Source: Serratia symbiotica (GTDB lineage: Bacteria > Pseudomonadota > Gammaproteobacteria > Enterobacterales > Enterobacteriaceae). From it: a stretch of 52,457 bases of DNA. Below are positions 1 to 52,457 of the stretch, piece by piece; position 1 is the stretch's first letter; each line of letters begins with the position of its first letter. The notes beneath the pieces are model-generated. The model ran no database searches. It was not told where the DNA came from and saw only the letters and a list, made by a program, of their open reading frames with translations. The stretch spans positions 1-52,457 of the forward strand of contig JAAKDF010000012.1 in assembly GCA_011754105.1 (NCBI GenBank). Reading direction: 5' to 3'. The position numbers were made by a program, and so were the translations under genes.

Positions 1-197
1 CAATGTACAGAGTAAAAAAGCTATTTGGTGGTAACTTTTCTTTGCAAGATTATGATGTGCAAGTTGCAGAGGCTATGAACATGATCTATGCATTAAACAA
101 TATGACGCTCGCCCGTATACCAGAAAGTGTGCGCGGTGCCTGAAAGATGCACATTCACGGGACTCTTTATTCTAAATCCAATTTATTCAACAACGCC
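1..197 (+). mobile_element. IS903-like (IS5 family) element, 3' end, cut by window edge (copy A)
   Basis: This is the right-hand end of an IS903-group element. It encodes the transposase C-terminus (residues resembling MYRVKxLFGG, then AEAMxMIxALNxMT) and ends at the terminal inverted repeat tttattcaacaacgcc near 181-197. The same end occurs at 2650, 33598, 41276 and 52153. The element continues left of the window, so its completeness cannot be judged. It abuts the mrp remnant directly. Small differences from the other copies show independent decay. Confidence 0.85.
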
Positions 198-290
198 CGT
201 TGGGTGTTCAAAGGCGACCATTACACCGGTCACGAGGAATATGGCACGCAGAACTTCGGAGTTGCTTAGCTCAGGAGACTTCGCATTCAT
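198..290 (-). pseudogene. mrp: mrp (Fe-S carrier ATPase) 5' remnant truncated by IS
   Basis: Read leftward from an ATG at 290, preceded by an aaggag ribosome-binding site, the translation starts MNAKSPELSNSEVLRA and reaches AFEHPT before running into the IS end at 197. This resembles the N-terminus of Mrp (ApbC), a P-loop ATPase that carries Fe-S clusters. mrp is divergent from metG in enterobacteria, as here. Only about 31 of roughly 370 codons remain; the Walker A region is absent. The identification rests on a short N-terminal match plus position, and the spacing inside the match is not perfect. Any rest of the gene would lie left of the window, beyond the IS. Confidence 0.65.
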
Positions 291-447
291 CCCGGCTCCT
301 TGATTTTAAATTAGTCACTGGTGGCAAGCATACCAGAACTGCCGCACGGCTGGCGCACATAACTTGCAAGAAACCACCCTAGCCGCAAAGAGCCTAATCG
401 GTTAACATTAAAGGACCTTTTTATTTAACAGAAAGCAAGTTCTTACT

Positions 448-2109
448 ATGGCTCAAGTCGCGAAAAAATTATTGGTGACGTGCGCGCTACCTTACTCAAA
501 TGGTTCCATCCATCTCGGCCACATGCTCGAGCACATACAGGCAGATATCTGGGTTCGTTACCAACGAATATGCGGCCACGAGGTTTATTTCATCTGTGCA
601 GACGATGCGCACGGCACGCCAATCATGCTGAAAGCACAGCAATTGAGCATTAAGCCGGAAACAATGATCGCGGAAATGAGCCAAGAACACCAACAGGATT
701 TCGCTGGTTTTAACATCAGCTATGACAACTATCATTCAACCCATAGTGATGAAAACCGTGAGCTGTCGAACCTGATTTACACTCGCCTGAAGGGAAAAGG
801 CTTCATCAAAAAGCGCACCATCTCCCAGTTGTACGATCCAGAGAAAGGCATGTTCCTGCCTGACCGTTTCGTGAAAGGCAACTGCCCAATATGCAAAGCA
901 GCAGATCAATACGGCGATAACTGCGAAGTTTGCAGCGCAACCTATAGCCCGACCGAACTGCTCGAGCCAAAATCTGTGGTTTCCGGTGCTAGGCCAGTGA
1001 TGCGTGATTCCGAGCATTTCTTCTTCGACTTGCCTGGGTTCAGCGTAATGCTAAAAGCATGGATCCGTTCTGGTGCACTGCAAGAGCAGGTGGCGAACAA
1101 AATGCAGGAGTGGTTCGAGTCTGGTCTACAGCAGTGGGACATCTCCCGCGATGCGCCTTACTTCGGCTTCGAAATCCCAGATGCACCGGGCAAATATTTC
1201 TATGTCTGGCTGGACGCGCCTATCGGTTACATGGGGTCTTTCAAAAATTTGTGCGACAAGCGCAGTGATGTCGATTTCGACGAGTTCTGGTGTAAAGACG
1301 CCAGCACCGAGCTTTATCACTTTATCGGCAAAGACATCGTTTATTTCCATAGCCTCTTCTGGCCAGCGATGCTAGAAGGTAGCCACTTTCGCAAACCAAC
1401 TAACCTCTTTGTGCACGGTTACGTAACTGTGGACGGTGCAAAAATGTCTAAATCACGCGGTACCTTTATTAAAGCTGGGACTTATCTACAGCATCTGGAT
1501 GCTGACTGCTTACGTTATTATTACGCCGCTAAGCTGTCTTCCCGCATCGACGATATCGACCTAAATCTGGAAGATTTCGTACAGCGTGTGAATACCGATA
1601 TTGTCAACAAGGTGGTCAACCTGGCGTCCCGCAACGCCGGCTTTATCAGCAAGCGTTTTGGCGGTCAATTGGCCGATAAACTGGCCGATCCTGCGCTCTA
1701 TCACACCGTCATCGCTGCGGCAGAGCATATTGGTGACGCCTACGCTAGCCGCGAATTCAGCCGTGCGATCCGCGAAATCATGGCGCTGGCTGATCTGGCC
1801 AACCGCTATGTGGATATGCAAGCGCCGTGGGTAGTGGCAAAGGAAGCAGGCCGCGATACCGACCTACAGGCCATCTGCTCAATGGGGATCAACCTGTTCC
1901 GCGTGCTGATGACATATCTGAAGCCGGTGCTGCCAATGTTGGCTACGCGCAGCGAATCCTTTCTCAACACCGAACTGCGCTGGGATACGTTTCAGCAGCC
2001 GCTCCTAGGACATCAGATCAACGTGTTCAGCACCTTGTTTAAGCGTATCGATCTCAACCAGGTAAACTACATGATCAACGCCTCGAAAGAAGATATAACC
2101 TTTGCCTAA
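448..2109 (+). CDS. metG: Methionyl-tRNA synthetase, catalytic and anticodon-binding part
   Basis: The product charges tRNA-Met with methionine in the cytoplasm. The class I signatures are present: HLGH at residues 22-25 and KMSKS at 332-336. A zinc-binding insert with two CxxC pairs lies around residues 146-162. The helical anticodon-binding domain follows to about residue 540. The enteric protein has about 677 residues; this frame stops at a TAA (2107-2109) after 553, exactly in the linker before the C-terminal OB-fold domain. The downstream domain continues in the same frame from 2110. It is established for the E. coli enzyme that fragments of about 550 residues are active monomers, so this product is probably functional. 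No strong Shine-Dalgarno is visible before the ATG. Confidence 0.93.
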
Positions 2110-2112
2110 CTG

Positions 2113-2475
2113 GTGGGCACCCCGTTAGCTGATAATTCTATTCAGAGTACCATAACCTTTGATTATTTTGCCAAGGTAGATATGCGCATCGCGCTGATCA
2201 CCTGCGCCGAGTTTGTCGCAGGCTCTGACAAACTGTTGAAACTGCAACTGGATCTAGGGGGCGAATCACGCCAGATCTTTTCAGGCATCCGTGCTACCTA
2301 TCCAGACCCGCAAGCACTAGAAGGCCGTTTAACCATCATGGTAGCCAACCTAGCACCCTGCAAAATGCGCTTTGGCATCTCCGAAGGCATGGTTATGTTA
2401 GCTGGTTTAGGGGAAAAAGAAATCTTCCTGCTCAGCCCAGACAGCGGCGCCCAACCTGGCATGCCAGTTAAATAA
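2113..2475 (+). CDS. metG: Detached C-terminal tRNA-binding domain of methionyl-tRNA synthetase
   Basis: The frame continues directly from the catalytic part after a single TAA. It encodes the Trbp111-type OB-fold that forms the homodimer and gives non-specific tRNA affinity in enteric MetG ([59 protein letters not shown]). The fold looks intact from start to the natural stop, with no further frameshift. The earliest start is GTG at 2113, only four bases past the TAA; I see no good ribosome-binding site, so expression would need stop readthrough or coupled re-initiation. It may be a stand-alone tRNA-binding protein, a readthrough extension, or a recently orphaned domain. The preserved reading frame slightly favours expression or a very recent mutation. 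Confidence 0.7.
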
Positions 2476-2649
2476 CTATGCTATTGCCTGTTGCAAGGGC
2501 CAAGCATGCTTGGCATTTTCGTCCACCGTGGTTGGCCCTCGGTCACATGTGATGCTGCCGTTCATTACCCGCTACCTTAGTGAGCGCATAGCGAGAATTC
2601 ATGGTGTGGGCGGATGGCATTACTCATAGGCTAAATTTTACGATAAATA

Positions 2650-3400
2650 GGCTTTATTAAATAAATCGAATTTGGAATAGAAACGCGTACATTTTCTGGC
2701 ATACCAGCGAGCGTCATCTTTTTTAATGCACAGATCATAGCTATAGCTCTGCAATTTGCTTATTGTAATCTACAGCGACAGGTGACCACCAAATAGCTGT
2801 TTTACTCTGTACATCGCTGTTTCGGCTATCGAACGTCGGTGTGGTAGCCTGTCATACTTTTACTCCGTGTGTTGTCTCAGGTAACGTGCTGGTTCGCCCT
2901 CGCTTGATTTCGGTCTGCATAGTCTGCCGACCAATAACGGGCTCCTCTTCTAGGCAGTAAGTCGATAACGAGGTGCGCAATTTCACCCGGCGTTGGGTTT
3001 TTTAATGGGACATTGACGGACTTTGCCCGCTTACTCATGCAGGTGTAGTCCGGGCAGTTTAACTGAACTTTCATCAATGTGAAAGTAGAGTCGACTAAGC
3101 CCTGGAGGTCGCGAAGTATCAGGCCAAAAATTCGTTTTAGCATCAATACGCTGGTCATTGCCATATTGGAATAATGTTATGGGCGATCACGCAGAGAAGG
3201 TTTTGCCTCGCAGTACCAGGCGTGAAGTGCCGTTTCATCCACCCAGAAAGTGAGTTAACTCCGAGTGATAAGGGCGTTGTTGTAAGCCTTCCAGTTGGTG
3301 ATCTTGAATTTTTGCTTGGCCCCGCAATGTCGATATTTTGACAGAAGGAGAGTCATATCATCCTCGTGCCGGCCAAATATTCGATTTATTTAACAACTCC
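2650..3400 (-). mobile_element. IS903-like element with internal deletion (copy B)
   Basis: The remnant is about 751 bp on the minus strand. Terminal repeats lie at 2650 (ggctttattaaataaat) and near 3400 (atttatttaacaactcc). Compared with the usual length of about 1.05 kb, the middle of the transposase is missing: GEIAHLVID jumps straight to RRGARYWSADYADRN, which removes the first two catalytic aspartate regions. The 5' part has a stop and shifts. It cannot encode an active transposase. Confidence 0.85.
2877..3164 (-). pseudogene. IS5-family (IS903 group) transposase fragment
   Basis: The frame encodes the N-terminal third of an IS903-type DDE transposase (MAMTSVLMLKRIFGL, FTLMKVQLNCPDYTCMSKRA, TPGEIAHLVID). 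It is then joined in frame to a C-terminal segment (RRGARYWSADYADRNQA) by an internal deletion of roughly 100 codons. The true N-terminus (KQKFKITNWKAYNN type) lies upstream in disrupted frames near 3165-3330. Catalytic residues are largely lost, so it is non-functional. Confidence 0.85.
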
Positions 3401-3527
3401 GTGTGGAGGAGCTAATAACTCTACAATGGCTGTGCTATATTCGTCTAGATAGGGGAATATTCCGCGAACCTACACTCCATCGCTATCTTGGCATACGGTG
3501 AAACAGACGTTCTAAGAGAAAGAAACT

Positions 3528-3734
3528 GTGCAACAATCATTACTGTGAGCTAGTACGCCGTTTTACGCCGAGATGGGCAATGGATATCTCGGCTACATGC
3601 CTGATATGCTCGCATATGTGTTAAAGGTGCTAGACAATGTCGCTGCGAATACCGCGCTACCGTTCTCAGTTAGGGAACATGCGGCCTTTGCCGCTGCTAA
3701 CTTGTTAGTAAGCGACTATGCTGATGAATTATGA
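3528..3734 (+). pseudogene. yaeP: yaeP small conserved protein, frameshifted
   Basis: The sequence reads as the enterobacterial YaeP family (about 66 residues, function unknown): YCELVRRF at 3541-3564, then after a lost base [46 protein letters not shown], and a TGA at 3732-3734. A possible GTG start at 3528 with a gagaaag site is out of frame with YCEL because of extra bases near 3537-3540. At least two frameshifts are therefore present. The reading overlaps the rof start by 11 bases, the arrangement expected for yaeP-rof. The family match is by eye. Confidence 0.7.
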
Positions 3735-3954
3735 GTACAAATCCATCAATTGCGATGACTATGAAAGCCTGAAACTCGCCTGCCAGCATCACTTCATTCT
3801 GAAGCTAGAGTTACGCGACGGAGAAAAACTAGAAAGCAAAGCCAACAAACTGAAATTTACCAATGGTATCAAGTACCTGACTATCGATCAGGATGGCAAT
3901 GCCCTCAGTTTAATTCTGGATTACATCCTCAGATTTTCACTCACCCGAAAATAG
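3724..3954 (+). CDS. rof: Rho-binding antiterminator Rof (YaeO), 3'-frameshifted
   Basis: The product resembles Rof, a small protein that binds the Rho hexamer and inhibits Rho-dependent termination. The signature [16 protein letters not shown] is at the N-terminus, followed by [10 protein letters not shown]. The ATG at 3724 matches the family start better than the one at 3718. Near 3937-3941 two extra bases (ct) shift the frame: the current protein ends FSLTRK at 3954. The other frame would continue [13 protein letters not shown] to a TGA at 3981-3983, which matches the normal C-terminus. About twelve residues of the last strand are replaced. It is convergent with tilS, the ancestral arrangement. 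It could be partly functional or an early pseudogene. Confidence 0.8.
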
Positions 3955-4037
3955 GTACTGTTATCATCAGCCTATCGGACTGACAACGACAGTAACTTCA
4001 TGCCAACCGCGTGGCAGCAGCACGTTTATGCATGTCA

Positions 4038-5366
4038 TCATTGCGCCTTAACGTTATGATTCTTATCCCAATGCAGTCGCCACGTTTGTTCTTTCTCTGG
4101 CACCCTACCATCTTCGCAGACAAATGCGCCCAGAGCAGCGATCAGCTGCTCATCATAATAGATAAGGGGGATGCGTTCACGTAGCCAAGGGGGAACACCC
4201 AACTCTTGCCACAGCTTTTTAATCGGCAGCGAACGGGCGCGCCCGACGATGCTGACGCTACCCTGTGCGCTGAAACGGACGCTGACCTGCTGTGCGTGAT
4301 GTGGGGAGCGCAGATGCATTTTCCCTTTACCACTGATTAAGTGGCCTAACCCATCGGGCAACGTTAAGGGCGCGGTTCGTGACCAATTCAGACGAATGTC
4401 GCGTATGTTCGTCATCAGCGGCAGTAAATATAACCTACCATGGAAGCGGCGAATTTGATAGGTTCCCAGTTGCAACCGGGGTGCAGCGTCTACACGGCTG
4501 AGCGCTACTTCATCCCACAGGTGCTGTAATTGCTCACGCGAAGGCAGGGTGACATCTTGGAGTGCAATCCAACGGCGCAACAGGGCAAAACGACATGCCG
4601 GTGAACATCCCAGTAGACCCTCGATCACAAGTGAGTTGTCTTCTGCCAACAAAGTGCGCAACTGGTCAGCCAACAGCTCGTCCAATAATTGTTCTTGTTC
4701 CGCACATAGGCTAGCGCTGCGGGCGACCGACGATGTAAAGTGAGGCCAGCGCTCGTTCAGTAGCGGCAGCACTTGCAACCGCAGAAAATTGCGGTCAAAA
4801 CGCGGATTTTCATTGCTGTCGTCGTCTATCCAGGATAACTGGTGCTGCTGTGCATAATCCTCGAGCTGCAGGCGAGAAAAGCCAAGCAGTGGCCGTAATA
4901 ATACATGGTTAGACAGTCTGCCACACGCCGCCATCGCCGATAACCCGGCTGGGCCGCTACCGCGTTTGAGCGCTAACAGAAAGGTTTCGCTTTGATCGTC
5001 AAGATGCTGGGCGGTAATGAGGATCTCATCGGCTTTCAGCATTGCGTTAAAGGCGTTATAACGTGCTGTGCGCGCCGCTGCTTCGATGCCACCCATACGG
5101 GCATCCACTTGAACCCGTTGCACCGTCATCGGCACCTGCCAGGCGGAGCATTGCCGCCCACAGTGATCCTCCCAGGTATCAGCAAAAGCACTCAAGCCAT
5201 GATTCACATGCACTGCTCGGAGCTCAAATTTTGGATGCTGCTCGCGCAACTGCGCCAGCAAGTGCAACAACACCGTGGAATCCAGCCCGCCGCTGAACGC
5301 CAACAGCAATTGCCAATGCTCACCCAGTTGGTGTGCGACCTGAGCCGCTAATTGATTGGTTTCCAT
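4038..5366 (-). CDS. tilS: tRNA(Ile)-lysidine synthase
   Basis: TilS converts the wobble C34 of tRNA-Ile(CAU) to lysidine, using ATP and lysine, so that the tRNA reads AUA and is charged with isoleucine. The PP-loop SGGLDS is at residues 25-30 in an N-terminal N-type ATP pyrophosphatase domain. The middle and C-terminal substrate-binding domains follow, and the total of 442 residues is close to the family norm of about 430. No internal disruption is visible. It is an essential function. It lies tail-to-tail with rof. The usual neighbours toward accA (ldcC, yaeR) are gone. Confidence 0.95.
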   Translation of the reverse strand: METNQLAAQVAHQLGEHWQLLLAFSGGLDSTVLLHLLAQLREQHPKFELRAVHVNHGLSAFADTWEDHCGRQCSAWQVPMTVQRVQVDARMGGIEAAARTARYNAFNAMLKADEILITAQHLDDQSETFLLALKRGSGPAGLSAMAACGRLSNHVLLRPLLGFSRLQLEDYAQQHQLSWIDDDSNENPRFDRNFLRLQVLPLLNERWPHFTSSVARSASLCAEQEQLLDELLADQLRTLLAEDNSLVIEGLLGCSPACRFALLRRWIALQDVTLPSREQLQHLWDEVALSRVDAAPRLQLGTYQIRRFHGRLYLLPLMTNIRDIRLNWSRTAPLTLPDGLGHLISGKGKMHLRSPHHAQQVSVRFSAQGSVSIVGRARSLPIKKLWQELGVPPWLRERIPLIYYDEQLIAALGAFVCEDGRVPEKEQTWRLHWDKNHNVKAQ

Positions 5367-5625
5367 TGATAAGATTTATCACTTCTATACTTAAAACGGT
5401 CAGTTCTGAAGAACACTTGGATCCTGAGTTGGCTTATGCAACCCTGCAACATATAGAAGTCAGAATAGTTCTATACTTCACTCCCCACTAAAGCCAGAAT
5501 ATCACCGTAAACATGCTGGATGGCCGTGTATTCCTAGCCAATGATGGAAGAAGGACACACTTGACATAGTGCTAACATCCTTCCATATTAGAAAGCTTTG
5601 CCCTGCTCATTGTAGGCTTAGCACA

Positions 5626-5757
5626 TACCCCATTAGGCGTACATTGTTGCAGCCAGTTTGTATACGTACAGCGCGAAATAACTGGAGTTTACATGGAGTA
5701 CATGAGCATTGTGAGCACTGCCGAAGGCCAAAATGGCAAATAAAATAGCCTAATGGG
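5626..5757 (+). repeat. Type-2 dispersed intergenic repeat, copy 1
   Basis: The segment runs from a cccattaggcgtacattgttgc motif to gccaaaatggcaaataaaat followed by agcctaatgggg. The near-identical arrangement recurs at 35097-35245, and on the opposite strand at about 23345-23490 and 30560-30655. The ends are imperfect inverted repeats (cccattagg / cctaatggg). No coding capacity is visible. The size and ends suggest a small non-autonomous mobile repeat, but I could not match it to a named family. Confidence 0.6.
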
Positions 5758-5764
5758 GTAGAAG

Positions 5765-5815
5765 CCCTTGAGCCTGTTGCAGATGTACCACATCCACCAG
5801 CAACAGGCTCAAGGG
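5765..5815 (-). terminator. Perfect 16-bp hairpin downstream of accA
   Basis: Arms at 5765-5780 and 5800-5815 (cccttgagcctgttgc and its exact complement) flank a 19-base loop, about 50 bases past the accA stop. It lacks a strong T-run on the minus strand, so it may end or protect the accA transcript rather than act as a classical intrinsic terminator. Confidence 0.5.
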
Positions 5816-5864
5816 TGGCTTAGCGCAGCAGCGCATCCTATCAAAACGCCGCCTTAGAATAAAC

Positions 5865-6824
5865 TCAGCAGTAGCCGTAACTCATCAGTCGCTGGTAGCG
5901 ACGGCTCAGCAGTTCTTCGTTGCTCAGACCATCGAGATCTTTCAGATCAGCCAACAACTGCGCTTTTATCGCGGCAGCCATCGACGACACGTCGCGGTAA
6001 GCGGAACCTAGCGGTTCGGGGATCACTGAATCGATTAGCTTCAGCTTTTTTAGACGCGCTGCAGTGATACCCATTGCTTCTGCGGCCAATGGTGCTTTGT
6101 CGGCGCTCTTCCACAGGATCGATGCGCAACCTTCCGGTGAGATCACCGAGTAGGTGCTGTATTGCAACATGTTCACTTTATCGCCCACACCGATCGCCAG
6201 CGCGCCGCCGGAACCGCCTTCACCGATCACCGTGCAAATCACCGGCACATTCAAACGCGACATCTCGCGCAGATTGCGCGCGATAGCTTCAGACTGTCCG
6301 CGCTCCTCCGCACCCACACCCGGATAAGCACCCGGTGTGTCGATAAATGTAATAATCGGCAGCTTAAAGCGGGAAGCCATTTCCATCAGGCGCAGCGCCT
6401 TACGGTAGCCTTCGGGTGCCGACATGCCAAAATTACGGCGAATTTTCTCTTTGGTTTCGCGACCTTTCTGATGACCAATAATCATCACCGGGCGGCCATC
6501 CAGGCGAGCAATGCCACCAACTATCGCTTTATCATCAGCATAGGCGCGGTCGCCTGCTAACTCTTCGAAGTTGCTAAATATATGTTTGATATAATCTAGG
6601 GTATAAGGACGGCGCGGGTGTCTTGCCAGTAGTGCGATCTGCCAAGCACCAAGATTGGCAAAAATCTTACGCGTCAGTTCAACGCTCTTTTGACGCAGGC
6701 GTTGAACCTCTTCGTCCAGATTTATATCAAATTTTTTGTCTTGACGGCTGACTGCTGTCAGCGAGTCAATCTTCGCTTCCAGCTCTGCAATCGGCTGTTC
6801 AAAATCAAGAAAATTCAGACTCAT
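5865..6824 (-). CDS. accA: Acetyl-CoA carboxylase carboxyltransferase subunit alpha
   Basis: AccA, with AccD, moves the carboxyl group from carboxybiotin to acetyl-CoA to give malonyl-CoA, the first committed step of fatty acid synthesis. At 319 residues it has the standard length. The start [16 protein letters not shown] is typical of the family, and the crotonase-fold glycine-rich segments ([33 protein letters not shown]) are intact. It lies 12 bases downstream of dnaE and is probably cotranscribed with it. It fits the retained lipid-envelope gene set of this block. Confidence 0.97.
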
Positions 6825-6836
6825 AACATTCCTATT

Positions 6837-9800
6837 TTAGTCAAATTCCAGTTCCACCTGCTCATTGCCTACTAAAGTCCGCAAATCTATCAACAAGCGG
6901 TCAGTGGGAGTCACACGCCAGGCTGCGCCAAAACGCAGCCTGGCCTGAGCATCTTCTCGCTGATAGTAGAGGTGCACTGGAATTGTCCCCGATCGATGGG
7001 GTTCCAATGACTGGCGGAGACGGTTCAAAAGCTGGTCATCAATTTGCCTGTCCGTCAGTGAGATAGCAAGCCCACGCGCGTATTTTTCACGAGCTTCACT
7101 GATGTCCATTACCTCGCGAGCCATCATTTTAAGCCCGCCGCTAAAATCATCAAAGCTAACCTGCCCAGTGGCGATCAGGATACGGTCTTTTTCCAGCAAA
7201 TGTTGGTATTTTTCTAGTGCCTCGGTGAATAGCATTACCTCCAGACGGCCTGAACGGTCATCCAGCGTACAAATACCGATGCGGTTGCCGCGCTTGGTGA
7301 CCATCACTCGAGCGGCAACCACCAGACCAACAGCGGTAGTCATCTTGCCCCGATCCGTCGGATGCATATCTTTCAAACGCTGACCACCAGCATAGCATTC
7401 GATTTCCTTCAGATACTGAGTTATCGAGTGGCCAGTGAGGTATAGCCCTAACGTCTCCCGCTCACCGGCCAGCACCACCTGCTCCTGCCAGCGTGTCACA
7501 TTGGCGTAGGATTGCTCCACTTGCTCAGGTGCTCCCGACAGAACACCAAACATGTCTACCTGGCCTATGGCTTCAGCTTTGGCATGCTGATCGGCTGCCT
7601 TCAACGCATTGCCTAATGAGTTCATCAGCGCAGCACGGTGCGGCCCCAAGCGATCTAACGCCCCAGACATGATCAACTTTTCCAGAATGCGACGGTTCAG
7701 CTTCTTAATGTCGGAACGTGCACAAAGATCAAACAAATCTTTAAAGTAGCCCTGCTCGCCACTCTTACGCGCTTCAATAATAGCTTCGATCGGCCCCTCA
7801 CCCACACCTTTAATCGCGCCAATGCCATAGACGATTTCACCCTCATTGTTGACGTGGAAACGGTACTGCCCGCTGTTTATGTCCGGCGGCAGGATCTTCA
7901 GCCCCATGCGCCAACATTCATCCACCAGCCCCACCACCTTGTCGGTATTATCCATATCGGCGGTCATTACTGCCGCCATAAACTCGGCCGGATAGTGTGC
8001 TTTCAGCCATAGCGTTTGGTAAGACACTAATGCGTAGGCGGCAGAGTGAGATTTATTGAAACCGTAACCGGCGAATTTTTCTACCAGATCGAAAATCCTG
8101 ACCGACAATTCACCGTCGATGCCACGTAACTTAGCACCATCTTCAAAACCACCACGCTGCTTGGCCATTTCGACCGGGTTCTTCTTACCCATCGCACGGC
8201 GCAGCATGTCCGCGCCACCCAGTGTATAACCAGTCAGTACCTGAGCTATCTGCATCACTTGTTCTTGATACAGAATGATACCGTAGGTCGGTTCCAACAC
8301 TGGCTTGAGCGACTCATGCTGCCACTGAATATCCGGGTAGGAGATCTCTTCACGCCCGTGTTTACGGTCAATGAAGTTATCGACCATACCCGATTGCAGC
8401 GGACCAGGGCGGAACAGTGCTACCAATGCGATCATGTCTTCGAAACAGTCGGGTTTCAGGCGTTTAATCAGGTCTTTCATGCCGCGCGATTCAAGCTGGA
8501 ACACCGCAGTGGTTTCTGAGCGCTGCAACATGTCAAAGCTTTTCTTATCATTCAGCGGGATGGCAGCGATGTCGATCGGCGGCTCACCGCTCTTGGCACG
8601 CCGTGCGTTGATCATCTCCAGTGCCCAGTCGATGATGCTCAAAGTACGCAAGCCAAGGAAGTCAAACTTTACCAGCCCGGCATATTCTACGTCGTTTTTA
8701 TCAAACTGGGTCACAGGGTGGTGGCCTTCGGCATCGCAGTAAAGCGGCGCAAAGTCGGTAATTTTGGTCGGTGCGATTACCACGCCGCCAGAGTGTTTGC
8801 CGGCGTTTCGCGTCACCCCTTCCAGCTTGCGCGCCATGTCGATCAGCGCTTTGACTTCTTCATCGGCTTCATAAATTTCAAGTAGTTGCGGTTCGGCGAC
8901 AAACGCCTTCTCCAGCGTCATGCCCGGATCAGGCGGCACCAATTTAGCAATGCGATCAACGAAGCCATACGGATGACCCAGCACGCGGCCCACATCGCGG
9001 ATCACCGCTTTAGCCGCCATGGTGCCAAAAGTGATAATCTGTGAGACTGCTTCACGACCATACATTTTTGACACATGATCGATCACTAGATCGCGCTTTT
9101 CCATGCAGAAATCGACGTCAAAGTCTGGCATCGAAACGCGTTCCGGGTTGAGGAAACGTTCGAACAGTAGGTCAAATTCCAGCGGATCAAGGTCGGTGAT
9201 TTTCAGCGCGTAGGCCACCAGTGAACCAGCACCAGAACCACGTCCTGGCCCTACCGGGACGTGGTTCTGCTTCGACCACTGGATGAACTCCATGACGATC
9301 AAAAAGTAACCAGGGAATCCCATCTGGTTGATCACTTTCAACTCAACATCCAGACGCTCGTCATATTCCGGGCGACGCTGGGCGCGCACTTCAGGATCTG
9401 TGAAAAGGAACGTGAGGCGCTCTTCCAGACCTTCCTTCGACTTGAGCACCAGAAAATCCTCGGTGGTCATATCGCCAGTCGGGAACTGCGGCAGAAAGTA
9501 TTCACCCAAGCGAATGGTAACGTTACAACGTTTGGCGATCTCGACGCTGTTAAGCAGCGCTTCCGGGATATCGGCGAACAGTTCGCACATGTCGTTTTCA
9601 CTGCGCATATATTGCTGTGGGCTGTAGTTGCGCGGGCGCTTGGGATCATCTAGCGTAAAGCCTTCGTGGATGGCTACGCGAATTTCATGGGCATCGAAGT
9701 CGTCTGCTTCCAGAAAACGCACGTCATTGGTGGCCACCACCGGCAAACCACGCTCAGTGGCTAACGCCACAGCAGCGTGCAGATAGCTTTCTTCATCTGG

Positions 9801-10325
9801 ACGGCCGGTGCGGATCAGTTCCAGGTAATAACAATCGGAAAAATACTGCTGGTAGAAATCCAGACACTGCTCAACCTGCGGTTGGTTGCCGCGCAGAAGG
9901 AATTTGCCGACGTCGCTGTGCCGCGCGCCTGACAGCAGCAGCAGCCCTTCACGGTGTTCGATCAGCCAGTCGCGATCGATAATGGGCCCAGCAGCACCGT
10001 AACCGCGCTGATAGGTGCGGGAAATCAGCAGTGTCAAATTCTGGTAGCCTGCGCTGTTGGTGGCCAATACCGTGAGCTGTGCCAACTCATCGCCCAACAC
10101 GTCGCTTTGCACATGGAGATCCGCACCGATAATCGGTTTAATCCCCGCCCCATGCGCACTACCGTAGAACTTCACCAGACCGCACAAGTTGGTAAAGTCG
10201 GTGATTGCCAAAGCAGGCATGGCTAAGGCAGCAGCTCTCTTCACCAAAGGCCTAATCTTTGCTAATCCATCAATCATCGAGTAGTCACTGTGAACACGCA
10301 AGTGAATGAAACGGGGTTGGGACAT
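6837..10325 (-). CDS. dnaE: DNA polymerase III alpha subunit
   Basis: This is the replicative polymerase catalytic subunit. The 1162-residue length matches the enteric protein (1160). An N-terminal PHP domain begins [16 protein letters not shown]. The palm motif [13 protein letters not shown] near residue 400 supplies two catalytic aspartates, and [11 protein letters not shown] near 555 supplies the third. The tandem helix-hairpin-helix, OB-fold and C-terminal tau-binding region follow without interruption. It lies between the dead rnhB and accA in ancestral order, and its intactness contrasts with the neighbouring rnhB. Confidence 0.98.
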
Positions 10326-10389
10326 ATCCAGATACCTGAATGAAGTGGCTCGGCATACCGAGCCAAGGTTAACGCTTCCGTATTGCAGC

Positions 10390-10984
10390 TTATAGTTCTA
10401 GCGCCCTTCTCACCGGAGCAAAACTGCGGCGGTGGTATTCGATCAACCCTATAGCACAGCTAGTTGCTCCAGATTGAAGGCGGTCGGGTAGCCCTTACTG
10501 CGCAAGAAGTAGCTAGGGAACATCCGATCTAACTCAATTATTTCCAGATCGCGTGTGACCTTAGTAAGAATCGATGCCGCGCTGATTTCGGCCACGCAGC
10601 TGTCGCCCTCCACCACCGCCTGCGAGCGCATCGGTAATGTTGGGAAGCGGTTACCGTAGATCAGCACCATATCTGGTACAATAGGCAACCCAGCGAACGC
10701 CATCTGTATCGCCAGCATAGTAGCGTGCAGAATATTCAACTGGTCAATCTCTTTCGACTCAGCACGCCCCAGTCTCCAGAATAATGCCTTGGTGATAATT
10801 TCCTCATACAGTACCAGGCGGTGCTTTTCATTGAACTTTTTCGAGTCTGCTAAGCCGCCGAGATCGGCTATGCCTGATCGAGGATCACCGCGGCGGTCAC
10901 CACGGCACCAACCAGCGGGCCACGACCCACCCCATCTACACCGGCAATCAGCAGTGCAGCGGGATAGATAAAAGGTTTAATCAT
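10390..10984 (-). pseudogene. rnhB: Ribonuclease HII, inactivated
   Basis: RnhB removes ribonucleotides from DNA-RNA hybrids. Translation from the ATG at 10984 (which overlaps the lpxB stop as ATGA) gives [25 protein letters not shown] in pieces, then a stop and frameshift near 10870-10880. The frame resumes as [18 protein letters not shown], and there is another break near 10440-10450 before [16 protein letters not shown] and a TAA at 10390. Two catalytic acids have also changed: the Glu of the VDEVGRG motif is Gly, and the Asp of LIDGN is Tyr. Point substitutions plus frameshifts show long-standing loss of selection inside an otherwise maintained operon. Confidence 0.9.
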
Positions 10985-12129
10985 GCTAATGCCCCTTCCA
11001 ACACAGCCTGAGCGGCCTGTTCATCAGCACCACAGCGGATACTTTGGTGCAAGGTCAGGAATGCCAGCTTCAGTTTTTTACTCTGCGAACTATCTTCCAG
11101 CAACGGCATCAGCGCTGCCGCTAGCTTGTACGGCACGCAATCATTTTGCAGTAGCTCGGTAACAATTTCCCGGCCTGCCAACAAGTTGGGTAGTGATACA
11201 TAAGGAGTCTTCACCAGCCGTTGCGCTAGCCAAAAGGTAAACGACTTCATGCGGTAACCCACCACCATCGGACACTTGGCTAGCATGCACTCCAGCGCAG
11301 CAGTTCCCGATGCCAACAACGCCGCGTTGCTGGCTATCATCGCTTCGCGCCCCTGCCCGTTCAGCAGATGTACAGTCAGATCCGGAGCTACCTCAGCCTT
11401 GATGCATTCGAATTGCTCGCGCCGCTTGGCGTTGACCAACGGCACCACCACTTCCAGATCTGGATAGTGGCTACGCAACCGTTGCGCTGTTTTCAGGAAA
11501 TCAGCGCTCAGCATCTCGACTTCTGCTCTACGGCTGCCGGGCAACAGCGCTAGACAACTCACCTGTAGGTCAATACCCAACGCAACACGCGCTGCCAGTC
11601 GATCCGGCTGTAGTGGCATAGCATCCGCCATGGTGTGGCCGATAAACCGGCACGCAACGTTGAAACGGTCATAAAACGCTTTTTCGAAAGGGAGAGAGGC
11701 CAGCACCAAATCAGTGGCTTTGCCAATTTTGAAAACGCGCTTCTGACGCCAAGCCCAGACCGATGGGCTGACATAGTGGATAGTGCGAATGCCGCGCTGC
11801 TTAAGACGTCCTTCCAGCGTGATGTTGAATTCCGGCGCATCGATGCCGACAAATACATCCGGCTTTAGGTCGCTGAAGCGGCGGGTCAAATCCTTGCGGA
11901 GTTTTAGTAGGCGTGGCAAACACTCCATTACTTCTACCACGCCCATTACCTCCAGTTCTTCCATGTCATACCAGGCTTCACAGCCTTCGGCCTGCATGAG
12001 TGGGCCAGCGACGCCAACAAAACGCGAGTTGGGTACCTGTGCCTTGAGCGCGCGGATTAGTCCGGTACCGAGAATATCACCGGAGGTTTCTCCGACGACT
12101 AATCCAATAGTCAGTGGGCGCTTTGGCAT
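10981..12129 (-). CDS. lpxB: Lipid-A-disaccharide synthase
   Basis: LpxB (glycosyltransferase family 19) joins UDP-diacylglucosamine and lipid X to form the lipid A disaccharide at the inner membrane face. The 382-residue length is standard. The N-terminal motif [13 protein letters not shown] and the later [11 protein letters not shown] and ASGTAALE segments are typical of the two Rossmann-like halves. No break is visible. It lies three bases after lpxA, indicating translational coupling, and its stop overlaps the rnhB start. Confidence 0.97.
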
Positions 12130-12132
12130 AGG

Positions 12133-12921
12133 TCAGCGAATGATACCACGGGTCGACCGGGTAAAAAAATCGAGGAACGGCTGTACTACTAGCTGCTCTT
12201 TGGCCAGAGCTTCGATTTCTGCCTTCGCTTGTTCCAGCGTTTTCTCACGCCGATAAAGGATCTTGTAAGCGTTACGGATCGTCTGCATTTGATCCTTATC
12301 AAAACCTCGGCGTTTCAGGCCAATAGCGTTAACGCCGATCGGCTTAGCATGGTTACCCTGGGCGATGACGAAAGGAGGCACATCCTGAGCAACACCGGAA
12401 CATCCCCCCACCATCCCATGAGCGCCAATAATACAGAATTGATGGATCGCCGTCATACCGCCTATAATGGCATAGTTATCGACCTCTACATGCCCCGCCA
12501 ACGTGGCGTTGTTAGCCAGCACACAGGCGTTACCGACCACACAATCATGTGCAATGTGCACGTTAACCATCAGCAGGTTATCATTACCTACTTTAGTCAT
12601 GCCAGTTCCGTGCGCAGTACCGCGATGGATAGTGACACTTTCGCGGATGCAATTGCTGTCACCCACTTCAACGCGCGTTGGTTCGCCTGAGTATTTCAAA
12701 TCTTGATTTACTTCACCAATGGAGGCGAACTGATAGATCTGGTTATCACGGCCAATTTTGGTTATGCCGTTCACTACAACATGAGATTTCAGTACCGTGC
12801 CAATTCCGATTTCCACCTGAGAGCCGACATAGCAGAAGGCACCAATATATGCACCGGCACCAATAACAGCGCCTTCCTCGACTATCCCACTGGGGTGGAT
12901 AAAGGCAGTTTCGTCAATCAC
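12133..12921 (-). CDS. lpxA: UDP-N-acetylglucosamine acyltransferase
   Basis: LpxA performs the first lipid A step, 3-O-acylation of UDP-GlcNAc from acyl-ACP. The 262 residues are mostly left-handed beta-helix hexapeptide repeats. The catalytic histidine is at residue 125 in VHIAHDC, and the C-terminal helical domain is present. It sits three bases after fabZ and before lpxB, the conserved lpxD-fabZ-lpxA-lpxB order. Confidence 0.97.
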
Positions 12922-12924
12922 GAA

Positions 12925-13380
12925 TTAAGCCTCCCGGCTGCGGGCACACATCATAGTTGCTTCGCAGACAATTTTACTATCAACCATTGCCACTCCCTTA
13001 AAACGCGTCAAACCACTGCGAGTTTTCTCAAAGGTAACTTCCATAATCATCTGATCGCCAGGCACTACCGGACGCTTGAAGCGCGCTTCGTCAATACCGG
13101 CGAAATAGTAAAGCTCGGTCGCCTCCAGTTTACCGACGCTTTTAAACGCTAAGATGCCCGTGGCTTGTGCCATGGCTTCCAAAATCAATACACCTGGGAA
13201 AATCGGTTTTCCAGGGAAATGTCCTTGGAAAAACGGCTCATTCACAGATACGTTCTTCACCGCACGGAGGAACTTATGCTCCTCAAAATCGAGGACGCGA
13301 TCAACCAGTAAGAACGGGTAACGGTGAGGAAGCAGTTCCAAAATTTCTGCAATATTCAGAGTATGAATGTCAGTAATCAA
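12925..13380 (-). CDS. fabZ: 3-hydroxyacyl-ACP dehydratase FabZ (TTG start)
   Basis: FabZ dehydrates beta-hydroxyacyl-ACP in fatty acid elongation. The hot-dog fold motif [20 protein letters not shown] carries the catalytic His54 and Glu68. I place the start at TTG 13380: it gives exactly the 151 residues of the family, follows an aggaag site, and matches the TTG used by the E. coli gene. A longer in-frame ATG exists at 13449, but the extra residues do not resemble the family. Confidence 0.95.
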
Positions 13381-13706
13381 AATACTCTTCCTGTCTTTAA
13401 AACTGATGACATTAACAGCACGGCCTGCGCTGACCCCAGAAGAGATCATCGTACGGGACGCAAAATTAGCAACTCTTTACACTTTTGGTAGCATGACTAA
13501 TGCATTTCGTATAGTACTCAGCATGGTGGGCAAGTAGGTGATTAGACCCTTCATCTGAAAAACTGGATTTTTGTTAGCTGCCTTCGCTCACTTTAGTCAC
13601 ATAAAAGCCTATGCTCCATCTGAGGCTTTCCCTGCACCTTCACTATTCAAACCATTTTATGACTGATTTGTCGCTCAGTTACCGCCATAATGCAACGTAC
13701 TATTTA

Positions 13707-14735
13707 TCAGGTATCTTCTTTTTCAACTTTTTGTTCGATAGCTTTTAAGCGCTTGCTAATATCATCGATATTCATCACCAGCGCAGTAGTTTTACGCCAA
13801 ACCTTGTTGGGTTGTAATGGAATGCCCGATGAGTATACCCCAGGTTCAGTGATAGGTCGCATGACCATTCCCATTCCAGTGACCACTACCTTATCAGTAA
13901 TCTCTATGTGGCCATTGAGCACGCTGGCACCGCCGATCTGGCAATAACGACCTATTTTCAAGCTGCCTGCCATGATCACACCGCCAGCAACGGCAGTATT
14001 GTCGCCAATCACTACATTGTGTGCAATCTGGCATTGGTTGTCGATGATAACACCGTTCCCAATCAGGGTGTTATCCAACGCACCTCGGTCAATAGTGGTG
14101 CAAGCGCCAATCTCTACACGATCACCAATGATTACCGTACCCAACTGCGGGATCTTGATCCAGTTACCGTGTTCGTTGGCATAGCCAAAGCCATCAGCAC
14201 CGATCACTGTACCGGACTGGATCAAACAATGCTGGCCGATCTCGACCTCATGATAAATAGTGACGTTAGCCCATAGGCGCGTACCCGCGCCTATACGTGC
14301 ACATTTGCCGATAAAGCAGCCTGGGCCAATGACCACGTGATCGCCAAGTACTGCACCTTGCTCGATTACCGCATTCGGCCCAATGGCGACATGCTGACCT
14401 AGAGTTGCTGTAGACGAAATCACTGCGCTTGGCGCGATTTCCTGTAAGGGAAGTGGGGTGGTATCCATTAACTGCGCCATGTACGCATAAGTTAGGTAAG
14501 GGTTTTTAACCACCAGAGCTGCAGAGCGGCAGTGGGGTAAATCTGCCTCGGTAAGCACCACAGCGCTCGCCTGGCAGGAGGCCAGTTTTTCTTGATAGCG
14601 ATTATTTGACAAAAACGTGATTTGGCCAGTTTGTGCCGAATGCATTGAGGAAATGCCGATGATGACGAGTTCGCCATCACCGTGCAATTGTGCATTTAAC
14701 TGCTGCGCTAAATCAGCCAGTCGAATTGAAAACAT
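13707..14735 (-). CDS. lpxD: UDP-3-O-(3-hydroxymyristoyl)glucosamine N-acyltransferase
   Basis: LpxD adds the second hydroxyacyl chain in lipid A synthesis. It has an N-terminal uridine-binding domain, a long left-handed beta-helix of hexapeptide repeats, and the catalytic histidine in QIAHNVVIG around residue 240. At 342 residues it is full length. It follows skp by four bases. The gap to fabZ (13450-13706) is longer than the usual ~100 bases and holds no recognisable gene. Confidence 0.96.
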
Positions 14736-14739
14736 ATTG

Positions 14740-15237
14740 TTATTTAACTTGTTTCATCACGACATCCGTGATGTCTTTAGAAGAACTTACGTAGGCAACA
14801 GCATTAGCGTTGATCACTACGTCATAGCCCTCTTTGCTGGCAACAGATTTCACCACATCCTGAATACGGCTAATGATTTTGTTACGCTCTTCTATCTGAC
14901 GGCGGCGGTTATCCTGCTCGAAAGCCTGTGCTTTTCGAGAGAACTGCTCGCGCTGCGTCATCACTTCTTTTTCCAACTTGCTGCGCTCGCTGGCTTTCAT
15001 GGTAGCACCATCCATCTGTAAACGCTGCATTTTGGTCTGAAGGCTATGCTCAATGTTCTGGAGTTCTCCCGCACGGCCTTTAAACTCATTTTCCAGTTGT
15101 TTATCCACGGTCTCACGTGCTGGCAACTGTTGGAAAATGCTGGAAAAGTTAACGACAGCGATTTTATCTTCTGCCTGAACACCCGCTGAAGCAGCCATTG
15201 CTAAACCAAGGCCTGCGGCACAAAACCACTTTTTCAC
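14740..15237 (-). CDS. skp: Periplasmic chaperone Skp (OmpH)
   Basis: Skp is a trimeric periplasmic chaperone that holds unfolded outer-membrane proteins on the way to the BAM complex. A Sec signal peptide ([22 protein letters not shown], shown here with its cleavage after A) precedes a mature protein beginning [10 protein letters not shown] long charged coiled-coil tentacle region lies around residues 50-120. Full length is 165 residues against about 161. It is next to bamA and lpxD in ancestral order. Confidence 0.95.
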
Positions 15238-15597
15238 TATAGACTCCTTACTATTTACAAGTGTGTGTCAAATGACACCGAAGTACACAATCTGCTAGAC
15301 TTATCCTGCTAAACATAATGAGATGCAACTCTCCGCTCACGGATGCCTGGCATTTGCGATTCTTGAAATACCTATCATACTGCACGTTGCCTGTACGTTA
15401 GCTTTCCTCGCTTACAGCAGTCAGTGACTGGTGTAAGTTCCCGTGGATTAATAAACCTTATTCCTTAGGTTTAGCCTGCGGACAAGCACAGGTACTGCTT
15501 AGATCGGTTCTCGACTGACCTGTCACTGCGTTGTTGCCTCCTGCAACTCGAATTATTTAGGGTGTAACTTCTTTTTTGGCATGAGGCGAGAAACTCT
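15238..15597. other. Gap between skp and bamA, mostly repeat
   Basis: These 360 bases contain no gene. In related genomes skp follows bamA closely. Most of the interval (about 15370-15575) is a copy of the type-1 palindromic intergenic repeat described separately. The remainder is the upstream region of skp, where I see no confident promoter. Confidence 0.6.
15370..15575 (-). repeat. Type-1 enterobacterial palindromic intergenic repeat
   Basis: Read on the minus strand it begins ccctaaataattcgagttgc and ends with a degenerate gcaacttgaagtatgacgggtat-like block. The centre has an imperfect palindrome around ttacaccagtcactgactg. The same start and end blocks occur at 47622-47822, 35055-35305, 40425-40485 and 45833-46017. 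Elements of this pattern are common between genes in Serratia and Yersinia relatives. Confidence 0.65.
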
Positions 15598-18003
15598 TTA
15601 CCAGGTTTTGCCAATGTTAAACTGGAACTGTTCATACTTGTCGCGATTATGTTTTTTTAGCGGTTTAGCATAAGAGAAAACCAAAGGCCCCAGCGGTGAC
15701 ATCCATTGCAACGCGACACCGAAAGAAGCACGAATATTGCTTGCCTTGTTGTAATAAGGCACATAATACTTAAGATTATCAGCGGTATTCTGCCATTTGG
15801 TATCCCACACCGTACCCGTATCCAAGAACAGAGAGGTACGCACAGATTTGGCATATTTCTCACTAATAAATGGTGTTGGGGTAATCAATTCTATGCTGGC
15901 GAGCACCATGGCATTACCGCCTACGGCATCATCTGAATTACAAATCTTTGTCTTGTCGGCACAGCTATGCGATTGGGAATTATAGTATTCCGCCTTCGGG
16001 CCAATAGTGTTGGCCTGAAAGCCGCGCAAGGTACTCGAACCGCCTGCATAGAAATTTTCATAGAACGGTGTTTCCTTGCCACCCAAACCATCGGAATAAC
16101 CCAGACGGCCACGCCCCAATAACACCCAGGTGTGATCATTGTTGATAGGCACATACTGCACGATATCCAAGATTGCTTTGTAGTATTTGTTGTCCGAGCC
16201 AGGAATAGTGATCTTGCCGTTTAACGTGGTGCGGTTACCTGAAGTCGGGAAGTAGCCGCGATCCAGATCATTGTGAGTCCAGCCCAAATTTAAGGTAAAG
16301 TCGTCGGCTGAGTAGCTGGCGCGATCGGCAGTGTTCGGCTCTATCCCCACTGACTTCAAGTAGTGCCACATGGCGATTTGAGGCTGCATGTTCGACAGAG
16401 CGTTATGCACATAGCCCAGACTGCTACGAAACGAGTTGTTTTCGCTGATCGGGAAACCGAGGGTGCCATCAACCCCATAACTCTTATTAGTATAATCAGA
16501 AAGATCGGCGTTATCCGCTTTAAAGTTGTTGTAGAAAAACCGTCCACCCAAGCTCACGCCATCCATAGTGAAGTATGGGTCAGTGAACGACAGTTCAGTA
16601 TAAGTTTGGTAATTGTTCTTAGATCCATTGATGCCAACGGAATAACCGGTACCCTGCCAATTATCCTGCTGCATGCCCATTTTGAAGCTGACACCGCTTT
16701 CTGTGCCATAGCCAATGCCGAAGTTGAAACTACCAGTGTTACGCTCTTTCACTTTGTAGATGACGTCAACTTGATCGGCGCTATTCGGCACACGCTGGGT
16801 TTCCACATCAACCGTCTCGAAATAACCCAGACGATTTAGATGCTCTTTACCCTGTTCTACCTGAACGTTGCCCAACCAAGCTCCTTCGATTTGACGCATT
16901 TCACGGCGCAATACGGAATCTTTACTGATGTCGTTACCTTCAAAATTAATACGACGCACGTAGAAGCGGTTACTCGCATCAACATTTATATGGAGTGTGA
17001 CGGTTTTATCCTGGTCGCTAGTTTTTGGCTGGGTGGCGACACGCGGGTAGGCGTAACCGTACCGGCCCAACATCGTCTTGATGTTGTATTCCATATTGGT
17101 CACTTTACTGCCGTTATACAGTTCTCCAGGTTCGATTTTAGTCAACTGGGCAGCTTCCTGCGAGTGCCCCGCCAAGTTACCATTCACTACCACCTCAGAC
17201 AGTTTGTACTGTTCGCCTTCAGTTATGTTGATGGTAATGTAGATGCGTTTTTTATCTGGCGTCAAACTAACTTGGGTAGAGTCGATATTGAATCGCACAT
17301 AACCGCGATCCAGATAGAAGCTGCGCAGATTTTCGAGATCGCCAGACAATTTCTGTTTCTGATATTTGCGATCGCCAACCAAGTTCCACCACGGCACTTC
17401 GTCACGCAGTTGGAAACGTGAGATCAGTTCATCATTGGTGAAAGCATGGTTACCAATGATGTTGATTTGTTGGATCTTGGCATATACCCCTTCCGTGAAC
17501 ACCAATTTCAGATCAACACGGTTGCGCGGCAACGGTGTCACTACGGCTTTCACCGATGCACTATATTTACCAACGCTGTAGTAGAAATCTTCCAACCCTT
17601 TTTCAATGCTGTAAATCGTGGTGCGGTCAATGGCCTCGCCAACCCGAACGCCAGAGGCTTCCAGGTTCTGCCTGAGCATGTCATCTTTTAACGACTTGTT
17701 GCCGAAGAAGGTAATGCTGGCAATGATAGGACGTTCCTTAACCTGAATTATCAGCGTATTACCATCACGTAGCACGCGAACGTCATCAAAATTTCCAGTG
17801 TCAAACAAAGCATGGATAGTATTACTGATATCATCATTAGTGATTAAATTGCCTACGCGAACCGTCATGTTGTGCAGCGCCGCACCAACAGCGACCCGTT
17901 GCAGCCCTTCGAAATGAATATCCTTCGCTACGAACCCATCTGCACCGTATACGGTAGCGCTGCTAAACAGCAGCGACGCTATGAGCAACTTTTTCATCGC
18001 CAT
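15598..18003 (-). CDS. bamA: Outer membrane protein assembly factor BamA
   Basis: BamA is the essential Omp85 core of the BAM complex, inserting beta-barrels into the outer membrane. A signal peptide ([20 protein letters not shown]) is followed by five POTRA domains to about residue 420 and a 16-strand barrel. The barrel ends with FNIGKTW, the usual C-terminal aromatic signature. The loop-6 motif normally VRGF reads LRGF here. The length is 801 against 810 residues, with no frameshift. It sits between rseP and skp as in relatives. Confidence 0.97.
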
Positions 18004-18038
18004 CGTTGTTATGCGTTCTTCCTAACTTATCCCCGCCC

Positions 18039-19394
18039 CTAAAGGCGAAAAAAATCATTGAAAAGTGCAAGACCCATCAGCAATACCAGCATGATCGAAC
18101 CCGTGCGGTAGCTATAATCCTGTACTCGCTTAGAAACCGGCCTCCCCTTCAACTTTTCCATCGCCAGGAAGAGGAGCTGCCCACCATCTAACACCGGTAA
18201 AGGGAATAGATTGATGATCCCTAGGTTGACACTAATTAAAGCTAGGAACATAAGATAATACACCAATCCGCTCTCGGCTGATGCCCCTGCTCCCTGCGCA
18301 ATTGAAATCGGGCCACTCAGGTTACTCAGCTTTACGTCACCGATTATCAATTTACCTAGCATGCTGAACGTAAGCCGCATCAGATACCATGTTTTGTCGC
18401 TGGCCTGATATAGCGCAGGGAACCATCCATATTGATGAATCGTCTTATACTCTTCCGACAGAGGCAGCACTTTCGGAATGATGCCAGCAAACCCTACCGA
18501 TTTGCCTTTTCCCATCGCTTTTATATCTGGTATCAGCGTCAAAAACAGGGGGAGGCCGTTTCTTTCGATCTCCAAAGCCAGCGGCTTGCCTGGGCTATCG
18601 TGAATTCGCTTAACCAACGTTTGCCAAACATCTAGCCGTTGATTATCGATTTTGACTATCCTATCTCCTACGTGTAACCCTGCCTTTTGAGCCGCTGAAT
18701 CCTGCTGCACTTCGGAAAGCAATGATTCTATCTGTGGGCCGCGTGGAATAATACCCAACGCTACCACCGGGTCCTGTTTATCTGATTCAAAATTCCACTG
18801 ACGCAAATCCAGAGTCTTGATCACCTTTTGCGAAGAACAGAACAGTGCCATACCTACCTCGGTTTGCCTATCACCAATCTTCGCCACTAACGCCAGACGA
18901 ACGGATTCCCAATCAGGCGTTTCGATACCATCAACCGACTTAAGTTCCATTCCGGGCAAAATTTCGGCCTTTGCAGCGATGGACTGCGGCGAGATTTCAC
19001 CGACGACTGGACGGAAGGCTGGAACACCTATGATGAACACTAGCCAATAAGCCAGAATAGCAAACAAGAAGTTAGCGATAGGACCAGCGCTGACGATCGC
19101 TGTGCGCTGCCAGATGGGTTTATTGTTGAAGGCCTGGTGACGGCATGCAGGCGCAACTTCTTCCACCCGCTCATCCAGCATCTTCACATAGCCACCTAAC
19201 GGGATAAGAGAGATAATATACTCCGTACCCTGACGGTCAGTGCGGTACCACAGGGCACGGCCAAATCCGATACAGAAGCGTTCTACACGCACACCACATC
19301 GGCGGGCAACCCAAAAATGCCCGAACTCGTGGACGGTGACTAATACACAGAGCGCCACCAAAAACGCTAGCAGGTTCCGGAGCATGCTAAACAT
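18039..19394 (-). CDS. rseP: Site-2 protease RseP
   Basis: RseP is an inner-membrane zinc metalloprotease that cleaves anti-sigma factor RseA and signal-peptide remnants. The active site HEFGH lies at residues 22-26, two PDZ domains span roughly 115-310, and the third catalytic residue is in LPVLDGG near the C-terminus. Transmembrane segments flank both ends. I choose the ATG at 19394 because it gives 451 residues aligned from the first residue with the E. coli start. An upstream in-frame ATG at 19415 adds seven unlike residues. Confidence 0.95.
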
Positions 19395-19422
19395 TATCCC
19401 TTCACTCCCCGCCACTGACGGA

Positions 19423-20271
19423 TTAAAACACTAACAGCATCATCCAGGCAAATATAGGCACGGCTGCTGTCAGGCTGTCGATACGATCCAGTATACCTCC
19501 ATGGCCCGGTATCAGACACCCACTGTCTTTAATACCTGCTTCACGTTTGAACATGCTTTCAACCAGATCACCTAGTACCGAAGCTAACGCGGCGATCACC
19601 GAACAAACAAACAGGGTGACCGGCACTATATTCAGTGGTGCATAGCGGCCAAACAGCCATGCAATCAATGCTGAAGTCATTAGTCCGCCAATCAGCCCTT
19701 GCCAAGTCTTGCCCGGCGAAACCTTCGGTGCCAGTTTATGCTTGCCGAACAGCTTACCGAACATGTAAGCCCCTGAATCCAAGCCCCATACCAGCAACAT
19801 CACATACAGTAGCCACCAAGCACCGGCAAAATGGTTCTCTACATAGCCACACTGACGTAGCGCCAGCATACCCCAAAAGAAAGGTACGATAGTCAGAAGG
19901 CCGAAAAGCAAGCGCAGTGAACGCGAATGACGCCATACTGCTGCCGAATGGGGATAAAACAGCACTAGCAATAGTGCAGCAAACCACCAGGCTAACGACA
20001 ACCATAGAGAGCCGCCCATCAGCGAAAGGTCAACGATACTGGAATGTGCGGGAACGCTTAGCATCATCAGCGCCAACAGAAAGCCGCACATTATCGCCAA
20101 AAAAATGCGTTGCGGGCGGGAAGTAAAACCGGCAAATAGCCCCCATTCCCAAGCGGCTAACATGCACACCACCAGCGTTATAAAGGCAAAAATCAACGGC
20201 GGCAGCAAAAACAGAACTGCGATAACTGCTGGAATTAAAATTCCAGCAGTTATGAGGCGATACTTCAACAA
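19423..20271 (-). CDS. cdsA: Phosphatidate cytidylyltransferase
   Basis: CdsA makes CDP-diacylglycerol from phosphatidate and CTP, the branch point for all phospholipids. It is a multi-pass inner-membrane protein with at least seven hydrophobic segments. The family signature near the C-terminus is intact: [18 protein letters not shown], then [11 protein letters not shown]. The length of 282 is normal. Its start overlaps the uppS stop by seven bases, indicating coupling. Confidence 0.96.
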
Positions 20272-21044
20272 ATGTTTTCCCCGAGAGGCATAGGTGCTGA
20301 TATGATAGGTGTTTTTCCCCCAAAGCGCCGCTCACGTTGTGCAAATGCATTTAGCGCAGCTTCAAAGACATGTTCATCAAAATCAGGCCAGAGAACATCG
20401 GTAAAGTAAAGCTCGGTATAAGCAATTTGCCACAGTAGGAAGTTGCTAATGCGATGTTCACCGCCGGTGCGAATAACTAAATCTACCGGTGCCAAATCGC
20501 TCATACAGACACACTGGCTTAATAATTCTTCGCTGATATGTTCCGAACGCAACATGCCGTTTTCTATCTGTTCAGCCAGTTTCTTTACTCCCTGAATGAT
20601 ATCCCAACGGCCACCGTAATTGGCAGCAATGTTAAGCGTCAAGCCGTTGTTATTTTTCGTCAGTTGCTCAGAGCGATAAATGCGCTCCTGAAGCCGCTTG
20701 CTGAAGCGGCTTATATCACCGATTACTCGTAGCCTAACATTATGCTTATGCAGACCTTTTAATTCACTATCTAGGGCATGAACAAACACATCCATCAACG
20801 CGGAAACTTCCTGTATTGAGCGGTTCCAGTTTTCGCTGCTGAAAGCATAAAGCGTTAGCGCTTCTAAACGGTTGCTAGCGGCAAAGCTCACTGCACGGCG
20901 TACTGATTTTACCCCTGATTTATGACCGAAGCCACGTAATTTGCCCTGACGTTTCGCCCAACGTCCATTACCATCCATAATGATGGCAACGTGGCGTGCC
21001 CCTAAGTGGAACGGATTAGCATCTTGTGGATTTGCGGATACCAT
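20265..21044 (-). CDS. uppS: Undecaprenyl diphosphate synthase
   Basis: UppS (IspU) extends farnesyl diphosphate with eight isopentenyl units in cis to give the C55 carrier for peptidoglycan and O-antigen. The cis-prenyltransferase motif IIMDGNGRWAKRQG holds the catalytic Asp24, and later motifs SSENWNR and DLVIRTGGEHRISNFLLWQ are conserved. The length is 259 residues. It uses precursors from dxs, dxr and ispA, all present in this window. Confidence 0.96.
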   Translation of the reverse strand: MVSANPQDANPFHLGARHVAIIMDGNGRWAKRQGKLRGFGHKSGVKSVRRAVSFAASNRLEALTLYAFSSENWNRSIQEVSALMDVFVHALDSELKGLHKHNVRLRVIGDISRFSKRLQERIYRSEQLTKNNNGLTLNIAANYGGRWDIIQGVKKLAEQIENGMLRSEHISEELLSQCVCMSDLAPVDLVIRTGGEHRISNFLLWQIAYTELYFTDVLWPDFDEHVFEAALNAFAQRERRFGGKTPIISAPMPLGENIC

Positions 21045-21318
21045 AACTGGTACTTATTTCCTCAATAGAAATATATAGCTGCTTTCTTTAATATAATGTT
21101 TTTATAAAAATCCATGTGTCCGATACAGCTCTGTAATATATCCCTGCGATACCAGTAATTTCTGAACCGCTATCGGCATTGGCAAATGCCAATACAGGAC
21201 ATATTCAATTGTATAACCGCTAACAATTGCTGAAGGCTATAACATCTCAGCAGGGTATGAATAAACAGACCCACTGTAGCATGTGCAAATCATCAATAAA
21301 ATTGAGTAATACCTGTTA

Positions 21319-22515
21319 TCAAAATCGCATTGACTTGACTACTTCACTGGCAACCGCACGCGCCTGACAATCTATTTTTAAGACCGCATCAATGCAGGAT
21401 GGCTCCTGCAACGACAGACATTCTAGCACTTTTCGGTTAACCTTGGCGATGTCGGTAAAGCGGATCTGTTTGTGCAAGAATGCCGCCACGGCGATCTCGT
21501 TGGTCGCATTCAGCACAGTGGTTGCCGCTTGACCGGTATCGAAAGCTTCGATTGCCAGATACAGGCAGGGATAACGATCGCGCTCCGGTTCAGCAAAAGT
21601 TAACGAACCAATACGGCAGAAATCCAGCGCTTCCACGCCGGAATTTACCCGCTGCGGATAAGCTATCGCATGGGCAATCGGGGTACGCATGTCTGGCGTA
21701 CCCAACTGAGCAAGCACGCTGCCATCGGCGTAGCGCACCATAGAATGGATTACCGACTGCGGATGCAATATCACTTCCATTTGTTTGGCAGAGGCGTTGA
21801 ACAACCAGCGTGCTTCAATATATTCTAGACCTTTATTCATCATGGTGGCGGAATCCACAGAGATTTTGCGCCCCATCGACCAGTTAGGGTGAGCGCAGGC
21901 TTGATCCTGTGTTATTGTGGCGAATTGATCTAGCGGCATAGTTCGGAACGGGCCACCAGAACCGGTTAGCACTATGCGCGAGACACCATGCTTGTCCAGT
22001 GACGCATATCCCAACTGGTGCTGAATGCTCTCCGGCAAACTCTGAAAAATTGCATTATGCTCGCTGTCCAGCGGCAGTAGCTGTGCCTGACTCTTTTGCA
22101 CCGCTTCCATAAATAGGCGACCGCAGGTTACCAACGACTCTTTGTTTGCCAGCAGCACCTGTTTGCCAGCTCGGATCGCTGCCAATGTAGGAAGTAGCCC
22201 GGCAGCACCGACGATCGCCGCTGTCACTTGATCGACATCCCCCAAAGCCGCCAATTCACAGGCAGCCTGTTCACCTGCCAGAACCTCGGTGGCTAGGCCG
22301 TTTCTCGCCAGAATAACGCGTAGATCGCGCGCAGCACTTTTATCCGCCATCGCCGCATAAGCTGGGCGGAACGCCATACACTGCTGAGCCATCACCACCA
22401 CATTACGGCCAGCTACCAAAGCTTTAATTGCAAAGCGCTCAGGATTTTCGCTGACCACGGCCAGGGTGCTGATCCCTACCGATCCGGTCGAGCCAAGAAT
22501 AGTCATTTGCTTCAT
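21319..22515 (-). CDS. dxr: 1-deoxy-D-xylulose 5-phosphate reductoisomerase
   Basis: Dxr (IspC) performs the second step of the MEP isoprenoid pathway, using NADPH and a divalent metal. The N-terminal dinucleotide motif [11 protein letters not shown] is at residues 8-18, the metal/substrate motif [11 protein letters not shown] is near residue 150, and [19 protein letters not shown] follows. It is full length at 398 residues. The gap to uppS (274 bases) is larger than usual and has no gene. Confidence 0.97.
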
Positions 22516-22674
22516 GAACCCACTCTGAATAACTGTCTAATGAAACCGAAGGTGTGTCAGTTTGTACCCCCTTAGCCACCACTTGTTAATGATCTTTCAG
22601 TACTATGAAACAGGATCTACATGACAATAAGCAAAGCGCCGCCTAAGAGACGCTTTTTTTCTACGCAATATTGA

Positions 22675-23232
22675 TTAGAAATCCAATAGCTTTTTTTCTT
22701 TGTCTACCAACGCGGCATCAAGCAGCTTGATATAGGCATCGGTCATTTTCTGAATTTCATCCTGAGAATGGCGATCAGTATCTTCACTGATTTCTTTATC
22801 TTTCAGCAAGGCTTTCACTTTATCGTTAGCATCACGACGTACGTTACGTACCGCCACGCGCCCCTGCTCGGCTTCAGCGCGCACCATTTTGATTAGATCC
22901 TTACGGCGCTCTTCGGTAAAAGGAGGAAGAGAAACGCGAATCACGCTACCCTCTGAGTTTGGGTTCAGACCCAAGTTGGAAGAGATGATAGCCTTTTCAA
23001 TTACCGAACTAAAAGAACGATCAAACAGGTTGATCGCCAATGTGCGAGAATCTTCAACGGTAACGCTGGACAACTGACGCAGTGGGGTAGCTGCACCATA
23101 GTATTCAACCATGATGCCATCCAAGATGCTTGGAGAAGCACGGCCAGTACGAACTTTACTGATTTGGTTTTTGAATGCTTCTACGCTTTTTCCCATGCGC
23201 ATATCTGCATCTTTTCTAATTTTATTAATCAC
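22675..23232 (-). CDS. frr: Ribosome recycling factor
   Basis: Frr splits post-termination ribosomes together with EF-G. The 185-residue length is exact for the family, with typical segments [26 protein letters not shown] and the long charged C-terminal helices. No defects are seen. It lies downstream of pyrH in the ancestral order, but the gap between them has grown to about 290 bases and holds a repeat. Confidence 0.97.
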
Positions 23233-23344
23233 GTTTCTAACCCTAGGAAGCTAGTTACTGGGTAGGCGATACATCAATATCGCCCGTGAATTCTACTCAA
23301 GCGATGCGGATAGCAGCTCGGCATTTATCTGCGCTAGCAAATAG

Positions 23345-23490
23345 GTATAGGTAGCCTATCTTATTAGGCTATATTTTTGCCCTTATGGCCTTCTTGCCTT
23401 AGTCAGTGCCTTTGGCCGTCTTACTCTCCTTACGTACACCATGTACGCTGCAGTTGAGGCGCGCTGTCGGTATCTAAACATTGCTACAAT
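23345..23490 (-). repeat. Type-2 dispersed intergenic repeat, copy 2
   Basis: The shared landmarks are agcctat...attaggctat at one end, a central ccttacgtacaccatgtacg block, and the ctaaacattgctacaat block at the other. Orientation is opposite to copies 1 and 4. It fills the frr-pyrH gap. No coding sequence is visible. Confidence 0.55.
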
Positions 23491-23494
23491 AATG

Positions 23495-23527
23495 TAGGCC
23501 TACTAAGATGGACTCTTAGTAGGCCTA
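23495..23527 (-). terminator. Perfect 13-bp hairpin at the pyrH stop
   Basis: Arms 23495-23507 and 23515-23527 (taggcctactaag and its complement) surround a 7-base loop. The right arm includes the pyrH stop codon. On the transcript it follows immediately after the coding region, so termination or 3'-end protection between pyrH and frr is plausible. No good T-run follows. Confidence 0.45.
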
Positions 23528-24250
23528 TTTGCAGATCAGGGTACCTTCATTTTCACCCATCACCACACGACGCAGCGCACCGGGCTTGTTCATGTTAAAC
23601 ACGCGGATCGGCAGGCTATGATCACGCGCCAGCGTAAAGGCCGCCAAATCCATCACTTTCAGTTCGCGCTCTAGCACGTCCTGATAGGTTAATTGCTCAT
23701 ACAGCGTCGCATCGGAGTTTTTAACCGGATCAGCGGAGTATACACCATCCACTTTGGTGGCTTTCAATACAACGTCTGCTTCGATCTCGATGCCACGTAG
23801 GCAGGCGGCGGAATCGGTGGTGAAAAACGGGTTGCCCGTACCGGCAGAGAAAATCACCACGCGGTTATTGCGCAGCATACTAATCGCCTCCGACCAACTG
23901 TAGTTGTCGCACACGCCGTTCAGCGGAATTGCAGACATCAGGCGGGCGTTCACATAAGCACGGTGTAATGCATCACGCATAGCTAAACCGTTCATCACGG
24001 TAGCCAACATTCCTATGTGATCTCCCACTACGCGGTTCATACCTGCCTGTGCTAAATTAGTGCCACGGAACAGGTTGCCGCCACCAATCACTACACCAAC
24101 CTGAATTCCTATTTCCACCAACTCGTTAATTTCCTGAGCCATGCGATCCAAAACACTAGCGTCGATACCAAAACCTTCTGCACCCTGCAGGGCTGCACCA
24201 CTCAGTTTGAGCAAGATACGTTGATATACGGGTTTTGCATTGGTTGCCAT
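23525..24250 (-). CDS. pyrH: UMP kinase
   Basis: PyrH phosphorylates UMP to UDP. It is a hexameric amino-acid-kinase-fold enzyme. Motifs [22 protein letters not shown] and [15 protein letters not shown] are intact. I place the start at ATG 24250 ([10 protein letters not shown]), giving the usual 241 residues; an in-frame ATG at 24271 adds seven unlike residues. The Glu normally in KLSGEAL is Ala here, a substitution at a well conserved place. It lies between tsf and frr as in relatives. Confidence 0.95.
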
Positions 24251-24384
24251 GGTGTTCTTCCTAAAAGGCAATAGGTAAGGAGATAAGACACACCGGAGCT
24301 GAGTACTACTCTATCATGATAGTCACCGGTAAATACTTGGCCAGATGGTAGAGAACCGCCAGACTGCGGTTTCATTTACAAACA

Positions 24385-25236
24385 TTAAGACTGTTTGCTC
24401 ATTGCTGCTACTTCAGTAGCAAAGTCAGCTTCAGCTTTTTTGATACCTTCGCCTACTTCGAAACGGATGAAGTTAGTAACATCAGCATGATGCTCTTTTA
24501 GTACCTGACCAACGGTCTTGCTCGGATCGATAACGAAAGGCTGACCAGCCAGAGAAACTTCGCTAGTTAATTTCTTCATACGGCCTTCAACCATTTTTTC
24601 TGCAATTTTTTTCGGCTTGCCAGAATGCATGGCAATATACAACTGAATCTGATACTCTTTTTCTACCACTTCAGCAGATACGTCTTCAGGCTTGATAAAC
24701 TCAGGTTTGCTTGCCGCAACATGCATGGCAATTTGCTTAACTAGTTCTTTATAAGCGCCTTTAGCGGCGATAAGAACACCGATGCGTGCACCGTGCAGAT
24801 AACTTCCCAGCACGTCGCCTTCCAAGGAAGCAACGCGACGAATGTTGATGTTCTCACCTATTTTTGCCACTAGCGCCACGCGTTCTTCTTCGAACTGTGC
24901 TTTTAGCACGTCAATATCCGTGATTTTGCCTGCCATAGCATCATCTAGCACTTTGTCAGCGAACGCTTGGAATACAGTGTCTTTAGCGACAAAGTCAGTC
25001 TGGCAATTAACTTCTAGAATGATGCCATAGTTGCCCTCGATCTTGGTTTTAATCACGCCGTCAGCAGCAACGTTGCCTGCTTTTTTCGCCGCTTTGATCG
25101 CACCAGATTTACGCATATTTTCTATCGCCAGCTCGATGTATCCATTGGCTTCGATTAGCGCTTTCTTACAATCCATCATGCCAGCGCTGGTACGCTCGCG
25201 CAGTTCTTTTACCAGAGCAGCGGTAATATTAGACAT
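24385..25236 (-). CDS. tsf: Elongation factor Ts
   Basis: EF-Ts exchanges GDP for GTP on EF-Tu. The N-terminal UBA-like domain ([20 protein letters not shown]) and the core motif [10 protein letters not shown] are conserved, and the length of 283 is normal. It is cotranscribed after rpsB, with a hairpin between them that may attenuate transcription. Confidence 0.97.
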
Positions 25237-25282
25237 TTCTTTTCCCTAGCTTATATCGCACAGAGACAGGTCTCATTCAGAT

Positions 25283-25318
25283 AAGCAAAAGGGGGGCCTC
25301 TAAAAGCCACCCCTAACC
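25283..25318 (-). promoter_or_regulatory. rpsB-tsf intergenic hairpin (attenuator-like)
   Basis: On the minus strand a ggggtggc run, a short loop and ggcccccctttt form a GC-rich imperfect stem followed by T residues. E. coli has a partial terminator between rpsB and tsf at the same place, so the role of adjusting the S2 to EF-Ts ratio is plausible by position. Confidence 0.5.
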
Positions 25319-25371
25319 AACATATGTCAATAGCTGGTTAATAACGGCTCAGTGGTGATGAGCTTGCCTTA

Positions 25372-26225
<854 letters not shown>

Positions 26226-26690
26226 TGAGTGCAGTTAAAGTATTTTCGGCCATTTTCGCCATCGTCACGACGACACAGAACAGCGGGTCTGCTAACGCGA
26301 TTTATAACACAAACTCACTATAGACACCAACTTTTGTTGTATTTGGCGGCTATCAGAGCACTGCTCGGTGCATCGCAGGTCACCTTGACGTAATGTATGC
26401 TAACTTCTGCCTATTCGACATCTCAGCAGCTTTTTAGGGCGTGGCTTTACCCTGTTAGCGTTGCATCCACGACAGTCCATGCAACGCTAACAGGGTAGTT
26501 TATGACATGATTCGGCTCCTCGCTCAATGACGGTATGTAAAGGTTGACTGCTTAACATGTTTTTAGGAAGACTGGAGTTTCAACCTTCCATCAAGGAGAA
26601 AGTGCAGTAGTGAAATGAATATTAGCGACGTAGCGAAAAATTTGGCTTAAGCAGCAAGACGATTCCTCTTTTACGAATAGAAAGGTCTAA
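26226..26690. other. Gene-free interval with a 19-bp perfect hairpin
   Basis: I see no coding sequence between the rpsB leader and the ybbJ remnant. Relatives often carry other genes upstream of rpsB, so this marks a rearrangement or deletion point joining the rpsB operon to the qmcA-ybbJ locus. The only clear structure is the inverted repeat at 26448-26497. Confidence 0.5.
26448..26497. repeat. Perfect 19-bp inverted repeat
   Basis: Arms 26448-26466 and 26479-26497 (taccctgttagcgttgcat and its exact complement) flank a 12-base loop. No T-run or neighbouring intact gene end explains it as a terminator. Its exactness in an otherwise eroded gap is notable. Confidence 0.7.
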
Positions 26691-27124
26691 TAGTCGCACC
26701 GATGCTTACCGCGACAATGGCTACCGCTGTATTCTGCGCAGCCTGCCTATCAATCAGCTGACGTTGCTGCGCCGGTCGCGGCAGGTGAGTTTTAATCTGA
26801 ATGAGTGCTTCGAAAGGGGTGCCGATCAACTGGCGGTTCCGCTGGTTAAGCATCTGTGCATCGTTAAATTCCCCCGCTGTACGCTGATGCAGCCAGTACT
26901 ACCACAGAGAGGCGACGGCAATGGTCAGCACGGCGAATATCGCCTCCTGCTATTCCCACGGCAACTGCGGTAGCATCCAAACTAGTACGCCGACGATTAA
27001 TGCCGCTACCACGCTCCAAAACAGATAGCCGCTAGCTCCTTGCATTTCCGCCACCATCAAGTAACCCCACCAAGGGAAAGCCAGAAACCCTGTGGGTTTG
27101 CTGCAATCAGTGTGACCATGGTTA
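26690..27124 (-). pseudogene. ybbJ: ybbJ (NfeD-like membrane protein), decayed
   Basis: Read leftward from about 27124, the sequence gives MVTLIAANPQGFWLSLGG, then SGYLFWSVVAALIVG, LPWE-stop-QEAIFAVLTIA, a second stop, and NQRNRQLIGTPFEA. This is the YbbJ/NfeD pattern: N-terminal transmembrane helices followed by the start of an OB-fold. At least two in-frame stops occur (near 26959 and 26900), and the C-terminal part no longer resembles the family. YbbJ normally partners the SPFH protein QmcA encoded immediately upstream, which is intact here. Confidence 0.75.
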
Positions 27125-28027
27125 TTTGCCTTTGCTTTCTTTCAAAAGTTCGGCGATACCGCCGATAGAGCCGAGGAGGCTACTGGCTTCCAGCGGCATC
27201 ATCACTACCTTGCTGTTGTTGGAAGAACCGATCTTTTGCAGTGCATCAGTGTATTTCTGCGCCACAAAGTAGTTCACCGCCTGAATATTCCCGCTGGCGA
27301 TAGCATCGGAAACTAACTGGGTGGCGTGTGCTTCAGCTTCAGCGGCGCGTTCACGCGCTTCCGCTTGCAAGAACGCCGACTGACGCTCGCCCTCGGCCTT
27401 AAGGATCTGTGACTGCTTATCCCCTTGGGCGCGCAGGATGGCTGCCTGTCTTACCCCTTCAGCCTCCAGAATATCGGCGCGTTTAGTACGTTCGGCCTTC
27501 ATCTGGGCGTTCATTGAGGCGATTAGTTCGGCTGGTGGGCGCACATCGCGGATCTCAATGCGGGTAATTTTAACCCCCCAAGGATTAGTTGCCTCATCGA
27601 CGATATGCAGCAGACGACTGTTGATGCTGTCACGCTGCGACAGCATTTCGTCCAGCTCCATTGAGCCGAGCACAGTACGGAAGTTAGTCATGGTGAGGTT
27701 AATGATGGCCTGTTCAAGGTTGCTGACTTCATAAGCGGCGCGAGCCGGATCAACGACCTGAATAAAGCACACAGCATCAATGGCAACGTTAGCGTTGTCG
27801 CGCGAGATGACTTCCTGCGAGGGAATATCCAGCACTTGTTCCATCATATTGATTTTCCGGCCAATACGATCCATAAATGGCACAACTAGATTGAGGCCTG
27901 GCATCAGAGTTTTAGTGTAGCGGCCAAAGCGTTCTACTGTCCATTGGAAACCCTGTGGCACAATTTTTATGCCAGCAAAGACCACAATCAGCGCAGCAAC
28001 AATCAAGATAGGAATAAAAGTAAGCAT
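27122..28027 (-). CDS. qmcA: SPFH/band-7 membrane protein QmcA
   Basis: QmcA is a stomatin-like SPFH protein of the inner membrane, implicated in quality control with FtsH. A single N-terminal transmembrane segment ([17 protein letters not shown]) is followed by the band-7 domain ([19 protein letters not shown]) and an alanine/glutamate-rich coiled coil around residues 190-250. I place the start at ATG 28027, giving 302 residues as in the family (305). An in-frame ATG at 28093 adds an unrelated stretch. Its usual operon partner ybbJ is dead. Confidence 0.9.
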
Positions 28028-28184
28028 GGTGAACCTTCCTGTCAGACATAAGTGAACGAATATTACGCCAGCAACCATGCAAAGACGAGCCATTCAAGGA
28101 TTGACGGTGAAGGAGATATTGAATAGGCTCGTTCCTACTATTTTTATTTATTTCATGACGTTGTCCGTCTGGCGTTTAGGCAAT

Positions 28185-28692
28185 CTTCAGCGGTGGCCGG
28201 TGAGAAATGCGCGCACTGCCGTCGTCAGCGGCTAGATCTCTCTTTAGGTGCCCCATCAATAGTTCTAGCTATTCTTCATGGTGCCCGACCTGATGCAATT
28301 GTAGCGCCAATTTTACCGCCAGATCAACGTTCTCCGGCTGTTGCTGTAACGGCTGAATGTCAGGGGTGCTGGCCGCTTGCTTCAGCAGCCCAATCTGTGC
28401 CACTAGGCCCTGATAACGGGTATCGTGATCTTGCAGTGGGATGGTAATGATTGCTTCCGACTGCGGGTCTTGAAAGCCATCGACCGGCTTACCAGCTTTG
28501 AACATATACATTTACGGGATAGAACGCAATCTAAATTGGGCAGCGATCATTTGTTCGGTGTCACAATCCTCCTTAGCCAGCACCCATTGGCCAACATACT
28601 CTGTTGCCCGTTTCTCTAGCACTGGAGTGAGTTTCAGGCAGTGTTGGCTGCGTTATAACCAGAAGTAGAGCAGTGCCGGGATCAATATCGAT
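28185..28692 (-). pseudogene. cnoX: cnoX/ybbN chaperedoxin remnant, internally deleted
   Basis: Minus-strand translation gives ALLYFW, then [33 protein letters not shown], then [16 protein letters not shown]. It jumps directly to [20 protein letters not shown] (losing about 90 codons of the TPR region) and continues to [13 protein letters not shown], a stop and LELLMGHLKRDL. This is the CnoX (YbbN) thioredoxin-like/TPR protein, which protects substrates from over-oxidation. In-frame stops lie near 28655, 28510 and 28266. The 5' end is missing; at about 28692 it is fused to the sapF remnant. In relatives ybbN is next to qmcA-ybbJ, as here. Confidence 0.85.
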
Positions 28693-29157
28693 GCTTCTGA
28701 CCGGAGGCAAGCATATGCGGGTAGTAATAAGCATGGTCTGGCAGCATGCCAACCTGACGCAAAGTCTGGTTGATACGTTGCTCGCGATCCGTTTTCTCTA
28801 AGTCAGTATTCAGGCGTAGCGAGGCGTCCAGTAACTGACTGACACGCTGCCGTGGATTGAGCTAGGTACTTGAGTCTTGAAAATCATGCGGATACGCTGG
28901 CTGCGATAACGTTAATCGCCATATTTCAATGGGTTGTTGCCGATTATGAGTTCGCAAGCAGATGGTTCCTCCATACCGCACAACATTTTGGCCAACGTCG
29001 ATTTACCCGAACCGTTCTCTCCGATGATCGCCAGTGTTTGACGTTCGCGCAGGGTAAAACTGACCGATTTCACTACCTCAATGTGCTGGCGGCGAAATAG
29101 CCCGCTACGATAAAAGATAGGTTTTGCTCAGGTTGCGCACTTGCAATAGCGTTTCCA
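28693..29157 (-). pseudogene. sapF: sapF ABC-transporter ATPase remnant
   Basis: Minus-strand pieces read ETLLQVRNLSKTY, then SFTLRERQTLAIIGENGSGKSTLAK (the Walker A segment GENGSGKST is intact), CGMEEP, a stop in GDxRYRSQRIRMIF, LRLNTDLEKTDREQRINQ, and VGMLPDHAYYYPHMLASGQK. This is SapF of the Sap peptide/putrescine ABC system. Several frameshifts and a stop occur, and the gene ends abruptly at about 28693, just before the signature motif, where cnoX sequence begins. Walker B and the C-terminal half are gone. Confidence 0.85.
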
Positions 29158-29162
29158 CGTTA

Positions 29163-29440
29163 TTGCCCCTCCATTTTGAGTGGAAAATGGCAGGCGAAGA
29201 AGTGGTTTTTAACCGAACGCAGGCTCGGAGTTTCAATACATTTCTTCTGTGCATAGGGGCAACGCGGCCCTAGACGGCACCCAATCGGCAGATGTTCTAA
29301 CAGAGGGATAGCACCTGGCAAAGTATTCAGCCGACTTTTATGCGGCAATGAGCGGCCAAAATCTGGCATGGCTCAGATCAGTGCCTGGATGTAAGGGTGG
29401 ATGTGGGGAAGCAAGAAGATCTTCACACTGTACGCTCTCC
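29163..29440 (-). pseudogene. sapD: sapD ABC-transporter ATPase 3' remnant
   Basis: The last part of SapD is preserved: IHPYIQALI, a stop, then [40 protein letters not shown] and [11 protein letters not shown]. The cysteine-rich oligopeptide-transporter C-terminal domain is recognisable. Everything before about residue 250 is missing; upstream the frame is joined to a piece of ynfM near 29440. It lies just before sapF, as in the sap operon. Confidence 0.85.
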
Positions 29441-29795
29441 ACTTCGCCGCCAGCAATAATGCTACCAACATCAAAGACTTGCGACCAATGGCATCAGATA
29501 ATTGGCCGGTGAACATCAGGCCGATTGCCAGCATCCCGGTCGACACTGAAAGCGAAATACTGCTTTGCGCCGGGGAAATGCCGAAGTCATGCGATAATAC
29601 TGGCAATATCGGCTGCACGCAGTATAGCAGCGCAAAGGTCGCCACCCCGGCGGAGAATAAAGCCAGAGTTACGCGCATAAATTGAGGTGTATCACGTTAA
29701 ATATAAGTAAGCTTGTTGAGTGGGAAACGTTTAACTTTTGGTTTAGCGACCAGCGTTGGCGGCATTACAGCCGCAGAACGCACAGAGGTTGTCAT
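29441..29795 (-). pseudogene. ynfM: ynfM-type MFS transporter 5' remnant
   Basis: From ATG 29795 the frame reads MTTSVRSAAVMPPTLVAKPK to an in-frame stop near 29700. It then continues as RDTPQFMRVTLALFSAGVAT, LLYCVQPILPVLSHDFGISP, SVSTGMLAIGLMFTGQLSDAIGRK and ends around ALLLAAKW. This matches the N-terminal two to three transmembrane helices of YnfM, a drug:H+ antiporter-type MFS protein. The remaining nine or so helices are deleted, and the reading passes directly into sapD sequence. Confidence 0.8.
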
Positions 29796-30090
29796 AGCGT
29801 TTCCTTAACCGAACATAGGGAGAGAGATAAACAGATACTTATGAATTAAAGTAATAATAGGTAGAGGAACCTTTTTGTCTAATAGATTATTAGACGTTTT
29901 AGCGATGAAATTTAGCAGCAAATACGGTGGATTTGTATAGTAAATCACATAACTAATTAAATAGTTGACGCTGGATGATAAAAAAACCACCATAGCCTTT
30001 AGTCTATATTTGCCAGCGCTAAAGAAAATAAGTAAGAGCTAATTTGTGAATGCGGTCGTGACGCAGACTTAGTGATAATTATTGATTGGC

Positions 30091-30467
30091 TTTGTTGAAT
30101 AATTTATTAATTTCAATCGTTAAGATTTCAGTACTCCACCGAGAACGCAGATAGCTAAAGTCCTGTAGAGAACGCTGAACGAGCAAATCAAGCATCTTCA
30201 ACATTGCCTCCATGGGACATTTTCGGGCGCGTCCAGGTAAAAGGCTTTCGAATCCTTCATAGCCGCCCAATGTAAACAAATTAACCCATCGTCCGACAGA
30301 GAAACTGGCGGCACATAAGGTTTTACCTAGGTAAGTCAGCGTGTAGCCACGTTGTAACATCAATATGGCGGCGATAAGGCGTCTAGCATAATTTTTATCT
30401 GGTGTTTTCTAGATAATTTTTGCATCTGACATAGTTCATGTCGGGGGATGGGTGCTATGATTGGCAT
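30091..30467 (-). pseudogene. IS630-family transposase N-terminal fragment
   Basis: From ATG 30467 the minus strand reads MPIIAPIPRHELCQMQKLSRK, then after a frameshift DKNYARRLIAAILMLQRGYTLTYLG, SVGRWVNLFTLGGYEG, LPGRARKCPMEAMLKMLDLL and LRSRWSTEILTIEINKLF. This is the helix-turn-helix DNA-binding half of an IS630-type transposase. The DDE catalytic half is absent. The break coincides with attcaacaaagcc at 30088-30100, the same string as the tip of the IS903-like inverted repeat, so a second element may have removed the rest. Confidence 0.8.
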
Positions 30468-30797
30468 AGCTCAGTCTGGTTGTGAGTGATTGTGATATTT
30501 GGCGATTGATCAGATCGTTCAAACCGGATTTAGTTCCTTCAGTGATCTACTATTTGGCGCAGGTATTTAGGGCAGTGCTCACCCTCCTCATAGACTCTAT
30601 TGTACGCTCCGGGAGTCGCGCGCTGTCGATTTCTAAACAATGCTACTGCTGAGCTTCAGCGCATCTGCATTGCAGTGCCTTGATGGAGACTGGAATAATA
30701 TAGAGAAATATCTTTAGTGATCAAAAAATGATTCTTTACGGGCGATAACTGTTTTTCTGATCCAGAGTAGGTATTATCGCACCTGTCATACATTTTT
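30468..30797. other. Upstream region of panB with a partial type-2 repeat
   Basis: There is no gene here. A degenerate type-2 repeat copy lies around 30560-30655 (gcagtgctcaccctcctcat...tgtacgct...ctaaacaatgctac). The 30700-30797 stretch is AT-rich with a possible -10 (tattat near 30770), but I cannot define a confident promoter. Confidence 0.45.
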
Positions 30798-30815
30798 ATT
30801 AACTGAACAGTTAAT
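30798..30815 (+). promoter_or_regulatory. 18-bp palindrome just before panB, candidate operator
   Basis: The sequence attaactg-aa-cagttaat has two exact 8-base arms around a 2-base centre. It ends eleven bases before the panB ATG. Size and symmetry fit a dimeric repressor site, and its position would block transcription or the ribosome site. No cognate regulator gene is visible nearby. Confidence 0.45.
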
Positions 30816-30826
30816 GCGAGAACACT

Positions 30827-31627
30827 ATGCCATCAATTACACTCACTCACCTTAAAAATCTTAAACATCGCGGCGAGAAAATTACGATGCTCACCTGCTA
30901 CGATGCCATCTTTGCGCATGAACTAAGCTCCGCAGGTATTGAAATGCTGCTTATCGGTGATACTCTTGGAATGATCCTGCAGGGGCATGACAGCACCCTT
31001 CCGGTAACGCTGGCTGACATGGTTTATCATACCGCATGCGTCAGAAGCGGGAATAACGGCGGCTTTATTATCGCCGATCTTTCTTTCATGACCTGCTCTT
31101 CACCAGAACAGGCTCTGCAAAGTTCAGCGCAACTGATGCAGGCCGGTGCTCAGATGGTTAAGCTGGAAGGGGGAGAATGGCTCTGTGAGACGGTGCGTCA
31201 GTTAACGCGTAACGGTATTCCTGTTTGCCCACACATTGGTTTGACGCCTCAGTCCGTGAACGTTTTTGGCGGATTTAAAGTACAGGGACGGGATCAGATA
31301 CAGGCGGAGGCTTTGATCGAAACTGCGAAGAAATTTGAAGTAGCGGGTGCTGCCATGTTGCTGACTGAAGCCGTACCCTCATCCCTGGGTAAAGCTTTGA
31401 GCGAGGCGGTAACAATACCTGTGATTGGTATTGGTGCGGGTCCTGATACTGACGGTCAGGTTTTGGTTCTGCACGATATGCTCGGTCTGAGCATGACCGG
31501 CCTGGTACCTAAATTTGTGAAGAACTTTATGAAAGGTCAGGAAGACATTCAGGGTGCGATAAAAAGTTATATTGCAGCAGTTAAAGACGGTATTTTCCCA
31601 GCGCCTGAACACTGTTACGCAGAATGA
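30827..31627 (+). CDS. panB: 3-methyl-2-oxobutanoate hydroxymethyltransferase (non-enteric type)
   Basis: PanB makes ketopantoate from 2-ketoisovalerate and methylenetetrahydrofolate, the first step of pantothenate synthesis. Motifs of the family are intact: [59 protein letters not shown], the catalytic Glu in LLTEAVPS, and IPVIGIGAG. The length of 266 is normal. The sequence, notably the [19 protein letters not shown] start and [19 protein letters not shown], looks closer to Pseudomonas-type PanB than to the enteric MKPTTIS type. panC, the usual downstream partner, is absent. Flanking mobile-element relics support acquisition by transfer, but that is inference from memory of the families. 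Confidence 0.9.
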
Positions 31628-31984
31628 AAGGAGTTAACTATAACCGGCACACATTAGGCTGTTCCTGTGAAAGATTTGGCTAAACATCTGTCCACAAGCT
31701 TGTGGGGACAGTTCAATAACGGTAGAGAGGGGCAGTGGCGGGCGATTCCCTGGACTCATTTATGTATTCTTACGAGGAGTGCGTTTGCGCACTAATGTTC
31801 TCCCCCGAGCGAGTTTATCGTATTCAGTAAACCCAACAATGACCCATTATCTCACTAATGACTGCATACAGGAATCTCACATCCGGCTTAAAATTGTTCC
31901 GTCAATGCAATTTCACCGGATACTTACGTAAGAACTCATAAGGATCGCTATTTAGAAGCACTCGAGCATCAGAACTTGCTCAGG

Positions 31985-32290
31985 GAATAATGGAGGTTCC
32001 GCTGTATCTTAACAGTTTAACCGGGGAGAAGGTCACCATGCCATAGCAAGAGCCATCTGCTACAAAGGTCAGCGTGGTGAAGATCAGAAAACTTTACCTC
32101 GAAGCATAGGAAGATCAGTTGGGTGCGCTGTATCTGGTTACAAACACAGTGGTACTGTGGAATACGATTTATATAAAGGAAGCTGGTTATTCCTACTAAA
32201 TACCTGAGCCTAATACCGCTACACTTTCGTTAAACTAGGTTTATTGCCTGGGAAATGTGAGGCGGCTTTCATAAAATGACCTACATTTTT
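31985..32290 (+). pseudogene. Tn3-family transposase (TnpA) C-terminal relic
   Basis: One frame reads QFNRGEGHHAIARAICYKGQ then RGED near 32005-32085. A shifted frame continues KLYLEA-stop-EDQLGALYLVTNTVVLWNTIYI (about 32086-32180). These match the conserved TnpA stretch with LNRGE...ARAIF...GEL...EDQLGALGLVxNAxVLWNTxY. Stops and frameshifts make it dead. Its tail (32206-32290) is repeated at 47290-47385. Confidence 0.75.
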
Positions 32291-32293
32291 TAG
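32206..32293 (+). repeat. Repeat shared with 47290-47385
   Basis: The run from gcctaataccgct through ctttcgttaa, aggtttattgcctggg and tgctttcataaaat to acatttt is about 85% identical by eye to 47290-47385. It is probably the 3' end of the Tn3-like element found directly upstream here. Confidence 0.7.
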
Positions 32294-32392
32294 CAATTGC
32301 TACCTCTTCCGGCAACGGTGATTGCGTGTGAATGGCTCATGTAAAGCCAAAAACAGGAACTATATCCTGTTAGCCTATGGAGAGTAAACTGT

Positions 32393-32524
32393 ATGATAAA
32401 TAACAATAAAATTCTGATTGCGCCGCAATCATATCAACGTTTCTTTACTCTTATGAATGATGTATTTATTAACAATCAGCATAATGGTTGTGGCACTTCG
32501 GTATGTGCTTCTCAGCTTGCGTAA
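32393..32524 (+). CDS. Hypothetical 43-residue protein
   Basis: The frame starts MINNNKILIAPQSYQ and ends CASQLA before a TAA. A ggagag site lies eight bases before the ATG. I do not recognise it. It has no obvious transmembrane segment or signal peptide, and two cysteines (NGCG, SVCAS). It sits between a Tn3 relic and an IS copy, so it may be the 5' end of a disrupted mobile-element gene or chance. Confidence 0.25.
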   Translation: MINNNKILIAPQSYQRFFTLMNDVFINNQHNGCGTSVCASQLA

Positions 32525-32591
32525 CAGGCTAATGAATAAACCCGAGTTTTTATGGGTCCTACTGACATAATCAACTCTTCTGGTTCCTGCA

Positions 32592-33598
32592 GGCGTTGTT
32601 GAATAAATCGAACATTTAGCCGGCACTAGGATCAGATCACTCTCATTCTGTCAAAATAGCGACATGGCGTGGCCAAGCAAAAGTTCAAGATCACCAACTG
32701 GAAGGCTTACAACAACGCCATTATCACTCGGGGTTTCACTCACTTTCTGGGTGGATGAAACGGCACTTCACGCCTGGTACTGCCAGGAAAAACCTTTTCT
32801 GCGTGGTTGCCCACAAGATTATTCCAATATGGCAATAACCAGCGTATTGATGCCGAAACGGATTTTCGGCCTTACACTTCGCGCCCTCCAGGGCTTTGTC
32901 GACTCTATTTTCACACTGATGAAAGTGCCGTTGAACTGCCAGGACTACACCTGCATCAGTAAGCGTGCGAAGTCCGTCAGTATCCCGGTTAAAACCCCAA
33001 CTCCGGGTGAAATTGCGCACCTCGTTATAAAACACGGTCAGGAAAAACGTCGGCTCTGGCGAAAACTGCATTTAGCTATAGATACAGAAAGACATGAGGT
33101 CATCTGTGCTAATTTTTCCTTGAGCAATATCACCGACACGGAAGACTTCAAAGGTCTCATCCGCCATTCGTACCGTAAAATCGAAGTAGCCTTAGCGGAT
33201 GAAGCTTACGATAGGCGAGTGAGTCATGATGCGTTAAGGCGAAAGAAGATAAGGGCGTTAATACCGCCCAGAAGCGAAGACCGTTATTGGTCAGCAGAGT
33301 ATGCAGAACAAAATCAAGCGGTGGTGAACCAGCGCTTTACTGGAGACAACACACGGAGGGAAAGTATGACATTCTATAACTGACGTTCGATAGCCGAAAA
33401 AGCGATGTATAGAGTAAACAGCTATTTAGTGGTCACCTGTCGCTACAAGATTATTATGCGCAAGTTGCAGAGGCTATGGCCATGATCTGTAAATTAAACA
33501 AGATGACGCTCGCCGGTATACCAGAAAGTGTAGCTATTGCCTGAAAGATGCCCATTCAGGGGACTCTTTATGCCAAATCAAATTTATTCAATAAAGCC
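32592..33598 (+). mobile_element. IS903-like element, longest copy (copy C)
   Basis: The element is 1007 bp between terminal repeats ggcgttgttgaataaatcg at 32592 and attcaataaagcc ending at 33598. It is close to the full IS903-group length (about 1.05 kb). The 5' transposase start is frameshifted, and about 16 codons spanning the first catalytic Asp (the IDSTGL...KVKK region) are missing. I see no matching 9-bp target duplication at the flanks. Confidence 0.85.
32664..33383 (+). pseudogene. IS903-type transposase, frameshifted and missing first catalytic Asp
   Basis: After an out-of-frame start, the frame follows IS903-type transposase from SLTFWVDETALHAWY through ISKRAKSVSIPVKTPTPGEIAHLVI, then passes straight to KHGQEKRRLWRKLHLAID. 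The segment that normally carries the first Asp of the DDE triad is absent. It continues to LRRKKIRALIPPRSEDRYWS and ends near the natural C-terminus after another shift. An active transposase is not expected. Confidence 0.85.
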
Positions 33599-33748
33599 TC
33601 ACTAAGAATGCAGAATAATAAATTAATTACAATAAGTTATATTTAAACGTTCATCTAAGCCATAGGTCACAGATTTTAATCCTGTAGGGAACAAAAATAA
33701 CAAAATTATTTTTGACTGACTAGCTTATGGTACGGCTTAAAATGTTAG

Positions 33749-34930
<1,182 letters not shown>

Positions 34931-35329
34931 TAGATCTCAAAATGCGGCAAGGCGGCAACCAAACGAATCCACAAGGCTTAGAGTGCTATGTGATGGGGAT
35001 AGGGAAGCTAACACCGCTGTAGTTTGAAAGATAAACGGTAGAATTTATTAATCTATACCCTCAATAATTCGAGTTGCAGGAAGGCGGAAACACAGCGCCT
35101 ATCCCAGTAAGCGTACATTGTTGCAGCTAGTTTGCATCATGACAGCGTGCAACAACCGTGGCGTACATGGCGTACGTAAGGAAGGTGAGTACTGCCCCAG
35201 GGCCAAAATGGCAAAAAAATAGCCTAATGGGATAAGTTCTTAGTGACTAGTGTGAGTGATAGAAGCTGAAGAACAGGCAACTTGAAGTATGACGGGTATA
35301 ATAATTGATAACTTAATGAGGGAATTTTA
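34931..35329. other. Gap between tgt and yajC filled by repeats
   Basis: Relatives have only a short spacer between tgt and yajC. Here about 400 bases hold a type-1 repeat start (35055-35090), a complete type-2 repeat (35097-35245) and a type-1 repeat end (35278-35305). No coding sequence is seen. Confidence 0.65.
35055..35305 (+). repeat. Composite: type-2 repeat nested in type-1 repeat
   Basis: The left boundary taccctcaataattcgagtt and the right boundary caacttgaagtatgacggg are the two ends of the type-1 element. Between them sits a type-2 copy with its cccagtaagcgtacattgttgc and agcctaatggga ends. The order suggests insertion of type 2 into type 1, or a hybrid family. Confidence 0.6.
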
Positions 35330-35662
35330 ATGAGCTTTTTCATGTTTGACGCAATCGCATCCCCAGGGGCTCCGGATCAAGGAAGCCCGTACTCTCTGAT
35401 CATTATGCTATTGATGTTCGGTCTGATTTTCTATTTCATAATTCTACGGCCTCAGCAGAAACGAGCTAAAGATCATAAAAAACTGATGGATTCCATTGGA
35501 AAGAATGATGAAGTCATTACTACCGGTGGCCTGATTGGACGCGTGGCCAAAGTGGGCGACACCGGTATTATTACCATTGCGTTAAACGACACTACGGAAG
35601 TGATGATCAAGCATGACTTCGTAGTGGCCGTTCTGCCGAAAGGTACAATGAAGGCTCTATAA
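35330..35662 (+). CDS. yajC: Sec translocon accessory protein YajC
   Basis: YajC is a small single-pass inner-membrane protein associated with SecDF and AcrB. The transmembrane helix is around residues 20-42 (YSLIIMLLMFGLIFYFIIL), followed directly by RPQQKRAKDHK and a cytoplasmic domain. At 110 residues it is the normal length. A gaggga site precedes the ATG. It heads yajC-secD-secF with a 21-base spacer. Confidence 0.95.
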   Translation: MSFFMFDAIASPGAPDQGSPYSLIIMLLMFGLIFYFIILRPQQKRAKDHKKLMDSIGKNDEVITTGGLIGRVAKVGDTGIITIALNDTTEVMIKHDFVVAVLPKGTMKAL

Positions 35663-35683
35663 TTTTTTCCTAAGGGAATTGCC

Positions 35684-37519
35684 GTGTTAAACCGTTATCC
35701 TCTGTGGAAGTACCTGATGCTGATCGTGGCGATCCTCATTGGGCTGCTTTATGCACTTCCCAACCTTTACGGTGAGGATCCAGCCTTACAAATCACTGGT
35801 GCGCGCGGTGCTGCCGCTAGTGAAACCACACTGGATCAGATCCGTACCGTCTTAGAAAAAGACCATATCGCGAGCAAGTCGATAGCGCTGGAAAATGGTG
35901 CCATCTTGGCGCGTTTTAAGGATCCTGACGCTCAACTGCGCGCCCGTGAAGCGCTAATGGCGGAGCTGGGTAAAAATTTTGTCGTCGGGCTAAATCTGGC
36001 CCCTGACACGCCGCACTGGTTGGTTATGCTAAGGGCTGAGCCGATGAAACTTGGCCTGGATCTGCGTGGCGGAGTGCACTTCCTGATGGAAGTTGACATG
36101 AATACCGCGCTCAGAAAGTTGCAGGAACAGACCATAGATACCTTGCGTAGCGAGCTGCGCGAAAAGAGCATTCCTTACGCCTCTATCCGTAAGTTAAGTA
36201 ACAATGGCGTGGAAGTTCGCTTCCGTGACGACGCCACCCGCGATAAGGCCATCAGCTACATGGGTCTGCGCCAACGCGACCTGGTGCTTTCCAGCAATGG
36301 CAGCAATACTCTGAAAGCCAACCTGTCTGATACACGTCTGAGCGAAGCGCGTGAATATGCAGTGCAGCAAAACATCACTATTCTGCGTAACCGCGTTAAC
36401 CAGCTTGGCGTTGCCGAACCCCTCGTGCAGCGCCAGGGGACTGATCGCATTGTGGTCGAGTTACCGGGTATTCAGGATACCGCACGGGCTAAAGAGATCC
36501 TGGGTGCTACTGCAACGCTAGATTTCCGTTTGGTGAACACCACTGCGGCGGCTAACGGCCGCGTTCCGGGAGATTCAGAAGTAAAATATACCCGTGATGG
36601 TCATCCTATAGTGCTGTATAAGCGCGTGATCCTTACTGGTAATCACATCACCGATTCCACCTCAAGTACCGATGAGTACAACCAGCCGCAGGTTAATATC
36701 TCGTTAGATAGCGCTGGCGGTACCTCAATGTCTAACTTCACCAAGGATAACATCGGCAAGCCGATGTCGACCCTGTTTGTAGAGTATAAAGATAGCGGCA
36801 ATAAAGACGCCAACGGCCGTGCAGTGCTGGTCAAGCACGAAGAAGTGATCAACGTGGCAAATATTCAGTCGCGTCTGGGCAACAGCTTTCGTATTACCGG
36901 TATCGGTAATGCGAACGAAGCACGTCAGTTTGCATTGTTGCTACGTGCTGGTGCACTAATCGCGCCGATTCAGATCGTTGAAGAACGCACCATCGGCCCA
37001 ACGTTGGGCCAGCAGAACATCGCCCAAGGTTTGGAAGCCTGCTTATGGGGGCTGGTAGCATCCACCATCTTCATGGTGACTTGGTACCGCAAGTTTGGCA
37101 TGATCGCTACCACTGCGCTGGTCGCTAACCTAGTGTTGATCGTTGGCGTGATGTCCCTGCTACCTGGGGCGACGCTTACCATGCAGGGAATTGCCGGTAT
37201 CGTATTGACGTTGGCGGTGGCAGTAGACGCCAATGTACTGATAAACGAACGTATCAAGGAAGAGCTGAAGAATGGGCGTTCTGTTCAGCAAGCGATCCAT
37301 CAGGGCTATAAAGGTGCCTTCTCCAGTATCGTTGACGCCAATATTACCACCTTGATTACCGCAGTTATTTTGTACTCTGTGGGAACGGGTTCGATCAAGG
37401 GCTTTGCGATTACCACCGCAATCGGTGTGACGACCTCCATGTTTACCGCGATTATCGGTACTCGTGCCATCGTTAACCTGCTTTACGGCGGCAAACGCAT
37501 TAACAAGCTGTCTATCTGA
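35684..37519 (+). CDS. secD: Protein translocase subunit SecD
   Basis: SecD works with SecF to complete protein export using the proton gradient. It has an N-terminal transmembrane helix, a large periplasmic P1 domain, and five C-terminal helices of RND type. Conserved motifs include [15 protein letters not shown] near residue 125 and [15 protein letters not shown] near 515. The start is GTG at 35684 (35681-35683 is gcc). The 611 residues compare with 615 in E. coli. It is intact. Confidence 0.96.
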
Positions 37520-37529
37520 GGAGTGCGTT

Positions 37530-38498
37530 TTGGCACAGGACTATACTGTTGAGCAACTCAACTATGGCCGTAAAGTCTACGATTTTATGCGCTGGGATTA
37601 CGTGGCCTTTGGCATCTCATTGTTGCTGCTAGTCGCATCAATCGCCACTATGTCGGTGCGTGGATTTAACTGGGGGTTAGATTTTACTGGCGGCACGGTA
37701 ATTGAAATTAACCTGGAAAAACCGGCTAACCTTGACCTGATACGCGATAGGATGGAAAAAGCTGGGTTCCAAGATCCGATTATCCAAAATTTTGGCAGCA
37801 GCCGCGAAGTGATAGTTCGAATGCCCCCGACGACCGGTACTGCAGGCCAGGAACTGGGTAATAAAGTGATCAACGTGATTAATGATTCAGTGGATAACCA
37901 CGCCATCGGGAAGCGTATCGAGTTCGTTGGCCCAAGCGTGGGCAGCGAGTTGGCGCAAAACGGCGGTATGGCGCTACTGGTGGCATTGATTTGTATTCTG
38001 ATCTACGTCGGTTTACGCTTTGAATGGCGTCTGGCGTTAGGGGCGGTTATTGCCTTGGCGCACGATGTGGTCATTACCTTGGGCGTACTATCGCTGTTCC
38101 AAATTGAGATTTATCTCACTATCGTCGCATCCCTGATGTCAGTTATTGGATATTCGTTGAACGACAGCATTGTGGTTTCTGATCGGATTCGTGAGAACTT
38201 TCGTAAGATCCGCCGTGGCACGCCTTATGAGATCATGAATGTATCCTTGACTCAAACGTTGAGTCGCACGTTGATAACCTCTGGCACCACGTTGTTGGTA
38301 GTTCTTATGTTGTATATCTTCGGTGGTGCAATGCTGCATGGCTTCTCTCTGGCGATGCTGATAGGCGTGTCGATAGGTACCCTCTCTTCCATCTATGTTG
38401 CCTCAGCGCTGGCATTAAAGCTGTGTATGAAGCGCGAGCACATGCTGCAACAAAAAGTGGAAAAAGAGGGTGCGGATCAGCCTGCGATCCTACCATAA
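37530..38498 (+). CDS. secF: Protein translocase subunit SecF (TTG start)
   Basis: SecF is the partner of SecD. It has six transmembrane helices with a periplasmic domain after the first; motifs [15 protein letters not shown] and [20 protein letters not shown] are intact. I choose TTG 37530 ([13 protein letters not shown]), giving 322 residues against 323; the E. coli gene uses GTG at the same codon. A gagga site overlaps the secD stop. A longer in-frame ATG at 37464 lies within secD and adds unlike residues. Confidence 0.94.
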
Positions 38499-38720
38499 AC
38501 TAGGTGGTGTTCAGCTAAATAATTTAAGGGGCTGCCGATTGGCGCTATTTTTTTTGCCAGGCTAATGAACTAGCGTCTTGTGAGCCGTAGTGGCAACCAG
38601 CACATTACTGAAGGCTTATTGCTAAGCCTAACCGATCACAACAAATGGCTGATGACCTTTGTCATGGCCGCACTATCGCGTTAGACTGCCTAACAATAAA
38701 ATTCTTTATCAGGATGTGTT

Positions 38721-39170
38721 ATGCATTGCCCTTTCTGTGCCGCCGTTGATACCAAAGTCATTGATTCCCGCCTGGTGGGCGATGGTTCGCAGGTACGCCG
38801 CCGCCGTCAGTGCCTGATGTGTAGCGAACGCTTTACTACCTTTGAGGTGGCTGAGTTGGTGATGCCACGGGTGATTAAAAGCAGTGAGGTGCGCGAGCCA
38901 TTCGATGAAAACAAACTGCGTCGCGGCATGCTAAAGGCGCTGGAAAAACGCCCAGTGAGTGCGGATGACGTAGAAAATGCTATCAATCATATCAAATCAC
39001 AGCTACGCGCTATGGGGGAAAGAGAAGTGCCGACCAAGATGGTCGGCAATCTGGTGATGGAGGCGCTGAAAAAATTGGATAAGGTGGCTTATATCCGCTT
39101 TGCATCGGTATACCACAGTTTTGAAGATATCCGCGAATTTGGCGAAGAGATCGCCCTCCTACAGGACTGA
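38721..39170 (+). CDS. nrdR: Transcriptional repressor NrdR
   Basis: NrdR represses ribonucleotide reductase genes in response to dATP/ATP. The zinc ribbon cysteines are at residues 3, 6, 31 and 34, followed by an ATP-cone domain ([18 protein letters not shown]). The length of 149 is exact. It lies upstream of ribD by eleven bases, the conserved nrdR-ribD-ribE-nusB-thiL-pgpA order. Confidence 0.97.
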
Positions 39171-39181
39171 AGGATCAGGGG

Positions 39182-40297
39182 ATGCAAAGTGACGAAGTTT
39201 ACATGTCTCGTGCTTTTAAACTGGCGCGGATGGGGCGTTTTACCTCCGCCCCTAATCCCAACGTTGGTTGTGTTATTGTGCGCGATGGCGCAATCGTGGG
39301 TGAAGGGTATCATCTACGCGCTGGTGAACCCCACGCAGAAGTGCACGCACTGCGCATGGCGGGAGAAAAGGCGCGTGGTGCCACCGCCTATGTGACGCTA
39401 GAACCGTGCAGCCATCATGGCCGCACTCCGCCGTGCGCCGATGCGTTGATTGCAGCTGGCGTCAGACGAGTGGTCACCGCGATGCAGGATCCCAATCCAC
39501 AGGTGGCAGGGCGTGGTTTGTACCAATTGCAGCAGGCTGGCATTGAGGTGTGTCACGTCTTGATGCTGGCGGAAGCCAAAGCATTGAATCCGGGCTTCCT
39601 GAAACGTATGCGCACCGGATTTCCTTATGTGCAACTTAAGCTTGCGGTATCGCTGGATGGCCGCACGGCTATGGCCTCCGGTGAAAGCCAATGGATCACT
39701 TCCTCTCAGGCTCGCCAAGATGTACAGCATCTACGCGCGCAAAGCGCGGCGATCCTCAGTACCAGCGCTACCGTCTTGGCAGACGATCCTGCGCTGACTG
39801 TGCGTTGGGATGAGCTAGATGCTGAAACGCAAAGCCTATATCCGCAGGAAAACTTTCGTCAGCCATGGCGTATTATCCTTGACAGCCAGAACCGAGTGAC
39901 GCCGCAGCATCGGGTAGTGCAACAGCCGGGCTCTACCTGGCTTGCGCGCCTAAAGCCAGATAAACAGGCTTGGCCGCAGGACATTGAACAGTTAATCTTT
40001 CCAGCGTACGGTGGCGGCATCGATCTTGTGGTGATGATGATGTATCTAGCCAAGCGCCAGGTGAACTCAATCTGGGTAGAAGCGGGCGCTAAATTGTCCG
40101 GAGCGCTGCTCCAGGCTGGGCTAGTAGATGAGCTCATTCTGTACCTAGCTCCAAAACTGTTAGGTGATGATGGCCGGGGTCTGTGTCATCTGCCAGGGCT
40201 TGAGCAACTAGCTGATGCGCCTGAGTTTGTTTTCAGCGAGGTGCGGCAAATCGGGCCTGATCTGTGCCTGCGGCTCAGGGCTAAGTACGGAATATAA
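39182..40297 (+). CDS. ribD: Bifunctional riboflavin deaminase/reductase RibD
   Basis: RibD carries out deamination then reduction of the pyrimidine intermediate in riboflavin synthesis. The deaminase zinc site is HAE at residues 51-53 and PCSHHGRTPPC near 75-85. The reductase domain starts around residue 147 (VQLKLAVSLDGRTAMASGES) and includes VEAGAKLSGALL. The 371 residues compare with 367. The gap to ribE has grown to about 1 kb through an IS insertion. Confidence 0.95.
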   Translation: MQSDEVYMSRAFKLARMGRFTSAPNPNVGCVIVRDGAIVGEGYHLRAGEPHAEVHALRMAGEKARGATAYVTLEPCSHHGRTPPCADALIAAGVRRVVTAMQDPNPQVAGRGLYQLQQAGIEVCHVLMLAEAKALNPGFLKRMRTGFPYVQLKLAVSLDGRTAMASGESQWITSSQARQDVQHLRAQSAAILSTSATVLADDPALTVRWDELDAETQSLYPQENFRQPWRIILDSQNRVTPQHRVVQQPGSTWLARLKPDKQAWPQDIEQLIFPAYGGGIDLVVMMMYLAKRQVNSIWVEAGAKLSGALLQAGLVDELILYLAPKLLGDDGRGLCHLPGLEQLADAPEFVFSEVRQIGPDLCLRLRAKYGI

Positions 40298-40424
40298 TGT
40301 GCGGCTAAGAGCAAAACTGCCAGTATAGGCAGATTTACCCCAAATCATTGGCGGTGGCATCAAAGTTGCAATGGCGTTTACCCAATGATTCAGTGCCCTA
40401 TCCTATAGGCATAAATTATTGAAG

Positions 40425-40485
40425 CTAATCAGGAGCAGGACTGCGCGCAAAAGCCGATGCAACTTGAAGTATCACGGGTATAAAT
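40425..40485 (+). repeat. Type-1 repeat end, left of IS copy D
   Basis: The sequence gcaacttgaagtatcacggg followed by tataaa is the right end of a type-1 repeat. A similar string, cttcaagtatgacgggtata, appears just after the IS at 41281-41300. The element may have been split by the IS or duplicated around it. Confidence 0.5.
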
Positions 40486-40497
40486 GCAGCTTTAAGT

Positions 40498-41276
40498 GGC
40501 GTTGTTGAATAAATTGAACATTTGGCCGGCACGAGGATCAGATCACTCTCCTTCTATCAAAATAGCGATATTGATTGCGTGGCTAAGCAAAAGTTTAAGA
40601 TCACCAACTGGAAGGCTTACAACAACGCCTTTATCACTCGGGGTTCACTCACTTTCTGGGTGGATGAAACGGCACTTCACGCCTAGTACTGCGAGAAAAA
40701 ACCTTCTCTGCGTGGTCGCCCAAAACATTATTCCAATATTGCATGTCAATGACTAGCGTATTGATGCTGAAACGGATTTTCTGCCTGACACTTCGCGCCC
40801 GCCAGGGCTTCGTTGACTCCATTTTCACACTGATGAAAGTGCTATTAAACTGCCCGGACTACACCTGCATCAGTAAGCGGGAGAGAAATCCGTCAATGTC
40901 CCTTTTAACCCCCCCCACGCGGGGTAAAATTGTACACCTGGTTATCGACTCTAGCGGGCTCAACGTCTTGGGTGAAGGGGAGTTGAGAATAAAAAATATG
41001 ATCAGAGGAAATGGCGGATCTGGCGAAAACTGCATTTGGACGTAGATACAGAAACACATTAGGTCATATGTGCTGACCTTTCCTTATACAGAGTGCAACA
41101 TCTATTTGGTGGTCACCTATCGCTGCGAGATTATGATGCGCAAGTTGCAGATGCTATGGCCATGAGCTATGCATTAAACAAGATTACGCTCGCCGGTATG
41201 CCAGAAACTATATGCGTCTCCTGAAAGATGACAATTCAGGGGACTCTTTATTCCAAATCCAATTTATTCAACAACG
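40498..41276 (+). mobile_element. IS903-like element with internal deletion (copy D)
   Basis: The element is 779 bp between ggcgttgttgaataaattg (40498) and tttattcaacaacg (41276). The 5' two thirds of the transposase remain, in broken frames; a deletion near 41085 joins them to the 3' end (agagtgcaacatctatttgg). It separates ribD from ribE. Confidence 0.85.
40743..41045 (+). pseudogene. IS903-type transposase fragment
   Basis: The frame covers MSMTSVLMLKRIFCLTLRAR through CPDYTCISKRER and GKIVHLVIDSSGLNVLGEGE, and so retains the first catalytic Asp region that copy C lacks. It then goes out of frame near 41000. The usual N-terminal part lies upstream with a stop near 40685. It is dead. Confidence 0.8.
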
Positions 41277-41359
41277 ACTGCTTCAAGTATGACGGGTATA
41301 AAGGATATGATATAATTCGCCTGTTAGTAGGGTACTAAACCATTTTTTAAGGAAATCCT

Positions 41360-41830
41360 ATGAAAATTATCGAAGGTGTTATTGCGACTCCAGATGCCCG
41401 TGTAGCGATCGCAATTGCACGCTTTAACAATTTCATCAATGTCAGCCTGCTGCAAGGTGCCAGCGACGCATTAAAGCGCATCGGTCAGGTTGCTGACGAC
41501 AACATCACTGTGGTCTGGGTTCCTGGGGCTTATGAGTTGCCGTTTGCTGTGCGCGTGCTGGCCAACACGGGCAAATATGATGCAGTTATCGCATTGGGTA
41601 CCGTTATCCGTGGGGGGACTGCTCATTTCGAATATGTAGCGGGTGAAGCTAGCTCCGGCATCGGTAGTGTTGCTGTAAACACTGAAGTCCCGGTTGCCTT
41701 TGGCGTGCTGACCACTGAAAGCATTGAACAGGCTATCGAACGTGCCGGCACCAAAGCGGGCAACAAAGGTGCTGAAGCTGCGCTGACTGCACTTGAAATG
41801 ATTAATGTTATCAAAGCTATTAAAACCTGA
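41360..41830 (+). CDS. ribE: 6,7-dimethyl-8-ribityllumazine synthase
   Basis: This enzyme (also called RibH) condenses the ribityl-aminopyrimidine with dihydroxybutanone phosphate in riboflavin synthesis, as a 60-mer. Motifs [26 protein letters not shown] and [16 protein letters not shown] (with the catalytic His) are intact. At 156 residues it is standard. An aaggaa site precedes the ATG. A tataat string at 41311-41316 may be a -10 box replacing read-through from ribD, now blocked by the IS. Confidence 0.96.
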
Positions 41831-41850
41831 TTTTAGTTAAGGGGAATTGC

Positions 41851-42291
41851 GTGAAACCTGCTGCTCGTCGTCGCGCTCGTGAGTGCGCTGTTCAAGCGCT
41901 TTACTCTTGGCAGTTGTCTAGAAATAACATCGCCGATGTTGTACACCATTTCCTGACGGAACATGATATCAACGGTGTTGACATCGTCTATTTTCACGAG
42001 TTGTTTTCCGGCGTAGCGGTAAATGCAGGTATGCTGGATATGCTGATGGTTCCTTACTTGTCGCGTCAGCTTGACGAACTTGGCCAGGTGGAGCGTGCAG
42101 TTTTGCGCATTGCTCTATTTGAACTGAAAATGCGTGAGGACGTTCCTTACAAAGTGGCAATCAATGAAGCGATCGAATTGGCAAAAACTTTCGGCGCTGA
42201 GGATAGCCACAAGTTTGTGAATGGCGTGCTGGATAAAGCGGCACCCACTATTCGAAAGAAAAATAAAAGTTATGGGCGGGAGCATGCATAG
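41851..42291 (+). CDS. nusB: Transcription antitermination factor NusB
   Basis: NusB binds NusE(S10) and boxA RNA in rRNA antitermination. The start is GTG ([20 protein letters not shown]) after an aagggga site. Helical segments [18 protein letters not shown] and [20 protein letters not shown] are conserved. It has 146 residues against 139, with a slightly longer charged tail. It lies between ribE and thiL in conserved order. Confidence 0.95.
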
Positions 42292-42320
42292 CCTTAACTG
42301 CTCTTACTCGAATATCGACC

Positions 42321-43316
42321 ATGGCGTGCAGCGAATTTGATCTCATTGATCGTTATTTTAACCGGATTGAACACTTACGCCGGGACGTACAGTTGGGCAT
42401 TGGAGATGACTGCGCACTTCTTACAGTGGCAGAAAAACAGCTTTTGGCTGTCAGTACCGATACTCTGGTTGCTGGCATTCACTTTTTACCGGATATCGAT
42501 CCGGCCGATCTCGGCCGCAAGGCGCTGGCGGTTAACCTAAGCGATCTAGCAGCGATGGGGGCAGATCCAGCCTGGCTTTCACTGGCACTTACGCTACCTA
42601 AAGTGGATGAAGCGTGGCTGAAGGCATTTAGCGACAGCCTATTCGAACAGCTTGATTACTACGGCATGCAGTTAATTGGCGGTGATACCACTCGTGGCCC
42701 ACTGAGCATGACGCTGAATATCAAGGGGCTGATCCCGGCTGGGCAAGCGCTAACCCGCAGCGGCGCTCGTATTGGCGACTGGATATACGTTACCGGCACA
42801 TTGGGCGATAGCGCCGCCGGTTTAGCGATTATTCAGGAGCGCCTACAAGTTGCGGATGCACAAGACCGTGACTACTTAATTGGTCGTCACCTATGGCCGC
42901 AGCCTCGGGTATTATATGGCCAGGCGTTACGTGATCTGGCCAGTTCGGCGATCGATATCTCCGATGGTTTGATCGATGATCTAAGGCATGTGCTTAAGGC
43001 CAGCGAATGTGGTGCTCGTATCAATTTGGATAAATTACCGCTATCTCAGATGCTGAGACGTCAAGCGGATGCTGAACAGGCATTGTACTGGGGGCTAACG
43101 GGTGGCGAAGATTACGAACTATGTTTTACTGTGCCGGAGATCAACCGTGGCACGCTGGAATTGGCGTTGAGCTACCTCGGCGCGGACTACACTTGCATTG
43201 GTCAGATTTGCCCGCTGTCGGAAGGTATCAAATTTTATCGCCATGATCAGGTAGTAGAACTGGCGTGGAAAGGTTATGACCATTTCATCCCTGGGCAGGG
43301 TGGGGTTTATGGATAA
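42321..43316 (+). CDS. thiL: Thiamine-monophosphate kinase
   Basis: ThiL phosphorylates thiamine monophosphate to the active diphosphate. It belongs to the PurM-like ATPase family. Motifs [32 protein letters not shown] and [10 protein letters not shown] hold the Mg-ATP site. Full length is 331 residues. Its end overlaps the start of pgpA. It keeps the cell able to use salvaged or made thiamine phosphate; no thiamine synthesis genes are in the window. Confidence 0.95.
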
Positions 43317-43782
43317 AGCCAAACGTCTCCTACGGATGAGCAATCCCTGGCACCTACTGGCTACCGGCTTTGGCAGCGGTTTGTCATCGGTGATGCCAGG
43401 TACCATGGGATCGCTAGCAGCGATCCCGTTCTGGCTACTACTGATCAAGCTACCGTGGCAACTATATTTGCTACTGGTGATGTTAAGCATCTGCATTGGT
43501 GTTTATCTCTGCCATCAGACAGCCAAAGACTTGCAGGTACACGATCACGGCAGCATCGTTTGGGATGAGTTTATCGGTATGTGGATTACGCTGATGGGGC
43601 TGCCAGTTAATAATTGGCAGTGGGTGATTGCCGGTTTGGTGATTTTTCGCATTCTGGATACAGGGAAACCCTGGCCAATCCGATGGTTTGATCGCAATGT
43701 GCAGGGCGGATTGGGTATCATGATCGATGATATCGTCGCTGGGGTGTTTTCAGCCGGTACTATTTACCTGATTAGCCACTAA
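43309..43782 (+). CDS. pgpA: Phosphatidylglycerophosphatase A
   Basis: PgpA removes the phosphate from phosphatidylglycerophosphate. It is an inner-membrane protein with several hydrophobic helices and the family segments [28 protein letters not shown] and [14 protein letters not shown] prefer ATG 43309, which follows a ggtgggg site and overlaps the thiL end by eight bases. An earlier ATG at 43276 gives 168 residues, closer to the E. coli length of 172, so the start is uncertain. Confidence 0.9.
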
Positions 43783-43901
43783 CAGCCAATGTGAACTTCA
43801 TGTTATTACGTTGATTTATCGTGGATAATGGCCAACTAAATGTTTTTATTAGGCGTCATGGATAATAGTCTAAATGACGTTTCCATAGGCAGATTTTTGC
43901 C

Positions 43902-43930
43902 AAAATAAATATGCCCCAACAAAATGGGGC
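43902..43930 (-). terminator. Intrinsic terminator of dxs
   Basis: A short GC stem gcccca/tggggc (43913-43930) with a 6-base loop is followed on the minus strand by an AT-rich tract with T runs (43902-43912). It lies ten bases past the dxs stop, between convergent pgpA and dxs. Confidence 0.75.
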
Positions 43931-43939
43931 AAGATAGCA

Positions 43940-45805
43940 TTATTGTGCCAACCAGCTTTCAATCTGGCGTTGAATGCCAGCGGCATTCAACGCCAGATCG
44001 GCGCGTACTTCTTCCTGGCTACCTTGCGGTACGAAGCTGTCCGGTAGGCCGATATTTAGCACCGCAAGCGGTCGGCAGCGGGCCATTAGTAACTCATTGA
44101 CGCCGCTGCCAGCGCCGCCGATGACGGCGTTTTCTTCTAGCGTCACCAGCACATCGTGGCTAGCGGCCATTTCCAGCACCAACTGTTCATCCAGCGGTTT
44201 GACAAAGCGCATGTCCACTAGCGTAACGTCGAGCACCTCCGCCGCCTGAGCAGCTTCTGGCAGCAAGGTACCGAAATTAAGGATAGCGATATTCTTACCA
44301 GCGCGGTGAACTCTGCCTTTACCGATTGGCAGCATTTTGAGTGGCTCCAGCGTTGCGCCAGTGCCGGTGCCGCGTGGGTAGCGCACTGCGCTTGGGCCAT
44401 CGTTGTAGTGATAGCCGGTGTATAACATCTGGCGGCACTCGTTCTCATCGCTCGGCGTCATGATCACCATAGTTGGGATACAACGCAGGAACGATAAATC
44501 GAAAGCGCCCTGATGGGTCTGGCCGTCAGCGCCAACGATACCACCGCGATCAATGGCGAACATCACCGGAAGTTGTTGGATCGCCACATCGTGGATCAGT
44601 TGATCGTAAGCGCGTTGCAAGAAGGTGGAGTAGATAGCCACTACTGGCTTGTAGCCGCCGATTGCCAGACCAGCGGCAAAGGTTACCGCGTGCTGCTCGG
44701 CGATCGCTACGTCAAAATATTGTTTTGGGTAGTGACGCGAGAATTTCACCATGCCAGAACCCTCACGCATCGCGGGCGTGATGGCCATTAGCGCGCTATC
44801 TTTGTCGGCCGTTTCACACAACCAGTCACCAAAAATTTTTGAATAGCTTGGCAAGCTGCCAACGATCTTCGGCAGCTTGCCACTGGCTGGATCGAACTTT
44901 GGCACCGAGTGGAAGCTGATCGGGTCTTTTTCCGCCGGGGCATAGCCTCGGCCTTTCTTCGTCATGATGTGCAGTAGCTGCGGGCCTTTTAGGTCACGCA
45001 TATTCTTCAACGTGGCGACCAGGTTATAGACATCGTGGCCATCAACCGGGCCGATATAATTGAAGCCTAGTTCTTCAAACAACGTACCTGGAACCACCAT
45101 ACCTTTCATGTGTTCTTCGGTGCGTTTTACCAGTTCTTTGATTGGCGGTAGGCCGGATAGCACTTTTTTACCCCCCTCGCGTAACGTGGTGTATAGCTTG
45201 CCGGAGAGCAACTGCGCCATATGGTTATTCAGCGCCCCGACATTCTCTGAGATCGACATCTCGTTATCGTTTAACACCACCAGTATATCAGGGTTGATGT
45301 CTCCGGCGTGGTTCATCGCTTCAAACGCCATGCCAGCGGTAATAGCACCATCGCCGATCACGCACAGGGTGCGGCGGCCCAGCCCCTCACGCTGCGCTGC
45401 CACCGCCATGCCGAGGCTAGCGCTAATCGAGGTTGACGAATGGCCGACTGACAGCACATCGTATTCGCTTTCGGCACGCCAAGGGAAGGGATGTAGGCCG
45501 CCTTTTTGACGGATGGTGGCGATGCGGTCACGGCGACCGGTTAAAATTTTATGTGGGTAGGCTTGGTGGCCAACATCCCACACCAGGCGATCGAACGGCG
45601 TATGGTAGACATAGTGTAAGGACACTGTCAGTTCGACGGTACCCATCCCGGAGGCGAAGTGGCCGCTAGAGCGGCTGACGCTGTCTAGCAAGTATTGCCG
45701 AAGTTCATCACACAGCTTCGGCAAGCTATCTTTAGTCAGCAAACGGAGTTTATGGGGATCTTCCGCTAGCGCTAAGGTTGGGTATTTAGCTATATTAATA
45801 CTCAT
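43940..45805 (-). CDS. dxs: 1-deoxy-D-xylulose-5-phosphate synthase
   Basis: Dxs condenses pyruvate and glyceraldehyde-3-phosphate, the entry step of the MEP pathway, with thiamine diphosphate. The cofactor motif [18 protein letters not shown]...NDN, the [16 protein letters not shown] segment, and the transketolase-like pyrimidine domain ([15 protein letters not shown]) are intact. The length of 621 is standard (620). ispA and xseB precede it in the usual order, but a 219-base spacer with a repeat separates ispA from dxs. Confidence 0.97.
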
Positions 45806-45832
45806 TCGATGTTCATATCAGAGGAGTTTACC

Positions 45833-46017
45833 CTTCATCTTTCAAGTTGCAGCGGCATTGGCCACCTTCGATTAACTGGCCCCTCTATGTATCATACCGC
45901 TTATGGGGGCGCTGCTAGCAGTACTCAAATCTGCTCGCGGTAGATTTGTCACCGTAGTGACTAGGTTATCGCTCAGTCACTACCTAGCCGCAGATTGAAA
46001 TCTATTGGGTATAAATG
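45833..46017 (-). repeat. Degenerate type-1 palindromic repeat between ispA and dxs
   Basis: The plus strand begins taccctt-catctttcaagttgca and closes with gcagattgaaatctattgggtata, an inverted pair of the type-1 ends. The central sequence tcaccgtagtgactaggttat...cagtcactacct has local symmetry. In relatives ispA and dxs are closely spaced. Confidence 0.55.
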
Positions 46018-46024
46018 TCACAAG

Positions 46025-46945
46025 TTAATTGTCGCGTTTAATAATAAAACTAGCTAGTGCTCGCAATGTCGCTGTGTCATAAGATAGCGCCGCTAAAGCA
46101 TTTAATGCAGCTAATGCTTCCTGATAGAGTCCCCACGCCTTAGCCTTTGCGTTGTCAAGCCCCAACAAAGCGGGATATGTACTTTTGCGGTGTTGCTGAT
46201 CCGCTCCTTGACGTTTGCCGATTTTTTCAGTTTCACCTATAACATCTAAAATGTCGTCCTGTACTTGAAATGCCAGGCCGATGGCTGCGGCGTAACGGTC
46301 AAGCAGTGGTAGGGCCGCTCGGCCGGCACCACCGGCGGCCAGAGCTCCAAGACGAATTGCTGCACGGATCAGGGCACCGGTTTTGTGGAGGTGGATCTGC
46401 TCTAGCGCCGCCAAGCCGATTTGCTTGCCTTCGGCGTCTAGATCCATTGACTGGCCACCGCACATGCCAGATACACCGCTGGCAGCCGCCAGTTCAGAGA
46501 CCATTGCTAACCGATTACGCAACGCTACGTCTGGCATATCGGCGTCAGCCAAAATGGAAAAGGCTAGACTTTGCAGTGCATCCCCAGCCAGAATGGCGTT
46601 AGCTTCGCCAAATTTGATATGGCAGGTCGGCTGACCACGGCGTAGATCGTCGTTGTCCATCGCCGGCAGATCGTCATGGATCAGCGAATAGGCATGAATG
46701 CACTCGATTGCGGCAGCTGGTGCATCCAGGTTATTATTTGCAATGCCAAACATTTGCCCGATGGTGTAAACCAAAAACGGACGCAGGCGTTTTCCACCAA
46801 GCAGCACGCCGTGACGCATTGACGCCAGCAAATTGCCATCGTTGAATGGCAAAAGTGCTATGAAATCCAGCAGCGTGCGATCAGCGCGCTGTCGGAAGGC
46901 CAGCAACTGATTGGCAAAGGTGGCGGAGTTGCTGATCTCAGGCAT
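46025..46945 (-). CDS. ispA: Farnesyl diphosphate synthase
   Basis: IspA makes geranyl and farnesyl diphosphate, the primer for UppS. The two aspartate-rich motifs are present: DDLPAMDNDDLRRG, and QVQDDILDVIG. GGKRLRPFLVY and the KTGALIRAA segments are also intact. I choose ATG 46945 (MPEISNSATF), giving 306 residues; it lies four bases after the xseB stop. A longer in-frame ATG at 47020 overlaps xseB and adds unlike residues. Confidence 0.95.
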   Translation of the reverse strand: MPEISNSATFANQLLAFRQRADRTLLDFIALLPFNDGNLLASMRHGVLLGGKRLRPFLVYTIGQMFGIANNNLDAPAAAIECIHAYSLIHDDLPAMDNDDLRRGQPTCHIKFGEANAILAGDALQSLAFSILADADMPDVALRNRLAMVSELAAASGVSGMCGGQSMDLDAEGKQIGLAALEQIHLHKTGALIRAAIRLGALAAGGAGRAALPLLDRYAAAIGLAFQVQDDILDVIGETEKIGKRQGADQQHRKSTYPALLGLDNAKAKAWGLYQEALAALNALAALSYDTATLRALASFIIKRDN

Positions 46946-46949
46946 GTGG

Positions 46950-47216
46950 TTACTCGAAATCCGGAGTAAAAGGTACCAGCGGTGCATCTTTAGCGATGTC
47001 GTTAAGTAGCATGTGTACACGTTGTTCTGCCTGTTGTATCTTTTTTTGGCTCTTACGCGCCAACTGTACGCCGCGTTCGAATTTACTCAGCGCGTATTCC
47101 TCCAGAGGCAATTCACTAGATTCCAGACGTGTCACGATGTTTCCCAACTTGTTAAGGGAGATTTCAAAACGGGTATTTTTATTTTTACCGCCTGATTTTG
47201 AATTATTTTTTTGCAT
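46950..47216 (-). CDS. xseB: Exodeoxyribonuclease VII small subunit
   Basis: XseB is the small helical subunit that coats XseA in exonuclease VII. The family core [20 protein letters not shown], then [21 protein letters not shown], is recognisable. It has 88 residues with a lysine/asparagine-rich N-terminal extension ([14 protein letters not shown]) longer than usual. One extra residue appears in [14 protein letters not shown]. It is coupled to ispA. xseA is not in the window. Confidence 0.9.
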
Positions 47217-47289
47217 AATCTTCTTTTTATATCATCACGTGAACTGGGGTCTCAGAGACTATCCTAGCATATGTATGGAATTCTGCGCT

Positions 47290-47385
47290 GAGCCTAAATA
47301 TCTGCGCCTAATACCGCTCTACTTTCGTTAAGCCAGGTTTATTGCCTGGGCACGGTGAGACTGCTTTCATAAAATAATCCACATT
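47290..47385 (+). repeat. Second copy of the Tn3-like 3' tail
   Basis: The segment matches 32206-32293 with scattered differences, including gcctaataccgct, actttcgttaa, aggtttattgcctggg and actgctttcataaaat. Upstream transposase sequence seen at the first copy is not recognisable here, so this is a solo end or a more decayed relic. Confidence 0.65.
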
Positions 47386-47621
47386 TTAATGAAGTGTCGG
47401 CGCCAAAACGGGGGTAAATAGGCCCGCGAGTACCCCTACGGCGAGATATCCCCCAAGAGGGTATATGCATAGGTGGTTTGCCAACATTCCGAGGAGGAAG
47501 GGAAGGAGAGGACTAAAACCCCGACGATCGTAGTGATTAGCGGTGTTAAATTATGCATTTAAGCTCTTTTTGGCTGTACATTGTGATAAGGGAAACACGC
47601 AACAAGTTTATAAAAGATATA

Positions 47622-47822
47622 TGCCCTAAATTATTCGAGTTACAGGAAGACGACAACGCATTGACAAATCGGTCGAAAACTAATTTGAACAGCGCGTACG
47701 CTGGGACGAAGAATGAATCTCATACTTGAGATTCATTAACCCCAATCGCTGATATACGTCAGCGACTGGGGTTAGCGAGGTAAGCTCACGCATAGTAAAA
47801 TTGAAGTATGACGGCTATATCA
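47622..47822 (+). repeat. Type-1 palindromic repeat, most complete copy
   Basis: It starts ccctaaattattcgagttac and ends attgaagtatgacggctata. Two clear stems lie inside: aatgaatctca/tgagattcatt (47712-47737) and ccccaatcgctga/tcagcgactgggg (47740-47771). The second is the hallmark centre of this enterobacterial repeat. Confidence 0.7.
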
Positions 47823-48012
47823 AGTTTATTGTATTTGCTTACCTATTTCTTGGTTAACTGCTGGTTTTAAATGCAAATAACTGTTATTTATCTGTTAAAT
47901 AACTAATATTAATGGTGTGCTTAAGTTTATGATTTTCAAATTTATTTAATTTTGTTAATCATATTTTCAGGTAATACGTAAGTAATAGCTATTATGAGTA
48001 AAAAAACAGATT

Positions 48013-48789
48013 TCATCGGTTACATGTCATTAAACAACGCCGCTTTTTCCACCAATCTTGGTTACGCTGATGCATAAGAATATCATACAGTTCGGTACTG
48101 AAGGTAGTAGGTAGAGTATCCCATGTGCCGCTGGGTTTGACGTTAAGCCACCAACTGATCATCTTCTGTAACAGCCGCGCGTTGGTATGCTAATTCTCTT
48201 ATGTTTCGCGCAGTAGCACGATGCCCCCTCTCGGCAATTGTTCCAGTATAGCGTACTGTTGTTGCGCCCCTTACGGCTCTATCACCCTTATGTGCTGTGA
48301 TTTAGCTGCCTGTAATAGCTGGTAGTATACCTCGTACTTGGTGTGCAGCCCCAGTCGCTGAGCCTAGCGCGCTGGCATCATTAGTGCCACCTGCCAGCCT
48401 TGTAAGGTCAAAAATGCGTGGACATAAGCCTCGAGTTCTTGGCATAGCATTAGTAACTGTCGGAATTCATCAGTGGAAAGGCGCTGCTCAAGCCACGGCT
48501 TCTGCTTGGCATCTCTAAATGGTGAGGCGGAACCGGTTATATCGAATTTGACAATCAACGGATCCGCCTGTTTCAGGCGCATGATCAGCCTAGTTGGCAA
48601 TGGAGCAGCCATATCCACCGTACCCATATGAATGCTGCCCACCAGATGCAGTTAGCGACCACGGTGCAGGTTGATGTCCAGTGCCGGGTATAGGCTATAA
48701 CTTAGGGGAGAAATCAGGCGGAGAAAGGCGGAGATTAAGAAGGTATTTGCTTTCAAACTTGACCGGCGAGGGAACCATAGTCGACTCAT
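48013..48789 (-). pseudogene. ybaP: ybaP (TraB/GumN-family protein), decayed
   Basis: From ATG 48789 the minus strand reads MSRLWFPRRSSLKAN, YPALDINLHRGR-stop-LHLVGSIHMGTVDMAAPLPTR, then LKQADPLIVKFD, a middle part ending ALMMPAR-stop, QRLGLHTKYEVYYQLLQAAK, ATLEQ-type pieces, and LMHQRNQDWWKK near the end. The HLxGSIHMG signature of the GumN/TraB family is preserved. At least four stops occur, and the conserved GALHL C-terminus is gone. It lies next to copA, near its position in relatives. Confidence 0.8.
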
Positions 48790-48869
48790 GCTAAACATTC
48801 TCCGCCATACCAGAAAGCCTGAAGGAAAGATGTCAAAACAACCGGAGGCTATTTCGCATCCTGGATGGG

Positions 48870-50955
48870 TTACTCTTTAGGTTTAAAGCACAAAAACCGA
48901 TTAGCATTGCTAACCACGGTAAAGGATGACAGAGCGCCATCGCCGTGCCAGCGACCACAGGGCTGAGCAGCGTACCGATGAGCTGATAGATCACGCCAGC
49001 AGCTATCGGAATGCCTAGCGTGTTGTAAATAAACTCGCCGAACAGATTTTGCTTCATATTCCGTAATGTCGCTTTCTATAACTTTAGCGCATCGGCGACA
49101 CCGTGCAGGCTGTGGCGCATCAGGATCATCGCCGCAGTTTCGATAGCGATATCGCTGCTGCCGCCTATGGTGATGCCCACATCGGCCTGCGCCAGTAATC
49201 ACCCGAGCTATGCCTATCTCTTTGGCAATGTCGTTGGCGGTTAGCGGGTTGTCGCCAGTCATAATTACTAATTAATAGCCTTGCCGGTGGAGGCGCTGCA
49301 ATGCCTCAACGCTGTCACTGCGTAGTGGATCACGGATGTCAAACAACGCGGATTACTCACCATCGGCGGCCAGCAGTACCGGCGTTACGCCGCACTAGGC
49401 TTGGCTGTATATCTATGCCTCTAGCTGACGATCGCTATCTGGTGCTGTTGCAGCAGCGCGGCATTGCCCAGTAGCAGTTTTACGCCGCCCAACTTCACCG
49501 CTGATACCGGCGCTGCGCAAAGTACGGAATTGCTCTATCTGTGGCGGCGTTTGCCTAGCGGCGCGTTCTATGATGGCGCGCCACAGTGTGTGATGGGGAG
49601 CCTTCTTCCAGCGTAGCGGCCCAACTGAGCGCCTGTTGTTTACTAACCTGATTAAAAAAATCATGATCTCCACTATCTGTGGGCGGCCTGTGATCAAATT
49701 GCCGGTTTTATTAAATACCAAGGTGTCGAGTTGGCTGGACCGCTGCAATGCATCTGCATCGTGTACCAGCACGCCAAATTTAGCCGCCAGGCCGAAACCG
49801 GTGATGATCAACATCGGCGTGGCTAGCTCCAGGGCGCACAGGCAAGCAATGATCAACACCGTAGTGGCGATCATTGCTTGCCTGTGCGCCGAAGAAGTAC
49901 TAATGGCAGCGGCGAGGAATAGTACGCTGCCGTTATCGACCACCGTACCGGCATAAAAAGTGTTGCCAACGCTCTTTTGCTGCGGCATTGCTTCACCAGT
50001 TAGCATCGCTTCATCGAGCCACACGTCAACCTGCACGATATCACCATCCAATGGCACGGGATCGCCGGTAGTCAAGCGCAGCCTCGTGCCGAGCTGCACC
50101 TCTGCCAATGGGATAAAAAATTCGCCTTTGTCGGTAACCAGCCGCGCAGTGGGCGGAGTCAGATCCATCAACTGTTCCAATGCCTGCGAAGAAAGATGAC
50201 GCGGCCGTTATTACAGTGCCTGACCCAGGCTGATTAGCACAATGATCATCGCGCTAGCCTCGTAATATAGGTGGCGTGCTGCCATTAGTGGGAAAAAATC
50301 AGGCCACATGTTGACGCTGATTAAGTACAGCTAAGCGGCAGCGGTACCCAGCGCTACCAGCGTATCCACTGTAGCGCTGCCGTTCATCAGCGCATGCTAA
50401 GCGTTACGGTAGAAATCTCCACCAGCAAATACCATCACCGCCAAGGTAATGATACCTAAGAGCAGCCACATGCGCTGGGTTTCTGGCATCAGCGACATGC
50501 TGCCGTCGAATAGACCTCAGGCAAGCAAGTGGCATACCCAGTGCTAGACCAAGCGCCTCCTGCCAGCTAAAATGCTTCATTTTGTTACTCGCGGTTTGCT
50601 GTTGAAGAGCGTAGCGTTCGATCTCGTCATGGATCATCTCCGCACTGTAGCCATATTTTCTCAGTACCATAACCAACGCTGGCGGAGCGCAGTGCCGGTT
50701 ACTAATGCACTGCGCTCCGCCAGGTTTACTAGCGCTTGCTCAACGCCGTGTACGGCCAGAGCAGCCCCTGCTATACCTTACTGACGCAACTGGCGCAACT
50801 CAGACCATTAAGTAACAGTTGCAAGTTATCATCATTATTATTGTCGGTTGCCGGGAGGGAACATGACACCGCTATCTGAGTGTCAGGCAATGAAGAGGTT
50901 GCGTCAGTCAACGGATCAGTTTTTGCGGCGCTGCCACTAGCCAAGTTAACCTGAT
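48870..50955 (-). pseudogene. copA: copA copper-exporting P-type ATPase, heavily decayed
   Basis: CopA pumps Cu(I) out of the cytoplasm. Remnants in order on the minus strand are: the second metal-binding domain (LQLLLNGLSCASCVSKV, CxxC kept), [30 protein letters not shown], the actuator motif [14 protein letters not shown], the ion-path segment [14 protein letters not shown] (normally CPC), [13 protein letters not shown] (phosphorylation Asp of DKTGT changed to Asn), TGDNPLTANDIAKEIG, and [18 protein letters not shown] to the C-terminal FKPKE. Many stops and shifts occur, and a deletion with an inverted duplication is seen at 49833-49890. The 5' end is cut at about 50955, where envZ sequence begins. 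Confidence 0.93.
49833..49890. repeat. 22-bp perfect inverted duplication inside copA remnant
   Basis: Arms 49833-49854 and 49869-49890 are exact complements (ggcgcacaggcaagcaatga followed by tc) around a 14-base spacer. The left arm on the plus strand is genuine copA coding sequence (IIACLCA). The right arm replaces the sequence normally encoding the preceding transmembrane region. Confidence 0.85.
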
Positions 50956-50956
50956 A

Positions 50957-51700
50957 GCGGCGTTTACAAGGGCATTTAACCATATGGCGTCAGTGGTTAA
51001 GTTATTGGCGGATGACTGTACGTTGCTGATGGCTGTGGTCAGTCACGATATGCACACCCCGCTAACTCGCATTCATCTGGCGATCGAAATGATGAGCATG
51101 GATGATGGCTATCTAGCTGAATCTATTAATAAAGATATTTAAGAATGCAACGCCATCATTGAGCAGTTGATCGATTATTTGCGTACCACTCATGAAATGC
51201 CGATCAAAACCAGTGATCTGAACGCTTTCCTTCGTGAAGTAGTGGCGGCAGAAAGTGGCTATGAGCGGGTGAGTGAAACCGTCATGTTGCCAGGCACACT
51301 AATGGTGAATGTCTATCCATTATCCATTCAGCGTGCGGCGGTGAACATGGTGGTCAATGCGGCACGCTACGGTAATGGCTGGATCAAAGTCAGCAGTGGG
51401 CGCGAGCCGCTGCGCGGATGGTTCCAGGTTGAAGACGATGCCCCAGGTATTGAGCTAAAAAGGTTGCAGCATCTTCTATAACCTTTTGTGCGCGGCGACA
51501 GTGTGTGCGTAGCACCAGCGGTGCCGGGCTATGTCTGGCGATTTTGCAGTGCATTATTCACTCGCATGACGGCGTGCTTGATATTGGTACTAGCGAACGT
51601 GGCGGGTTGCTGATTCGAGCTTATATTCCCCTACCAGTGTTGCCAATCGACAAAAGAGCATCGGGAAATGGGCATCAACCCCAGAAGGACAACGCCTGAA
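50957..51700 (+). pseudogene. envZ: envZ osmosensor kinase 3' remnant
   Basis: The plus strand reads [17 protein letters not shown], then the phospho-acceptor region [20 protein letters not shown] (His kept), [12 protein letters not shown], a stop, ECNAIIEQLIDYLRTTHEMP, LSIQRAAVNMVVNAARYGNG, then the ATP lid FQVEDDAPGIE, a stop and shift near 51480, PFVRGDS, and TSERGGLLIRAYIPLP. This is the cytoplasmic half of EnvZ. The periplasmic and transmembrane half is missing; it is cut head-on against copA at about 50956. Confidence 0.92.
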
Positions 51701-51950
51701 GGTTCTGACAACGGGCCGCTTGGAGCGCGAACAGCCAGGACTTCCTGTTTATTACATCGTAATCAGCCGCATCTTCATGCGAGTGCCGAGTATTATTGCT
51801 CATCAGCCAAGGGTCGACTAGGGTGACTCCTCTATGGATGAAATCCTTAGTATTGCGCGTGGCTAATTTAGCGCCGTAATGCAGGTAGGTGGCAGCGATC
51901 TGGTTGTCCGGAATGCTGATAGCAATGCCTGGGCGGTGATTGGTACCCAT
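51675..51950 (-). pseudogene. VapC-type PIN-domain toxin C-terminal fragment
   Basis: The frame reads GIAISIPDNQIAATYLHYGA, then KLATRNTKDFIHRGVTLVDPW. This is the C-terminal half of a PIN-domain ribonuclease toxin of the VapC/FitB type, where D of the IPDNQIAA segment and LATRNxxDF are the conserved parts. The N-terminal first catalytic Asp and the partner antitoxin gene are absent. Past VDPW, the frame runs into unrelated sequence. It is inferred to be a relic. Confidence 0.7.
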
Positions 51951-52152
51951 GAATTCCGTATGCTGAATCGCGCTTAACCTATATCAAAAAGCAAAATCCT
52001 TTCTGGAAACTCCTCTTGCAGCATTCCTCTGAGGCTGTTTTGCAGCTCGAGCGGTCTATTACCATAGGGCATACAAAAGATGACTGTATAAAGTTATGCG
52101 ACCACGATAGCGCTCAAATAAAATTGATACGTGTCCTGTTCATCCAGCTACT

Positions 52153-52457
52153 GGCTTTGTTAAATCAATCGGATTTAGAATAAAAAGCCCTATGAATGGG
52201 CATCTTTTAGGCAATGCGTAGAGTTTCTGGCATACCGGCTAGCGTCATCTTGTTTAATTCATAGCTCATGGCCATAGCCTTTGCAACTTGCTCATCATAA
52301 TCTCGCAGCGACAGGTGACCACCAAATAGCTGTTTTTCTCTGCATATAGCTATTTCAGCTATCGAACGTCGTTAATAACCTGTCATACTTTCCCTCCGTG
52401 TGTTGTCTCCGTTTAAGCCTTCCAGTTGGAAATCTTGAACTTTTACTTGGCCACGGA
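52153..52457 (-). mobile_element. IS903-like element with large internal deletion, cut by window edge (copy E)
   Basis: The right terminal repeat starts at 52153 (ggctttgttaaatcaat) and is followed, on the minus strand, by the transposase C-terminal sequence up to the tgttgtctcc block at 52401-52410. It then jumps to the 5' start (agccttccagttggaaatctt...cttggcca), skipping almost the entire gene. The remaining end lies beyond the window. Confidence 0.85.

Follow-up and report, generated by a model that had tools for sequence, protein, structure and literature searches.

The DNA that we analysed (the window) is a single contig of 52,457 nucleotides from Serratia symbiotica, an aphid symbiont whose genome is represented by 1.535 Mb in 37 contigs; this contig is C12. 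The genome shares its genus with 29 others, which matches to named records identify as Serratia. Near its beginning lies metG, the gene for methionyl-tRNA synthetase (MetRS), and its reading frame occupies positions 448-2475 of the forward strand. Translation gives 553 codons, a TAA at 2107-2109 (codon 554), another 121 codons, and the original stop codon at 2473-2475. Within 448-2475, there is no other in-frame stop ahead of the terminal one. The part that ends with the TAA (448-2109, forward strand), which we will call the body, includes a MetRS catalytic domain (PF09334) at residues 9-396 and an anticodon-binding domain (PF19303) at residues 417-539, so that both of these Pfam domains are complete before the stop. 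The translated body also contains the HLGH and KMSKS motifs and the cysteines of the zinc knuckle. Past the TAA, the frame still matches the tRNA_bind domain (PF01588), with a score of 78 bits where 27 would suffice for a match. A preliminary description of this DNA had reported a lone TAA with 553 codons before it and 121 codons in the same frame after it, and both the translation and Pfam bear this out.

We divided the rest of the frame into a fast-changing linker (codons 541-575, 2068-2172, forward strand), whose boundaries are our own choice, and the OB-fold domain (codons 576-675 plus the original stop, 2173-2475, forward strand). The OB frame is open and has no insertion or deletion relative to the sister genomes; the statement in the preliminary description that it bears no further damage is correct. 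The earliest candidate for a restart past the TAA is a GTG at 2113-2115 (forward strand), which has no Shine-Dalgarno match and a duplex energy of +0.4. Farther on, there is an in-frame ATG at 2182-2184 (codon 579, forward strand), with AAGG upstream and a duplex energy of -4.7.

There are inverted repeats on both sides of metG. One pair is at 3-40 and 2777-2814 (38 nt, 89%) and another is at 72-135 and 2684-2747 (64 nt, 81%). These look like the remnants of one insertion-sequence family.

Origin of the stop

In all three sister genomes (G026, G027, and G028), the same 2028 bases are unbroken and form a single frame of 675 codons, with glutamine at codon 554. At the DNA level, these genes are 92-96% identical to the metG of the window. 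The metG of G028 is identical to that of a named record (L033), and we take G028 to be Serratia symbiotica Sm Midelt. An internal stop is also absent from 25 of 26 further loci from the genus (L007-L032), with L026 as the exception. In the tree, the window groups with G027. Because all three sisters are unbroken and have glutamine at 554, the stop is derived: it arose on the branch that leads to the window. The comparison with relatives that the preliminary description had suggested therefore points to a stop that is specific to the window. A derived change with intact close relatives is also what we would expect of the domain loss in symbiont metG genes. We found no strain that shares the TAA at codon 554 among the genomes that we compared, and the age and the fixation of the stop rest on one assembly. 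A literature search, mostly of papers that are available without a subscription, turned up no paper on this strain's metG stop.

The preliminary description emphasized that the stop falls exactly between the enzyme body and the OB-fold domain. This placement is right, but it is less remarkable than it might seem. A single transition would create a stop at any of 40 codons of the ancestral gene that we inferred; 6 of these lie past codon 540, 2 of which fall within the linker. A stop past codon 540 would probably be tolerable, and a stop before about codon 545 would presumably be lethal, so a stop in the linker is not surprising. Also, the linker is the fastest-changing part of metG on the window's branch: it has 7 replacement changes plus the stop versus 3 silent changes, as compared to 21 replacement and 44 silent changes in the rest of the gene (Fisher p = 0.017, with the stop counted as a replacement). 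C>T or G>A account for 48 of the 76 changes in metG on this branch.

Constraint on the OB-fold domain and the loss of arginine 638

On the window's branch, there are 5 replacement and 12 silent changes in the OB part and 16 and 32 in the body, and by this ratio the OB part is no worse off than the body (Fisher p = 1). In a codon model, omega on this branch is 0.14 for the OB part and 0.18 for the body, and omega = 1 is rejected for the OB part (2dlnL = 14.3, p = 1.6e-4). A count-based check that uses the branch's own spectrum of silent changes, for which the neutral N/S is 2.3, agrees (binomial p = 7e-4 for the OB part). A simulation of the OB part, in which 16 changes were used in place of 17, put P(N<=5) at 0.012, and at 0.006 under the added requirement that the sequence be free of stops. 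The comparison of dN/dS that the preliminary description had proposed thus argues against neutral change of the OB part, while a domain in use and a recent stop both fit. The purifying signal could reflect a young stop or continued use of the OB domain, and the test does not separate them. If we assume that constraint ended with the nonsense mutation, then the best estimate for the age of the stop is 0-12% of the branch, with upper bounds of 31-42% (likelihood, 95%) or 44-50% (posterior, 95%), depending on the constraint that is assumed to have preceded it. That a frame stays open past a stop is no evidence of a product.

The silent rate of the OB part on the window's branch is about twice that of the body (12 changes in 100 codons versus 32 in 540; Poisson p = 0.018).

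Omega for the OB part does not differ between the window's branch and the sister branches (p = 0.24). On the other symbiotica branches, omega is 0.33 for the OB part, versus 0.03 on the branches of free-living Serratia (2dlnL = 20.0, p = 8e-6). Relaxation is weaker in the body, where omega is 0.17 on the other symbiotica branches and 0.07 on those of free-living Serratia (p = 0.0015). The private changes of the three sisters show no excess of replacements in the OB part (8N/9S) relative to the body (18N/36S; Fisher p = 0.39). At sites of the OB part that are nearly invariant, the window has changed at 3 of 61, G027 at 5, G028 at 2, and G026 at none; the window's body has changed at 16 of 372 such sites, which is about the same share. 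So G027, whose metG is unbroken, has more damage at conserved OB sites than the window does. Its metG (L004) also has 4 replacement and 0 silent private changes in the OB part.

One conserved site deserves attention. Residue 638 of MetG (codon at 2359-2361, forward strand) aligns with R75 of Trbp111. According to PMC11286949, R75 is a main contact for the 3' end of the tRNA, and the R75A mutation nearly abolishes binding. All 105 reference rows of MetG (100 distinct OB sequences as DNA and 78 as protein, with some strains present twice, and leaving out the window, L004, L005, L006, and L033) have arginine at residue 638, where the window and its closest sister, G027, have cysteine. Of the four residues of Trbp111 that contact the 3' end of the tRNA (K33, R75, S82, and M85), the other three are kept in the alignment with the window. 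Because Cys638 is shared with G027, whose metG is unbroken, the arginine was lost before the stop arose. It is not certain that binding was lost along with it, as Arc1p has valine at the place of R75 (PMC11286949). G028 has other changes from arginine to cysteine at conserved OB sites (R608C and R641C). Together, the relaxed constraint on the other symbiotica branches and the loss of the arginine suggest that the OB domain was already failing before the stop, though the few changes at nearly invariant sites in the window, and their absence in G026, speak against this.

Truncated and split MetG in other genomes

We searched 71 genomes (67 non-Serratia and 4 Serratia) with the intact sister protein. 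These were chosen by eye from a table of 392, mainly for a size of at most about 2.5 Mb, and G097 and G175, each with one PF01588 match, were added. The survey began with 111 genomes, of which 40 were dropped (many were repeats of the same genus), and 20 genomes without a match lie outside both sets. Among the matches listed, the match to the intact sister MetG ends at residue 535-559 in 61 of the 67 non-Serratia genomes, which should not be read as a frequency for the family, as the survey is enriched for genomes without the OB domain. Weak remnants of the domain would fall below the matches listed. In 16 of these 61 rows, there is a stop inside the aligned stretch, and the bodies there are not all shown to be intact. 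As for the remaining 6 genomes, G064 has a complete protein, G163 has two frames, G067, G107, and G146 continue past residue 580 only through stops, and the body of G079 is broken. Similarly, the first stop is at residue 545-567 in 25 of the 26 best-scoring non-Serratia loci among the 30 returned (G064 is again complete). Remnants of the OB domain persist 3' of the body in G111, G177, and G408. A candidate remnant in G083 (E = 0.001) was dropped because it was absent from a repeat search at E of 0.01 or better.

The window's MetG resembles these truncated proteins in that it has a complete body that ends near residue 545-567. The OB part is neither decayed nor deleted: because its frame is open and lacks indels, the window's metG represents an early stage at most. 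The closest parallel to it is in G163 (L167, G163:C1:91535-93569), where a frameshift in the linker splits the gene into a body of 563 residues and an OB domain that is undamaged but lies in a second frame, overlapping the first. This OB frame is open for 139 amino acids, with about 70% identity. The genome of G163 is 1.4 Mb in a single contig, and it is the sole genome of its genus in our collection.

We also noticed two other variations. In G157, there is a second copy of MetG residues 400-528, with 64% identity, directly behind the truncated metG (L163, G157:C1:59068-59454), which is probably a partial tandem duplication of metG. And G097, G218, and G175, which have genomes of 2.1-3.3 Mb, encode MetG without a detected OB domain (L156, L157, and L158), so the loss of this domain is not confined to strongly reduced genomes.

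Explanations for the stop and comparison with known systems

Could the TAA at 2107-2109 be an error of sequencing or assembly? The assembly is a draft, and assembly errors do occur in our collection: in L026, the metG of a 5.9 Mb genome (G020), the frame is broken at codon 26 by one additional base. Because metG is essential, this break is most simply explained as an assembly error, and it probably is one; it is the only case among 26 loci of the free-living type from Serratia. The TAA, on the other hand, is a substitution of the class that dominates the window's branch, and it lies among other changes in the linker. Furthermore, most of the neighbouring genes that we compared lack lesions. 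We used 32 ORFs of 100 amino acids or more from G026 as references. The window matches 29 of these, and 22 of the 29 are free of frameshifts and stops in the aligned part, although these blocks were chosen because they could be aligned, so the count favours intact genes. Lesions are present in the other 7, of which 3 have frameshifts. (The preliminary description held that neighbouring genes decay freely, which is overstated for these blocks.) We consider an error to be very unlikely. It seems just as doubtful that readthrough of the TAA, whether basal or programmed, still yields some full-length MetG. The frame has stayed open past a single stop, and the ancestral residue at 554 is glutamine, which near-cognate tRNAs commonly insert at stops. 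But TAA is read by both release factors, and there are two release-factor genes of the PCRF type, whose frames (367 and 358 amino acids) are open and have no stop in the match. No tRNA with a TTA anticodon (an ochre suppressor) is among the 35 that ARAGORN called around 36 Rfam places, in a set that is incomplete and has no tRNA for Trp or Glu; the two places without a call are C26:130-203 and C7:27863-27935. Also, the codons around the TAA are the fastest-changing part of metG and show no conserved cassette. Programmed readthrough would be expected to keep the stop and its context across strains, and 3 of 3 sisters lack the stop.

The place at C26:130-203 (L133) lies between two tRNA-Gln genes and matches the tRNA family weakly, at 44.8 bits. 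It looks decayed, and by its position in the gene order, it would presumably be metU.

Another explanation is that the gene has undergone fission, so that the OB part is translated separately, from the GTG at 2113 or the ATG at 2182, and acts in trans, as Trbp111 does. The open frame and the purifying type of change on the window's branch would fit with this, as would G163, where overlapping frames encode the body and an OB domain without damage, although that comparison comes from one genome that is alone in its genus. And the OB fold does have stand-alone relatives in the PDB, with Trbp111, YgjH, and CsaA among them. However, at the two starts that we scored, we see no initiation site that is new to the window, nor the start with an initiation signal that a free-standing protein of the Trbp111 type should have. 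The GTG has no ribosome-binding match, as mentioned above, and the ATG and its AAGG are ancestral (all 5 relatives that we compared have the ATG, and 4 of the 5 have the AAGG). Starting at the ATG would also drop a segment that aligns with Trbp111 up to residue 16, and residues 1-15 are part of the dimer interface (PMC11286949). Moreover, the key arginine at 638 was gone before the stop. The rest of the genome offers no replacement that we could see: there was no second metG among the matches listed, which were the best 3 of 5 for the full-length query, and the two other listed matches are weak (26% and 35% identity, across short stretches of frames of about 900 amino acids). PF01588 is found in the window's genome only in metG and in one frame of 801 amino acids, which we take for pheT, so we saw no spare OB protein. 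We judge fission to be highly improbable. We also thought of a more general scenario, in which the cell would go on producing the OB domain as a small protein of its own once the linker is split, acting in trans on MetRS or on tRNA; the split of G163 by a frameshift would be an independent instance, and symbionts would pass through a stage with a two-piece MetRS before they lose the domain. This seems quite unlikely to us.

Instead, we think that the stop is a recent nonsense truncation that removed a dispensable OB domain and that it represents an early stage of the domain loss that is known from insect symbionts. We would give this a probability of about 85%. The analysis itself shows a derived stop, an intact body, an OB part that still looks conserved, an arginine that went before the stop, and the same end point in other genomes. 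Of the three possibilities raised in the preliminary description, a very recent loss fits best, while fission and programmed readthrough gained no positive support from the PF01588 matches, the tRNAs, the release factors, or the potential starts.

The C-terminal OB fold helps to hold the tRNA, and it supports dimerisation in some MetRS. In a symbiont of the Serratia symbiotica type that is reducing its genome, this contribution may be dispensable. The nonsense substitution in the linker would truncate MetRS to the 553-residue body, which would stay active on its own, to judge from a shortened E. coli enzyme. The OB fold had already lost its key tRNA-contact arginine by then. The OB part presumably yields no product, and its sequence would be expected to erode and then to be deleted, as in other symbionts. 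This suggests an order of events: constraint relaxes, the tRNA-contact arginine is lost, a stop arises in the linker, and the domain erodes.

The shortened E. coli enzyme has 547 residues and is active despite its C-terminal truncation (Mellot et al. 1989, cited by PMC5013485), which agrees with the remark in the preliminary description that the E. coli enzyme remains active when cut near residue 550. It ends at nearly the same place as the window's body, but it is a laboratory construct, while the stop in the window is natural. By its sequence match, the window's OB domain has the same fold as Trbp111 (1pyb, 8vtz), and the alignment covers the tRNA-binding loop. In contrast to the window, Trbp111 is encoded by a free-standing gene with its own start, and it has R75 where the window has cysteine.

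The most similar cases are from other symbionts. In Moranella endobia, as well as in further endosymbionts whose genomes are reduced, the putative tRNA-binding domain of MetG has been lost, as in the window, according to PMC3620526; the anticodon-binding domain is reported there to be lost as well, whereas the window keeps it. In S. symbiotica SCc and STs, PF01588 has been lost from MetG and the body has been kept (PMC5013485), which is like the window's product. In those two strains, the domain is reported to be lacking, while in the window, its sequence can still be read past a single stop. The published cases known to us concern the end state of domain loss in metG, and the window's genome shows an early step, with sisters that are unbroken.
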